From: an uncultured Verrucomicrobiota bacterium
GTDB taxonomy: Bacteria; Verrucomicrobiota; Verrucomicrobiia; Opitutales; Opitutaceae
Length of the DNA stretch: 56,075 nucleotides
NCBI GenBank assembly: GCA_903960515.1
Contig: CAJCBL010000157.1
Span: 1-56,075 of the forward strand
Direction of reading: 5' to 3'
The notes beneath the pieces were generated by a model, which saw only the letters and a program-made list of their open reading frames with translations, did no database searches and was not told the origin of the DNA. The position numbers were made by a program, and so were the translations under genes. Below, in pieces: positions 1 to 56,075 of the stretch. Positions within the stretch are counted from its first letter, which is position 1. Every line of letters starts with the position of its first letter.

Positions 1-27
1 CCCACGCTCCTACCAAAGGAGGTGCCG

Positions 28-49
28 GCTGCGTGAATACTCACGCAGC
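28..49 (-). terminator. Hairpin after the rRNA methyltransferase gene
   Basis: A 9-bp stem (GCTGCGTGA / TCACGCAGC) with a 4-base loop lies just past the stop codon of the minus-strand methyltransferase gene. There is no clear U tract, so termination is inferred from position and fold only. Confidence 0.4.
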
Positions 50-59
50 GCCCGGCCAC

Positions 60-959
60 CTACACCTTCGCCGCCCAGCGGCCGAAGATGCCGCAGGGCA
101 AGATGGTGGCGTCGCGCTGTGCTGGCAGGCCTATCTCACCCACGGAGATGGTGCCGCTGTTGCCGGGCAGCAGCGCGGCGAGCAGGTTGCCGGCCACGAC
201 GGGCGAAAGGCGCGCGGTGTAGCTGTTGATCAGGAAAAACAGGGGACGATCGGTGAGGATCTTGCCGCAGTCCTGAAGCAGGCTCCAGAGGTCGTCCTCG
301 AGTTTCCACATCTCGCCGGAGCCTCCGTGGCCGTAGGTGGGCGGGTCCATGATGATCGCGTCGTAGCGTTTGCCGCGGCGCTGCTCGCGCTGCACGAACT
401 TGCGACAGTCGTCGACGATGTAGCGGATGGGGGCCTCGGCCAGGCCGCTGAGCGCGGCATTGTCGCGGCACCACTCCACCATGCCCTTGGCGGCGTCGAC
501 ATGGCAGACGCTGGCTCCGGCGCGGGCGGCGGCCACGCTGGCCGCCCCGGTGTAGCCGAAGAGGTTGAGCACGCTGATCTCGCGGCCGGACTTGCGCGCC
601 GCGCGGATAAGGTCGGAGGACCACTCCCAGTTGACCGCCTGCTCGGGGAAGAGGCCGGTGTGCTTGAACCCGGTAGGGCGGATACGGAAGGTGAGGTTCA
701 GTGGAGCGTATCGGATGGTCCACGATTCAGGCAGGGGGCGGCGGAACTCCCAGCGGCCGCCGCCGGTGTCGCTGCGGTGGTAGTAGCCGTCCCAGCCGGC
801 CCAGGGCGCGGGCTCGCTGCGCGGCCAGACGACCTGGGGGTCGGGGCGCACGAAGACGTATTCCCCCCAGCGTTCCTGTTTCATGCCGCCGCCGCATTCG
901 AGGAGGCGGTAGTCCTCCCAGTGGTCGGCGAGTTGGATGGGTGAGTAGTCGAGCGGCAT
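60..959 (-). CDS. Class I SAM-dependent rRNA methyltransferase (RlmI/RlmK-like)
   Basis: The 299-residue protein is a Rossmann-fold methyltransferase related to the catalytic domain of RlmI/RlmK, which methylate 23S rRNA. Visible motifs are LNLFGYTG (motif I, SAM binding), an acidic HVDAAKGMVEW segment (motif II) and MDPPTYGHG (motif IV, catalytic DPPT). The start at 959 (MPLDYSP) was preferred because the frame runs open upstream only through low-complexity Arg/Pro-rich sequence without family similarity. No PUA domain is seen, as in the shorter members of this family. The family is clear; the exact base modified is not known. Confidence 0.85.
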   Translation of the reverse strand: MPLDYSPIQLADHWEDYRLLECGGGMKQERWGEYVFVRPDPQVVWPRSEPAPWAGWDGYYHRSDTGGGRWEFRRPLPESWTIRYAPLNLTFRIRPTGFKHTGLFPEQAVNWEWSSDLIRAARKSGREISVLNLFGYTGAASVAAARAGASVCHVDAAKGMVEWCRDNAALSGLAEAPIRYIVDDCRKFVQREQRRGKRYDAIIMDPPTYGHGGSGEMWKLEDDLWSLLQDCGKILTDRPLFFLINSYTARLSPVVAGNLLAALLPGNSGTISVGEIGLPAQRDATILPCGIFGRWAAKV

Positions 960-1110
960 GGGCTGAGAGCGGAACCCGGAAAGGCGACGCCGGAAAGAGA
1001 AAAGCGGATCGGCGCGACGGAAGGGGCGCAACTGGCATTGTGGGGGCCGAGGGGAAAGGACTGCCAACCGGCGGCTTACCGACGCTTGGCCCGGCGCCCC
1101 AGGGCCGGCC

Positions 1111-1713
1111 TTACCTGCGGCTGCGTGCAGCCTCCCAGATCGACAGCAGAGCCGCGAAATCCTCGTCGCGGCCGCGGCTGGCGATGCGGTATTGGAAACT
1201 CGGAGCCTCGGCGAGCTCGGCCAGTGCAGTCTGCATCCGGCGCTCGATCTCGGCCTCGCCGTCGCCGCGCCCACCGAGGCGCGCACGCAGCTCGTCAATG
1301 GTCGCCGGGGCCACGAACACCGTGGTGAGCGTGCGCTGCAACAGGTCGTCGGCTTCGGCCGCCGCCCGCACGCTGCGCACTCCCTGCACATCGATGGCGA
1401 TCACCAGGCTCATCCCGGCGGCGAGCCGGTCGACCACCGCGCGCCGCAGCGTGCCGTAGCGGTAGCGGCCGTGCACACACGCCCACTCGAGGAATTCGCC
1501 CCGGGCCAGCGCCTCGTCGAACTGCGCCTCGCTGAGAAAATGGTAGTGCACTCCGTTCACCTCGCCCGGGCGCATCGGTCGGGTGGTGGCGGTGACCACC
1601 CGTTCCACGCCCTCTCGCTCGGCCACCAGCCGCTCGCTCAGGGTCGTCTTGCCCGAACCGGCCGGGCCGGCGAGCACGAGCAGCACGGGAGTGGGGGCGG
1701 AGTGTTCGCTCAT
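1111..1713 (-). CDS. gmk: Guanylate kinase
   Basis: This 200-residue protein phosphorylates GMP to GDP with ATP in purine nucleotide salvage and synthesis. The P-loop AGPAGSGKTT lies near residues 13-22. It is followed by the GMP-binding segment with TTRPMRPGEVNGVHYHF and by the lid region EIERRMQTALAELAEAPSFQYRI. Length and domain order match bacterial Gmk. The start at 1713 (MSEHSAPT) places the P-loop at the usual distance from the N-terminus; a longer in-frame extension has no similarity to the family. It is the downstream partner of the small membrane-protein gene at 1733-2272, with a 19-bp gap. Confidence 0.95.
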   Translation of the reverse strand: MSEHSAPTPVLLVLAGPAGSGKTTLSERLVAEREGVERVVTATTRPMRPGEVNGVHYHFLSEAQFDEALARGEFLEWACVHGRYRYGTLRRAVVDRLAAGMSLVIAIDVQGVRSVRAAAEADDLLQRTLTTVFVAPATIDELRARLGGRGDGEAEIERRMQTALAELAEAPSFQYRIASRGRDEDFAALLSIWEAARSRR

Positions 1714-1732
1714 GGCGGCGGCGTGAGTGCGG

Positions 1733-2272
1733 TCAGTAGGTGAAGGCCAGAATCGCCAGCAGCGCCCCGTAGCCGGCGAGCAACGCGCCCAGGGTGCGGG
1801 CACGCGAACCGCGCGCAAACAGCCAGCCGAAGAAGTCGCGCAGGCGATACGGATAGCCAGCCAGGTAGATAGCGGCTGCGATCGCCAAATACACCGCCCC
1901 CACCATGAACAGTCGCTGCGGGTGCGCCCACTCCATGTAGGCCGCGTAGAGCAGCTCGCCCGCGCCAAGCAGGGTGAGCACAGCCAGCCCGCGCACCGCG
2001 AGGAAGTCGGGTGCGTAGGAGAAACTCAGAACCGCCACCGCGCCGAAGGCGGCAACCAGCAGCGGCTTGGGCAGCAGTTCGTCGGCCGCGCTTAGGTGGA
2101 CCAGCCGCCACAGGAACCACAGGGCTCCCGCGCCCATGAATAGCCACGACGCCCGGCGCGAGCGGGGTAGTGCCTTAGCGGTGGCGCCAACGGCCGTCCC
2201 GTTCCACAGCAACAGCGAGCCAAGGGCGAGCAAGAGCAGTCCGGGCAAAAGCGTGGCGAAGGTGAGGTTCAT
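1733..2272 (-). CDS. Uncharacterised multi-pass membrane protein
   Basis: The 179-residue protein begins MNLTFATLLPGLLLLALG and has about five hydrophobic segments (near residues 6-25, 42-60, 70-88, 95-112 and 122-142, with a last one at the C-terminus). No catalytic motif is recognisable. It is read in the same direction as miaB upstream and gmk downstream, with short gaps, so the three may share a transcript. I do not recognise a named family. The start at 2272 was chosen because it opens directly into a signal-anchor-like hydrophobic stretch. Confidence 0.75.
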   Translation of the reverse strand: MNLTFATLLPGLLLLALGSLLLWNGTAVGATAKALPRSRRASWLFMGAGALWFLWRLVHLSAADELLPKPLLVAAFGAVAVLSFSYAPDFLAVRGLAVLTLLGAGELLYAAYMEWAHPQRLFMVGAVYLAIAAAIYLAGYPYRLRDFFGWLFARGSRARTLGALLAGYGALLAILAFTY

Positions 2273-2327
2273 GAGATCGTAGCCCGTGGTCTTATCCGGC
2301 GGCAGGTGTAGGCGTCGAGTTCTCGTT

Positions 2328-3686
2328 TTACCCCACCGTGGGCTCCAGCTCGCCGTAGAGCACACTTGTCGTGGCCCGGGTGATCCGCACTGCCGCCAGC
2401 GCGCCGACGAGCTGCTCCGCACTGGGGAAATGGACCAGCCGGTTGCCCCGGGTGCGGCCCGTGAACTGCCGGCCCCGCTTGTCCGGGCCCTCCACGAGCA
2501 CCTCCTGCACTGTGCCCACCAGCGCCGCTGTGTGCCGGCGCGAGTTGCCCTCCAGCAGGCGCAACAGCTCCTGGTTGCGACGCTCCTTGGTCGCCTCGTC
2601 CACCTGGTCGCCCAGCTCCGCAGCAGGCGTGCCGGTGCGCACTGAATACTTGAAGACGTAGGCCATGTCGTAGTCGGCCTCGGCAAAGAGAGCGGCGGTC
2701 TGCGCGAAATCCTCCTCCGTCTCGCCGGGGAAGCCCACGATGACGTCGGTCGAGAAGCTCAGGCCCGGGTGCGCGGCCTTGAGTGCGGAGACGAGCTCAA
2801 GGTAGCGCTCCCGGGTGTAGGGTCGGTTCATCGCGCGCAGGATACGGTTGCTGCCCGACTGTACGGGCAGGTGCACCTGCTCGCACAGTTTCGGCAGTCT
2901 GGCGTAGGCGGCCACCAGGTCGTCCTTGAACCCACGCGGGTGGGGCGAGGTGAAACGGATCCGCTCGATGCCCTCCACTGCATGGACACGCTCCAAGAGT
3001 TGCACGAAGGGCGACACCCCGCCGGTGTGCTCGTAGTCGCGCCGGCCGTAGCTGGTCACGATCTGTCCCAGCAATGTCACCTCGCGCACGCCGCGGGCGG
3101 CCAGTTCGCGGCACTCGGCCACGATGTCGTCCATGGGGCGTGAGCGCTCGTCGCCGCGCGTCTTGGGCACGATGCAGAAGGCGCAATCCATGTTGCATCC
3201 CTGCTGGATGGAGACGAAGGCGGTGACCTGCTGGGGGCCGTCGAGCAGATGGTCGCGGATCGCGTTCTGCGAGCCGGCCTCCTCGGCCACGTCGATGATC
3301 GTCTCCGAGATTGGCACTCCGGCCTCGCGGGCGGCCCGCAGGTTGTCGAGGTAGTCGGGCACAGTGTGGAACTTCTGGGTGCCCACGATGAGGTCGAGAT
3401 CGGGCAGCCGGTCGAGCAGCTCCGCGCCGCGGTTTTGCGCCATGCAGCCGAGGATACCCAGGACGAACTCCGGGCGGCGCCGCTTGTGGACGACGAGGTT
3501 CTCGGCCTTGGCGATGGCCTTCTGCTCGGCGAGGTCGCGAACCGAGCAGGTATTGAGCAGGAGGATATCGCAGGCGTTCTCGTCGGCCACGATGCGGTAG
3601 CCGCGGGCGCGCAGCATCGCCGCGACGGCCTCGCTGTCGCGCTCGTTCATCTGGCAGCCGTAGGTCTTGAGGTGGACGCGGTTCAT
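2328..3686 (-). CDS. miaB: tRNA-2-methylthio-N6-dimethylallyladenosine synthase MiaB
   Basis: MiaB is a radical-SAM methylthiotransferase that converts i6A37 to ms2i6A37 in tRNAs reading UNN codons. The 452-residue protein has the N-terminal UPF0004 domain, with Cys residues in KTYGCQMN, LNTCSVRD and GCMAQ that hold the auxiliary 4Fe-4S cluster. The radical-SAM motif is CNMDCAFC (CX3CX2C, near residues 165-172), and a C-terminal TRAM domain includes RGNRLVHF. Length and motif order are typical. It lies 55 bp upstream of the membrane-protein and gmk genes on the same strand. Confidence 0.96.
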   Translation of the reverse strand: MNRVHLKTYGCQMNERDSEAVAAMLRARGYRIVADENACDILLLNTCSVRDLAEQKAIAKAENLVVHKRRRPEFVLGILGCMAQNRGAELLDRLPDLDLIVGTQKFHTVPDYLDNLRAAREAGVPISETIIDVAEEAGSQNAIRDHLLDGPQQVTAFVSIQQGCNMDCAFCIVPKTRGDERSRPMDDIVAECRELAARGVREVTLLGQIVTSYGRRDYEHTGGVSPFVQLLERVHAVEGIERIRFTSPHPRGFKDDLVAAYARLPKLCEQVHLPVQSGSNRILRAMNRPYTRERYLELVSALKAAHPGLSFSTDVIVGFPGETEEDFAQTAALFAEADYDMAYVFKYSVRTGTPAAELGDQVDEATKERRNQELLRLLEGNSRRHTAALVGTVQEVLVEGPDKRGRQFTGRTRGNRLVHFPSAEQLVGALAAVRITRATTSVLYGELEPTVG

Positions 3687-3828
3687 CGGGGTGCGGGTGC
3701 GCAGCCAGCCGCGGGGCGCCGCAACGGGCGGGGCTTGGAGCGGCAGCGTGGCGTGATCAGGGCGCGGGTCATCGGGCGGATGCGCGCCACGGTTGGGCGA
3801 CGGGGGGAACCGTCAAACGCAATCCCAG

Positions 3829-4068
3829 CTACGTCATGCTCTCGTAGGCGTGGATCTCTCGGGCACGGTCGGCCCAGCAGGGCAACTGGGTCTGGCGGCC
3901 GGATTTCAGCAGCAGGATCTCCTGTTGCATCGCGGCCTCCCCGGACTGCTGCATCACGTGGTTGAGGCCGGCGTAGAGGATGTCGGCCGGGTCGATCTTG
4001 AGCTGTTCCGCCAAGCGGAGCAGCGGCTGATACTCTTCCTGTTCCAAGTGGATCTTGATTGAGTGCAT
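3829..4068 (-). CDS. Small hypothetical protein, 79 residues
   Basis: The protein begins MHSIKIHLEQEEYQPLLRLA and is mostly predicted helix (LLRLAEQLKIDPADILYAGLNHVMQQ), ending AREIHAYESMT. The shape recalls short ribbon-helix-helix or coiled helper proteins, but I see no diagnostic motif and make no functional claim. It is the one gene here with an obvious Shine-Dalgarno sequence (AAAGGTGAG, about 5 bases before the ATG). It is divergent from yhbY, and the 370-bp space between them carries a 34-bp palindrome of the family also found at 54338-54708. Confidence 0.7.
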   Translation of the reverse strand: MHSIKIHLEQEEYQPLLRLAEQLKIDPADILYAGLNHVMQQSGEAAMQQEILLLKSGRQTQLPCWADRAREIHAYESMT

Positions 4069-4272
4069 ACGCTCACCTTTGGGGTTGGGGATTGGGCCGC
4101 ACTGATAGTCCGCAATCTCCCAGCCGGCAACCCCGGGGCGCGGGTCGCCCGCAGGCTGGCGGTGGAGTTTGGTGACGCTGGGCCGGTCGCCCAGGTGCTC
4201 CTGGTGGTGGAGTTGGTGATCCTCCCGCCATGGGACCGGTAGCGAGCGTGGAGGCCTGCTGCCGCGGCCCCA

Positions 4273-4316
4273 GGCCAACCGTTTACCTTCACGGCCGTGA
4301 GGGTAAACGGTTGGCC
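4273..4316. repeat. 34-bp palindrome P1 (extended to 44 bp) of a covarying family
   Basis: The core 34-mer is 4278-4311: ACC, 9-bp arm GTTTACCTT, centre CACGGCCGTG, arm AGGGTAAAC, GGT. The arms pair at 8 of 9 positions, and the ninth is a T-G wobble. Pairing continues outward through GGCCA/TGGCC to 44 bp. The length, ends and centre match three copies at 54338-54371, 54435-54468 and 54675-54708, while the arm sequence is different. It lies between two divergent genes and has no T tract. Confidence 0.85.
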
Positions 4317-4438
4317 TCGGGCGGGAGCCTCGCGGGCCGCCAGCCCCGAATTTTGCTCTCCGCGTTCTCACTTCGCATAGCTTGCGCCGCTCCCCGCGCT
4401 TGCCTTCCCCCCGGCGCGCCGCCCACGCTGCCCCCAAC

Positions 4439-4768
4439 ATGACCGCACCCGCTCTCACCGGAGCCCAGAAATCGCACCTCCGCAGCCTCGGCCAGACGAT
4501 GGACTGTGGCATCGCCATCGGCCGGGAAGGGCTCTCTCGCACTGTGCTCATCGAGCTCAAGAAGCTCTTTGGTCACCACGAACTGGTGAAGGTGAAGCTC
4601 AACGCCGAGCGCGAGGAGCGCGTGAAGCTCTGCGCCCAGATCGAGGCGGAAACCGGCTCCATCGAGGCCGGCGCCATTGGCAAGACCGCCATCTTCTACC
4701 GCCAGCACCCCGACCCGGCGGTGCGCACCATCGAGCTGCCCGCCCCCAAGGCGAAGCCGGTGGAGTGA
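4439..4768 (+). CDS. yhbY: YhbY-family RNA-binding protein (CRM domain)
   Basis: The 109-residue protein consists of one CRM domain: helix LTGAQKSHLRSLGQ, the conserved IAIGREGLSRTVLIELKKLFGHHELVKVKL segment, and FYRQHPDPA near the end. YhbY binds pre-50S ribosomal particles in other bacteria. The ATG at 4439 is preceded by CTGCCCCCAAC with no Shine-Dalgarno sequence. A longer frame starting at 4382 was rejected because it adds only Arg/Pro-rich sequence. Confidence 0.9.
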   Translation: MTAPALTGAQKSHLRSLGQTMDCGIAIGREGLSRTVLIELKKLFGHHELVKVKLNAEREERVKLCAQIEAETGSIEAGAIGKTAIFYRQHPDPAVRTIELPAPKAKPVE

Positions 4769-4792
4769 GCGTGGCGCACTCGGCGCACCGGT

Positions 4793-4815
4793 AGCAGCAG
4801 CGCGCCTGCTGCTTT
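4793..4815 (+). terminator. Hairpin after yhbY
   Basis: An 8-bp stem AGCAGCAG / CTGCTGCT with a CGCGC loop is followed by a short TTT, 24 bases after the yhbY stop. This fits a weak intrinsic terminator. Confidence 0.5.
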
Positions 4816-4936
4816 GCGGCACAAGGCGCCCCTGTGAGCCCCTTCTGTGCCGAGGTATCCGAGTATCCCCGGCGCGGAGTTTGTCAGCGCGTATTCGCGC
4901 TGCCTCCATCAAGGAGGCGGCGAAGCCGCTTCGAGC

Positions 4937-5341
4937 TCAGCCCAATTCCAGGGCCTTGCGGATCATCGGCAGCGACTGCGCCTCCGCCGGTGTTGTGCCG
5001 TCGACCGCGAAGAGCTGCTCAACCAGTTTGAGGGCCAGTGCGCGGTCCTCCGGACGGGGCAGACGCTCGCGCACGGTCTTGAAGAACTCCTCACGCTCGC
5101 CGTCGTCGTTGCGTACGCGCCGCACTTCGCCGATCGATTTCCCCTCGTAGTAGTCGAAGGAGATGTTCGGATCCCAGTTCAATGTCCGCGCGGTAGCCTC
5201 CACCATCGCGTCCTCAGCCAAGGCGATGTGCGAATCCACGTAGACGCCGAAATGCAGCAGGTCGACGATCGCTTCGCGCGCAGCCTGGGTCATTCCATCC
5301 TGAGGTTTCGCGGTCGGAGTGAAGAGCTTCTTGAAGGCCAT
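4937..5341 (-). CDS. TerB-like tellurite-resistance-type helical protein
   Basis: The 134-residue cytoplasmic protein starts MAFKKLFTPTAKPQDGMTQ. An acidic helical region follows, with EAIVDLLHFGVYVDSHIALAEDAMV near residues 20-45. This resembles the TerB fold, in which acidic residues bind metal. It ends with a helix containing LALKLVEQLFAVDGTTPAEA. The TerB assignment rests on pattern similarity only. The start at 5341 is preferred over a longer frame that reads through Cys/Arg-rich sequence. Convergent with yhbY. Confidence 0.65.
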   Translation of the reverse strand: MAFKKLFTPTAKPQDGMTQAAREAIVDLLHFGVYVDSHIALAEDAMVEATARTLNWDPNISFDYYEGKSIGEVRRVRNDDGEREEFFKTVRERLPRPEDRALALKLVEQLFAVDGTTPAEAQSLPMIRKALELG

Positions 5342-5551
5342 AGGGAGAAAACGGAAGTCCGTGCGGGGTTGTTGTTCCAGCGGTGCCCAAGCAACCAGCA
5401 CCGCGCCGCTGCGGCAAGCGCCTTGCAAGCCGGCACAACAGAAACCCACGTGCTGGTTTTCCGGTAGCCAAGCTTGTGGGCGCAGCGCCCGCAGCGGGTT
5501 CGGTGCCTCCGCGTTCCTATTCCCTATCTCCAGTTTCCTAGCGCACGAGCC

Positions 5552-6052
5552 TCAGGACTTTTCTTCGCCAGCGTTCATCCAATCCGGCTCCGCATCCCTC
5601 AACGGTTGCAGGTCGGGGTCGTCCATCGCGTTCTTGAGAAAACTGGAGTCCAGCGCCACCGCCCGCACCACGCGGGCCTTGGCCTCTGGCAGGTCGCCCA
5701 ACTGGCAGGCATAGCAGGCGAGATTGAACTGCACGGTGGCATCCTTCGAGTGGAGCGCCTCGGCCTCGAGCAGGATCCGCTGCGCGGCCTTCACCGAGGT
5801 CGCGCGCCGGGCGGCATAGGCCCGGATGATCCACCAACCCGCCGCCTCCGGCTCGGTCGTCACCAGTTCCTGGGCGTACTTGAGCAGAGCCTTCCACTGT
5901 TCGGTGGCCTGCAGCATCCCCACCTTCAGCGCGACCACCTCGGGCAGGCGCGACTCCTCCTCGGGGACAGCATCCAGCTCGGCCTTGGCCTCTTTGACCA
6001 TGCCGAGTTCAAGGTAGCCGCGTACGTGCGAGATGCGCCATTTCAAGTCCAC
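5552..6052 (-). CDS. Tetratricopeptide-repeat protein
   Basis: The 166-residue protein is made of helix pairs with TPR spacing. Visible units are ISHVRGYLELGMVKEAKAEL (near 7), WKALLKYAQELVTTEPEAAG (near 53), AAQRILLEAEALHSKDATVQ (near 88) and FNLACYACQLGDLPEAKARV (near 109). No signal peptide or catalytic domain is present, so it probably serves in protein-protein contact in the cytoplasm. It lies downstream of the ABC ATPase gene on the same strand with a 192-bp gap. Confidence 0.8.
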   Translation of the reverse strand: MDLKWRISHVRGYLELGMVKEAKAELDAVPEEESRLPEVVALKVGMLQATEQWKALLKYAQELVTTEPEAAGWWIIRAYAARRATSVKAAQRILLEAEALHSKDATVQFNLACYACQLGDLPEAKARVVRAVALDSSFLKNAMDDPDLQPLRDAEPDWMNAGEEKS

Positions 6053-6244
6053 GCCAGCAGCCCAACCGAGCCGGTGCGCTTTGGCAACGCCTCAGCCGTG
6101 AGGTTTCAGACGAGCCAGGAGTCGCGCGTGACGAGCCCCGAACTCTCGGCGTTCGCCTCGCAACCCTGCGACACTGCCGGCGCCTCCCCTGGTGCCGAAC
6201 CACCTGATACTCCACCCTCGACTCTCGACTTGATGATAGCGGCT

Positions 6245-7066
6245 CTATCCGACCCGCCTGAACGACTCCGCTCCGCGTACGGCCGCGCCCGAGGCCCCGG
6301 CCTTCCAGGAGAACGGTGCATGTGGATGCCGGTGCTGCAGGATGTGCGGGCGCTCCAGCCCGTGAGCGAGCATCAGTTCCTCGTTGCCCAGCAGCTCCAC
6401 CGTGGGGCCGTCGGCCACGATGCGCCCGCCATCGAGCACGATCGAGCGTGTGCACAACTCAACCACGAGCTCCAGATCATGGGTGGCCACCAGCTTGGTG
6501 GCTGAGATCTCGCGCAACAACTTCTTGAATTCCCTGCGGCCCCGCGGGTCGAGCCCGCTGGTGGGCTCGTCGAGCGCGAGGATCGCCGGCCCGTAGGCAA
6601 GAACTCCCGCCAGGCAGGCGCGGCGCTTCTCTCCCTGGCTGAGGTGGTGCGGTGTGCGCCGTTCGTAGCCGGCCAACCCCACCCGTTCCAGCGCCGAGCG
6701 CACCCGCGCCGCCACGACCTCCGGTGCCAGCCCGAGCTGCTCCGGCCCGAAGGCAACATCCTCGGCCACCGTGGCGCAAAACAGCTGGTCGTCGGGATCC
6801 TGGAAGAGCAGCCCCACCTGCCGGCGCACAGCCTCCAGGTTGCCCGCCGTAACCGCCATCCCGTGAATACGCACCGCGCTCGCCGCCGCCGGCCGCTCCG
6901 GCAGGATGCCGTTGAGGTGTAATAGCAGTGTGGACTTGCCCGAGCCGTTGGGCCCGAGCAGGCCCACACATTCCCCCGGCGCCACCGAAAGGCTCACCTC
7001 GCTCAAGGCCTCCGTACCGTCGGGGTAGCGGTGGCTCAGCCGTAGTATCTCGATGGCGGGTGTCAT
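6245..7066 (-). CDS. Energy-coupling factor (CbiO-type) ABC transporter ATP-binding protein
   Basis: This 273-residue ATPase is of the ECF/cobalt class that powers import of metals or vitamins. Walker A is GLLGPNGSGKST near residues 35-46. The family-typical Q-loop is LFQDPDDQLFCATVAEDVAFGP, the signature is HLSQGEKRR, and Walker B is AILALDEPTSGLD, with H-loop VATHDLEL. The NPDDQ-like motif and the LxHxNG segment (LLHLNGIL) point to CbiO. The genome partner T-component may be the gene at 51274-51921, 45 kb away; no S component is in the window. Confidence 0.88.
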   Translation of the reverse strand: MTPAIEILRLSHRYPDGTEALSEVSLSVAPGECVGLLGPNGSGKSTLLLHLNGILPERPAAASAVRIHGMAVTAGNLEAVRRQVGLLFQDPDDQLFCATVAEDVAFGPEQLGLAPEVVAARVRSALERVGLAGYERRTPHHLSQGEKRRACLAGVLAYGPAILALDEPTSGLDPRGRREFKKLLREISATKLVATHDLELVVELCTRSIVLDGGRIVADGPTVELLGNEELMLAHGLERPHILQHRHPHAPFSWKAGASGAAVRGAESFRRVG

Positions 7067-7163
7067 TCAGCGCTCAGCCTGCCTGTTGCAGGGGAGAAAC
7101 TGGCGTCCATACCGGGTCGACGTGGGCGGTTGCTGAGGACCCAAAGCGTATCGGTACAGTGGT

Positions 7164-7275
7164 GGGAGATGGCTTGCAGTCGATTCATGGCGCAGACCGC
7201 GTGCGAGCGCGCAGCTGCCGCGGACACCGGAGTTCGGGCACTGTCCGGACGCAAAGCGGCGCGCTTGCATGGCTG
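7164..7275 (+). repeat. Dispersed ~110-bp REP-type element, degenerate copy
   Basis: This stretch aligns over its full length with the better preserved element at 24784-24897. Shared blocks include GGCTTGCA, GCGCAGA, CGGAGTTCGGGCACTGT and GCAAAGCGG, ending GCATGG. The left half has lost perfect hairpin pairing. It abuts the stop codon of the Pro/Ala-rich gene at 7276. Confidence 0.7.
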
Positions 7276-8463
7276 TCAGAAACGGCGCCGGTAGAGCGCT
7301 CCGCGGGAGTCCCGGAAGGTCATGACGCCGTCGGCGAAACCGACCAGAACCAGATTGTTGACCGGGTCCACGACCTCGCCTGCCTGGAAGGGGGTGGCGC
7401 CCAGCATGATCATGCCCCCGGTTTCGCTCGCGCGGGCCCCGGCGATCCTGAAGGCGGAGACGACGTTCTGCAGCTCCGGCAAGGGCGGGGGCGGGGGAGG
7501 CGGGGCTTCCGGCACCTCGGGTACTTGGACGTCCGGGACGGAGGGCGTGGGTGAAGGTTCCTCAGGCACCACGGCGGGCTCGGGCACGGGAAGCGGCGGC
7601 GGTTGCGGCGCAGCCACCGCCGCGACGGGTTGCACCGGTGCCACGGGTTTTGCGACGGGGGCCGGCGGCGGGGTGACAGCAAGCGGGCCGGTGGGGAAGA
7701 TGCCCAGCGGGTCTGCAAAGTAGACATACGCGGCGCCGGCCACCACGAGCAGCAGCAGCAGGGCCAGCGTGACGTGGGACTTGCTCTCGCTGCTGCGGGC
7801 AGCGCTGGAGGGCTTTCCGGTGCTGGAGGGCTTGGCTGTGCGGGACGCTTTGGCCGCAGCAGCGGCAGGGCGGTCCGGTTGCTTCTTTGAGGCGAAGCCG
7901 GGTGGCGGAGGGAAGTTGGTGGGGCGTGCAGGCTTTCCGGGTGCGGGTAGAATCGGGGGCGTGCCGGCACCTGGGGCGGCTGTTGCTGCGCGAGAAGGGG
8001 GCGGCGTGGCAAACGCCGGGGCGTGATCCTTCTCTGGAGGCGACGCGGAGGGGAACGCAGGCGGAGTGGCGGGAACGGCCCCAGCAAGCGAAGCCGCAGG
8101 GGCCGTCGCGGATACCGGTGCTGCGCTGGCGGCGGGGGCAGCCGGAGTCTCCAGGGGTGGTGGCTCGGCGCTCACGGCAGCAGCGGCTACTGGAGTGGGG
8201 GGCTGGAGCGGGGCGGGTCCGGGAAAAAGAGGGGGTGGCGCCGAGGGCGGCTCCTTGACGAGCAGACTGGCGAGGCGCGGCTTCAGCGCAGGCGGAGGGG
8301 GGGCTACCGGGGAGGTTGGCAACGATGTAACCGGTTCGTTGGTGCCCGCTGCCGGGGCCCCAAGCACAGGCTCCACGGATGGAGCCGGGGGTGGGACCGC
8401 AGAAGTGGCGTCGGACCGGCTGCGCAGGCGCAGCGAAAGTTGGGGTCTCTCCTCGTTGCTCAT
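7276..8463 (-). CDS. Pro/Ala-rich single-pass membrane protein with PilP-like C-terminus
   Basis: The 395-residue protein has a long N-terminal Pro/Ala/Ser-rich region (to about residue 220). One membrane segment follows (VTLALLLLLVVAGAAYVYF, near 232-250), then a Pro-rich stretch and a compact C-terminal domain of about 60 residues containing GGMIMLGATPFQAGEVV, NNLVLVGFADGVMTF and RDSRGALYRRRF. This C-terminus resembles the short beta domain of PilP-type secretion or pilus proteins, but no pilus gene is nearby. Function unknown. Composition is biased, so homology from the middle of the protein should not be trusted. Confidence 0.7.
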   Translation of the reverse strand: MSNEERPQLSLRLRSRSDATSAVPPPAPSVEPVLGAPAAGTNEPVTSLPTSPVAPPPPALKPRLASLLVKEPPSAPPPLFPGPAPLQPPTPVAAAAVSAEPPPLETPAAPAASAAPVSATAPAASLAGAVPATPPAFPSASPPEKDHAPAFATPPPSRAATAAPGAGTPPILPAPGKPARPTNFPPPPGFASKKQPDRPAAAAAKASRTAKPSSTGKPSSAARSSESKSHVTLALLLLLVVAGAAYVYFADPLGIFPTGPLAVTPPPAPVAKPVAPVQPVAAVAAPQPPPLPVPEPAVVPEEPSPTPSVPDVQVPEVPEAPPPPPPPLPELQNVVSAFRIAGARASETGGMIMLGATPFQAGEVVDPVNNLVLVGFADGVMTFRDSRGALYRRRF

Positions 8464-9010
8464 GATGGAAGAAATGGGGATGAATGCGGCAGAGGGAAGA
8501 ACAGAATCGGCGAGGGCGAGGGAAGATGGCTGCGCCCCGCGCTGGTTCCGGCGTGGCTGCCCGCCCGCCGGATGCGGAGCTGCCCCGATAGGGTATCGGT
8601 TGGCCGGTTATCGTTGTGCATGAGAAATGGAGTCAGGTGTGGCCGGCCTGTGGTGACGGTTCTGGCGGCGGTCGGGCGCGCCCCGCGCCCCGGCAAAGGC
8701 AGTGCGATGGCGGGGCGCAGGGCCGGGAGAGCGGCGTGGAGTCGCGCCCCGCGCGGCGGCCTCAAGGGCAATCCGTCTTGCGCGCCGAACTCCGGTGAAA
8801 GGAGGTCGGGCCAGCACGCTCTCGTTGTGGATGTGCTCATAGGCGGGGTACGGGGGGCGGCGATTGTAGCGGGCAAACCCGAGTTTGCGAATGGAGGCTG
8901 CACTTCGGCGGGGCCGCGCTGCGCAGTGGCCCGCCGGGGTGGGGGCGTTTCCAACAGTTGGTCGGGGCGGTGGCTTGTCGCGGCGGCGGCGGTGGCGCAG
9001 GCTGGCGGCG
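8464..9010. other. 547-bp non-coding stretch
   Basis: This divergent intergenic region separates the Pro/Ala-rich gene from the methyltransferase fragment. Frames that cross it are Arg/Pro/Ala-rich and unrelated to any family I know. I see no hairpin, promoter or repeat worth claiming. Confidence 0.5.
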
Positions 9011-9775
9011 ATGTCGACACTGTGTGCCCCTCTACGCCCGGAGAACGAGCGGGTGTTTTTCGCCGGAGTTGCCGTGGTGCCAGAGTGCTGCGCCCAAGGG
9101 CGGCGCGCTGCGAGCTGGCGGGAGAGCGGCGCGGAGTGGGTGCGGCCTTTGATCGAGAGGCAGGACTGGGGCGAGGACTGGCCCGAGGGCGAGGTGCCGG
9201 GGCGGCGCTGGGTGATCGATTTCCCGCCGGGTGCCGATGAGCGCGCCCTGGCGGAGGCGGGCGAATTGGGGCGGCTCTTTCAACGCTCCGGCGGGCGGAT
9301 CGCGCGGAGCGGACCGGCGGCGGAGCTGCGCATCGCGCTGGCCAAATGCGACCGTTGCCTGGCGGCGCCGGCCGGCTGTCTGCGCGCGCGCTGGAGGTGG
9401 GTGCCCTCCGCCGCCCTGCCGGGCACAGGGCTGGTGGTGGCGGTGCGCGACGATGAATTCCTGGCCGGGGTGCTTGCCTCGGTGTGGCCGGCGGTGTGGC
9501 TGCGGGGCACGGGCCTGCGGCTTGGCGCGGGGGCGCTGAGGCGTTTCCCTTTGCCTTGGGCTCCGGATACCCCACGGGGCACGCTCAGCCGGGAGCAGGA
9601 GGAGCGGCGTTGGGCGGTGGTGCAGGCTTGGCGGGCGGCCGGGGGCGGTACCCGGGATCTGGAGCCCGGCGGCTTTGCCTCGCAGGACCTCTCCGCGGCG
9701 GTGGCGGCGGCCTACGGCTGGCCGGCGGGTATCGAGCAGGCGGAGGCGCTGGGGCTGCTGCTGGCTATGGGATAG
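9011..9775 (+). pseudogene. Orphan C-terminal target-recognition-domain fragment of a type IIG-like DNA methyltransferase
   Basis: The 254-residue frame resembles only the C-terminal third of MmeI/type IIG methyltransferases. It shows a degenerate version of the segment ahead of the specificity domain (ALAKCDRCLAAPAGC), then GTGLVVAVRDDEFLAGVLAS, RRFPLPWAP, and a tail AVAAAYGWPAGIEQAEALG. That tail corresponds to the AVFAAYGWP(A/S)DLSDEEIL ending known in intact enzymes. The catalytic NPPY domain and the nuclease domain are absent. It is either a decayed remnant or a captured stand-alone recognition domain. The start at 9011 is uncertain because the frame is open to 8885. Confidence 0.55.
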
Positions 9776-10460
9776 CCGGCGGCGCAGGCATGGCCGCGGC
9801 GGCACCGAGGTGCGCAGCGTACCAGTGGTGCAGGAAATCCAGGATCTCCACCCCGAAGAACGCCAGCAGCGCGAAGTAGATTATCGATACCACGATGGCC
9901 ACGAAGCCGGCGATCACCATGCCGCCGTCCTCCTCCAGCAGCCCCATGGCCAGGCAGACCATCGCGGCGGCCGGCGGACCGTTGGAGAGCAGGGCAGGGA
10001 TCATCAACAGGAGGGCCGCTAGCACGATGCCGGCTCCGATCACACGGTGTGCCCAGCGGCCGGTGACAAAGAAGGGAAGCCTCTTGCGGGAGATGCGCTC
10101 GAGCAGCCGGATGACCTTCTCCGCGCCTCTAAGCAGGACGCCGAAGAAGCGAGGGGGCAGCCGGCGCGCGCGCAGCTTTGCCGGCAACCGGCTGGGGTGG
10201 ATACCCAGCGCCAGCCCCAGCCCGAGGCCGGCCACCACCGGGCCGATGGCCATCGCGACGCCCAGAAGCGTGGCGGGGGTGAATAGCGGCAGGGCCACCA
10301 GGACCACCAACAGCGAATAGGTACGGTCGCCCAGCACATCGATCAGCTTGGCCAGATGCACCTCTTCGTGCCCGAAATGCGCGTTGAGCGCGTGCAGCTC
10401 TGCGGAGAGCTTGCGCGGCGGCGCGGCGGGCGAGGGCTGGGAGCTGGAGGATTCGGACAT
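9765..10460 (-). CDS. ExoD-family membrane protein
   Basis: The 231-residue protein matches the ExoD family (exopolysaccharide synthesis, ExoD). Its Ser/Pro-rich N-terminus is followed by LSAELHALNAHFGHEEVHLAKLIDVLGDRTYSLLVVLVALP split over the cytoplasm-membrane boundary. Four or so membrane segments follow (near residues 50-66, 70-90, 145-165 and 190-212). The conserved GDR and FxGxxR-like pieces near the first segment are visible. ExoD was named from rhizobial exopolysaccharide mutants; its biochemical role is unknown. Its tail overlaps the methyltransferase fragment by 11 bp, end to end. Confidence 0.82.
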   Translation of the reverse strand: MSESSSSQPSPAAPPRKLSAELHALNAHFGHEEVHLAKLIDVLGDRTYSLLVVLVALPLFTPATLLGVAMAIGPVVAGLGLGLALGIHPSRLPAKLRARRLPPRFFGVLLRGAEKVIRLLERISRKRLPFFVTGRWAHRVIGAGIVLAALLLMIPALLSNGPPAAAMVCLAMGLLEEDGGMVIAGFVAIVVSIIYFALLAFFGVEILDFLHHWYAAHLGAAAAMPAPPAIP

Positions 10461-10699
10461 CGGGTGGCGGCGGGATCGGCGAGTGCCGGGGCGCCATGTT
10501 GGGCGAACTACGCTGGGGCGCAATGGCGGCGGCGAAACTTCGCTGCGGGTCGATTTGCCGAGGGCCCGGGCGGTGGGCCGGCGGTGGTGGTTGGTCGCGG
10601 GCGGTGAGGGCTGCGCGGCGCCGGGCCCGGTGCCCGCCCATGGAGACGGGCGGTGTCCGAGGCTTGCCCGTCGGGCGAAGCGTGGTTGTTGTTTGGTTT

Positions 10700-11215
10700 G
10701 TGCCGGAAGTTGACCAGCTCATCGCCCGCTTCGGTCTGCGGCCCTTGCCCCAGGAGGGCGGCTGGTTTGCGCGCACCTGGACGAGCACCGAAACGCTGTC
10801 GGGGGCGGCATTGCCTCAGCGCTACGGCGGCGGCTCCCGGCCCGCCGGCACCGGTATCCTGTATCTGCTCGCGGACGGGGAGTGCTCCGCGCTGCACCGG
10901 CTGCGCTCCGATGAGACCTGGCACTTCCATGCCGGCGCTGCCGTGGACCTGCTGTGCCTCGATCCGTCCACCGGCTGCGGAGGGCGGGTGCGGCTGGGGC
11001 CGGCGGTGCTGGGCTCCGACGCCCCGCAACTCGTGGTGCCTCACGGCTGCTGGCAGGGCGCGAGGCTGGCGGCGGGCGGGCGCTGGGCGCTCCTGGGCTG
11101 CACCATGGCCCCCGGCTGGGACGACGCCGATTTCGAGCTCGCACGTCGCGATGAACTGGTGGCGGCGTGGCCGCAATTTGCCCATGACATCGCGGCGTTG
11201 ACGCGTGAGGGTTGA
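10700..11215 (+). CDS. Cupin-type DUF985 protein
   Basis: The protein of about 171 residues fits the DUF985 cupin family (YML079w-like). Visible features are VDQLIARFGLRPLPQEGGWFARTW at the start (broken across two strands), a GTGILYLLADGECSALHRL strand, the cupin metal-ligand segment DETWHFHAGAAVDL near residue 75, and VPHGCWQGARL near 115. Members are beta-barrel proteins of unknown substrate. The GTG at 10700 is chosen because family proteins begin just before this point; the frame is open further upstream to 10496, so the start is uncertain. It is the first gene of a run to 13514. Confidence 0.8.
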   Translation: MPEVDQLIARFGLRPLPQEGGWFARTWTSTETLSGAALPQRYGGGSRPAGTGILYLLADGECSALHRLRSDETWHFHAGAAVDLLCLDPSTGCGGRVRLGPAVLGSDAPQLVVPHGCWQGARLAAGGRWALLGCTMAPGWDDADFELARRDELVAAWPQFAHDIAALTREG

Positions 11216-11218
11216 TCC

Positions 11219-11953
11219 ATGCCAGCCTCCCGGCCCAAACTCCTCTCTCACCTGCTCGGCGTGCCGGGCGCGTTGAAGATCTGGAAATGGTTCTCCCACT
11301 CCCGGGCGCGGCTCAACCTCGCCGACATGCGCCAGGAGTATGCTCTGGCCGGTTTGGCCGAGGGCGATGCCCCGGCCGGGGACTGGTGGCCGTTGTGGGA
11401 GCGCTGGCTGGCCGAGGCGGTGAAGTCGGGTATCCGGGAGCCCAATGCTCTGGTCGTGGCAACCGCAGATGTGGCCGGCCAGCCGTCTACCCGCATGGTG
11501 CTGCTCAAGGGAGCCGATCGCCGGGGCTTTGTCTTCTACTCGAACTATGAGAGCCGCAAGGCGGGCGCACTCGCCGCCAACCCTCGGGCCTCGCTGCTCT
11601 TCCCCTGGCATGAGCTGGAGCGGCAGGTGATCGTGGAGGGCTCCGTAGAGAAGGTGTCAGTGGAGGAGAGCACGGCCTATTTCCACTCCCGGCCGCTGGG
11701 CAGCCAGGTGGGCGCGTGGGCCTCGGCGCAGAGCACGGTGCTTGCCGGCCGCGAGGAACTGGAGCGCCGGGTGGAGGAGCGCATGGCCGAGTTCCAGGGC
11801 AAGGTGGTGCCACTGCCGCCGTTTTGGGGCGGATACCGCGTGGTGCCGGCGGCCATCGAGTTTTGGCAGGGGCGCCCGAGCCGGCTGCACGACCGGCTGC
11901 GCTACACCCGGCAATCCGACGGCACCTGGTGCCGCCAACGACTTTCACCATGA
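11219..11953 (+). CDS. pdxH: Pyridoxamine 5'-phosphate oxidase
   Basis: PdxH is an FMN enzyme that oxidises pyridoxine/pyridoxamine 5'-phosphate to pyridoxal 5'-phosphate. The 244-residue protein shows the N-terminal helix with RLNLADMRQEY, the substrate and FMN sites in EPNALVVATADVAGQPSTR, the segments GFVFYSNYESRKAGALA and LLFPWHELERQV, and the C-terminal FWGGYRVVPAAIEFWQGRPSR (in parts), which carries the conserved Arg-x-His pocket RLHDR. Length is normal. Its stop overlaps the sixA start (ATGA, 11950-11953), so the two are probably translationally coupled. Confidence 0.95.
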   Translation: MPASRPKLLSHLLGVPGALKIWKWFSHSRARLNLADMRQEYALAGLAEGDAPAGDWWPLWERWLAEAVKSGIREPNALVVATADVAGQPSTRMVLLKGADRRGFVFYSNYESRKAGALAANPRASLLFPWHELERQVIVEGSVEKVSVEESTAYFHSRPLGSQVGAWASAQSTVLAGREELERRVEERMAEFQGKVVPLPPFWGGYRVVPAAIEFWQGRPSRLHDRLRYTRQSDGTWCRQRLSP

Positions 11954-12423
11954 AGCTCTACCTGGTTCGTCACGCCCACGCTGTATCCGATGCCGAGGAC
12001 CCGGCGCGCCCTCTCAGCCCGAGGGGGCGCGAAGTTGCCCTCTCGATGGGCCGCTGGCTGCGCGGCAATGCCGCAGTGGATATCGCGGAGGTGTGGCACA
12101 GCCCGCTGGTGCGGGCGCGGGAGACGGCCGAGCTGTTGGTCGAGGGCGCTCGGCTCAAGGCGCGGTTGCGCGAGGCTCCGGGGCTGCTGCCCGAGGACGA
12201 TGTGTCGGCGATGGCCTTGGCGCTCGGGCGTCACGGGGATTCCGTGATGCTTGTCGGGCATGAACCGTATATGGGCGCGCTGGCGGCGCGCTTGCTCGGG
12301 ATCGAGACCGGCGGGGTGGAATTCAAGAAGGGCGCCGTGCTCTGCCTCGAGCGTATCCTGCGCGGCGCGCCATGGACGCTCCTCTGGCATGTCAACCCGC
12401 GGCTGGTGGCGGGCGAGGAGTAA
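11950..12423 (+). CDS. sixA: Phosphohistidine phosphatase SixA-like
   Basis: The 157-residue protein is a small member of the histidine phosphatase superfamily. LVRHAHA (residues 5-11) carries the nucleophilic His, SPLVRARETAE the second Arg, and LVGHEPYMG the catalytic His late in the protein. SixA removes phosphate from phosphohistidine in HPt domains or PTS proteins. A large hybrid kinase with an HPt domain is encoded at 14768-21166, a possible but unproven partner. The start overlaps the pdxH stop by four bases. Confidence 0.88.
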   Translation: MKLYLVRHAHAVSDAEDPARPLSPRGREVALSMGRWLRGNAAVDIAEVWHSPLVRARETAELLVEGARLKARLREAPGLLPEDDVSAMALALGRHGDSVMLVGHEPYMGALAARLLGIETGGVEFKKGAVLCLERILRGAPWTLLWHVNPRLVAGEE

Positions 12424-12440
12424 CGAAGCGGCCACGCGCG

Positions 12441-13514
12441 ATGCGACTCTTCCTCACCGGCGCTTCGGGTTTGCTGGGCGGCAATTTCGCCGCGGTGGCG
12501 GCGCGCGCCGGTCACGAGGTGGTGGGCACCGTGGGCGGCTGGACCGGTGCCCCTATCCCGGGTTTGGCTACGCAGATGCGGCTGGAGTTGCGCAACGGTG
12601 CCGCGCTTGAAGCGGCGGTGCGCCGGGCCCGGCCGGAGGCGATCGTGAACTGCGCTGCGGTGTCCGACCCGGGCCAGTGCGAGCGCGAGCCGGAGCTGGC
12701 GGCGGCGCTCAATGTGGAGCTGCCTAGGCAGCTAGCTACGCTGGCGCAGAAGCTGGGGGTGCGCCTTATCCACGTCTCCACCGAGCAGGTCTTCGACGGG
12801 TCGGGTGCGCCCTACAGCGTGGACGACCCGGTGGCTCCGATCAATGGTTACGCGCGGCTGAAGGCGGACTCGGAGCGGGAGGTGGTCGCGGCGGCGCCCC
12901 TGCTGTCCGCGGTGGTGCGCGCTCCGCTGCTGATGGGCAACAGCCCTGGCGGGAGGCGCAGTGTACATGAGCGGCTGCTGCTCGACTGGAGCGAGGGGCG
13001 CGTGGCCCGGCTTTTCAACGACGAGATTCGGCAGGTGGCCATGGCCGACAATCTGGCGGCGGTGTTGCTCGAGCTCTGTGTGCGGTGCGAGCTGTGCGGG
13101 GTGTTCCAATGGGCGGGGGCGGAGCCGGTCTCAAGGCATTGGCTGGGGCTGGCGATCGCGGCGCGTTTTGGGATTCCGGCTCAGGGGCGGGTTGTCGTAG
13201 CCCACCTACTGGGCACGCCGCTGGCGGCCACTCGGCCGCCCGATCTTCGGCTGGATCTGCGTCCGCTCACGGAGTTGCTCTCCACAAGGCCGGAACCGCT
13301 GGGCCCACAATTGGCGCGGCTGGTAGTGCCGGAGGCGTTGCTCGGGGCGATGGGGAAGCTGCGCAACGGCCCGCTGCCCTGGGCGCAGCCCGAGCCCTCG
13401 GGTGCGGCGGACGGCAACGCGGGACCGGCCTCCGCCTGGGATGGGCGTCGCCCTCGATGCTGCGGGGTTACCGCCGTTTCCAAGGCGTGGATGCGAGGGC
13501 GCGCTCGGCCTTGA
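12441..13514 (+). CDS. RmlD-like NAD(P)-dependent sugar nucleotide reductase/epimerase
   Basis: The 357-residue protein is an extended short-chain dehydrogenase. It has the dinucleotide motif LTGASGLLGGNF at residues 4-15, the family strand IVNCAAVSDPGQCE, VSTEQVFDGSGAPY with the catalytic Ser/Thr, and the YxxxK pair in YARLK near residue 136. The closest named relative is dTDP-4-dehydrorhamnose reductase (RmlD), but no other rhamnose gene is present, so the substrate is unknown. The last 47 bp overlap the 3' end of rsgA on the other strand; the C-terminal 40 residues are therefore low-complexity and may not be conserved. Confidence 0.85.
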   Translation: MRLFLTGASGLLGGNFAAVAARAGHEVVGTVGGWTGAPIPGLATQMRLELRNGAALEAAVRRARPEAIVNCAAVSDPGQCEREPELAAALNVELPRQLATLAQKLGVRLIHVSTEQVFDGSGAPYSVDDPVAPINGYARLKADSEREVVAAAPLLSAVVRAPLLMGNSPGGRRSVHERLLLDWSEGRVARLFNDEIRQVAMADNLAAVLLELCVRCELCGVFQWAGAEPVSRHWLGLAIAARFGIPAQGRVVVAHLLGTPLAATRPPDLRLDLRPLTELLSTRPEPLGPQLARLVVPEALLGAMGKLRNGPLPWAQPEPSGAADGNAGPASAWDGRRPRCCGVTAVSKAWMRGRARP

Positions 13515-14466
13515 GCTTGAGGTAGCTCGTCACCCGGCCCAGTTCCACCTTGCCGGCGGCAAGGGCGGCCTGCACGGCGCACTCGGGCTCGGTGCCATGG
13601 CGGCAGTCGCGAAACCGGCATTGCAGGGCGAGAGCAGCCACCTCCGGGAAGAGGTCGTCCAGGGGGGTGTCTGCATCCCAAAACTGGAATTCGCGCATGC
13701 CGGGCGTGTCCAGAAGGAGGACGCCTCCCGGCCCCAGGAACAGCTCCCGGCTGCTGGTGGTGTGCCGGCCCTTGGCGTCGGACTCCCGCACGTCCTGCAC
13801 GTCCTGGAGTTCGTCGCCGGCGAGTCGGTTGATGAGCGAAGATTTGCCCACCCCGGAGAGCCCGAGGAAGGCGATGGTCTGCCGGCGCACCAGCCAGGGC
13901 TTGAGCGCCTTGGTGCCGCCGCGTTTGGTGGCGCTCACGGCGACCACGGGGGCGCCGCCGGTGAGTTTCTCCACCTCCTCGCGAATGCTATCGGCGGCGG
14001 GGTTGAGGTCGGCCTTGTTGAGCACAACCACGGGGGCGATGCCGCCGGAGCGCACCGCGGTGATGAAACGCTCGATGCGGCGCTGGTTCACCTCCACGTC
14101 CAGGCCCACGACGATGAATACCGTGTCGAGGTTTGCGGCGAGCACCTGTTCCTCGATGCGGCGATGGCCGGCGGCCTGGCGCGAGAGCAGTGTGTGCCGG
14201 GGAAGCACAGCCATCAGTCGGGCGCGGTGCTCCTCGGGGCGGGGCTCCACGGCCACCCAGTCGCCAGCCACGGGCAGTTCGGCGCGCCGGGTGGAGCGGT
14301 GGCGCAGCTTGCCGGCGGGCTCCGCGAGGATCTCCTCCTCGGCGGTGGTCACGCCCCAGCCGCGTCCGAAGTCGGCGGTTACGCGGCCCGGCACGCAGCC
14401 GGCCGCCGCGTGGGGCGCGAAGGCGGCGGCAAACGAGTCGTTCCAGCCGAAATCTTTGAGGGACAT
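13468..14466 (-). CDS. rsgA: Ribosome small subunit-dependent GTPase A
   Basis: RsgA is a circularly permuted GTPase that tests maturing 30S subunits. The 332-residue protein has an OB-like N-terminal domain and VVLNKADL (G4) ahead of GLSGVGKSSLINRL (G1), the permuted order that defines the family. LLLDTPGMREF is G3. The zinc site is C-x5-C-x-H-x5-C in QCRFRDCRHGTEPEC near residue 285. The start at 14466 (MSLKDFGW) was chosen because it is the usual N-terminus of family members; the frame is open further upstream to 14643. Confidence 0.94.
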   Translation of the reverse strand: MSLKDFGWNDSFAAAFAPHAAAGCVPGRVTADFGRGWGVTTAEEEILAEPAGKLRHRSTRRAELPVAGDWVAVEPRPEEHRARLMAVLPRHTLLSRQAAGHRRIEEQVLAANLDTVFIVVGLDVEVNQRRIERFITAVRSGGIAPVVVLNKADLNPAADSIREEVEKLTGGAPVVAVSATKRGGTKALKPWLVRRQTIAFLGLSGVGKSSLINRLAGDELQDVQDVRESDAKGRHTTSSRELFLGPGGVLLLDTPGMREFQFWDADTPLDDLFPEVAALALQCRFRDCRHGTEPECAVQAALAAGKVELGRVTSYLKLKAERALASTPWKRR

Positions 14467-14767
14467 GCGGGCCGCAGCATACGGGTGAAGCGGTGGAGCG
14501 GAAGCTTTCTCCGGAGGATGATGCGGGTGCATACCGACGCCGGCTTGAAGCCGCAGGTTGGCGCACTCCGCCCGGCAAGCCGGCGCCGGCCGTGGCTGCC
14601 ATCCTTGGCTGTGGCCGGGGGCACGCTTGCCCGGCGCGGGCACTGGACTGTCGTGCGAGCGGAGGGTGGGGGAATTCTCCCAGTAAACTTCCGCCCGTTC
14701 CGGCCGATGAGGAACCGCCCGGCAGGAGCTCGGTCCGTTCCCCGGCAGCGTTTGCGGAAGCTCTCAC
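14467..14767. other. 301-bp divergent intergenic region
   Basis: This is the promoter space between rsgA and the hybrid kinase. I see only a small hairpin (GGGGGAATTCTCCC near 14670) and no clear promoter or repeat. Confidence 0.4.
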
Positions 14768-21166
<6,399 letters not shown>

Positions 21167-21180
21167 GCCGCACACCATTT

Positions 21181-21813
21181 ATGCGTATCCTGATTGCTGA
21201 CGACGACCTGACGACCCGCACCACCCTCAAGGCGGTGCTTCAAAAATGCGGCCACGAGGTGGTCGAGGCCCGCGACGGCACGGAGGCCTGGGCGGAGCTC
21301 CAGCGACCGGATGCGCCGCGGGTGGCCGTGCTCGACTGGCTGATGCCCGGCCTCGACGGCCGGGAGATTTGCCGGCGCGTGCGCGCCGGCGACCAGGACC
21401 ATGCCGCCTATCTGATCCTGTTGACCGTGTGTGGTGGGAAGAAGGATGTATGCGCGGGCCTGCATGCCGGGGCCGACGACTACATCTCCAAGCCCTTCGA
21501 CCCGGTGGAGCTGGCGGCCCGCGTTGAGGTGGGGCGCCGGGTGATCGGGCTACAGGAGGGGCTGGCGGCCAAGTTGCGCGAGCTGCGCGAGGCGCTCGAC
21601 CACATCAAGACCCTGCATGGCATCCTGCCCATCTGTGCGAACTGCAAAAAGATCCGCGACGACAAGGGATACTGGAGCCAGGTGGAGGCGTATGTGAGTG
21701 CGCATTCCGAGGCGGTATTCTCGCACGGGATCTGTCCGGAGTGCATGGGCAAGTGCTACCCGGAATATGCCGGGGAGGCCGGTGAAGTGAGCAAAGGGGC
21801 GGAAGGGACCTAA
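21181..21813 (+). CDS. Response regulator with Cys-rich C-terminal domain
   Basis: The 210-residue protein has an N-terminal receiver domain: acidic triad DDD at 7-9, phospho-acceptor Asp52 in LDWLMPGLDG, and Lys near 104 in DDYISKPFDP. A short coiled linker (KLRELREALDHIKTL) leads to a C-terminal module with HGILPICANCKKIRDD and SHGICPECMGKCYPEY. The four Cys in CxxC pairs suggest a small metal-binding fold known after receivers in many environmental bacteria, with no known activity. There is no DNA-binding domain. It lies 14 bp after the hybrid kinase and probably receives its phosphate. The tandem repeat array begins immediately after its stop codon. Confidence 0.9.
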   Translation: MRILIADDDLTTRTTLKAVLQKCGHEVVEARDGTEAWAELQRPDAPRVAVLDWLMPGLDGREICRRVRAGDQDHAAYLILLTVCGGKKDVCAGLHAGADDYISKPFDPVELAARVEVGRRVIGLQEGLAAKLRELREALDHIKTLHGILPICANCKKIRDDKGYWSQVEAYVSAHSEAVFSHGICPECMGKCYPEYAGEAGEVSKGAEGT

Positions 21814-22143
21814 GCCGTAACCGAGCAAGCACGCCACTTTGGGTTCGGACAGCGCCCGACCCCCGGAGTCCGGCAGGAGCGTTCTTGCATGCGATCAGCG
21901 CTCTAAGGCACGCGCAAGCACGCGCCTACGGCGGAACAGTTACGCCCAAGCCCGAGGCCGAAATTCTTCCGGATGCTATCGTTCGCGGCCGCGAACGATA
22001 GCATCCGGACGTGATTCCGCAGATCCCCTGCCGTTCCGCAGCAATACGGTATTTTATCGCTGGGTACAAATCGCCTTGTCTGTGGTAAAGACGAAGGCTG
22101 ATCCACGAAGATGAGCCAAAGGGACAGCCGGCCAATTCCATTA
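21814..22143 (+). repeat. 330-bp tandem repeat, copy 1
   Basis: The unit begins at GCCGTAACC directly after the response-regulator stop. In order it holds a REP-type element in the reverse orientation, a perfect 36-bp palindrome with a GCGGCCGC centre (21971-22006, paired out to 42 bp), and a conserved tail with GTTCCGCAGCAAT and GATCCACGAAGATGAGCC. Frames across it are spurious. Confidence 0.85.
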
Positions 22144-22472
22144 GCCGTTGCCGTGCAAGCACACCGCTTTGGGCCCGCACAGTGCCCGAACTCCGGAGTC
22201 CGGCAGGAGCGTTTTTGCATGCGATCGCGCTACAAGTCGCGCGCAAGCACGCGCCTACGGCGGAACAGCTACGCCCAAGCCCGAGGCCGAAATCCGTCCG
22301 GATGCTATCGTTCGCGGCCGCGAACGATAGCATCCGGACGTGATCCCGCAGATCCCCTGCCGTTCCGCAGCAATACAGTACTTAATCTCTGGTCACAAAT
22401 CGCCTTGTCCGTGGTAAGGACGAAGGCTGATCCACGAAGATGAGCCAAAGGGACAGCCGGCCAATTCCATTA
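22144..22472 (+). repeat. 330-bp tandem repeat, copy 2
   Basis: This 329-bp copy is nearly identical to copy 1. Its 36-bp palindrome is at 22300-22335 and is again perfect. Copies 1 and 2 differ mainly by scattered substitutions and a few single-base indels in the REP half. Confidence 0.85.
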
Positions 22473-22790
22473 GCCGTAGCCGTGCAAGCACACCGCTTTG
22501 GGCCCGCACAGTGCCCGAACTCCGGAGTTCGGCAGGAGCGTTCTTGCATGCGATCAGCGCTACAAGTCGCGCGCAAGCACGCGCCTACGGCGGAACAGCT
22601 ACGCCCAAGCCCGAGGGCGAAAATTCTTCCGGATGCTATCGTTCGCGGCCGCGAACGATAGCATTTGGACGTGATTCCGCAGATCCCCTGCCGTTCCGCA
22701 GCAATTCCGTAGTCGCTCTCTGGCCACGCAGCGCCTTGCCCGTGGCAGGGCCGAAGGCTGAACCAAGAAGATGAACCAAAGGGGAATGCC
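22473..22790 (+). repeat. 330-bp tandem repeat, copy 3, diverged
   Basis: The first two thirds match copies 1 and 2. The palindrome at 22631-22666 has lost pairing at its right end (ATTT instead of ATCC). The last ~80 bp are diverged (GGCCACGCAGCGCC in place of GGTCACAAATCGCC). This is probably the oldest copy of the array. Confidence 0.8.
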
Positions 22791-22877
22791 GGATTAGGGC
22801 GGGTCGGCTGGCGAGGGGCGAGGCGGGCGCGGGTCATTCGTTCGCTCGGGGCGCGGGCCCGGCCTCGGCCCTAATCC
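22791..22877 (-). repeat. Long inverted repeat before the alkaline phosphatase stop
   Basis: GGATTAGGGC at 22791-22800 pairs perfectly with GCCCTAATCC at 22868-22877, across about 67 bp of very GC-rich sequence. It sits 28 bp past the end of the minus-strand phosphatase gene and may act as a 3' barrier. Function unproven. Confidence 0.5.
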
Positions 22878-22904
22878 CCCGGTGTCTCCAGTTTTCTGAC
22901 CCCG

Positions 22905-24329
22905 CTATCGGCCGATCCCAAGTGCAACCAAGAGGTGGTTATGAACGGCATCGTTGCGCACCAGCGGAGGAAACGCCTCCGCCCCGGGCCCGATGGCGGT
23001 GAACCCCACAAAATCGGCGGTGTGGTCGGTGCTGGTCCAGCCGATCGCAAGATAGCTCTCCAGGACCGCGGCGAGGGTGGGGGCGGCGCCGCGGTCGGGC
23101 TTGTAGGTCGCAGTGCCGTGGCCGCTCATCGCAGCGAGCACCGGAGCTACCTCCTCGATTGTCAGGGGCAGGCCGGTGCCGGCCACCAGATGCTCGTGCA
23201 ACTCGATGAGCGTGGGCTCGGTGCCCAGCGTGGCCGCCATCCTCTCGAAGGAGGACCGGAAGGAGGCGATCTGCGCCAGGCCGGTATCGGCATGACCATT
23301 GCCGATCAGCCCGGGGTCGGCGGTGCCGTGGTCGGCGGTGATCACCACCAGAGTATCGGGATTCTGCTGCTGGAAGGCGAGGGCGGCGGCCACGGCGTCG
23401 TCGAAGTCGAGCATCTCCAGCATGAGGGCGGCGGCGTCGTTGTTGTGGGCGGCGTGGTCTACGCGGCCACCTTCCACTTGGAGCACGAAGCCGGCGGGCC
23501 TGGCGGAGAGGCGGGCGAGAGCGGCGGTGGTCATCTCGGAGAGTGTGGGCACGGTGGCCGAGAGTGCCGGATCGGCGCGGTGGTCGAGGCGATACGGGAG
23601 ATGGTCGTCGGCGAAGAGGCCCAGGAGGCGCTCGTCTCCCGGGGGGGCGGCCAGGAGCGCCGCGCGGTCGAGCACGATGGAGTGGCCGGCGGCGGAAAAC
23701 TCCTTGGTGATGTCGCGGTGGTCGACTCGGCGTTTGGGGGAGAAATGCTTGAGGCCGCCGCCCAGGCCCACGTCGAGCCCGCGTTCGAGGAACTGCACGG
23801 CGATGACATCCTCGCTGGCCCGGCTGTCGACATTGGCGAGGAAGCCGGCCGGCGTGGCGTGGGTGAGGCGGGCGGAGGTGACCAGGCCGATGGCTTTGCC
23901 CGCGCGGCGTGCTTTCACCAGGAGCGGCTCGATGGCCGTGCCGTCGGCGGCCAGGTTGATCGAGCCGTTGGCCACGCGATGGCCCCCGCCCCAGGCGGAT
24001 GAGGCGGCGGCGGAGTCGGTGACAAGCGAGCTGGCCGAGGCGGTATCCATTAGCCCGTTGTGGAGCCCTCCGGTTTCCAGGCGGGCGGCCCAGTGGCAGC
24101 GGCGACCGCAGAGGTGGCGTCGGTAGAGGTCGGCCAGGGTGAAGGCGCCGGCGCTCATGCCGTCGGCAACCAGAAAGATCACATTGCGGGCGCGCCGCGC
24201 AGAGGCGGGAGCGTCCGGGGCTGCCGGGGCGGGCTGGGCGGCGCGCAGCGGCAGGGCGGCGAGGAGCCCGGCCGCCGAAGCGGTCTGGAGAAAGCGGCGA
24301 CGGCTCAACGATGCGGGCTGCAGGGCCAT
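22905..24329 (-). CDS. Tat-exported alkaline phosphatase
   Basis: The 474-residue periplasmic phosphomonoesterase releases phosphate from organic esters. The N-terminus holds a twin-arginine signal (SRRRFLQTASAAGLLAALP, cleavage near residue 32). The first metal-binding Asp is in NVIFLVADGMS, the nucleophilic Ser is in SLVTDSAAASSAWG near residue 105, and later metal ligands are in GRVDHAAHNND and VVITADHGTADPGL. The order and length fit the PhoA superfamily. No Pho-box-like direct repeat is evident upstream. It stands alone between the tandem repeat array and yggU. Confidence 0.93.
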   Translation of the reverse strand: MALQPASLSRRRFLQTASAAGLLAALPLRAAQPAPAAPDAPASARRARNVIFLVADGMSAGAFTLADLYRRHLCGRRCHWAARLETGGLHNGLMDTASASSLVTDSAAASSAWGGGHRVANGSINLAADGTAIEPLLVKARRAGKAIGLVTSARLTHATPAGFLANVDSRASEDVIAVQFLERGLDVGLGGGLKHFSPKRRVDHRDITKEFSAAGHSIVLDRAALLAAPPGDERLLGLFADDHLPYRLDHRADPALSATVPTLSEMTTAALARLSARPAGFVLQVEGGRVDHAAHNNDAAALMLEMLDFDDAVAAALAFQQQNPDTLVVITADHGTADPGLIGNGHADTGLAQIASFRSSFERMAATLGTEPTLIELHEHLVAGTGLPLTIEEVAPVLAAMSGHGTATYKPDRGAAPTLAAVLESYLAIGWTSTDHTADFVGFTAIGPGAEAFPPLVRNDAVHNHLLVALGIGR

Positions 24330-24439
24330 GGGGTATCGGACTTCAAGTTGCTGAATTCAGATAGGCGCGAAGTCCAGGGCCAAGCGGAGGCGCGCGGACA
24401 GGCAACCAGCAGGAGCCAGCAGCGGGCAGAGGGCAAAAC

Positions 24440-24748
24440 TCAAATGCCCAGCCGGGCGCGGACGGTGGGCAGCTCGAGCCCGTCGATACGCAGGAGCTTC
24501 AGGCGGGAGGTGTCGCCCCGCTCCAGTGAGATGGCGCGCCGGGGCAGGCCGAGCTTCTCGGCGAGGAACTCGACGAGGGCCTCGTTGGCGCGCCCTTCCA
24601 CGGGCGGGGCGCGCAGCTTGATCTTTGTCGCGTTGCCCATCGTACCAACGACTTCGTCGCGGGATGCGCCCGGCACGACCTTCACCTCAAGCCGGCAGAA
24701 GGCCGGTGCGGGCGCGGCTGGGGTGGGCGGTTTCTTTGGTGAGGCCAC
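24440..24748 (-). CDS. yggU: DUF167/YggU-family protein
   Basis: The 102-residue protein matches the DUF167 family: LEVKVVPGASRDEVVG, then KIKLRAPPVEGRANEALVEFLAE (in two parts) and ISLERGDTSRLKLLRI. The family is widespread and functionally uncharacterised. The start is read as GTG at 24748. The N-terminal 17 residues are Pro/Ala/Lys-rich and not conserved, so a later start near VKV is possible. A REP element separates it from the Dabb gene upstream on the same strand. Confidence 0.85.
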   Translation of the reverse strand: MASPKKPPTPAAPAPAFCRLEVKVVPGASRDEVVGTMGNATKIKLRAPPVEGRANEALVEFLAEKLGLPRRAISLERGDTSRLKLLRIDGLELPTVRARLGI

Positions 24749-24783
24749 GGCGGGAGGGGCGGCTCAGCCGAAACCGTTCATTT

Positions 24784-24897
24784 GTAGGAGCGTGCTTGCA
24801 CGCGATTCAGAGCGCAGATCGCGTGCAAGCACGCTCCTACGACGGACATCGGAGTTCGGGCACTGTGCGAGCGCAAAGCGGAGCGGTTGCATGGTTG
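24784..24897 (+). repeat. Dispersed ~110-bp REP-type element, best preserved copy
   Basis: GTAGGAGCGTGCTTGCACGC at 24784 is followed by GATT, a short spacer, and the inverted arm GCGTGCAAGCACGCTCCTAC, making a large two-hairpin fold. A conserved 3' part follows (ATCGGAGTTCGGGCACTGT, GCGCAAAGCGG, TTGCATGG). Copies occur at 7164-7275, 44315-44422 and inside each 330-bp tandem unit. Confidence 0.85.
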
Positions 24898-24901
24898 CGG
24901 C

Positions 24902-25201
24902 TCAGATGGCGTCGAAAATGGCGACGCTTGCCCACGAGCTCTTGTGGTCGGCCACGAATTGCAGATGCACCGGGTGGGTCTGGTAGGCCTCGTGGCCGGC
25001 GAGGTCGTCGAAGACCACTGTGAGTGCAAAGCTGTACGCGGAGTCGAGTACCGGCCGGGTTGGTACGGGGGCTGGCGTGCCTACATAGAGTTGGCGCACG
25101 GAGGGCACGGCCCGCAGCGACTCGAGGCCGGCGCGCAGCGCCGCGCGGCGCTCGGCGGGAAGTTCGGCAGGGAGGTAGAAACGGACGCTGTGGACGAGCA
25201 T
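24902..25201 (-). CDS. Dabb (stress-responsive alpha/beta-barrel) domain protein
   Basis: The 99-residue protein fits the Dabb ferredoxin-like fold. It starts MLVHSVRFYLPAELPAERRA with the conserved strand-helix, contains LESLRAVPSVRQLYVGTPAP, and ends with the family segment AYQTHPVHLQFVADH near residue 75. Proteins of this fold dimerise; some are enzymes of polyketide cyclisation, most are unassigned. No partner gene is evident nearby. Confidence 0.85.
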   Translation of the reverse strand: MLVHSVRFYLPAELPAERRAALRAGLESLRAVPSVRQLYVGTPAPVPTRPVLDSAYSFALTVVFDDLAGHEAYQTHPVHLQFVADHKSSWASVAIFDAI

Positions 25202-25473
25202 GGCCGAAGGCTCGCGGGCTACGGAGGTGGTGTCAAAGCCGGGGGCGGTGCCGGGCCATGCATTGGCGGGACCGCCCCTGCGCGATCTGCGGCCGGATGC
25301 GCGCTCGGGCCCCGGCCGGCGCGCCGAGCATTGACCATCCAGTTCAACTCGGTTTTCGCTTGGATCTGTTCGCCGCCCAGGTGGTGTATCCTGCGTTCGC
25401 CGGTGCGCCGCGCTCGCGTCGCACCGGTCCGGACACAAGGTTCGAACCTACAATCGGACCGGATCGTTACGGC

Positions 25474-26145
25474 TCAGAACAACTGCCGCGCCAGGTTGCG
25501 TTCGAGCGCCAGCCGGGAGAGGAACTCGTCCCGGGTGATCACTCGGGCGCCGAGCACCTCGAAATGCGGAGTGAGTTGCTGGATATCGATCCAGCCGGCC
25601 CCCCGGGCGGTGAGGTGGTCGACCAGGTGCAGGAGCGCCAGCTTGGAGGCGTTGGGGGCGAGGTGGAACATGCTTTCGCCGGTGAACAGCCCGCCGGCAT
25701 CCACCCCGTAGAGACCGCCTATGAGGCTCTCGCCGTCCCATACTTCCACGCTGTGCGCCCCACCGGCGTGGTGCAGGGCGCAATACCCGGCGCGCATGGC
25801 CGGGGTTATCCAGGTGCCGCGCTGGCCGGGGCGGCGGGCGGCGGCGCAGGCCGCCATCACCTGCTCGAAGGCGCGGTCGATGCTGAAGGTCCACGGGGTG
25901 CGCCTGCGTGCCTGGCGCAAGGTTTTGGGGACGTGCAGGTTGTCGAACTCCAGCACGGCCCGCTCCCCGGGCGACACCCATGGCACCGGATGCCGTGCCG
26001 AGAAGGGCCAGGGGAAGATGCCCCGGGCGTAGGCGGCGCGCAGGTTGGCGGGCGTCACCGGCACGCCGAGCGCGAGCAGGCCCTCCTCGTCGGCCAGGGC
26101 CGGGTCGGGGAACGGATAGGGCTCGGGAAACGCCGATTTTCGCAT
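25474..26145 (-). CDS. aat: Leucyl/phenylalanyl-tRNA-protein transferase
   Basis: Aat adds Leu or Phe from tRNA to proteins with N-terminal Arg or Lys, marking them for ClpAP in the N-degron pathway. The 223-residue protein shows FPDPALADEEGLLALGV, the diagnostic YARGIFPWPFSARHPVPWVSP region (in two parts), TWITPAMRAGYCALH, GGLYGVDAGGLFTGESMF and the C-terminal LTPHFEVLGARVITRDEFL. Length and all motifs are complete. It is divergent from the sigma/anti-sigma operon at 26313. Confidence 0.95.
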   Translation of the reverse strand: MRKSAFPEPYPFPDPALADEEGLLALGVPVTPANLRAAYARGIFPWPFSARHPVPWVSPGERAVLEFDNLHVPKTLRQARRRTPWTFSIDRAFEQVMAACAAARRPGQRGTWITPAMRAGYCALHHAGGAHSVEVWDGESLIGGLYGVDAGGLFTGESMFHLAPNASKLALLHLVDHLTARGAGWIDIQQLTPHFEVLGARVITRDEFLSRLALERNLARQLF

Positions 26146-26272
26146 ACCGCCCCAAGGTTGGGCGCCGCCATGGGGCTGGGCAAGCCGCTGGGCGCTGGCC
26201 GGTTTGGCCCCGGCCGGCGAGGAGGTGCGAACGGACGAGAAAAGTTTGAAGGGATTTTTCGGCCTGCGGGCT

Positions 26273-26278
26273 TATACT
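26273..26278 (+). promoter_or_regulatory. Possible -10 element of the CnrYXH-like operon
   Basis: TATACT lies 35 bp before the first ATG of the operon. The nearest -35-like hexamer (TTGAAG, 26246-26251) is 21 bp away, too far for a standard promoter, so only the -10-like box is claimed. Confidence 0.25.
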
Positions 26279-26312
26279 CCGCGACCTGTCCGCCCCAGCG
26301 GCCTCGACCACG

Positions 26313-26645
26313 ATGAATACTCCCGACCCTCTCGATGACCTGATCGCCTCCTGGAAAGAGGTTCCCGCCCCCGCGCCCGGCCTGCGCCGGCGGGTTTGGG
26401 CGCGTATCGATGCCGCCGAGCGGTCGCGGCCCGCGGGATTTTTGCAGCGCTGGAGCGAGCTCTTCGCCTCGGTGGTGCGCCAGCGCGCAGTGATCGGCTG
26501 GGTGGCCGCCTGTATCGTGCTGGGGCTGATCAGCGCCGAGCTGCGGGCCACACGCCAGCCCATGCGCGACCTGGGGCAGCTGGCCGCCGTGTACCTGCAG
26601 ATCATCAATCCATTGTTACGCGACAGCGGGGACCGTGCCCCATGA
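26313..26645 (+). CDS. Small single-pass anti-sigma-like membrane protein (CnrY-like position)
   Basis: The 110-residue protein has an acidic cytoplasmic N-terminus (NTPDPLDDLIASWKEV), a basic helix (LRRRVWARIDAAERSR), one membrane segment (near 59-76, VIGWVAACIVLGLISA) and a short outer tail. This is the layout of small transmembrane anti-sigma factors such as CnrY. The assignment comes from size, topology and gene order (Y, X, H), not from strong sequence identity. Its stop overlaps the next start (ATGA at 26642-26645). Confidence 0.65.
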   Translation: MNTPDPLDDLIASWKEVPAPAPGLRRRVWARIDAAERSRPAGFLQRWSELFASVVRQRAVIGWVAACIVLGLISAELRATRQPMRDLGQLAAVYLQIINPLLRDSGDRAP

Positions 26646-27097
26646 AGCGTTTCCTCGTAATCGTGTTGCTGGGCTTTGTAGCCGGAGCGGTGGCACACAT
26701 CGGCTTCTACGCCTATCGCCGGCCCAGCGTGGAAAGCCGGCTCACCCGCGATCTCGCGTGGATGCAGAGCGTGTTCGGGCTCGACGCCGTGCAGTACGAG
26801 AGCATCCGCGCCCTGCACCAGCGCACCGGCCCGGAGCTCGAGCGCCTGTTCAGCGTGCTGCGCACCACCCACGAGGAGCTCAACCGACTGGAGGAACTGA
26901 GGCGCTCCACCGACAAGGTCGACTTCATCGCCTTCCACCAGGCAAAGGAAGCCAACCGCAAGGCCCGCCTGCAGTGCCGCACACTCACCCTCGATCTGGT
27001 GTACGCCGTGGCCGAGCGCATGTCGCCCGAGCAGCGTATCCGCTACTTCGCTTTGGTTGGCAACGGAGTGGAGATCTCCACCCCGCCCCCGAGCTGA
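26642..27097 (+). CDS. Periplasmic heavy-metal-sensor-like protein (CnrX/Spy-type)
   Basis: The 151-residue protein has an N-terminal signal anchor (MKRFLVIVLLGFVAGAVAHIG). A periplasmic four-helix region follows: ESRLTRDLAWMQSVFGLDAVQ, RALHQRTGPELERLFSVL, HEELNRLEELRRSTD, FIAFHQAKEANRKARLQC and MSPEQRIRYFAL. The LTxxQ-like helix hairpin and the scattered His, Glu and Met ligands fit the metal-resistance sensor family containing CnrX and CpxP/Spy. It lies between the anti-sigma and sigma genes. The metal sensed is unknown. Confidence 0.72.
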   Translation: MKRFLVIVLLGFVAGAVAHIGFYAYRRPSVESRLTRDLAWMQSVFGLDAVQYESIRALHQRTGPELERLFSVLRTTHEELNRLEELRRSTDKVDFIAFHQAKEANRKARLQCRTLTLDLVYAVAERMSPEQRIRYFALVGNGVEISTPPPS

Positions 27098-27144
27098 CCG
27101 CGCCCCTTGCTCCGCCGCACCAACCCCGTCACGGAACTCTGGCG

Positions 27145-27756
27145 ATGCCTGCCGACCCCGCCCACGATCTAGCGCTGATGGCCCAAATGGTGGCCGGGAG
27201 CGATGCCGCGCTCGACCAGTTGATGGAGCGCTGGGAAGGGCCCCTGCGCAGCTTCGCGCATCGTTACCTCCAAAACGCCACCGATACCGACGATGTGGTC
27301 GAGGAAACCTTCGTACGCCTCTACCACAAGCGCGCCGACTTCATCCCAGGCTCCAATTTCCCGGCGTGGATCTTCACCATAGCCGTAAATCTCTGCCGGC
27401 ACCGTCTGCGCTGGCGCCGCCGGCATCCCTCGGAGTCGATCGACGGGGGCGAGGAGGAGGGCGGCGAGGGATCACTGGGCAGCCGGCTCGCCTGCGGGCG
27501 CGCAAACCCGGCGGTGGCCACCGAGGGCAACGAGAGAATCGAGGCGCTGCGCGCCGCGGTGTCCTCGCTGCCAGAGGACCATCGCAGCGTCATTCTCCTG
27601 CATTCCTACGAGGGCCTGAGCTATCGCGAGATCGCTGCGGTGGTGGGCTGCTCCGAGCGGGGGGTGGAGACGCGGCTGTATCGGGCCCGGCAGGCTCTGC
27701 GCGGCCTGCTCGCCCCGTTGATGTCCGCCGCCGGCCGCCCGCAGGCGGGCGTGTAG
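27145..27756 (+). CDS. ECF-type RNA polymerase sigma factor (CnrH-like)
   Basis: The 203-residue protein has region 2 (LRSFAHRYLQNATDTDDVVEE... with the DDVVEETFVRLY core near residue 45) and region 4 (LPEDHRSVILLHSYEGLSY then EIAAVVGCSERGVETRLYRARQAL, a helix-turn-helix near 160-185). There is no sigma region 3, as usual for the extracytoplasmic-function class. It follows the periplasmic sensor gene by 47 bp and completes a Y-X-H arrangement. Target promoters are unknown; no metal efflux gene is adjacent. Confidence 0.9.
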   Translation: MPADPAHDLALMAQMVAGSDAALDQLMERWEGPLRSFAHRYLQNATDTDDVVEETFVRLYHKRADFIPGSNFPAWIFTIAVNLCRHRLRWRRRHPSESIDGGEEEGGEGSLGSRLACGRANPAVATEGNERIEALRAAVSSLPEDHRSVILLHSYEGLSYREIAAVVGCSERGVETRLYRARQALRGLLAPLMSAAGRPQAGV

Positions 27757-27817
27757 GCGACCGTTGGCGACGATGGGGGATGAGCCCGGCATCGGGGCCG
27801 GCCGGGGAATGAGCCCG

Positions 27818-27841
27818 AACCCGGGCAGGCGTACCCGGGTT
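27818..27841. terminator. Convergent terminator-like hairpin
   Basis: AACCCGGG and CCCGGGTT pair perfectly around an 8-base loop between the sigma-factor gene and the MFS gene, which end toward each other. The right arm touches the MFS stop codon. Confidence 0.45.
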
Positions 27842-29070
27842 TAGGAACTCGTGGGCGCCGCCGCCTTCGGGGCGCGCGTGCAGAAGGCGAGCACGGCGGC
27901 CACCACCAGCATCACGGCGCAGATTCTGTAGGCCAACGCGAACGAGCCGAACAGGTCGCGGATCATCCCTCCGTAGCGCGAGCCGAGCACTCCGGCCACT
28001 CCGAAGCCGGTGAATACGAAGCCGTAGTTCACCCCGAGGTTGCGCACCCCGTAGAAGTCGGCGGTGGCCGCAGGCATGAGGGTGAAGATCGTGCCGTAGC
28101 AGAGCCCGGTGAAGGCGGTGCCGAAGATGATCAGCGCCTGCGTGTCGTAACGGATGAAGAAGGCCATGTTCACCGCCTGTAGTGCGAAGGCCAGGATCAT
28201 GGTGCGGGTGCGTCCGAAGCGGTCGGAGACGAAACCGGCGGCGATGCGGCCGATGGTGTTGAAGGCGGAGAGGATCATCACGCCCACGAAGCCCGCCTCC
28301 CAGGCGGCCTGCTCCTTGGCGATGAGGGCGGCGTTGGCGATGAGCATCAGCCCGGCGGCGGCGCTGAGCACGTAGATCAGCCAGAGCAGGTAGAACTGCG
28401 GGGTGCGCAGCATCTCGGGCCAGTCGCGGTCGCGGCCGGGAAGTGCGGCCTTGCGGGCGGGACCGCCGGGGCCGGTACCGGCCGGTTGGTATCCGACCGG
28501 AGGATTGTTGAGCAGCAGGGAGAACAGCAGGATGAGCACGAAGGCGCCGGCGCCGAGCGTGAGGAAGGTGTTCTGGATGCTCGTGGCGCCGAGCAGCCAC
28601 TGGGTGAGCGGGGAGATGTAGATCGCCGCGGAGCCCACGCCGGCCACGACCAGCCCGGTGATCAGGCCCTTGCGGGCGGGCGGGAACCACTTCATCGCCG
28701 GGGGCGTCGTAGCCGAATAGCCGAGACCAATGCCGATGCCGCCCAGCACGCCGAAGGTCAGCGCCATGGTCAGCGGGGTGGTGGCGAAGCCGGACGCAGC
28801 CAGGCCCAGGCCGAAGATCAGGCCGCCCAACTGCGCGACGCGCCGCGGCCCCATCTTGTCCTGCATACGGCCGGCGAAGATCATCATCACCGCGAAGGAG
28901 GCCGTGCAGATGGCGAAGGGAAGACCGGCGTCTGCCTTGGTCCATTTCCACTGAACGACGAGTGCCTTGGCCAATACGCTCCAGGCGTAGAGGGAGCCGA
29001 GCACAAGGTTGATGCCGAGGCCGGCGAGGGCGACGATCCAGCCGCGGGTGGCGGAGGGCGAGGAGGACAT
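27841..29070 (-). CDS. MFS permease of the oxalate/formate antiporter (OxlT-like) group
   Basis: The 409-residue protein has about twelve membrane segments. The OxlT-like group is suggested by the N-terminal GWIVALAGLGINLVLGSLYAWSVL region (in two parts), by ICTASFAVMMIFAGRMQDKMGPRR after segment 2, and by GLGYSATTPPAMKWFPPARKGL in the cytoplasmic loop after segment 4. The substrate is probably a small organic anion, but this cannot be read from the sequence. The start at 29070 (MSSSPSATRG) is preferred over an upstream extension that lacks family similarity. No Shine-Dalgarno sequence. Confidence 0.85.
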   Translation of the reverse strand: MSSSPSATRGWIVALAGLGINLVLGSLYAWSVLAKALVVQWKWTKADAGLPFAICTASFAVMMIFAGRMQDKMGPRRVAQLGGLIFGLGLAASGFATTPLTMALTFGVLGGIGIGLGYSATTPPAMKWFPPARKGLITGLVVAGVGSAAIYISPLTQWLLGATSIQNTFLTLGAGAFVLILLFSLLLNNPPVGYQPAGTGPGGPARKAALPGRDRDWPEMLRTPQFYLLWLIYVLSAAAGLMLIANAALIAKEQAAWEAGFVGVMILSAFNTIGRIAAGFVSDRFGRTRTMILAFALQAVNMAFFIRYDTQALIIFGTAFTGLCYGTIFTLMPAATADFYGVRNLGVNYGFVFTGFGVAGVLGSRYGGMIRDLFGSFALAYRICAVMLVVAAVLAFCTRAPKAAAPTSS

Positions 29071-29607
29071 GGTAGGGAGGTTCGGGTTTTCGCCGCCGAG
29101 GCGGGCTCGGGGCTGAGGGGAAGGAGCTGCGGCACAGGAGCGGCAGGGCGGGGCACTGGGGTCGTAGAGGGATGCTTGGCACAAGTCCAGAATCGGCTGG
29201 AAGAAACTCAAGCGGACGATCCCGTGCGTAACGTGGGCTCCCCCGGATGCGGCGCGGGCAGCGGCCCCGATATCTCACCTGGTTCGGCAGCGGCCTCGGG
29301 GAGGGGGCATCCATTGGACCGCTCCGCGCGTTCCTCCTGGTGGCCTGTGGTGGCGTAGCGCTGTCAGTGTCATGCCGGTGCGGACGCATGTGCCCACCCC
29401 GCAGACGAAGATGGCGAACATGGCCGAGCCTCCCTTGCCTCGCCTCCGAGGGGCTGCGCTTCCGGGGCTCCGGTGCGGGAAATCCCCGGGGGCTCTCCGC
29501 TCACCACTAAATGAAGTCACGGCTTGGTTTGGATTTCGGGTCGCTTCTGGAGCCGCGTCTGCCGAAATAGGGTACTGCGACCGGCAGCCAACTGGATCCA
29601 TTTTTCC
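29071..29607. other. 537-bp intergenic region without a recognisable gene
   Basis: This divergent space lies between the MFS permease and the DUF2760 operon. Short frames cross it but show no family features. No repeat or convincing promoter was found. Confidence 0.45.
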
Positions 29608-30300
29608 ATGAACACCAACTCTCTCATCGCGGGCCTCGCCATCGCGGCGCTCAATACGCTCTCGATTCTCCCTCCGTTGCGGGTGCATGCCCCCTACCTC
29701 GTCGCGGCTTCGATCGTCTTGGCGCTGTGGGTCGCCCTCAAGGCCGCCACCGGCCAGAAGCCCGGAGCTGCCGTCACCGCAGCGCCAGTATCCCCGGCAC
29801 CGCAGCCTCCGCCCGCGGCCGTGCCGCCGAGTGGCGCGCAGCTTGGCGCTGCGGCGCCGGCAGTTCCCGCTGCGCAGCCGCCTCCGCCTGCTGCACCGGT
29901 GGTGCGCAACTTGTCGGAGGCAGAGGCCATCGGCCTGCTCGGCGTGTTTCAAACCAAGGGACGCCTGGTCGACTTCCTCATGGACGACATCGGCACCTAC
30001 AGCGATGCCCAGGTGGGGGCCGCGGCCCGAGTGGTGCATCAGGGCTGCAAGGCGGCGTTGCAGGAGCACTTCACCGTGGTTCCGGTATCCACCGAGCGCG
30101 AAGGCTCCCGAGTCGTGGTGCCGGCCGCAGCGCCTGCCGGCGACTTCGAGTTTGTGGGCAAGGTGGCCGGCCAGCCGCCGTTCTCCGGAGTGCTGGTGCA
30201 CAAGGGCTGGAAGGCGACCAGCGTGAAGCTGCCGCGTTCGCTGCTCGTCGACGCTGGGCGCCTGCCTCCGATCGCCCCGGCCCAGGTGGAGCTGCGCTGA
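29608..30300 (+). CDS. DUF2760 protein, first gene of an Hsp70 operon
   Basis: The 230-residue protein has two N-terminal hydrophobic segments (near 6-20 and 29-46) and a Pro/Ala-rich linker (50-95). The DUF2760 domain follows, with SEAEAIGLLGVFQTKGRLVD, DDIGTYSDAQVGAAARVVHQ, CKAALQEHFTV and PFSGVLVHKGWKA. In other genomes this domain sits beside the same kind of Hsp70 genes, as here with 45 bp to the next. It may anchor the Hsp70 proteins at the membrane; that is inference. Confidence 0.82.
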   Translation: MNTNSLIAGLAIAALNTLSILPPLRVHAPYLVAASIVLALWVALKAATGQKPGAAVTAAPVSPAPQPPPAAVPPSGAQLGAAAPAVPAAQPPPPAAPVVRNLSEAEAIGLLGVFQTKGRLVDFLMDDIGTYSDAQVGAAARVVHQGCKAALQEHFTVVPVSTEREGSRVVVPAAAPAGDFEFVGKVAGQPPFSGVLVHKGWKATSVKLPRSLLVDAGRLPPIAPAQVELR

Positions 30301-30345
30301 GCCCGGAGCCAGCCACCGCCAAACTGCTTTCAAGACCAACCTGTC

Positions 30346-32196
30346 ATGGAAAAGACCTTCACCCTAGGAATCGACCTCGGCACGACCAACAGCGCAGTGA
30401 CGCTCTGCGACCTGCGCAGCGGAGAGACCCGCGTGGTCGAGGTGGCCCAGCTTCTCGCCCCGGGCCAGATCGTGGAACGGGATACGCTGCCCTCCGCCCT
30501 CTACCTGCCGCACCCCAGCGAGTTCGCTCCAGAGGCGCTCCGTCTGCCCTGGCATGGCGCGGCGGATGCGCCGGGCATCGTGGGCGTCTTTGCCCGGGAT
30601 CGCGGCGTGCAGGTGCCCGACCGGCTGGTGGCATCGGCCAAGTCGTGGTTGTCCAACCTGCACATGGACCCGCGCTCGCCGATCCTGCCCTGGGGTTCTA
30701 CCAGCGCCGAGGGCAAGATTTCCCCCTTCGAGGCCTCGCGCCGCTACCTGGAGCACCTCCGGGAGGGCTTTCTCCACGCCGAGCGCCGCGCCGGGCGTGA
30801 GTGGAGCATGGATGCCGGGCAGGTCGTGATCACCGTGCCCGCCTCCTTCGACGAGGTGGCGCGCAAGCTCACCGCCGACGCCGCAGTGGCGGCAGGTTTC
30901 AACGACGTAGTCCTGCTGGAGGAGCCGCAGGCCGCCTTCTATGCGTGGACGGACCGCGCAGGGGCGGATTGGCGCACCCAGGTGAAGGCGGGCGATATCG
31001 TGCTGGTGTGCGACGTGGGCGGCGGCACTTCCGATTTCAGCCTCATCGCGGTGAGCGACGACGGTCAGGGCAATCTGGATCTCGCGCGCATCAGTGTGGG
31101 CGAGCACCTGCTGCTGGGCGGCGACAACATGGATCTCGCGCTTGCCTACTCCCTGCAGGCCAAGCTCGAAGCCGAGGGGCGGGAGCTCGACGACTGGCAG
31201 TTCCTGGCGCTGGTTCACGCCGCCAGCCAGGCCAAGGTGGCGCTGTTTGAAAACACCGCACTGGCCCAGGCCCCGGTTGCGATCCCCTCGCGCGGGTCGG
31301 GACTCTTTGCCGGCACGATTTCTACGACGCTCGAGCGCGCTACCCTCGACTCGGTGGTGGTCGACGGCTTCTTCGCCCTCACCGGCATCGACGAGCTGCC
31401 CCAGGAAGATGGAGGCGCGGCCCTCCAGGAGTTCGGGCTGCCCTTCGAGGCCGACGCTGTAGTGAGCAAGCACCTCGCCCGCTTCCTGATTCGCAGCCTC
31501 GAGAACGTGAAGGCCAGCGAGGCCCTGCGGCGCCTAGTGGGGGCCGATGAAGCCTTGCTCGCGGGCGCCTATCTGCGCCCCACGGCGGTGCTGTTCAACG
31601 GCGGCGTATTCAAGGCAACCGCCATGCGCGAGCGGGTGTTGCAACTGCTCGGCGCGTGGGGCGGTGGACCGGCGCCGCGCGAGCTGGAGGGTTTCCAGCC
31701 CGATCTGGCGGTCGCGAAAGGCGCGGCCTGCTACGGGCGCAGCCGCATCAGCGGTCAGGGGATACGCATCCGCGCCGGCACGGCCCGCTCGTACTATCTC
31801 GGGCTGGAGGTTTCGCGCCCGGCGGTGCCGGGCGTCAAGTTGCCCGTGAAGGCCCTTTGCGTGGTGCCTCAGGGCATGGAGGAGGGCAGCGCCCACACGA
31901 TCGAGGACCGGCAGTTCGGCCTGGTGATCGGCAAGCCCGCCGTGTTCCGCTTCTTCTCCTCGGAGATCCGTGGTGGCGATGTGGTGGGGCTGGTCGTGGG
32001 CAACGCCGAAAAGGTGCTCGAGGAGACCAGCAAGCTGGAGATCACCCTGCCGCCCCTCGACGGCGTGCCCGCCGGCCAGCCCGTGCCGGTGCGGCTGCAG
32101 TCGGTGGTTACGGAGCTGGGCAACCTTGAGCTCTGGATGCAGCACACAGCCTCCGAGCGCCGCTGGAAGGTGGAGTTCCAGGTGCGCATGGAGTGA
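30346..32196 (+). CDS. Hsp70-family protein, 616 residues
   Basis: The protein starts with the actin-fold phosphate loop FTLGIDLGTTNSAVTL (residues 4-19). It has LLEEPQAAFYAW near residue 190 and DVGGGTSDFSLI near 223 (phosphate 2), with GGDNMDLALAYSLQAKLE after it, and AVLFNGGVFKATAMRERV near 422 (adenosine motif). The C-terminal part lacks an obvious DnaK-type lid, so this is a divergent Hsp70, likely an ATP-dependent chaperone for a restricted set of clients. Operon order DUF2760, Hsp70, Hsp70; its stop overlaps the next GTG start. Confidence 0.9.
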   Translation: MEKTFTLGIDLGTTNSAVTLCDLRSGETRVVEVAQLLAPGQIVERDTLPSALYLPHPSEFAPEALRLPWHGAADAPGIVGVFARDRGVQVPDRLVASAKSWLSNLHMDPRSPILPWGSTSAEGKISPFEASRRYLEHLREGFLHAERRAGREWSMDAGQVVITVPASFDEVARKLTADAAVAAGFNDVVLLEEPQAAFYAWTDRAGADWRTQVKAGDIVLVCDVGGGTSDFSLIAVSDDGQGNLDLARISVGEHLLLGGDNMDLALAYSLQAKLEAEGRELDDWQFLALVHAASQAKVALFENTALAQAPVAIPSRGSGLFAGTISTTLERATLDSVVVDGFFALTGIDELPQEDGGAALQEFGLPFEADAVVSKHLARFLIRSLENVKASEALRRLVGADEALLAGAYLRPTAVLFNGGVFKATAMRERVLQLLGAWGGGPAPRELEGFQPDLAVAKGAACYGRSRISGQGIRIRAGTARSYYLGLEVSRPAVPGVKLPVKALCVVPQGMEEGSAHTIEDRQFGLVIGKPAVFRFFSSEIRGGDVVGLVVGNAEKVLEETSKLEITLPPLDGVPAGQPVPVRLQSVVTELGNLELWMQHTASERRWKVEFQVRME

Positions 32197-34946
32197 CGGC
32201 GCCGCGCCCCATGCAGGACGCCCCGGCCTACAGCATCGGTATCGATCTCGGTACGACCAATTGCGCCCTCGCCTACGCGGCGATGGGCGGCGCGGGCGGC
32301 GTGTCCACGGTGCTGCCGATTCCCCAGCGGGGGGACCTGCACTCTCTGGTGGAGCGCAGCACTTTGCCCTCGTTCCTGTACCGCCCCACCGAGGAGGAGG
32401 CTGCGCAGCTCGGCGACGACGCCCGGGGGCGGATCGCCGGGTGGATACTCGGCGTTGCCGCGCAGCAGCGCATGTTTGTGACGCCGGACCGGGTGGCCCA
32501 CTCGGCCAAGTCGTGGCTCTGCCAGCACTCGGTGAGCCCGGAGGCGCCGCTGCTGCCGTGGCGGTCCGCCTCAATCCCAGAAGCCGAGAAATTGTCGCCG
32601 GTGGCGGCGGCTACCGGGCTGCTCACCTGCCTGAGGCAGGCCTGGGACGAGCGGCTGGGGCCGGGGGCGAGATTCGGGCGGCAGGCGGTGACGATCACAG
32701 TGCCGGCCTCGTTCGATCTGGCGGCCCAGCAGGCGACCCTGGAAGCGGCACGGCTTGCCGGATACCCCGCCAGTACCCGGTTGCTGGAGGAACCCCAGGC
32801 CGCCTTCCTGCGCTGGTTGGAGATGCAGGGCGAAGGCGGCGCTCTGCGCGCCGGCCAGCGTATCTTGGTGGTGGATATCGGCGGCGGCACTTCGGACTTC
32901 TGCCTGTTTGCGGTTACTGAGCCCGAGCCGGGCGGGGAGCCCGGGATCGAACGCGTCGCCGTGAGCGACCACATCCTGCTCGGCGGAGACAACATCGACC
33001 TGGCCCTGGCCCATGCGCTCGAGCCGCTCCTGGTTACCGAGGGCCGGGAGCTGGGCGCGGACCAGTGGGGGCACCTGATCGCCCGCGCCCGCGAACTCAA
33101 GGAGCGTTGCCTGGTGGACGATTCGCGGGAGGGGGAGAGCTTCGGCGTAGCCATCCCCGGCCGCGGGTCGGGGCTCTTTGCCGGCACGCTTTCGGCCACC
33201 ATCCCCGGCGCCGATGTGCGAGCACTTCTGCTCGAAGGCTTTTTTCCGCTGTGCCCGCTCGAAGCCAGCCCCGAGCGGCGCGACGGAGGCCTGCTCGAAT
33301 GGGGTCTGCCCTATGCGGCGGACTGCGCGGTGACTCGCCACCTGGCGGAGTTTGTCCGCGCCACGGGTGGACGGGTGGACGCCGTGCTCTTCAACGGAGG
33401 CACTCTGCGGGCGCGGCTCGTGCGCAACCGGCTTGTCGAGCAGCTCGGTCGGTGGCAGGCCGGGGTGGTGCCGGTCTGTCTGGAGAACGCGGAGACGGAT
33501 CTGGCGGTGGCGCGCGGTGCGGCGTTTTCCGGAGCGCTCGGGGCCCGGCGCACTCCGCCGATCTCCTCGGGGCTGGCGCGCGCCCTGTATCTGGCTATCG
33601 CCGACCCGGCGAACGCCGCCGGCGCGCAGCTCCTGCTGTGTGTGCTGCCCCGCGGCGCGCAGGCCGGGGTGCCGGTGGAGATCGAGCTGCCCGGGCTGCG
33701 CCTGGCCGCCAACCGGCTCGTGCGCTTCGAATCGTGGCAGGGCGAGGTGCAGGGGGCGGACCCTGCCGGGGCGTTGCGGGCGGAGGCTGGCGCCGGCTTC
33801 ACCCGTCTTCCCCCGTTGGAAACGTGCATCGGCATCGAGGGCGGCGGCGCGGAGCGCCCGCAGGGCTCGATTCCGGTTCGGCTGCGTAGCGTAGTGACGG
33901 AGACCGGTATCTTACGCGTGGAGTGCCTGGCGGCCGGGCCTGCTGCGGCCGGCCGCTGGCTGCTGGAGTTCAACACCCGGGGCACCGCCATGGAGGGGCG
34001 CGATACAGCCGCGCTGCCGCCGGCTCCGTCCGGTGCGCCGCAGTTGGCCGGCGCGCTCGCCGAGCTCAAGGGGCTGGTCCTGGTGGCGGCGCCCAGGGCC
34101 TCCAAGATTCTCACACGTCTAGAAGCAACCATGGGCCGCGAGCGGGGTGCGTGGACCTTGCCCGAGCTGCGGCACTTGGCCGATGGCCTCCTGGCGCTGA
34201 GCCGGGCGCGCACCGGCGGGGAGATCCGGGCGGAGTGCTGGCTGCAACTGCTAGGCTATGCCGCGCGCCCGGGTTTCGGCGTTGCCGATGATGCGCAGCG
34301 GCTGGCTCGCATCTGGGAAATGGTGGTCCTGGCGCCCGGGAAACGGCCGCCGCGAGTGGAGGTGCAGGAGCTGCTCCTCTGGCGGCGCCTTGCCGGCGGG
34401 CTGAATCCCGGGCAGCAGATGGAGCTGCTCGATCGCCATGAAGTGTTGGGCACCGAGGCCGCGAGAGTGTCCGTCGAGCGGATACGCTTGCTCGGCGCTT
34501 TGGAGAAGGCCCCGGTGGCCCGCAAGTTGCCCTTGGCAGTGTGGAGCCTTGAGCAGGGACTGAGGCTGGCGAAGGTGGGCGGATACGCCGCTCCCTGTTT
34601 CGCTACGCTGGGGCAGTTGCTCAGCCGCGCCCCCTTCCGGGCCGGCCCAGAGCATGTGTTGGCGCCGGAAGCGGTGGTCGAGGCGTTCGAGCGGGTGCGC
34701 GTCCTCGACTGGCGCGAGCCGGCCTATCGGGAGCTCGTCCCCGCCTTTCTCAAGGCCGCCCGCCTTGTCGACGACCGGGCGCTCGATCTGCCCGGCCGTG
34801 CGGGCCGCAAGATCGTGGAGAAGCTGGAGGCATCCGGGGTAGCCCGCGCCACGCTCGGTCCGTTGCTCGAATACCGTCCCCTCACGCGCACCGAGCAGGC
34901 CAACTCCTTTGGCGAAGCGCTGCCGCTGGGGCTGAGTTTCGAGTAG
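32193..34946 (+). CDS. Hsp70-family protein with C-terminal extension, 917 residues
   Basis: This second Hsp70 has phosphate loop YSIGIDLGTTNCALAY near residues 12-27, LLEEPQAAFLRWLEM near 198, DIGGGTSDFCLF near 227, GGDNIDLALAHALEPLL and AVLFNGGTLRARLVRNRL near 398. The nucleotide-binding half is followed by about 300 residues of mostly helical sequence unlike the DnaK lid. The GTG at 32193 overlaps the previous stop (GTGA), favouring translational coupling; an ATG at 32211 is the alternative start. Paired with the 616-residue paralogue, it probably forms a two-Hsp70 machine. Confidence 0.88.
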   Translation: MTAPRPMQDAPAYSIGIDLGTTNCALAYAAMGGAGGVSTVLPIPQRGDLHSLVERSTLPSFLYRPTEEEAAQLGDDARGRIAGWILGVAAQQRMFVTPDRVAHSAKSWLCQHSVSPEAPLLPWRSASIPEAEKLSPVAAATGLLTCLRQAWDERLGPGARFGRQAVTITVPASFDLAAQQATLEAARLAGYPASTRLLEEPQAAFLRWLEMQGEGGALRAGQRILVVDIGGGTSDFCLFAVTEPEPGGEPGIERVAVSDHILLGGDNIDLALAHALEPLLVTEGRELGADQWGHLIARARELKERCLVDDSREGESFGVAIPGRGSGLFAGTLSATIPGADVRALLLEGFFPLCPLEASPERRDGGLLEWGLPYAADCAVTRHLAEFVRATGGRVDAVLFNGGTLRARLVRNRLVEQLGRWQAGVVPVCLENAETDLAVARGAAFSGALGARRTPPISSGLARALYLAIADPANAAGAQLLLCVLPRGAQAGVPVEIELPGLRLAANRLVRFESWQGEVQGADPAGALRAEAGAGFTRLPPLETCIGIEGGGAERPQGSIPVRLRSVVTETGILRVECLAAGPAAAGRWLLEFNTRGTAMEGRDTAALPPAPSGAPQLAGALAELKGLVLVAAPRASKILTRLEATMGRERGAWTLPELRHLADGLLALSRARTGGEIRAECWLQLLGYAARPGFGVADDAQRLARIWEMVVLAPGKRPPRVEVQELLLWRRLAGGLNPGQQMELLDRHEVLGTEAARVSVERIRLLGALEKAPVARKLPLAVWSLEQGLRLAKVGGYAAPCFATLGQLLSRAPFRAGPEHVLAPEAVVEAFERVRVLDWREPAYRELVPAFLKAARLVDDRALDLPGRAGRKIVEKLEASGVARATLGPLLEYRPLTRTEQANSFGEALPLGLSFE

Positions 34947-35042
34947 GCGAGGGGGCCGTGGTTGTAGGCGGCTGACAAGCGCGCTTCGGTGCGGAGTAGG
35001 CGGCCCGGCGGCTTGGCGCCCCAGCCGGCGCCCTGGCCGGCA

Positions 35043-35059
35043 CCCAGCTCGGAGCTGGG
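35043..35059. terminator. Convergent terminator-like hairpin after the Hsp70 operon
   Basis: CCCAGCTC and GAGCTGGG pair around a single base, between the Hsp70 operon and a minus-strand gene that ends at 35098. There is no T tract. Confidence 0.4.
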
Positions 35060-35097
35060 CGGCGCGGCAAAATGAACCGCCCCGGCGCAGCCCCGGC

Positions 35098-35544
35098 CTA
35101 GTTCTGCGGCGCTTTGATGAAGTCTTTCAGGAAATCCAGGTAGCACCGCGAGCCCGGGTGTCCGTCGCCGCGGATTTCGCACGACTCGCGCACCGCCAGC
35201 AGCGCATTGACCCACTCGGTAGTGGGCAACGGCTCCTCGACTAACGAGCCGTCGTCTTGGGGGACGACGATCCCGATGTCCGAGCGTGCGGCGCCGAGCT
35301 CGGCGGCCAGTTCGGCGGCCAGTTCGGCGGGGCGGCGCTCCTTGTCGGGTGCCGTCGGGGCCACGGGCGCCGGCGGCCGGCCCTTCGCGGTGTTGATGGC
35401 CCGCACCAGCGCGGAGCGTATCAGAGAATCGGTGAACACCACTCCGCGGCCCGCGGCGGCCCGGTCCACGCTGTGGATGCGGCTTTCGATCGCGTACATG
35501 ATCTGCGCGTAGAACGGATCCCTCATCAGGTCGTGTTTGCTCAT
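35098..35544 (-). CDS. Hypothetical protein, 148 residues
   Basis: The protein starts MSKHDLMRDPFYAQIMYAIE. It has a helical first half with IHSVDRAAAGRGVVFTDSLI and SALVRAINTAKG, a Pro/Ala and repeated AELAAELAAELG stretch near 85, and a C-terminal piece VNALLAVRESCEIR and YLDFLKDFI. No domain is recognised. The repeated Ala-Glu-Leu triplets at 35290-35330 are short and may vary in number between strains. Confidence 0.6.
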   Translation of the reverse strand: MSKHDLMRDPFYAQIMYAIESRIHSVDRAAAGRGVVFTDSLIRSALVRAINTAKGRPPAPVAPTAPDKERRPAELAAELAAELGAARSDIGIVVPQDDGSLVEEPLPTTEWVNALLAVRESCEIRGDGHPGSRCYLDFLKDFIKAPQN

Positions 35545-35914
35545 GGAGCGAACCAAACACGCGGTGATGCGGGCGCAATCCTTTGGTGGGCCACTTCAGC
35601 CCTCCAGCCTTCCGCCAGTAGCCTTTCCTCCTTCGTAGCTGGAGCGCGAAGCGCTTCAGCCCGCCTTCGCCGACCAGCTATGTCAATGGGGCCGCCCAGT
35701 TTGCGATGCGTTTTGTAGCACTGCTGTGCATGGTCAGTTCCTCGCTCCTCCGAGGTCTCGTCTGCGGCGACCATCCGAACTGCTTCAAGGGCAGCTCTGC
35801 TTTGATCGACGGGTCCAGTTTCTCGTGAAATAGATGCGGCTCCCTTCGAGAAAGCGTTTTTCGTGTTCTCCATCCCGTCCAGCGCGAGTGAGGAAGAGTG
35901 ACATGGTATTCGGG
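35545..35914. other. 370-bp region between the hypothetical gene and the defence operon, with a hairpin repeat
   Basis: AGCTGGAGCGCGAAGCGCTT near 35638 folds into a small hairpin of REP character, in the orientation facing the operon's 3' end. A minus-strand frame (35541-35918, 125 residues) crosses the region. It reads through the hairpin and is therefore probably repeat-derived. Confidence 0.45.
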
Positions 35915-37108
35915 TCAAATTTTCACAAGGCGCGCAGCCTCCGGGTCATAGCGGAAATTCTCGATAGTGCCTTGGATGAGCGTTTGAATTACCTCATCGA
36001 TCACTGGCAGCGGCACCAGAAACCATTCCCGAGGCTCCACCTGCGCACCAAAACGATCCTTGAGCTCCAAATCCAAGCGGACTTTGCCGAAGAACTTGTG
36101 GAGCAATGCTTCGAGCCGCTTACGATTGATATTCGCAAGCTTGAAGGTCGCCACGATCTCCACGTCGGCCAGCAGGTAGGTTGGATCTTTCTTTGCATTG
36201 GCTATTCGCCTTTGAACGTCACCTCCGGTCACGCCGATTTTGTGGATCACGGAGCGGTTTTGAACGACAAAGGGATTATCCGATTTGCTCCGGAGCACAT
36301 ATATATAGCCGGTCGGTAAATCGTCTGCTTCCTCCGCTTCTGAAAAGAGCGGGCCCAAGTCGGGCTCGGTGATACGGCGGCTCGCCTTGTCTTTGTTTAA
36401 CGCCCGTTGGAGCGAGCGAAGCAGCAGGTCGCTCTCGGTTCCGTTGTCATATACCACTCGCAGCCGGCGATCAGGCCGGCCGTAGTCGCTCACGAACGCT
36501 TCGCCCATCTCCGCGACGATCACCTTCTGGCCGTCGAGAATGAACAGGTCCCCTTTCTTCGTCTCGGCGTTGTCCTTGTACGGCAGCGTTCGGCGCTCGC
36601 CCGTCGCCAGCTCTTCTTGGATCTTCTCGAAGAGCGGCTGGAACGTTGCGAAATCCCTGCAAGGGTTTCGCTGGGCGATTTCCTCCGCCGCCTTGATCTC
36701 CTCACGGGGACGCACATGCACAAGCTTGGTAACATCGTCCGCTGGTTCGACCGACACACCCAATTCCGTCAGCAAAGCCTCATCGCCCGGAGCCTCTCCG
36801 ACGCAAGTCGCGCGCGGCTCCCGGTCGGGACCGATCAGGCCGTGAGGATCCAATCCGGCCAATACGGCGCGGCATTCCTCCGACTCCCGAATGCAATCTA
36901 GCCGCACCGCATAGAGCCGCTCGAAAATGTCGCTGCTCTCGCCGTGCTGAGGCGGCCGGCCATGCTCCGCCACGAAGCGCCCGATCTCCTCAAAGCCCGC
37001 AATGATGCGCTGCTCTTTGGCGGTGCGGCCTCCCGTGGCGGCCGGCTCGGGTTCGACTCCCAATTCTCCGAGCAACTCGATATCGTCGTCGTTGATATCG
37101 TCAGCCAT
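35915..37108 (-). CDS. GIY-YIG (T5orf172/Mug113-type) nuclease-domain protein
   Basis: The 397-residue protein has a helical N-terminal half (ELLGELGVEPEP, EEIGRFVAEHGRPPQHGESS and a second ELGVSVEPADD repeat). A middle module follows with GDLFILDGQKVIVAEMGEAF, then a C-terminal GIY-YIG-type domain near 268-360: GYIYVLRSKSDNPF, HKIGVTGGDVQRRIANAKKDP (split here), NINRKRLEALLHKFF with the catalytic Glu, and PREWFLVPL. It is the last gene of the five-gene island, and its start overlaps the helicase stop by 8 bases. It probably supplies DNA cleavage to the helicase. Confidence 0.85.
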   Translation of the reverse strand: MADDINDDDIELLGELGVEPEPAATGGRTAKEQRIIAGFEEIGRFVAEHGRPPQHGESSDIFERLYAVRLDCIRESEECRAVLAGLDPHGLIGPDREPRATCVGEAPGDEALLTELGVSVEPADDVTKLVHVRPREEIKAAEEIAQRNPCRDFATFQPLFEKIQEELATGERRTLPYKDNAETKKGDLFILDGQKVIVAEMGEAFVSDYGRPDRRLRVVYDNGTESDLLLRSLQRALNKDKASRRITEPDLGPLFSEAEEADDLPTGYIYVLRSKSDNPFVVQNRSVIHKIGVTGGDVQRRIANAKKDPTYLLADVEIVATFKLANINRKRLEALLHKFFGKVRLDLELKDRFGAQVEPREWFLVPLPVIDEVIQTLIQGTIENFRYDPEAARLVKI

Positions 37109-39224
37109 TGGAGCCGCCTTCCTTCACCTTTCGTTGCAGAAACGCGATGCCCTCGGCCATGCGTTTCTCCCAAGGATCCGCCGCCGTGAGCGAAGGCAGC
37201 CGCCCCTTCTCGTGTTTAAACTTCAGCCCCCGTTTCGCGAGATCGCGGGCTTCGTCGAGAGTGAGATTCACCCGCCGCGCGGCGATGACTTCCATGACTA
37301 TCTTCAGCCGCTCCGGCGTCATCGATTTCGCCAGAATCGCATAGGCCTCGCCGAAGGGGTTGATCCGGTCGATCAGGTCGATGTCGAGCTCGGTCACCGA
37401 AAGCGCATACTTGCGCACGCCGTCGAGCAGCGAGGTGTTGGGCGTGGCCGCCGCAGTGCCGCCGGTAGCGGAGCCACCGAGCAATTCCTGCTTCGCCGTC
37501 TGTACTATATTGAGCGCGGCGATGGCGTGCTGGCGGACGGCCTCTTGGTCCTCTTCGCCCAATCCGGGAAATTTCTCCTTCACTATCTTGCCCATGCGGA
37601 CCTGCGTCAGCTCCTCGGGCACCAGCTCCGTGTCGAACATCCCGCGTTCAATCGTCGTCTTGTCCTGCACGAAGGCTGTGATCAACTCGTTCAAATCCTC
37701 GCGGCAAATGCGCTCCGCCTCGTGGCTCTTGGGCTCGGCGAGCCCTTTGATCTCCAACTGAATTCTCCCCGTCTCCGGATTCACCCCCACGTTGTTCTTG
37801 CTCGGGTCGTAGCCGCCGGGGCCGTAGTCGAAGCCTGGTGTCGCGGCGTTGGTGGGATTCTTCGGCCGGAACTCGAAGCGCGGAGCCAGCACCTGCTCCA
37901 TGAGCAGGCTGGCGGCGATCGCCTTGAGCGTGTCGTTCACCGCCTCCGTTACAGCACTCTCGGTGGCATCCGGCTCGGCGATCAGGTTGGTGAAGCGGGC
38001 GCGCGTCTTTCCCGGTGCGTCGCGGGTGGCTCGCCCGATGATCTGCACGATCTCCGTGAGGCTGGAGCGGTAACCGACCGTCAGCGCGTGTTCGCACCAG
38101 ATCCAGTCAAAGCCCTCCTTGGCCATGCCGAGCGCGATGATGATATCGATATGGTCGCGGTTGTTCTTCTGCGCCGGATCCTTCAATGCAGCGGAGACCT
38201 TGTCGCGCTTTGCCGGCTCGTCGTCCACCAGATCGGCGACCCTGAGAATCGCGCCGTCGGCGGTCTTCACCAGATGGAAACCGGTCTTCGGGTCGGTGCC
38301 CAGCCACTCGCCGAGTTCTTCGATGATATGCTCCACCTCGCGGATCTTGTCCTTCGTACTTTCCTTCGAGTTTACGTTGGGAATGTGGAGGATGGTCTTT
38401 TCCTTCGGGTTCAGAACATCGATGATCTTGTCCGAGTAGGCCGCCGCATAGAAGACATAGCCGATGTCGAGCTGCTTGAGATATTGGTAACCGTTGAGTT
38501 GCTCGTAGTAGGTATAGGTGACGGTCTCGAACTTGGACTCGTCGTCCGGGTGGAGCACAGCCTCCGCGTCGCCGCGGAAATAGGATCCCGTCATCGCCAC
38601 CAGATGCGCCTTCCCTCGCGCCATGAACTGGCGGATGTGGTCGCCCAGGCGGTTGTCCGGGCTCGCGGAGACATGGTGGAACTCGTCCACCGCGATCAGA
38701 CGATCATCGAACACCTCCACTCCGAAGCGTTCTACCGCGAAGCGGAAGGTCGCATGGGTGCAGACGAGCGTCCTGGGAGCGCCGACGTCCCCGTCGGGCT
38801 TTTTCGGAGAGCCGGCGGGGACGCCGGCGTTACCGGCCTCCAGAAACTTCTTCAACGCCTCCACCTTGCCGCCGTCCTCCGTGCCGGGGGAATCGCACAG
38901 GTTCCAGCGGGGCTCTACCTTCCAGTCCGCCCAGAAGCCCGCCGCGGCCAGCGGCTCGTCGTGGAAGCTCGAGCCTATGGACTTTTCCGGCACCACGATG
39001 ATCGCCTGCTTGAGCCCCTGTTTGTGCAGCTTGTCGAGGGCGATGAACATGAGCGCCCGGCTCTTGCCCGAGGCCGGAGGCGACTTGATGAGCAGATATT
39101 GCTCGCCGCGTTTTTGGTAGGCGCGCTCCTGCATGGCGCGCATGCCCATTGAGTTGGCGCGCATGGAGGCGCCGGTCTGCGCGTAGCTGACGGAGACGGA
39201 GGGGATGGAATCAGGCGCGCTCAT
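37101..39224 (-). CDS. DEAD/DEAH-box superfamily 2 helicase
   Basis: The 707-residue protein has Walker A SPPASGKSRALMFIA near residues 48-62, motif II LIAVDEFHHVSA near 178, motif III VAMTGSYF, and the helicase C-terminal motifs IIIALGMAKEGFDW and EIVQIIGRATRDAPGKTRAR near 365-400. This resembles restriction-associated (Res-type) DNA translocases. A C-terminal region of about 300 residues is unassigned. Its start overlaps the RhuM gene stop by four bases (ATGA). Confidence 0.92.
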   Translation of the reverse strand: MSAPDSIPSVSVSYAQTGASMRANSMGMRAMQERAYQKRGEQYLLIKSPPASGKSRALMFIALDKLHKQGLKQAIIVVPEKSIGSSFHDEPLAAAGFWADWKVEPRWNLCDSPGTEDGGKVEALKKFLEAGNAGVPAGSPKKPDGDVGAPRTLVCTHATFRFAVERFGVEVFDDRLIAVDEFHHVSASPDNRLGDHIRQFMARGKAHLVAMTGSYFRGDAEAVLHPDDESKFETVTYTYYEQLNGYQYLKQLDIGYVFYAAAYSDKIIDVLNPKEKTILHIPNVNSKESTKDKIREVEHIIEELGEWLGTDPKTGFHLVKTADGAILRVADLVDDEPAKRDKVSAALKDPAQKNNRDHIDIIIALGMAKEGFDWIWCEHALTVGYRSSLTEIVQIIGRATRDAPGKTRARFTNLIAEPDATESAVTEAVNDTLKAIAASLLMEQVLAPRFEFRPKNPTNAATPGFDYGPGGYDPSKNNVGVNPETGRIQLEIKGLAEPKSHEAERICREDLNELITAFVQDKTTIERGMFDTELVPEELTQVRMGKIVKEKFPGLGEEDQEAVRQHAIAALNIVQTAKQELLGGSATGGTAAATPNTSLLDGVRKYALSVTELDIDLIDRINPFGEAYAILAKSMTPERLKIVMEVIAARRVNLTLDEARDLAKRGLKFKHEKGRLPSLTAADPWEKRMAEGIAFLQRKVKEGGSNG

Positions 39225-40228
39225 GGGTGAGGTTCAGGTGGCTGCTTTTTGAGATCTTGTTCGAGTTGTTCGATGGCCTTCAAATCCTCGGCATCGGCCG
39301 CGAGCGCCTCGGCAGAGCGACGGTTTTGGTCAAAGGCGTCGTATCTGGCCGCGGCGATGCGCACCATGTCGTCGTGCGCCACCGAGCCGGCACCTTTCAG
39401 AACCGGCTGGTCGTTCGACTCCAGCATTCGGTCCACATTGGTCCGCCAGAAATCCAGCGTGAGATCCTTTTTCTGTTTCACCCGGAGACCCGCTTGTTCG
39501 AGGAAGATCACGACGAGGCGGTTGAGGGTGTCGATCTCATCGGCACTGAGGTAGTTTTTGGCGGTAACGATGTCCTGCTTGCGCACGCGGGAGCCGCCCC
39601 AGACCATGAGCGCCATGTTGGGCTTTTGCGGGTCGGCGCGCTCGACGATCAATTCGGCGGCGGTGTGGCGCGTGGCGGCGTAGAGCAGCTTGTTCTGCAC
39701 CTCGGCGAAGAAGACCTGGGTGTCCTGCTCTCGGATCTTGTAGTCCGCGCTCAGGGCGAAGAGGTCGCGCACCTTCTGGTAAAACCGCTTCTCCGACGCG
39801 CGGATCTCGCGGATGCGCTCCAGCAACTCATCGAAGTGGTCCCAGCCTCCGGGATTCTTTAGGCGCTCGTCGTCCATGACAAAGCCCTTGACGATGTATT
39901 CCTTGAGATGAGCCGTCGCCCACTGGCGGAATTGGACGCCTCGGGGCGAGCGCACGCGGTAACCGATGGCCAGCACCATTTCCAAGCGGTGGAGGCGGGT
40001 GCGGTAGTTTTTGCCGTCAGCGGCAGTTATTAAGGAATCCTTAATAACTGAGGCTTCCGCCAACTCACCCTCTTTCAGGATGTTGCGGATGTGAATGTTG
40101 ATGTTGGCGACCGAGGTGGCGAAAAGCTCGGCGAGCTCGAGTTGGGAGAGCCAGATCGAGCCGCCGTCCACCCTCAGGTCGAGCCGCGTCTTGCCGTCTT
40201 CGGAGGTGTAGAGGATGAGGTCGCTCAT
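39221..40228 (-). CDS. rhuM: RhuM-family protein
   Basis: The 335-residue protein matches the RhuM family named from a Salmonella pathogenicity island. Its N-terminal winged-helix-like part has SIWLSQLELAELFATSVANI, NIHIRNILKEGEL and TRLHRLEMVLAIGYRVRSPRG (in parts), then QFRQWATAHLKEYIVKGFVM. The C-terminal half includes FFAEVQNKLLYAATRHTAAEL. Homologues are frequent beside restriction-modification genes; a role as a toxin or regulator is suspected but unproven. It overlaps the genes on both sides by four bases. Confidence 0.88.
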   Translation of the reverse strand: MSDLILYTSEDGKTRLDLRVDGGSIWLSQLELAELFATSVANINIHIRNILKEGELAEASVIKDSLITAADGKNYRTRLHRLEMVLAIGYRVRSPRGVQFRQWATAHLKEYIVKGFVMDDERLKNPGGWDHFDELLERIREIRASEKRFYQKVRDLFALSADYKIREQDTQVFFAEVQNKLLYAATRHTAAELIVERADPQKPNMALMVWGGSRVRKQDIVTAKNYLSADEIDTLNRLVVIFLEQAGLRVKQKKDLTLDFWRTNVDRMLESNDQPVLKGAGSVAHDDMVRIAAARYDAFDQNRRSAEALAADAEDLKAIEQLEQDLKKQPPEPHP

Positions 40229-41424
40229 GCGTGGGGTGCTCTCGTTTTGTGGCTCGCCGCTTTTTTCGCGGGGCTGGGGGCGGCCAGTTCACGCTCGATC
40301 TGTTCGATGGTCGGCAGACTGGTTTGCAGGTCGGGCGGCAGGGACTCCACCAACTGATACTCGGCCACGCCGAGGGGCTGGGTTTTATCGCGGAGCGCGT
40401 ATTCGGCCACCACCTTGTTTTTACTTTTGCACAACAACAGGCCAATGGTCGGGCTGTCCGCCGGATGCTTGAGCTGGGCATCGACCGCCGTCAGGTAAAA
40501 GCCGAGCTTCCCGAGGTGCTCGGGCTGAAAATCCCCCGCCTTGAGCTCGATCACCACGTAGCAACGCAACTTCAGGTGGTAGAAAAGCAGATCGAGAAAA
40601 AATTCGTCTCCGCCCACCTCCAGCCGTACCTGACGGCCGACGAAGGCAAAGCCCGCCCCGAGCTCGAGCAGGAAGTCGGTGACGTGCTTGATCAACGCCT
40701 GCTCGATCTCCCGTTCCTGCGCCTCCTCGGTGAGCCCGAGAAAGTCGAAACGATAGGGATCTTTGATCGATTCCCGGGCCAGATCGGAAGCGGGCGCGGG
40801 GAGTGTATGCGCGAAGTTGGTCACGGCCTGGCCGCTACGCTTGTGCAGACGGCTTTCGATCTGCATGACGAGCACGTTGCGCGACCAGTTGTGCTCAATG
40901 GCCTTGCGAAGATACCATAGCCGCTCCTCGCGGGTTTTGAGCTTGTCGAGAAGCACGCAGTGATGGCGCCATGGCAATTTGTCCACCAGCTGGTGGACAA
41001 ATTCTACCGGTGCCAATTTGTGCACCAGTTGGTGCACAATTACACTCGGCTCAATTTGTCCGCCGGCTTGGTGGACAATTGGTCCGCCCTCCAATTGTCC
41101 AGCAGCCTGCTGGACAATTACGGCATCCGGCCATGCCTCGGCGAAGGCCCTCATATACATGAGGTTCGTGCGGGAAAAACCCTTCATCTCCGGGAACGCG
41201 GTGCGGAGGTCATGGGCTAGGCGCTCGATGACTTTGGCGCCCCAGCCTTGGGCGGCTTGGCGGGCGAGGATGTCGCGTCCGATCTGCCAGTAGAGCGATA
41301 CCAGCTCGTGGTTGACGGCCAGGGTGGCACGCTGCTGGGCGGCGTGGATGCGGCGCTTGAGGTCGGCCAGCCAAGCGGCATAACCATCGGGAGGCTGGAG
41401 CAGGCTGGCGGGCGAATCGCTCAT
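40225..41424 (-). CDS. DUF1016 (YhcG-type) PD-(D/E)XK nuclease-domain protein with an expanded in-frame repeat
   Basis: The 399-residue protein has an N-terminal DUF1016 domain (NHELVSLYWQIGRDILARQA, GFSRTNLMYMRAFAEAWPD). Its C-terminal nuclease core has FLDLLFYHLKLRCYVVIELK (Asp and the ELK pair) and GKLGFYLTAVDAQ. Between them, residues about 105-157 contain four 13-residue units (VIVQQAAGQLEGG, PIVHQAGGQIEPS, VIVHQLVHKLAPV, EFVHQLVDKLPWR). Family members I know of have one VQQ..QLPWGHN unit here. Start and stop overlap the neighbouring genes by four bases. Confidence 0.9.
   Translation of the reverse strand: MSDSPASLLQPPDGYAAWLADLKRRIHAAQQRATLAVNHELVSLYWQIGRDILARQAAQGWGAKVIERLAHDLRTAFPEMKGFSRTNLMYMRAFAEAWPDAVIVQQAAGQLEGGPIVHQAGGQIEPSVIVHQLVHKLAPVEFVHQLVDKLPWRHHCVLLDKLKTREERLWYLRKAIEHNWSRNVLVMQIESRLHKRSGQAVTNFAHTLPAPASDLARESIKDPYRFDFLGLTEEAQEREIEQALIKHVTDFLLELGAGFAFVGRQVRLEVGGDEFFLDLLFYHLKLRCYVVIELKAGDFQPEHLGKLGFYLTAVDAQLKHPADSPTIGLLLCKSKNKVVAEYALRDKTQPLGVAEYQLVESLPPDLQTSLPTIEQIERELAAPSPAKKAASHKTRAPHA
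40976..41119 (-). repeat. Four in-frame palindromic repeats inside the DUF1016 gene
   Basis: Palindromes of about 28 bp lie at 40976-41003 (perfect: AATTTGTCCACCAG and its complement), 41015-41042, 41053-41080 and 41093-41119. Their average period is 39 bp. Each keeps the reading frame and encodes a V-(V/H)-Q-type 13-residue unit. The sequences differ (GTCCACC, GTGCACC, GTCCGCC, GTCCAGCA) but each is matched by its own complement. Confidence 0.85.
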
Positions 41425-44219
41425 GCGGATTTGCGCTTGGAGGGTTTGGCCGGTGCTTTCGCGGTGCCCTTCGCGGTCATCTCGGTGTAGAGCGAAAACA
41501 ACTTTTCGAGGCGCTCGGTGTCGTTCTTGAAGCGGCGGCCGATATAGATGCGCTCGAGGGTCTCGTCGTTGCGTTCATGGGCGGCGCGGAGGTTGGCCGG
41601 CATCGCCTCCGGATCGTAGAGATCGGCGATGGTGGCCGGGAAATGCGCCTCGCGGGCGAGCAGGATATCCTCCGCGCAACGGGTGAGGTCGGCCTTGTTT
41701 TGCTCGGTCAGCGGCGGCACGGGAAAGGTGTTCCAACCGAGGGTGTTGGAGTAGGAGAAACGCATCTCCAGCCGCACGCAGACGGTTCCAATCCAGACCC
41801 AGTGGAGACGCGAGGCAATGAGCGCCATGTTCCAGAGCGGGGCGTCGTAGAGGGCGAAGCACTTGTTCGAGAGTGTGGTGAATCGGTCTGCTATACCACA
41901 CGGAAGATACGGCCGGTTCTCGGATGTGATCGCAGGGACGACGATGGTGTGAGCCTCGCCGATGCGCATCAGCTTCAGTTGATGTGCGCGTTTTGCCAAC
42001 GCGTTTGCTCCTTTGTCAGAGCTTGAGAGCCGCACTCGGCGGACCGCTTCGATTCTTTGAAGAAGAATTGGGATGGATAACGCTTCATCCAAATGCTCAT
42101 CCTTTATCCAGATGCAGTAACGAGACGCGCCATTGATGAACTCCGTAGAACCTACGATACGACGAATAAAACGGCGCCTCTGCTCATTGGTCAGCCCCAA
42201 TGCCTCAAGTTCGTTCGGTGCAACGAGAAGGTAGCCCCCGTCACTTGGTTTATTGCCAAACTCCATCTCCGCTACCGCTGACATGGGGCGCGCGTGCTTC
42301 TGGACAATTACCGGTTCCCCTAACGTCAAATATGGTGAAATAGACAAGCCCACTCTCTTCGTTAAGCCCCCATTCTCTTCTCCCCATAGTGACTTTTCGC
42401 TCGGGGCTACGATTCCTATTCCGACTATTACAACCGTTACACCTGCGTTATAGTTCGCGAGATTCGCCCATTTGAACGACGTGTGCGCAAATTGGATCTC
42501 AATGCCCTGCTCGTAGAGGATCGGCCACAAGAGCGGAACTGCCTGTCCTTGGCATATAGAGTTTGTACTTACGAAAGCCGCCGTTCCGGGCGAATGCTTG
42601 AGCCAATCAGCAGCTTTCAAAAACCATCCTGATATGTAGTCGAGAAACCCAGGGGCGTTGGTTCGACCATCGACGACGCTCTTTATTTCGGCCTTCTGCT
42701 CCTTCGACTGCCACGTGGACCCCAGATACGGCGGATTCCCGCAAATATACGTCTCGCCGCCCTCGTTCTTGAAATCGATCTCGGCCTGATCGAGCGGGGT
42801 CTCGAAGAGATCGTCGGCCCGCAGTTTCACGGCTTTGCCGGTGGGCGGGCAGACGCTAAGCCAGTCTACCCGGAGTGCGTTGCCGCAGGTGATCCAGTTG
42901 GCCTTCTGCAGCGGGAGGAACTCGGCGAGGGCGAGGCGCTGGCCGCGGTAAAGCACGTCGCATTGATACTCAGCGATGATGAGCGCGAGGCGGGCGATCT
43001 CGCTTGAGAAATGGCGCAGCTCGATGCCGCGGAAATTGGTGAGCGGGAGGTCGCTCTGGCGGTCGGGTTCACCGCGCAGGCGGTTGATCTCGGCCTCGAT
43101 GGCGCGCAGCTCCTTGTAGGCGATGACCAAAAAATTGCCGGAGCCGCAGGCGGGGTCGAACACGCGGATACGGGCGAGGCGCTGGCGCAGGTTGAGCAGC
43201 TTGCGCGCGCTGCCAGGCGTACTGCCATCGCCGGCCTCCGCGAGGCGGGCGCGGAGCTCGTCGAGGAAGAGCGGGTTGAGCACCTTCAGGATGTTGGGCA
43301 CGCTGGTGTAGTGCATGCCCAGTGCGCCGCGCTCCTCGTCGTCGGCCACGGCCTGGATCATGGAGCCGAAGATGTCGGGATTGATCTTGGTCCAATCCAG
43401 ATTGCCGACGTGGAGCAGGTAGGAGCGGGCGATCTTGGAAAAACGGGGCGTGTCGATGCTGTCGGAGAACAGGCCGCCGTTCACATAGGGGAACTCATTG
43501 GCCCAGCTCTTGATCTTGGCCGCCTCGCGCTCGTCGAGCTTGGTGTTCATGGCGCGGAACAGCTCGGACAGCACGAGGTGGGTGTCCGACGAATCGCGCG
43601 CGCTCATCTGCGAGAGGGTGGCGGTGAAGAGGCGGGTGCCGTGGAAGATGCCGGTATCCTCGGCGAAGAAGCAGAAGATCAGCCGCGCCATGAAGTGGTT
43701 GAGGTCCACGCGGCGGGCTTCGGTGGCCCAGTCCGGGTTGTCCTTGAGCAGCTCGATGTAGAGGCGGTTGAGGCGGCCGGTGGCCTTGATATCGAAGGCG
43801 TTTTCGCTGATCTGCCGTACGGTGGTGATGCCGGCCAGCGGGAGGAAGAAGCCGAAGTGGTCGTGAAAATCCGGGTAGGCGCAGGCTACGGTGCCGCCGT
43901 CCATGAGGTTCTCCGCCTCGAAGCTCGTGCCGTCGGTGGCGAGGATGAACTTCGCCTTCTGCCGAGTGGTGGCGGGGCTCTGGCGCAGGGCAGCCAGGGC
44001 TGCGGTAACCTCACCCTCGCCACAGACTTTCAGGTGGATGTTGTTGCGCTGAAGGACACCGCCGGGGAGGTCAGACTGGTTCGAGTCGCCGCTGCGCAGG
44101 CGTTTGAGGGTGGTCTCCTTGTTTCCGAAAGCTTCCAGGAAGGCGTAGGGAAAGGCCTCCGCCTCGAACGGAGCTTCGGCGAGGCGCGAGACGGCCTCTT
44201 CGATCTCGACCGCGTTCAT
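41421..44219 (-). CDS. Type IIG-like DNA adenine methyltransferase (MmeI/class I SAM-dependent)
   Basis: The 932-residue protein has an N-terminal region with ARLIFCFFAEDTGIF and YVNGGLFSDSIDTPRFS, a helical connector, and the methyltransferase core RIRVFDPACGSGNFLVIAYK (motif I, near residue 345), then ICGNPPYLGSTWQS (motif IV, NPPY, N6-adenine type). The C-terminal specificity region has LGWNTFPVPPLTEQ. The first domain lacks an obvious nuclease motif, so cleavage may come from the helicase/GIY-YIG genes downstream. Within 41900-42700 the base composition is clearly lower in GC than the flanks, as expected for an exchanged recognition domain. Confidence 0.92.
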   Translation of the reverse strand: MNAVEIEEAVSRLAEAPFEAEAFPYAFLEAFGNKETTLKRLRSGDSNQSDLPGGVLQRNNIHLKVCGEGEVTAALAALRQSPATTRQKAKFILATDGTSFEAENLMDGGTVACAYPDFHDHFGFFLPLAGITTVRQISENAFDIKATGRLNRLYIELLKDNPDWATEARRVDLNHFMARLIFCFFAEDTGIFHGTRLFTATLSQMSARDSSDTHLVLSELFRAMNTKLDEREAAKIKSWANEFPYVNGGLFSDSIDTPRFSKIARSYLLHVGNLDWTKINPDIFGSMIQAVADDEERGALGMHYTSVPNILKVLNPLFLDELRARLAEAGDGSTPGSARKLLNLRQRLARIRVFDPACGSGNFLVIAYKELRAIEAEINRLRGEPDRQSDLPLTNFRGIELRHFSSEIARLALIIAEYQCDVLYRGQRLALAEFLPLQKANWITCGNALRVDWLSVCPPTGKAVKLRADDLFETPLDQAEIDFKNEGGETYICGNPPYLGSTWQSKEQKAEIKSVVDGRTNAPGFLDYISGWFLKAADWLKHSPGTAAFVSTNSICQGQAVPLLWPILYEQGIEIQFAHTSFKWANLANYNAGVTVVIVGIGIVAPSEKSLWGEENGGLTKRVGLSISPYLTLGEPVIVQKHARPMSAVAEMEFGNKPSDGGYLLVAPNELEALGLTNEQRRRFIRRIVGSTEFINGASRYCIWIKDEHLDEALSIPILLQRIEAVRRVRLSSSDKGANALAKRAHQLKLMRIGEAHTIVVPAITSENRPYLPCGIADRFTTLSNKCFALYDAPLWNMALIASRLHWVWIGTVCVRLEMRFSYSNTLGWNTFPVPPLTEQNKADLTRCAEDILLAREAHFPATIADLYDPEAMPANLRAAHERNDETLERIYIGRRFKNDTERLEKLFSLYTEMTAKGTAKAPAKPSKRKSA

Positions 44220-44314
44220 GCGAAAATAGGGAGAATGCCAGTGTAAAGCCCGCCCGGGGCACGCACTCGCCGCAGCGCTTGAGCTGGTTGAGGGTTGGGT
44301 CGGCTATGACGTAA

Positions 44315-44422
44315 CCATGCAATCGTACCGCTTTGCGCTCTGGCAGTGCGCGAATTCCGGTGTCCGCCGGAGCGTGCATGCACGCGATCTGCGCTCGGAA
44401 TCGCGTGCATGCACGCTCCTAC
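44315..44422 (-). repeat. Dispersed ~110-bp REP-type element, reverse orientation
   Basis: ACCATGCAATCGTACCGCTT at 44315 leads through GAATTCCGGTGTCCGCCGG into a large hairpin (GGAGCGTGCATGCACGCGAT paired with GCGTGCATGCACGCTCCTAC). It is the reverse complement of the element at 24784-24897, with TGCATGCA in place of TGCTTGCA; the change is present in both arms. Confidence 0.85.
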
Positions 44423-44770
44423 GACTGAACGGTTACGACTACGGCGTAGTAGGCCGCGCTTCAGCAATCGCATGTCGAGTCCGTCGAGAAAGGGCTGTTC
44501 TTGGCTGGAGGTGGTTTGGGTCACGCCGGGAAAGGGGCAGCGGATGAGGGGAGCAGTTTGGAAGGCGGCGACGTTTGAGGCGCGGGATGGAGTCTGTGAT
44601 TTGTGCCGGTTTCGGAGTGCGAACGCCAGCTTTCGCGAGGTCTTCTTTCCGGGGCGAGGCATCTCGAAGGCGCCGCCGGTCGCAGGTGGTCTTCACCACG
44701 GCACAGCAGGACCTCGGGCCACTCGTCGTGGATGCGGCCGGTCCACTGCGCCCGGTAGATTCCCGTCCGG
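44423..44770. other. Region between the REP element and the arsR promoter, no gene called
   Basis: About 350 bp without a convincing gene. Frames on both strands are broken or Arg-rich. A minus-strand stretch near 44710-44790 reads YRAQWTGRIHDEW and could be a remnant of a PIN-domain gene, but it is too short to call. Confidence 0.35.
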
Positions 44771-44788
44771 TATTCTCCTTGCGGAATA
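44771..44788 (+). promoter_or_regulatory. Candidate ArsR operator
   Basis: TATTC and GAATA form an inverted repeat separated by 8 bp, 27 bases before the arsR ATG. ArsR proteins autoregulate through such dyads at their own promoter. Assigned by position and symmetry only. Confidence 0.4.
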
Positions 44789-44814
44789 TGCCTGGGGCGG
44801 CATGTTGCCGGGCC

Positions 44815-45180
44815 ATGGACCTCGTTCACATCTACGAATGCCTCTGCGACCGCACCCGCCTGCGGCTGCTGGCGCTGCTGGGCGGAGGGCCGCTGTGCGT
44901 ATGCCACCTGCAGGAGGTGCTGGGCGAGCCCCAGGTGAAGGTGTCCAAGCATCTCGCCTACCTGCGGGAGCGCGGCCTGGTCGAGGCCAGCCGGGAGGGC
45001 AACTGGATGGTGTATTCGCTGCCTGCGGCGCCACCGCGCGAACTGGCCGCCAATCTCGCCTGCCTGCGCGAATGCACCCCCGGCGACGTCGGCCTCTCCC
45101 GCGACCTGGCCAAGCTCTCCAAGCTCCGCGCCCGCCTCGCCGCGGGCACCGACGGTCCCTGCGGCGTTCGCTGTACCTGA
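44815..45180 (+). CDS. arsR: ArsR-family arsenic-responsive repressor
   Basis: The 121-residue winged-helix repressor has RTRLRLLALLGGGPLCVCHLQ (in parts), with the CVC motif in the first helix of the DNA-binding domain, the As(III) site type of classical ArsR. The recognition helix is VKVSKHLAYLRERGLV near residues 43-58. An extra Cys pair occurs at the end (CGVRC). It heads the ars operon, with arsC 9 bp downstream. The ATG at 44815 was chosen because the family begins at this point; the frame is open to 44575. Confidence 0.9.
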   Translation: MDLVHIYECLCDRTRLRLLALLGGGPLCVCHLQEVLGEPQVKVSKHLAYLRERGLVEASREGNWMVYSLPAAPPRELAANLACLRECTPGDVGLSRDLAKLSKLRARLAAGTDGPCGVRCT

Positions 45181-45189
45181 TTTTCCACC

Positions 45190-45645
45190 ATGAGCACCAC
45201 CAAGCCCACCGTACTCATCCTCTGCACCGGCAACTCGTGCCGTTCACACCTCGCCGAGGGCATCCTGCGCGCTGTCGCCGGGGATTTCCTTGATGTCCAG
45301 AGCGCCGGGTCCAAGCCCGCCGGCTATGTACACCCGCTCGCCGTCGTTGCGATGAGGGAGATCGGCATCGACCTCTCCGCGCACCGCTCCAAGTCGATGA
45401 CCGAGTTCATGAACCAGTCCGTGGAGACGGTCATCACCGTCTGCGGCAACGCCGACCAGGCCTGCCCGATCTTCCCCGGACAGGTGAACCGCCACCACTG
45501 GCCCTTCGAGGACCCCGCCCACGCCCCCGGCACCGACGAGGAGAAGCTCGCGGTGTTCCGCCGAGTGCGCGACGAGATCCGCCGCACCTTCACCGCCTAT
45601 GCCGACGGGCGGCGAGACCAACTCAAGACGGCAGCCAACCCCTAA
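45190..45645 (+). CDS. arsC: Thioredoxin-coupled arsenate reductase
   Basis: The 151-residue enzyme of the low-molecular-weight phosphatase fold reduces As(V) to As(III). The P-loop is CTGNSCRS (Cys12, Cys17). The redox Cys pair later in the chain is Cys85 and Cys92 in VITVCGNADQACPIFPG, and W109-type WPFEDPA follows. These mark the thioredoxin-dependent class rather than the glutaredoxin-dependent class. Second gene of the ars operon, 9 bp after arsR. Confidence 0.95.
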   Translation: MSTTKPTVLILCTGNSCRSHLAEGILRAVAGDFLDVQSAGSKPAGYVHPLAVVAMREIGIDLSAHRSKSMTEFMNQSVETVITVCGNADQACPIFPGQVNRHHWPFEDPAHAPGTDEEKLAVFRRVRDEIRRTFTAYADGRRDQLKTAANP

Positions 45646-45662
45646 CTCAGTTCCACGCCTCC

Positions 45663-46088
45663 ATGAATACACTCCAAGTCTACGATCCTCCCCTGTGTTG
45701 TTCTTCCGGCGTCTGCGGCCCGGAGGTCGATCCCGTGCTCGTGCGCTTCGCCGCCGATTTGCGCTGGCTCGCCGAGCAGGGCGTGCGTGTGGAGCGCTTC
45801 AACCTGGCGCAAACCCCCGGTGCGTTCGCCGATAACGCCACCGTCTGCGCGGCGCTCACCCAGAAGGGCGATACGGCGCTGCCTCTCCTGCTTGTCGACG
45901 GCAAGGTGGCCGCCAGCGGCGGCTACCCGACGCGCAGCGAGCTGGCCGGTCTGCTCGGCTTGCCCGCAGTATCCGCCGAGCGTTTCACTGCGGTGGCCAA
46001 GCCCGGCGCCCTCGCCCCGAAAGCGAGCGGCTGCTGCGGTGGAGCGGGCTCGGCGCCAGCGGCGCCGGGGTCCCGTTGCTGCGGGTAA
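45663..46088 (+). CDS. arsD: ArsD arsenic metallochaperone
   Basis: The 141-residue protein carries As(III) to ArsA. The N-terminal site is YDPPLCCSSGVCGPEVDP (Cys12, Cys13, Cys18), the three-Cys arsenite site of ArsD. LPLLLVDGKVAASGGYPTR belongs to the thioredoxin-like fold. The C-terminal tail has further Cys pairs (GCCGG, RCCG), as in long ArsD forms. The gene lies 17 bp after arsC and 18 bp before arsA, its functional partner. Confidence 0.95.
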   Translation: MNTLQVYDPPLCCSSGVCGPEVDPVLVRFAADLRWLAEQGVRVERFNLAQTPGAFADNATVCAALTQKGDTALPLLLVDGKVAASGGYPTRSELAGLLGLPAVSAERFTAVAKPGALAPKASGCCGGAGSAPAAPGSRCCG

Positions 46089-46106
46089 TGCCGCGACCTT
46101 TCCGCC

Positions 46107-47912
46107 ATGACCACTCACCGCTCCGATTCGTTGGCGACCCTGTGCGCCGCCGCCACCCGCTTCCTGTTCTTCACCGGCAAGGGGGGTGTGGGGAAAACCT
46201 CGTTGGCCTGCGCGACGGCGATCGCCCTGGCCGACGCCGGGAAGCGAGTCCTGCTTGTGAGCACAGATCCCGCCTCGAACCTCGACGAGGTGCTCGGCGT
46301 GCGTCTCAGCAACCTGCCGACGCCGGTCCCCGGTGCGGCCGGGTTGCTGGCCCTGAACATCGATCCGGCGGCAGCGGCGCAGGCGTATCGCGATCGCATT
46401 GTCGGGCCCTACCGGGGCAAATTGCCCGACGCCATTCTGCGCGGCATGGAGGAGCAGTTGTCGGGGGCCTGCACGATGGAGATCGCGGCCTTCGACGAGT
46501 TTGCCCGGCTGCTGGGCGAGCCGGCGGCCACAGCGGATTTTGACCACGTGATCTTCGATACGGCGCCGACCGGGCACACGCTGCGGCTCATGACCCTGCC
46601 GACGGCCTGGAGCGGGTATCTGGCGGAAAACACCTCCGGCGCCTCCTGCCTCGGTCCGCTCGCCGGCCTGCAGAAGCAGCGGGCTATCTACTCCGCCTCG
46701 GTATCCGCCCTGGCCGACGGCTTGCGCACGACACTGGTGCTGGTGAGCCGACCACAGCCCGCCGCCCTCGCCGAAGCCGAGCGCACCAGCGGTGAGCTCG
46801 CCGCACTGGGCGTGAGCAACCAGCGCCTAATCCTCAACGGGGTGTTCCGGGCGGCCGGAGCCGACCCCCTCGCCCTGGCGCTGGAGCGGCGGGGCGCGAG
46901 CGCCTTGGCGACCAAACTCGACTTCCTCCAGCGCTTGGCGGTAGTTGAGGTGCCGTTGCGCGCCCACAACCTCCTCGGGCTCGCGGCGCTGCGTGGCCTC
47001 CTCGGCGGCGGCGAGCAGGCGGGGTGCGCCGCGGCGGGGGCCTCCGCCGAACTGCCGCCGCTGGAGACGCTGTCCGCACTAGTCGACGACTTGGAGCGGG
47101 CGGGCCCGGGGGTGATCATGACGATGGGCAAGGGCGGCGTGGGCAAGACCACCGTGGCCGCCGCCATCGCCACCGAGTTGGCGCGCCGCGGCCGTCCGGT
47201 GCATCTGAGCACGACCGACCCGGCCGCGCATGTGGCGGCGGCGGCCGGCGCGGCAGCGGGGATGCAAGTGAGCCGCATCGATCCGCAGGCGGAGACCAGG
47301 GCGTACGTTGACCAGGTTTTGGCGACGGCGGGGCAGGGGCTCGACGCCAGCGGGCGCGCACTGCTGGAGGAGGACTTGCGCTCGCCCTGCACCGAGGAGA
47401 TCGCGGTCTTCCGCGCCTTCGCCCGCATCGTGGCGCAGGGGCGCGACCGGTTTGTGGTCCTGGATACCGCCCCTACGGGCCATACCTTGCTGCTGCTGGA
47501 TGCCACCGAGGCCTACCACCGGGAGATCGCCCGCAAGGCCAGCAGCTTGCCCGAGGAGGTGCTCCAGCTCCTGTCCCGGCTTCGCGATCCACGTTTTACG
47601 CACGTTCTCATCGTCGCCCTCCCGGAGGCGACTCCCGTGCACGAGGCTGCCGCGTTGCAGGCCGACCTGCGCCGGGCGCAGATCGAACCCTTCGCCTGGG
47701 TGATCAACCAGAGCCTGGCCCGCAGCGAGACCAGCGATCCGCTGCTCCTGGCGCGGGGTGCGAGCGAAGGCCCGTATATCCAGGAAGTGGTCCGCGAACT
47801 GGCCGGGCGCGCCGCGATTGTGCCCTGGGTACCGGTGGAGCCGGTGGGATCTGTCGCGCTGCAGCAGCTCTTCCGGAGGGAGCCGAATCCAACACTCAAC
47901 TCTAGCTTGTGA
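46107..47912 (+). CDS. arsA: ArsA arsenite-stimulated ATPase, two-domain form
   Basis: The 601-residue cytoplasmic ATPase drives arsenite export by the membrane permease. Domain A1 has FTGKGGVGKTSLACATAIAL near residues 17-36 and the signature DTAPTGHTLRLM near 152. Domain A2 has TMGKGGVGKTTVAAAIATEL near 340-359 and DTAPTGHTLLLLD near 455. Cys residues in SGACTMEI (near 121) and RSPCTEEI (near 429) match the metalloid-binding Cys positions. The duplicated form is full length. Confidence 0.96.
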   Translation: MTTHRSDSLATLCAAATRFLFFTGKGGVGKTSLACATAIALADAGKRVLLVSTDPASNLDEVLGVRLSNLPTPVPGAAGLLALNIDPAAAAQAYRDRIVGPYRGKLPDAILRGMEEQLSGACTMEIAAFDEFARLLGEPAATADFDHVIFDTAPTGHTLRLMTLPTAWSGYLAENTSGASCLGPLAGLQKQRAIYSASVSALADGLRTTLVLVSRPQPAALAEAERTSGELAALGVSNQRLILNGVFRAAGADPLALALERRGASALATKLDFLQRLAVVEVPLRAHNLLGLAALRGLLGGGEQAGCAAAGASAELPPLETLSALVDDLERAGPGVIMTMGKGGVGKTTVAAAIATELARRGRPVHLSTTDPAAHVAAAAGAAAGMQVSRIDPQAETRAYVDQVLATAGQGLDASGRALLEEDLRSPCTEEIAVFRAFARIVAQGRDRFVVLDTAPTGHTLLLLDATEAYHREIARKASSLPEEVLQLLSRLRDPRFTHVLIVALPEATPVHEAAALQADLRRAQIEPFAWVINQSLARSETSDPLLLARGASEGPYIQEVVRELAGRAAIVPWVPVEPVGSVALQQLFRREPNPTLNSSL

Positions 47913-47925
47913 CCCGTTTCCAACC

Positions 47926-49002
47926 ATGAACTCCGTCTCTCCCAAACGCCTCGATTTCTTCGAACGCTACCTCTCGCTCTGGGTGCTCGCCTGCATGGTG
48001 GCGGGCGTGGCGCTCGGCCGGCTGCTGCCGGGGATCACCGGCACGCTCAGCGGCTGGGAGTTTGGCACCGCTTCGCACGTCAACATCCCCATCGCCGTAC
48101 TCATTTGGCTGATGATCTACCCGATGATGCTCAAGATCGACTTCGGCGGGCTGAGGGGCGTGGTGCGGCGCCCGAAGGGCCTCGCCATCACCCTCGTGGT
48201 CAACTGGCTGGTCAAGCCCTTCGGCATGGCGCTGCTGGGCTGGTTCTTTGTGCGCTACCTCTTTGGAGACGTGCTTGGCTGGATCACGCCCGAGGCGGCG
48301 CGCGACTACTCGGCCGGCCTCATCATCCTCGCCGCCGCGCCGTGCACCGCGATGGTCTTTGTCTGGAGCTACCTCACCGACGGCGACCCGGCCTACACGC
48401 TCGCGCAGGTGGCGATCAACGACCTGATCATGCTGCTGCTCTTCGCGCCCATCGTGATGTTCCTCGTGGGCGTGAGTGGCGTGGCAGTACCGCGCGAGGT
48501 GCTGTTCACCTCGGTGGTCGTCTTCATCGTGGTCCCTCTCGCCGCCGGCTGGGCGAGCCGCACCGCCCTCATCCGCACCCGCGGGCGGGAGTGGTTCGAG
48601 ACGCGCTTTCTGGCCCTGTTCAAGCCGGTAACCATCTTCGCACTCCTCGCCACGCTCGTGCTCATCTTCGCCTTCCAGGCGGAAAACCTTCAGCGCAACT
48701 GGGTCGCCGTGCTCCTGATCGCCGTGCCTATCCTCATTCAGGTGTATTTCAACTCCGGGCTCACCTACCTGCTCATGCGGGCCTTCCGCGTGCCGCACAA
48801 TGTCGCCTCTCCCGGTGCGCTCATCGGCGCGAGCAACTTCTTCGAGCTGGCGGTGGCGGTGGCGATCACCCTCTACGGCCCCACCTCCGGCGCCGCGCTG
48901 GCGACAATCGTAGGCGTGCTCGTGGAGGTGCCGGTGATGCTCTCCGTATGCAAAGTCTGCAACTCCACCCGCGGCTGGTACGAGCGCAGCGCCGCCTCCT
49001 AA
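47926..49002 (+). CDS. acr3: Acr3-family arsenite efflux permease
   Basis: The 358-residue protein has about ten membrane segments and the Acr3 hallmarks: WLMIYPMMLKIDFGGL, NWLVKPFGMALLGWFF and ILAAAPCTAMVFVWSYLTDG with the essential Cys of segment 4, then GASNFFELAVAVAITLYG near residue 303. It exports As(OH)3/arsenite. It is fused to the operon by a 13-bp gap after arsA. Acr3 usually works alone; ArsA presence suggests ATP-coupled export. Confidence 0.95.
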   Translation: MNSVSPKRLDFFERYLSLWVLACMVAGVALGRLLPGITGTLSGWEFGTASHVNIPIAVLIWLMIYPMMLKIDFGGLRGVVRRPKGLAITLVVNWLVKPFGMALLGWFFVRYLFGDVLGWITPEAARDYSAGLIILAAAPCTAMVFVWSYLTDGDPAYTLAQVAINDLIMLLLFAPIVMFLVGVSGVAVPREVLFTSVVVFIVVPLAAGWASRTALIRTRGREWFETRFLALFKPVTIFALLATLVLIFAFQAENLQRNWVAVLLIAVPILIQVYFNSGLTYLLMRAFRVPHNVASPGALIGASNFFELAVAVAITLYGPTSGAALATIVGVLVEVPVMLSVCKVCNSTRGWYERSAAS

Positions 49003-49004
49003 AA

Positions 49005-50132
49005 ATGGAAACGCCGCCTCCGCAGCGCGCCCCGTGGCCGGGCGCCTCACCGCAGGCGGGCGTTTTATTCGCCCCGGCTGAGCTCTATGTAGCGCACCGC
49101 GAGCGGGTGCGCCGCTCCCTGGTGCGGTTGGTGGGCGAGGCGGAGGCCGACGACCTCGTGCAGGAGGTGTTTGTACGCGTAACGCGGGCACTGCCGGAGT
49201 TCCGCGGCGAGGCGGGCGTGACAACGTGGATAGCGCGCATCGCCCGCAGTGTAGGCCTCGACCACCTGCGCAGCCGCCGCCACCACGAGGCGCAGCGCAC
49301 GGTGTCGCTTGCCGCGCCCACCTCCGCCGGCGGTGAATCCAGTGCGAGCGGCCCCGCAGCCGTGCCCGAGCCGCAAGAGGAGGCGCAGGCCCCGGGGCGC
49401 TTGGTGCGCTCGGAGATGGGCAACTGTGTCCGGGAATATGTGGCGCGCCTTTCCCCGGACCATCGCGCGGTGATCGAGCTCAAGGACCTCGATGGACACT
49501 CAAATACCGAGATCGCCGCGCGCTTGGGCGTGAGCGTGGACAACGCAAAGATCCGCCTGCACCGCGCCCGCCAGGCGCTGCGGCGCGAACTGGAGCGGGG
49601 CTGCGATTTCTACCACAACGAGGAGAACACCCTCGCGTGCGACCGGAAGATTCCGGCAGCAGCCGCCGCTTTGTCCGTATCTTCCGCAGCGGCGTTCTCG
49701 TCCAAGAAGGTGAGACCGATTGCCAGCGCACGACGCGCGAAGGCCGCCGGTTGCAACCAGACACCCGACACAGCAATGAACACCTCCTCCAACTGCGGCT
49801 GCAACGCCGCTTCCGCACCCTCCGCCTGCGCCGCACCTGCGGCGCCCAGCCTCTTCACCCCGATCGCGGCCGAGTTTGTCGCCCTGGGCGCGGCGATCGG
49901 CGCCAACTGCGAGCCCTGCCTGGCCTACCATGTGCGCGAGGCCGAGAAGCTCGGTATCTCCTCGGCCGATATCGCCAAGGCCGTGGCCTTCGCCGCGAAG
50001 GTGAAGGACACCCCGGCGCGCGCCATCCTTAAGCTCGCCGAGCGCCTCACCCAGGCCGGGGGTGAGAGCGCCACCTCAGCCTGCGCCACCTCGGCGCCCT
50101 CAGCAGCGGCCTCGCCGTGCTGCTCGGGTTGA
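49005..50132 (+). CDS. Fusion of an ECF sigma factor with a carboxymuconolactone-decarboxylase-like (CMD/AhpD) domain
   Basis: The 375-residue frame begins METPPPQR two bases after the acr3 stop. Residues 25-200 form an ECF sigma factor: EAEADDLVQEVFVRVTRALP (region 2), LSPDHRAVIELKDLDGHSNT and EIAARLGVSVDNAKIRLHRA (region 4), then a Cys tail CDFYHNEENTLACDRK. After a 40-residue linker comes a domain of about 90 residues with GAAIGANCEPCLAYHVREAE (CxxC, the CMD/AhpD active site), ISSADIAKAVAFAAKVKD and a Cys-rich end. No stop codon separates them. An internal ATG at 49776 could start the CMD part as a separate protein. Confidence 0.8.
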   Translation: METPPPQRAPWPGASPQAGVLFAPAELYVAHRERVRRSLVRLVGEAEADDLVQEVFVRVTRALPEFRGEAGVTTWIARIARSVGLDHLRSRRHHEAQRTVSLAAPTSAGGESSASGPAAVPEPQEEAQAPGRLVRSEMGNCVREYVARLSPDHRAVIELKDLDGHSNTEIAARLGVSVDNAKIRLHRARQALRRELERGCDFYHNEENTLACDRKIPAAAAALSVSSAAAFSSKKVRPIASARRAKAAGCNQTPDTAMNTSSNCGCNAASAPSACAAPAAPSLFTPIAAEFVALGAAIGANCEPCLAYHVREAEKLGISSADIAKAVAFAAKVKDTPARAILKLAERLTQAGGESATSACATSAPSAAASPCCSG

Positions 50133-50333
50133 GCGGCGAGGCGGAGAGCGCGGCACGGATCGAAGGAAGGCCGCGGCCGCGCGCCCCGGTCTGTGCAGGC
50201 CGGGTTGATCCTGCGGCGTCCGCATGCTTGCGCCGGGCGCCGCAGGCATGCGAGGGTCGCCGGCACCGATGCCTTCCCCAGTTGCCAACCGCCGGCGCAC
50301 CCTGCGCCTCCACCATTTCGCCCCGCGCCGCCC

Positions 50334-51068
50334 ATGAGCCGCGAGATGTGCTACCGCTGTTTCTGGACGAAGGATTTGTGCTGGTGCGGAAGCATCCGCC
50401 CGATGGCGACGCGCACGAAGGTCGTGCTGCTCATGCACCCCAAGGAGTACAAGGAGCAGCGCACGGGCACCGGCCGGCTCACCCACCTGTGCCTGGCCGA
50501 CAGCGAGCTGATCATGGGTATCGCCTTTGATGATCACGAGCGGGTGCAGGAGCTCATCCGCGATCCGGGCAACCTCGCGATGCTGCTCTATCCCGGGCTG
50601 GAGGCTCGCGTGCTGCCGGAGGGCCTGCCCGCACGGGAGCTGGGCTCGCGGCGGTTGGTGGTATTCGTTTTGGACGGCACCTGGTCATGTGCCCGCAAGA
50701 TGCTGCGGCTCAGCCCGAGCCTGCAACGGCTGCCGCGGCTGGTGTTTCCGCCGGCGGCGCCCAGCCGCTTTGTGATCAAGCAGCAGCCGGCCGAGGGGTG
50801 TCTGTGCACCCTGGAGGCGACCCACGAACTGCTCCTCGCGCTCGATCGCGCCGGGCTCGACCGCTATCCGGAACCGGAGCAATTGCCCGGCTTGCTCACA
50901 CGGATGCAGGATTATCTGATCAAGTGCGCGAGCGACCCGACCCGCTCCGGGTACCGGCGGCAGGCTTACGGGACGCCTGAGGTGCGCCGGGTGACGCGTG
51001 GCGCCGACAGCGCGCGGCCGATGAAGCTTTTCGCGGCGTCGCCGCCGGGTGGCGACGCGGTGAGCTGA
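50334..51068 (+). CDS. DTW-domain protein (TapT/TuaA-like tRNA aminocarboxypropyltransferase)
   Basis: The 244-residue protein has the N-terminal zinc site CYRCFWTKDLCWCG, LLMHPKEYKEQRTGTGRL with the substrate-loop Arg/Thr, and the family-defining DTW variant DGTWSCARKMLR near residue 117. LPRLVFPPAAPSRFVIKQQP follows. The family transfers the aminocarboxypropyl group of SAM to uridine in tRNA (acp3U). The position modified is not known for this protein. The start at 50334 was chosen because family members begin just before the zinc site. Confidence 0.85.
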   Translation: MSREMCYRCFWTKDLCWCGSIRPMATRTKVVLLMHPKEYKEQRTGTGRLTHLCLADSELIMGIAFDDHERVQELIRDPGNLAMLLYPGLEARVLPEGLPARELGSRRLVVFVLDGTWSCARKMLRLSPSLQRLPRLVFPPAAPSRFVIKQQPAEGCLCTLEATHELLLALDRAGLDRYPEPEQLPGLLTRMQDYLIKCASDPTRSGYRRQAYGTPEVRRVTRGADSARPMKLFAASPPGGDAVS

Positions 51069-51200
51069 CTTCCTTCGGAGGCCCTGGCTCGCCGCGCCCC
51101 AGCTATCGGGGGCGTTGGCGGGGCAGGTTCCTCCAGTTGGGCGCCAGGCTCGGCCGCCGCGTTCGGCGCTGCGGCCTTCCGCCACACTCACCAGTGCGCT

Positions 51201-51219
51201 GGTCAACCGGCGGTTGACG
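51201..51219 (-). repeat. Small perfect inverted repeat downstream of the ecfT gene
   Basis: GTCAACCG and CGGTTGAC surround one base at 51202-51218, in the 3' region of the minus-strand permease gene. It may be a terminator stem but has no T tract. Confidence 0.3.
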
Positions 51220-51273
51220 CAATGCCGACGGCCTTCGCTTTGCGGCCCTTGTTGCCCACCCGCTAGGGGCCCT

Positions 51274-51921
51274 TCATCGCCAACCCCTCGCGCACATCGC
51301 CAGATAGATGCGCTCCGCACGTTCCGAGGCGCGTACGAACAACCTCCCCACCACCTCCGCCGGCATCGCCCAAGCAAAGCCCTGCGGCCGGCGCAGCGTG
51401 CGGCTGGCCCGCGCCCGCTGCATGCGCTGCCTCTCGTCGTCCAATACACAAAGATAGCGGTGCATGAGGGCCAGGGTGGTAACCAACAACTGGGGAACCC
51501 CGGCCCGCCGCAGCACGCCCGGCAGCGCCGCAAAGGGCGTCACTGCGGCAAACACCAGCACCGTCGAGAGGCTCAGCCCGCCGCGCAGCGCCACCGCCTC
51601 CCAGCCCGGACCGGCACCGCGATGCCATGCAGCAGCCACCGCTGCGCCGGCGACAAAGGGCGAAAAACACAGCAACCGCCGCAACAGCGGTCCCGGTGCC
51701 ACCGGCCCGGCCACCATCGCCGTCAGAAGCAACACCGCCACCGTCATGTGCCACCAAATCCAGGTTACCGGCAGCACCGCCGTGCCGAACACCAGCACCA
51801 GCATCGCGGCAAACTTGGGCCCCGCAGGCAAGCGGCGCAGCCAGCCGTCCCGCCTCGGGGAACCCCGGTGCGCCTCCGGGGGCAGAGGGGCGTGTGAACT
51901 GCCAAAATGGGTGCCGCTCAT
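51274..51921 (-). CDS. Energy-coupling factor T-component (CbiQ/EcfT-like) permease
   Basis: The 215-residue protein has four or five membrane segments (near 38-55, 58-78, 90-110 and 125-145). It shows the T-component coupling-helix motif RASRTLRRPQGFAW near residue 165, and ASERAERIYLAMCARGW near the end with the second Ala-Arg-Gly box. It would join two CbiO-type ATPases and an S component into a vitamin or metal importer. The only ATPase in the window is at 6245-7066. No S component was found. Confidence 0.78.
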   Translation of the reverse strand: MSGTHFGSSHAPLPPEAHRGSPRRDGWLRRLPAGPKFAAMLVLVFGTAVLPVTWIWWHMTVAVLLLTAMVAGPVAPGPLLRRLLCFSPFVAGAAVAAAWHRGAGPGWEAVALRGGLSLSTVLVFAAVTPFAALPGVLRRAGVPQLLVTTLALMHRYLCVLDDERQRMQRARASRTLRRPQGFAWAMPAEVVGRLFVRASERAERIYLAMCARGWR

Positions 51922-52362
51922 GCGTTCCCAAGCTCGGCAGAACCGCCCGGCCGCGGCAAAGCCCGAAATCGCGCCGCCCCAACCGGCTGGCGCATCTTGG
52001 TTTCGTGGTGGCCCACAGCCACCAATCCAATCGTCGTAGCGGCAGCGAGACGCCTCCGCTGGATGGCGAGGCTCCGCCCGAGCCGGCGTCCTGCAGTTTG
52101 AGGCCGAGCTTCCGCGCACGCCTGTCTGTATCTGGAGGGCGAGCCTCCGCGTGAGCCGTCCGTGATTGGAGGGCCAGGCTACGCCCGTGCCGTGATTGTC
52201 CAATTTCTCGACACGCGGACAAGGAGAGTGGAAGAGCCGTCCCGGCTCTTCGATTTCTCCGAGCTCGGGAAAAGAACCGGGGCGGAAGCGTTCGCGCCGC
52301 CCTTCCCCGAACCGCAGCAACCGGGCCTCGGTCACCAATAGATGAATTTCCGCGGCCGCGGC
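51922..52362. repeat. 441-bp region with degenerate REP-like repeats
   Basis: Four imperfect copies of a GGAGGGCGAGGCTCC-CGTGAGCCG type element lie near 52040-52075, 52085-52113, 52130-52156 and 52159-52187, each folding on itself. No gene is called. Confidence 0.5.
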
Positions 52363-53166
52363 CTACCGGCCGTCGATCCATGCACCCACTTCGTGCACAC
52401 GATGGAATTCGGGGCTCCACTCCGGAATCGGGGCCAGCAGCCAGCGCCAGCTCCGGTCGGGTGGGCGCACCCGGTCCATGCCCGGCATGGGCTGGCGGTG
52501 CAGCTCCCGCTCCTGTGCATCGATGTCGAGCCGTGCCCGGTCGGCCAGCAGCACGCGCACTCCGGGCCGTGCCGCCAGCCAGCGGATATGCCGGCGGGCC
52601 GCCGCCGCCGCGCACCGAGCGGGCAGGTCGTCGTCGGCCGCCGCCCCGTGTAGCCGCTCGGCGGGAACAAGACCCAACTGCGACAGGCAGTTGGCGGATA
52701 CCACAAGGTCGGACTCGCCGCCGGGCGGGGGGCCTGCGTCGCCCTTGGCAAACAGCGCCTCCACCTCCGCCCCGGTGAGGCTGCGCCAGCCAGCGGCCAA
52801 AGCGGGGAGCACACCGGTGGCGTCCCAGATCTGAGCCTGCACCTTTCCGCCGCTGCGCTTGGCCAGGCGGCGCAGTTCCGGCCCGAGTACCACATCGGTG
52901 AGCACCACTGTGTCGAAAAGTGCGGCCAGCTCCGCCACCGGAACATCGCGACAATCGCCCGCGCCGATCACCAGCACCCGGCGCCGCTGCCGGCAGCGCT
53001 GCGCCCCGGCAAGGATCGCCGCTTTGCTGGCTTCCAGGTGCGGCGCCCAGGCGTCGGCCACCCGGCGATGTCGTTGCGTAATGGCGACATGTTCATAGGT
53101 AAGCCCAAGCAGCCGCGCCCAGGGCGGGCAACGGAGGGTGAAGTAGCGGAAAAGTTCGGCCAGCAT
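52363..53166 (-). CDS. SAM-dependent methyltransferase-like protein
   Basis: The 267-residue protein has a methyltransferase motif I (VLVIGAGDCRDVPVAELAAL, near residue 65), motif II TDVVLGPELRRLA, and a post-motif acidic stretch GGESDLVVSANCLSQLGL near 150. The C-terminal segment holds PEFHRVHEVGAWIDG. The substrate is not recognisable. The start at 53166 (MLAELFRYF) is preferred; a start at 53208 would add 14 residues. It lies 57 bp from the PfkB kinase gene. Confidence 0.68.
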   Translation of the reverse strand: MLAELFRYFTLRCPPWARLLGLTYEHVAITQRHRRVADAWAPHLEASKAAILAGAQRCRQRRRVLVIGAGDCRDVPVAELAALFDTVVLTDVVLGPELRRLAKRSGGKVQAQIWDATGVLPALAAGWRSLTGAEVEALFAKGDAGPPPGGESDLVVSANCLSQLGLVPAERLHGAAADDDLPARCAAAAARRHIRWLAARPGVRVLLADRARLDIDAQERELHRQPMPGMDRVRPPDRSWRWLLAPIPEWSPEFHRVHEVGAWIDGR

Positions 53167-53223
53167 CGCGAAGTCCCCCGACGATGCGTGCCGCCCACGG
53201 GCGGGCAAGGCCTTCGTAGGCGC

Positions 53224-54192
53224 TCAAAGCCCTGGAGGCAGCGTCGCCCCGCGTTCGGCCAGCAGGTCGCGCACCGGGGCGAGACTCGGAGGATTCACGC
53301 AGCCCGGGGCTGTCGTGCAGATGAGCGCCGCCACCGCACAAGCGAACCGCACGGTATCCGCATCACTCCAACCACGCAGCATCCCGTAGATGAGCCCGCC
53401 GCGCAGGCTGTCCCCGGCCCCGGCGCTGTCGACCACCTTCACGGGGAATGGCGCCTGCTCGTGACGCACGCCCGGCGTACAACAGCCGGCGCCGGACTGG
53501 CCTGCCGCGCCGCGCCCATACCAAAGTGGCGACGCTCCCGAGGTGAACACCACCAGCCCGGGGCAGCGCCCGAGGTACTCGGCGAACAGCCGCTCCCGTG
53601 CGCCGTGGTCGCGCACCGCGTAGGGATACTCCCTGGCCATCATCTCGCCGGATACGGCGACCACATCGGCCAGCGCCGCCAGTTCCGAGTCGGCGCGAGC
53701 GTCGCAGGTGGCCAGCGGTTTGCCCGCCGCCTTCGCCGTGCGGGCCACCAGCAGAGTGGTCTCGCCGAAGGCCGGGTCCACGCACACGATCCGCGCCGCC
53801 CGGATTCGCTCCACGCTGGGCGTTTCCCACTGCGGCGTGGTGAAGAGCAGGTCGCAGTAGCGGCCGAACACGGTGCGCGAGTGGGCATCGGATACCACGA
53901 TCTCGTTGACCCCCTGGTATCCGGGGCGCACCACCAGTCCCGAGCAGTCGATGCCGCGCGAGTGCAGAAACTCCAGTGTGCGCCGGCACTGCGGAGTGTC
54001 GCCGATCCAGTTGCCCTCGATGGCGACGCTGGCGCCCAGGCGGGCGAGCACCAAGGCGCTGCCTGTGGCCTCGCCGGAGTGGTTATCGAGTGTCTCCAGC
54101 ACCTCGGCATAGCCGTCCGAGGCGGGGAAGCGGTCCTTGAGGCGCACGATCACGCCGGTGCTGACATGGCCAAAGCAATAGACGTCGGGCAT
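53224..54192 (-). CDS. PfkB-family carbohydrate kinase
   Basis: The 322-residue ribokinase-fold protein begins MPDVYCFGHVSTGVIV. The substrate side is suggested by LDNHSGEATGSALVLARLG, with Asp and Gly near residues 33-45. The catalytic anion hole is in KVVDSAGAGDSLRGGLIYGM (GAGD, catalytic Asp near residue 260). FASGASPLW-like VFTSGASPLW precedes it. The phosphorylated sugar or nucleoside is unknown. It is divergent from the deaminase gene, with three family palindromes in the 574 bp between them. Confidence 0.85.
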   Translation of the reverse strand: MPDVYCFGHVSTGVIVRLKDRFPASDGYAEVLETLDNHSGEATGSALVLARLGASVAIEGNWIGDTPQCRRTLEFLHSRGIDCSGLVVRPGYQGVNEIVVSDAHSRTVFGRYCDLLFTTPQWETPSVERIRAARIVCVDPAFGETTLLVARTAKAAGKPLATCDARADSELAALADVVAVSGEMMAREYPYAVRDHGARERLFAEYLGRCPGLVVFTSGASPLWYGRGAAGQSGAGCCTPGVRHEQAPFPVKVVDSAGAGDSLRGGLIYGMLRGWSDADTVRFACAVAALICTTAPGCVNPPSLAPVRDLLAERGATLPPGL

Positions 54193-54334
54193 GGGGAAGG
54201 GGAGTGGTCCGGAGCCGAAGGCACATCGGCCGGACCGGCAACGCCCGAACTCCGGTTTAGCATTATCCGGTTCCGATTCTCGGCGCCCCGTCCGCGGCCA
54301 GCCCAGCCGCGGAGGCGCGAGAATATGGCCACCG

Positions 54335-54374
54335 CCGACCCAATACACAGACGGTCGTCGGTGTATTGGGTCGG
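54335..54374. repeat. 34-bp palindrome P2 (extended to 40 bp)
   Basis: 34-mer 54338-54371: ACC, arm CAATACACA, centre GACGGTCGTC, arm GGTGTATTG, GGT. Arms pair at 8 of 9. The centre has a T where the other copies have C. Outer CCG/CGG extends pairing to 40 bp. Confidence 0.85.
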
Positions 54375-54434
54375 AGCCGCCGAGCGACAAACCCCAAAGT
54401 CGCCCGCATCCGCAGCATAGCCGATCCCGCCCCG

Positions 54435-54468
54435 ACCGCTTGAGTTGACGGCCGTCAACTCAAGCGGT
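54435..54468. repeat. 34-bp palindrome P3, perfect
   Basis: ACC, arm GCTTGAGTT, centre GACGGCCGTC, arm AACTCAAGC, GGT. Every one of the 17 pairs is complementary. Confidence 0.88.
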
Positions 54469-54674
54469 TCCGGATTCCTGCAGGCGGAACCTCTCCCTAG
54501 GCTGTGCTCATTCAGTCGAGAGCCCAGAGCCGGGCGGCGAGGGCCTGATCGCCGAGCGAGACCTCGGAAGCACGCCTGGTCCTGGGCCGATCACTGGGGG
54601 TTTGGCGCTAGTCACTCGAAACTCGGCGCTGGTGTGCATTATCACGGCTAAGGAGACGCCACCCGAAAGTTCCG

Positions 54675-54708
54675 ACCGTATAAGCTGACGGCCGTCACCT
54701 TATACAGT
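54675..54708. repeat. 34-bp palindrome P4
   Basis: ACC, arm GTATAAGCT, centre GACGGCCGTC, arm ACCTTATAC, AGT. Arms pair at 8 of 9, and the last triplet is AGT instead of GGT. It lies 58 bp upstream of the deaminase ATG. Confidence 0.85.
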
Positions 54709-54766
54709 TGGCGCGGGGCCAACTCCTCCTCGCCTCGACACCCGCCCCTGCCTAGCGTCGGCGCCG

Positions 54767-55252
54767 ATGGGCCCCTCCTCGGATACCGACCGCACTTTCC
54801 TCCGCGAGGCCATCGAGCTGGCCCGGGCGGGCGCTGCCGCCGGAGCCGGAGGCCCGTTCGGGGCGCTCATCGTCATCGAGGGCCGCATCATGGGCCGTGG
54901 TCAGAATCGGGTTACGTCTACCAACGACCCCACAGCCCACGCTGAGGTGGTCGCCATCCGAGAAGCCTGCGCCTCCCTGGGACGCTTCCACCTCACCGGC
55001 GCCACCCTCTACACCAGTTGCGAGCCGTGCCCGATGTGCTTGGCCGCCGCGTACTGGGCCCACGTAGCCCGCATCGTGTACGCCTGCACTCGTGACGACG
55101 CGGCCGCCATCGGTTTCGACGACGCCTTTCTCTACCGCGAACTCTCCGCCAGCGCCGCTGAACGCCGCATCCCGCAACTGCCACTCCTGCGCGAGGATGG
55201 TGTCGCTGTCTTTCGTGAGTGGGCCGGCAACCCCAGCCGCATCGGCTACTGA
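54767..55252 (+). CDS. Guanine deaminase-like nucleobase/nucleoside deaminase
   Basis: The 161-residue protein is a cytidine-deaminase-fold zinc enzyme: THAE-type HAEVVAIREAC (zinc His and catalytic Glu near residues 57-59) and TSCEPCPMCLAAAYWAHV (PCxxC zinc Cys near 86-89). The length and the C-terminus ending near NPSRIGY match B. subtilis-type guanine deaminase more than tRNA adenosine deaminase TadA. It would convert guanine to xanthine in purine catabolism. A TadA-like substrate cannot be excluded from sequence alone. Confidence 0.85.
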   Translation: MGPSSDTDRTFLREAIELARAGAAAGAGGPFGALIVIEGRIMGRGQNRVTSTNDPTAHAEVVAIREACASLGRFHLTGATLYTSCEPCPMCLAAAYWAHVARIVYACTRDDAAAIGFDDAFLYRELSASAAERRIPQLPLLREDGVAVFREWAGNPSRIGY

Positions 55253-55308
55253 GGCAATGGCGCGTCACCGGGACCGCGTAATATCTTGGTGGTGGCGGAA
55301 GCTTGAGC

Positions 55309-55732
55309 GTAGGTCCGGCCTCTGACCGGATCTTCCGTTTGCCACGGTGGGGCAGGGCGAGTTTCCGAGCGGAGCAGAAGCATTTCGCGAGGCCATTACC
55401 AGACAGCGACCGCCCGCCGATGGACCGCACCTCGGGCAGCCGTGCCGGCCGGTGAGTCCACGCCGGAGAACCGGTCAAAGACCGGTCCTACTCCGGAGGT
55501 CTGGTCTCCGAAGTAGGTCCAGTCTTCGACTGGATCATCAGCGCTTCGCCGTACTGCCAGATCATCAGCGCTCCGCCATGCAGCCAGACCGTGAGCACCG
55601 GCCGATCATCGCCGCTTCGCCGGCCTTCACGCCGACAGCTCACCCAAGGGCCACCGGCTCCGGCAGCGGCTCGCCGCCCCCGGAGAACCGGTCAAATACC
55701 GGTCCTACCTCGATCCCAATACTGCAGGCGAA
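55309..55732 (+). repeat. 424-bp tandem repeat, copy 1
   Basis: This unit begins GTAGGTCCGGCC and includes GTGGGGCAGGGCGAGTTTCC (55347), then hairpins GAACCGGTC / GACCGGTCC (55468-55491), GTAGGTCCAGTC / GACTGGATC (55513-55536) and GAACCGGTC / ACCGGTCCTAC (55684-55708). It carries an internal 27-bp duplication near 55538-55590 that copy 2 lacks. No gene is supported. Confidence 0.82.
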
Positions 55733-56075
55733 GTAGGTCCGGTCTCCGACCGGATCATCCGTTTAAACCGGTGGGGCAGGGCGAGTTTCCGAGCGGAGCA
55801 GAAGCATTTCGCGACGCCCCCACCAGGCAGCGACCGCCCGCCGATGGACCGCACCTCGGGCTGCCGTGCCGGCCGGTGAGTCCACGCCGGAGAACCGGTC
55901 AAAGACCGGTCCTACTTCGGAGGTCTGGTCTCCGAAGTAGGTCCAGTCTTCGACTGGATCATCAGCGCTCCGCCATGCAGCCAGACCGTGAGCACCGGCC
56001 GATCATCGCCGCTTCGCCGGCCTTCACGCCGACAGCTCACCCAAGGGCCACCGGCTCCGGCAGCGGCTCGCCGCC
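55733..56075 (+). repeat. 424-bp tandem repeat, copy 2, cut by the window end
   Basis: This repeats copy 1 from GTAGGTCCGGTCTCCGAC, with hairpins at 55733-55756, 55892-55915 and 55937-55960, up to the window end. The 24-bp hairpins share the consensus GTAGGwCCrGTCTyyGACy. At least seven occur in both copies together and mark them as REP-like elements. Confidence 0.82.

Follow-up and report, generated by a model that had tools for sequence, protein, structure and literature searches.

The window, the whole stretch of 56,075 nucleotides that was analysed, carries an arsenic operon on its forward strand in the order arsR-arsC-arsD-arsA-acr3, followed, as the last gene, by a single open frame that joins a sigma factor to a carboxymuconolactone decarboxylase (CMD)/AhpD-like domain. 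The operon begins with arsR (44575–45180, +), an ArsR/SmtB repressor gene of uncertain start codon; the portion scanned, 44632–45177, matched HTH_5 at 37.6 bits and NF033788 at 75.9 bits against 55. Next come arsC, a thioredoxin-type arsenate reductase (45190–45645, +; LMWPc 68 bits; TIGR02691 134.6 bits, below the cut-off of 174.3), the arsD metallochaperone (45663–46088, +; PF06953 142.3 bits; NF033727 120.2 against 90), the arsA ATPase (46107–47912, +; TIGR04291 784.5 bits against 650) and the arsenite efflux gene acr3 (47926–49002, +; TIGR00832 376.7 bits against 282.8). The ATG of the sigma factor lies 2 bases past the acr3 stop codon (49000–49002). A scan of 48900–50400 for sigma-70 promoters found none. 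The same interval holds three terminator-like sites, compared with 0.7 in shuffled sequences, including 49043–49058 (+), within the start of the sigma gene, and 49007–49028 (−), so that transcripts of the operon may be thinned before the sigma factor. A DTW-domain protein is encoded downstream of the operon (50334–51068; PF03942, 163 bits), and a second ECF-like sigma stretch (27274–27705, L006), 35% identical, has neither the Cys tail nor the promoter element described below.

The open frame 49005–50132 (+) contains no stop codon, and its conceptual translation is 375 residues long, with sigma factor, linker and CMD in one chain. Pfam placed Sigma70_r2 at residues 27–92, Sigma70_r4_2 at 141–192 and CMD at 288–344. 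The sigma part (49005–49601, +) consists of sigma2 and sigma4, with a conserved cysteine, C141, at the start of sigma4; both regions scored above cut-off and no region 1 or 3 family was matched in Pfam, which places it among the ECF (group 4) sigma factors, and it scored 97.9 bits against SigZ (TIGR02959), below the curated cut-off of 168.65. It closes in a Cys tail, CDFYHNEENTLACDRK (residues 200–215; 49602–49649, +), with the pattern C-X11-C (C200, C212) kept across phyla in the alignment. An open, in-frame linker (49650–49775, +) leads to a CMD/AhpD-like part of 118 residues (49776–50132, +), which has an in-frame start codon of its own, the ATG at 49776, and a CxxC active-site motif at 49908–49919 (C302-x2-C305, followed by H309). 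Taken alone (49776–50129), this part reached 30.1 bits against PF02627, above the gathering cut-off of 23, and thus belongs to the CMD family; it scored 26.9 bits against the AhpD core domain TIGR00778 (curated cut-off 27.8) and matched positions 287–333 of the 345 in NF041537, the ArsM-AhpD selenoprotein model, at 26 bits (cut-off 510). The sequence-only reading had placed a sigma factor ending in a Cys tail and a CxxC-bearing CMD domain together in one frame, last in an ars operon, and translation, Pfam and the operon profile matches confirmed it; the linker, estimated there at about 40 residues, measures 42 codons past CDRK. An AlphaFold model of the full chain, made with no alignment, was poor (mean pLDDT 50.9, pTM 0.27) and was not used.

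The same fusion had been suggested as something to look for in other genomes, and an in-frame join was found in five more. Among the 252 genomes of the family, the CMD part occurs in 16, the window's own included, and the join in one frame in the window's genome (G000), G028, G153, G173 and G027, the last with its CMD cut near a contig end. An order-wide search of 273 genomes added one join, in G897, which belongs to another family; the join is thus present in six genomes from two families of one order, the Opitutales. Besides the window, the joined loci are L048 (Opitutaceae bacterium nzgw611), L049 (Verrucomicrobia bacterium ADurb.Bin122), L050 (Verrucomicrobia bacterium WAS_Bin_16; CMD cut), L088 and L154 (G897). 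At E up to 1e-40, a search of 384 genomes sampled from across the class returned only the window's genome, G173 and G082. The sigma gene of G082 (L089) ends in TAA and its CMD is a separate gene, and G088 (L087) holds a sigma remnant that is cut at its 5′ side and ends in TAG. Farther away, the sigma factor was present at E up to 1e-40 in 23 of 230 genomes of the class of G253, a Nitrospirae genome (L052). A tblastn search of plasmid records gave only weak Rhizobium sigma matches (31 records), and no relative of the CMD was found in viral contigs.

A stop codon follows the sigma gene in 33 of the 34 unjoined loci (L124, which is masked, among them), and the remaining one, L122, is cut by a contig end; every readable unjoined locus (32/32) has the sigma stop. 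The arrangement that the sequence-only reading had named as counting against a single chain, two separate genes with a stop between them, therefore does exist among loci that lack the join, namely those of G082 and of Nitrospirota, and the six joined copies remain open throughout. For the tree, 46 loci were taken at the start and 43 were used after removal of L087 (the G088 remnant) and L096, both too short, and of L124. The five joined copies in this tree formed a group with support 98/87, beside G082. When G897 was added and the G088 remnant left out, support for the joined set was 77/13. The remnant itself grouped with joined G173 (99/98 in one tree, 92/82 in another), and with the remnant inside the joined set two changes are needed. 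A single origin of the join is possible, and the trees do not settle between one origin and more.

The linker was found to house a conserved DNA element, a feature that, like the in-frame ATG at 49776, the sequence-only reading had not pointed out. Within 350 nt past the Cys tail, 33 of the 39 loci of the Cys-tail sigma family carry a −35 box GTATCC/T followed by a −10 box CGTC, and the spacer was 16 bases in all 33, though 10–22 had been allowed; order-1 Markov shuffles gave an expectation of 0.0 elements over the same loci. The two boxes were named by position and by likeness to ECF promoters. Set aside from the 39 loci were same-place repeats (L090–L093, L096), L098 and L007 (no sigma match) and L154 (G897), which was found later. 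The six loci lacking the element are L053, L103, L116, L126, L122, a locus cut by a contig end, and L124, a masked one. Downstream of the sigma gene, the element was absent from all 14 of the other ECF loci compared, a set that includes 8 more distant relatives whose tails are similar. In four such distant ECFs with a similar C-X11-C tail (L057, L058, L060, L064), a CMD stretch lies just upstream of the sigma gene and no element lies downstream. In the window, the element occupies 49677–49702 (+), with GTATCT at 49677–49682, a 16-base spacer and CGTC at 49699–49702.

The position of the element relative to the genes is regular. In 28 of the 33 loci, a stop codon precedes it and a separate gene, often a CMD, follows (28 of the 34 unjoined loci, always after the sigma stop), and the other five are joined copies. 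In G082, it is in the intergenic space between the sigma TAA and the separate CMD gene; in G088, it follows the sigma TAG and precedes the start of a gene that looks DGC-like by eye. Within the class of G253, 21 loci have the element, and in 19 of them it lies 2–9 nt past the stop of the sigma gene; in five loci of Deltaproteobacteria type the distance from the stop is 93–98 nt (four) or 313 nt (one). The gene after the element was judged CMD-like by eye in 10 of those 21 loci (e.g. L105, L108, L112). Other genes following the sigma factor in this class encode a DGC protein (L052, by Pfam), a small membrane protein, which we take to carry the SHOCT label, or, in L107 and L123, products without an assigned family; the gene that follows in L051 encodes a rhodanese (Pfam).

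The joined copies keep the same element inside a coding frame. Read codon by codon, their linkers retain GTATCY, 16 bases and CGTC as blocks of DNA, and four of the nine linker residues that are invariant in the first four joined copies (V225-S226 and S233-K234) correspond to the codons of the two promoter boxes. The supposition that this stretch is a mere protein linker consequently gave way, since it contains the promoter element of the sigma family. A conserved AAGGAGGTGA follows CGTC; it was considered as a Shine-Dalgarno sequence or frameshift signal and set aside because relatives often have a TATAGG-like sequence at that place.

Copies of the element away from sigma genes were also sought. 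The pattern GTATCCTTTTN{11,13}CGTC gave eight matches in 7 genomes and none in the reversed control, and three of the eight lie away from sigma genes. Extra copies in L133 and L135 (G252, G253) stand before a small membrane-type protein and a cysteine-bearing protein, which are candidate regulon members. Across the 252 genomes of the family, GTATCYN{15,17}CGTCYAAGG gave 20 matches against 8 reversed controls; five of these fall at sigma-CMD loci, and the remaining 15 lack such a neighbour. These 15 look like chance, so that the matches do not establish a wider regulon in the family. In the window's own genome, a stricter pattern matched twice, the second time with a 15-base spacer, compared with 3 matches of the control.

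The layout recalls that of ECF41. In the sections of Wecke et al. (2012; PMC3426412) drawn on here, the ECF41 promoter before a CMD gene has a −35 of TGTCACA, a spacer of 16 (±1) and a −10 of CGTC, a single target gene or operon is detectable for the sigma factor, an anti-sigma gene is not obvious, and the CMD tested left sigma activity unchanged. Both systems thus have an ECF sigma gene adjoining a CMD gene, with n16 and CGTC before the latter (PMC3426412, same sections). This shared layout, a −35 box, 16 bases and CGTC before a CMD gene beside an ECF gene, led us to read 49677–49702 as the predicted target promoter of the sigma factor itself. In ECF41 the gene behind the promoter may be a CMD, an oxidoreductase or an epimerase; here it is a CMD in part of the loci. 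Unlike in ECF41, the −35 here is GTATCC/T; the regulatory, SnoaL-like C-terminal domain of that group is missing (none among Pfam matches up to E=1), and the window's sigma factor has a pattern of three cysteines and stands in the company of arsenic genes.

Only three columns of the family alignment are generally cysteine, C141 (36/36), C200 (36/36) and C212 (35/36, the miss being the cut locus L122); one further column has cysteine in 5/36. All seven more distant ECFs that were compared share the three. If a sensor is on board, these conserved sigma cysteines are likelier to provide it than the CMD, and C141, C200 and C212 could jointly bind As(III), for which a site of three cysteines would be suitable, or some other signal that binds thiols. 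Tail cysteines can act in this way in other ECF sigma factors, according to the parts of the sources used here: OrbS responds to iron starvation with C-terminal cysteines as an on-board iron sensor (PMC9023288), and CorE/CorE2 of ECF238 (formerly ECF44) are linked to metals (Cu/Cd/Zn) and have a CXC between sigma2 and sigma4 and a Cys-rich C-terminal domain (PMC8999054). By these descriptions, the present factor is like OrbS in its C-terminal cysteines and like CorE/CorE2 in having tail cysteines together with a cysteine near the join of sigma2 and sigma4. It differs from CorE/ECF238 in lacking the CXC between sigma2 and sigma4, in having only C-X11-C in the tail and in its arsenic company. 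The sigma factor of G082 (L089) has a CPC between sigma2 and sigma4 that recalls the CXC motif described for CorE.

The CMD part was regarded in the sequence-only reading as a built-in thiol sensor, with the Cys-rich stretches on either side of its core (NCGCN and CCSG) as a sign of this. Most of ten stand-alone CMDs end in GCGCS or alike, so that a Cys-rich C-terminus is no argument that the fusion is a sensor; none of the ten showed the N-terminal NCGCN. The CMD is moreover joined to other partners in the family. ArsD and CMD share one frame in L013, L014, L016, L017 and L018 (open frames of 205–222 residues; in L013, ArsD 139 bits and CMD 37 bits by Pfam), and an ArsM-like methyltransferase, ArsD and CMD share one in L015 (106–1746; confirmed by Pfam) and L019 (1–1806). 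These joins point to arsenic chemistry, not to control of a sigma factor, and with the conserved cysteines lying in the sigma factor itself, the assignment of the CMD as thiol sensor was not supported. NF041537 is similar in that an AhpD-like domain is joined to an arsenic-linked protein; the CMD here differs in having Cys, not Sec, and its partner is a sigma factor, not ArsM.

Gene company is consistent with a role for the CMD in arsenic or thiol redox chemistry. The sigma family often adjoins acr3/arsC/arsM and thioredoxin/CcdA genes, in several phyla. Relatives of Acr3, ArsC or ArsM, and of thioredoxin and/or CcdA, are close to the sigma gene in L048, L049 and L050, and in L049 a DGC-domain gene (3049–3492) follows the joined gene, as DGC also follows the sigma gene elsewhere. 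For the class of G253, 14 regions were picked from 26 loci, mainly on longer contigs; ars genes are close to the sigma gene in 9 of the 14, a proximity counted with no random-place control, and thioredoxin and/or CcdA relatives in six (L137, L140, L142, L143, L147, L148). L140 and L142 have the order acr3-trx-ccdA-sigma, then the promoter and a CMD (this last part as L114 and L117). In G173, a thioredoxin gene and a DsbD_TM (CcdA-like) gene lie directly upstream of the joined gene. No ars genes were found around the joined gene in G173 (13 kb) or G897 (10 kb), around the pair in G082 or in 5 of the 14 regions, and no thioredoxin/CcdA relatives in the window's last 16 kb or around the gene of G897. 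Overall, the company suggests that arsenic chemistry is supplied with thiol redox and that the CMD takes part in this, probably working with partners of the thioredoxin/CcdA type. Thioredoxin and CcdA genes are known in ars operons, as part of PMC2963123 describes, and their nearness to the present sigma gene, both among Opitutales and within the class of G253, resembles those operons; the words sigma and carboxymuconolactone are absent from the main text of that paper. Literature searches found no paper tying an ECF sigma factor, CMD and arsenic together and no description of an ECF sigma group tied to arsenic genes, and the portion of PMC8103513 consulted makes no mention of arsenic or CMD. 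The family appears to be a new ECF group whose wiring resembles that of ECF41, rather than a proven thiol-sensor fusion.

We consider it probable that an arsenic-linked ECF sigma factor drives its adjoining CMD gene and that, in one clade, the intervening stop is missing, so that a long chain arises besides a short CMD driven by the sigma factor. Under this model, the sigma factor would be made from the ars operon, would recognise GTATCT-N16-CGTC in the linker, as conservation of the element suggests, and would transcribe the CMD, which would be translated from its own ATG at 49776. This ATG is kept in all six joined copies; no clear Shine-Dalgarno sequence precedes it, nor does one precede the separate CMD gene of G082. 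In the Opitutales clade, the stop that ends the sigma gene before the predicted promoter in relatives is missing, and the frame runs through that promoter into the CMD. Two proteins would then come from one frame: a certain amount of long chain, made from the operon, and short CMD, made whenever the sigma factor is active. The sigma factor would most likely be controlled on board, through Cys141, Cys200 and Cys212, perhaps by As(III). The sequence-only reading as a whole holds in part: a sigma-CMD chain is expected, and the sigma family, often found beside arsenic genes, has conserved cysteines. The CMD is first of all the likely target gene of the sigma factor, and the sigma factor itself is the better sensor candidate.

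Whether the long chain has a role of its own is a narrower matter. The join could be a by-product, its stop lost by drift, in which case the long chain would be made without a role and the sigma factor and short CMD would work as in relatives. This is a serious possibility, and as it makes the same promoter claim and is a sub-case of the model above, the two are not exclusive. When the six linkers were shuffled at order 1, frame 0 stayed open in 45–69% of cases, and 0–2 stops are present in the two remaining forward frames; openness of the linker alone is weak evidence and not significant. The G088 remnant, which groups with joined G173, has a stop, which would indicate that the state can change; the copy is truncated, however, and its stop says little. 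The join is nevertheless more than chance, because it recurs in frame in six genomes and the changes in spacing are all multiples of 3. The distance from tail to promoter is 30, 18 or 15 nt in the six joined copies, and that from promoter to ATG is 73 or 76 nt. Such in-frame upkeep over two families, through about three whole-codon length changes, argues against drift, with a chance of about 1 in 100 by a rough, after-the-fact estimate, and lends modest support to upkeep of the long chain.

CMD proteins are oligomers, and a short CMD could therefore assemble with the CMD tethered to the sigma factor, restraining or tuning it. The gene would then be nested in itself: the promoter in the linker would fire the short CMD, which would bind the CMD of the fusion and close an As(III)-gated feedback. 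We regard this extension of the two-product model as rather doubtful.

Less likely still is a true single-chain regulator, in which the CMD would be the sensor domain, controlling the sigma factor by means of its CxxC, and nothing but the long chain would matter. All six joined copies keep an open frame whose length changes only in multiples of 3, and with no stop between sigma factor and CMD, the long chain must arise wherever the sigma gene is translated through. Other ECF groups carry regulatory C-terminal domains as well (parts of PMC3426412 and PMC8999054). Against such a regulator stand the sigma stop in every readable unjoined locus, the joins of CMD to ArsD and ArsM-ArsD, the unaltered activity of ECF41 with the CMD tested (PMC3426412, sections cited above) and the linker itself, which keeps the promoter boxes and in its promoter half otherwise varies like non-coding DNA. 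Indeed, variable sites at codon positions 1/2/3 in four copies number 11/9/11 in that half, a flat distribution, and 7/6/12 in the rest of the linker, which is slightly coding-like, compared with 43/28/111 in the sigma part (four copies) and 13/7/34 in the CMD core (three copies). An assembly or sequencing error that removed a stop or made a frameshift, conceivable in a draft genome of 379 contigs, is in practice refuted by the same join in five other assemblies, one of which, that of G173, consists of a single contig.

These results point to a group of ECF sigma factors that has a sharply defined predicted promoter and is linked, across several phyla, with arsenic genes. In the usual description of arsenic operons, it is ArsR-type repressors that govern them; with three conserved cysteines in the sigma factor, a direct As(III) switch is conceivable. 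A frame that looks like a fusion and whose linker carries a predicted promoter calls for caution in naming fusions from open frames, and a promoter-bearing linker of this kind may be a route by which fusions arise.
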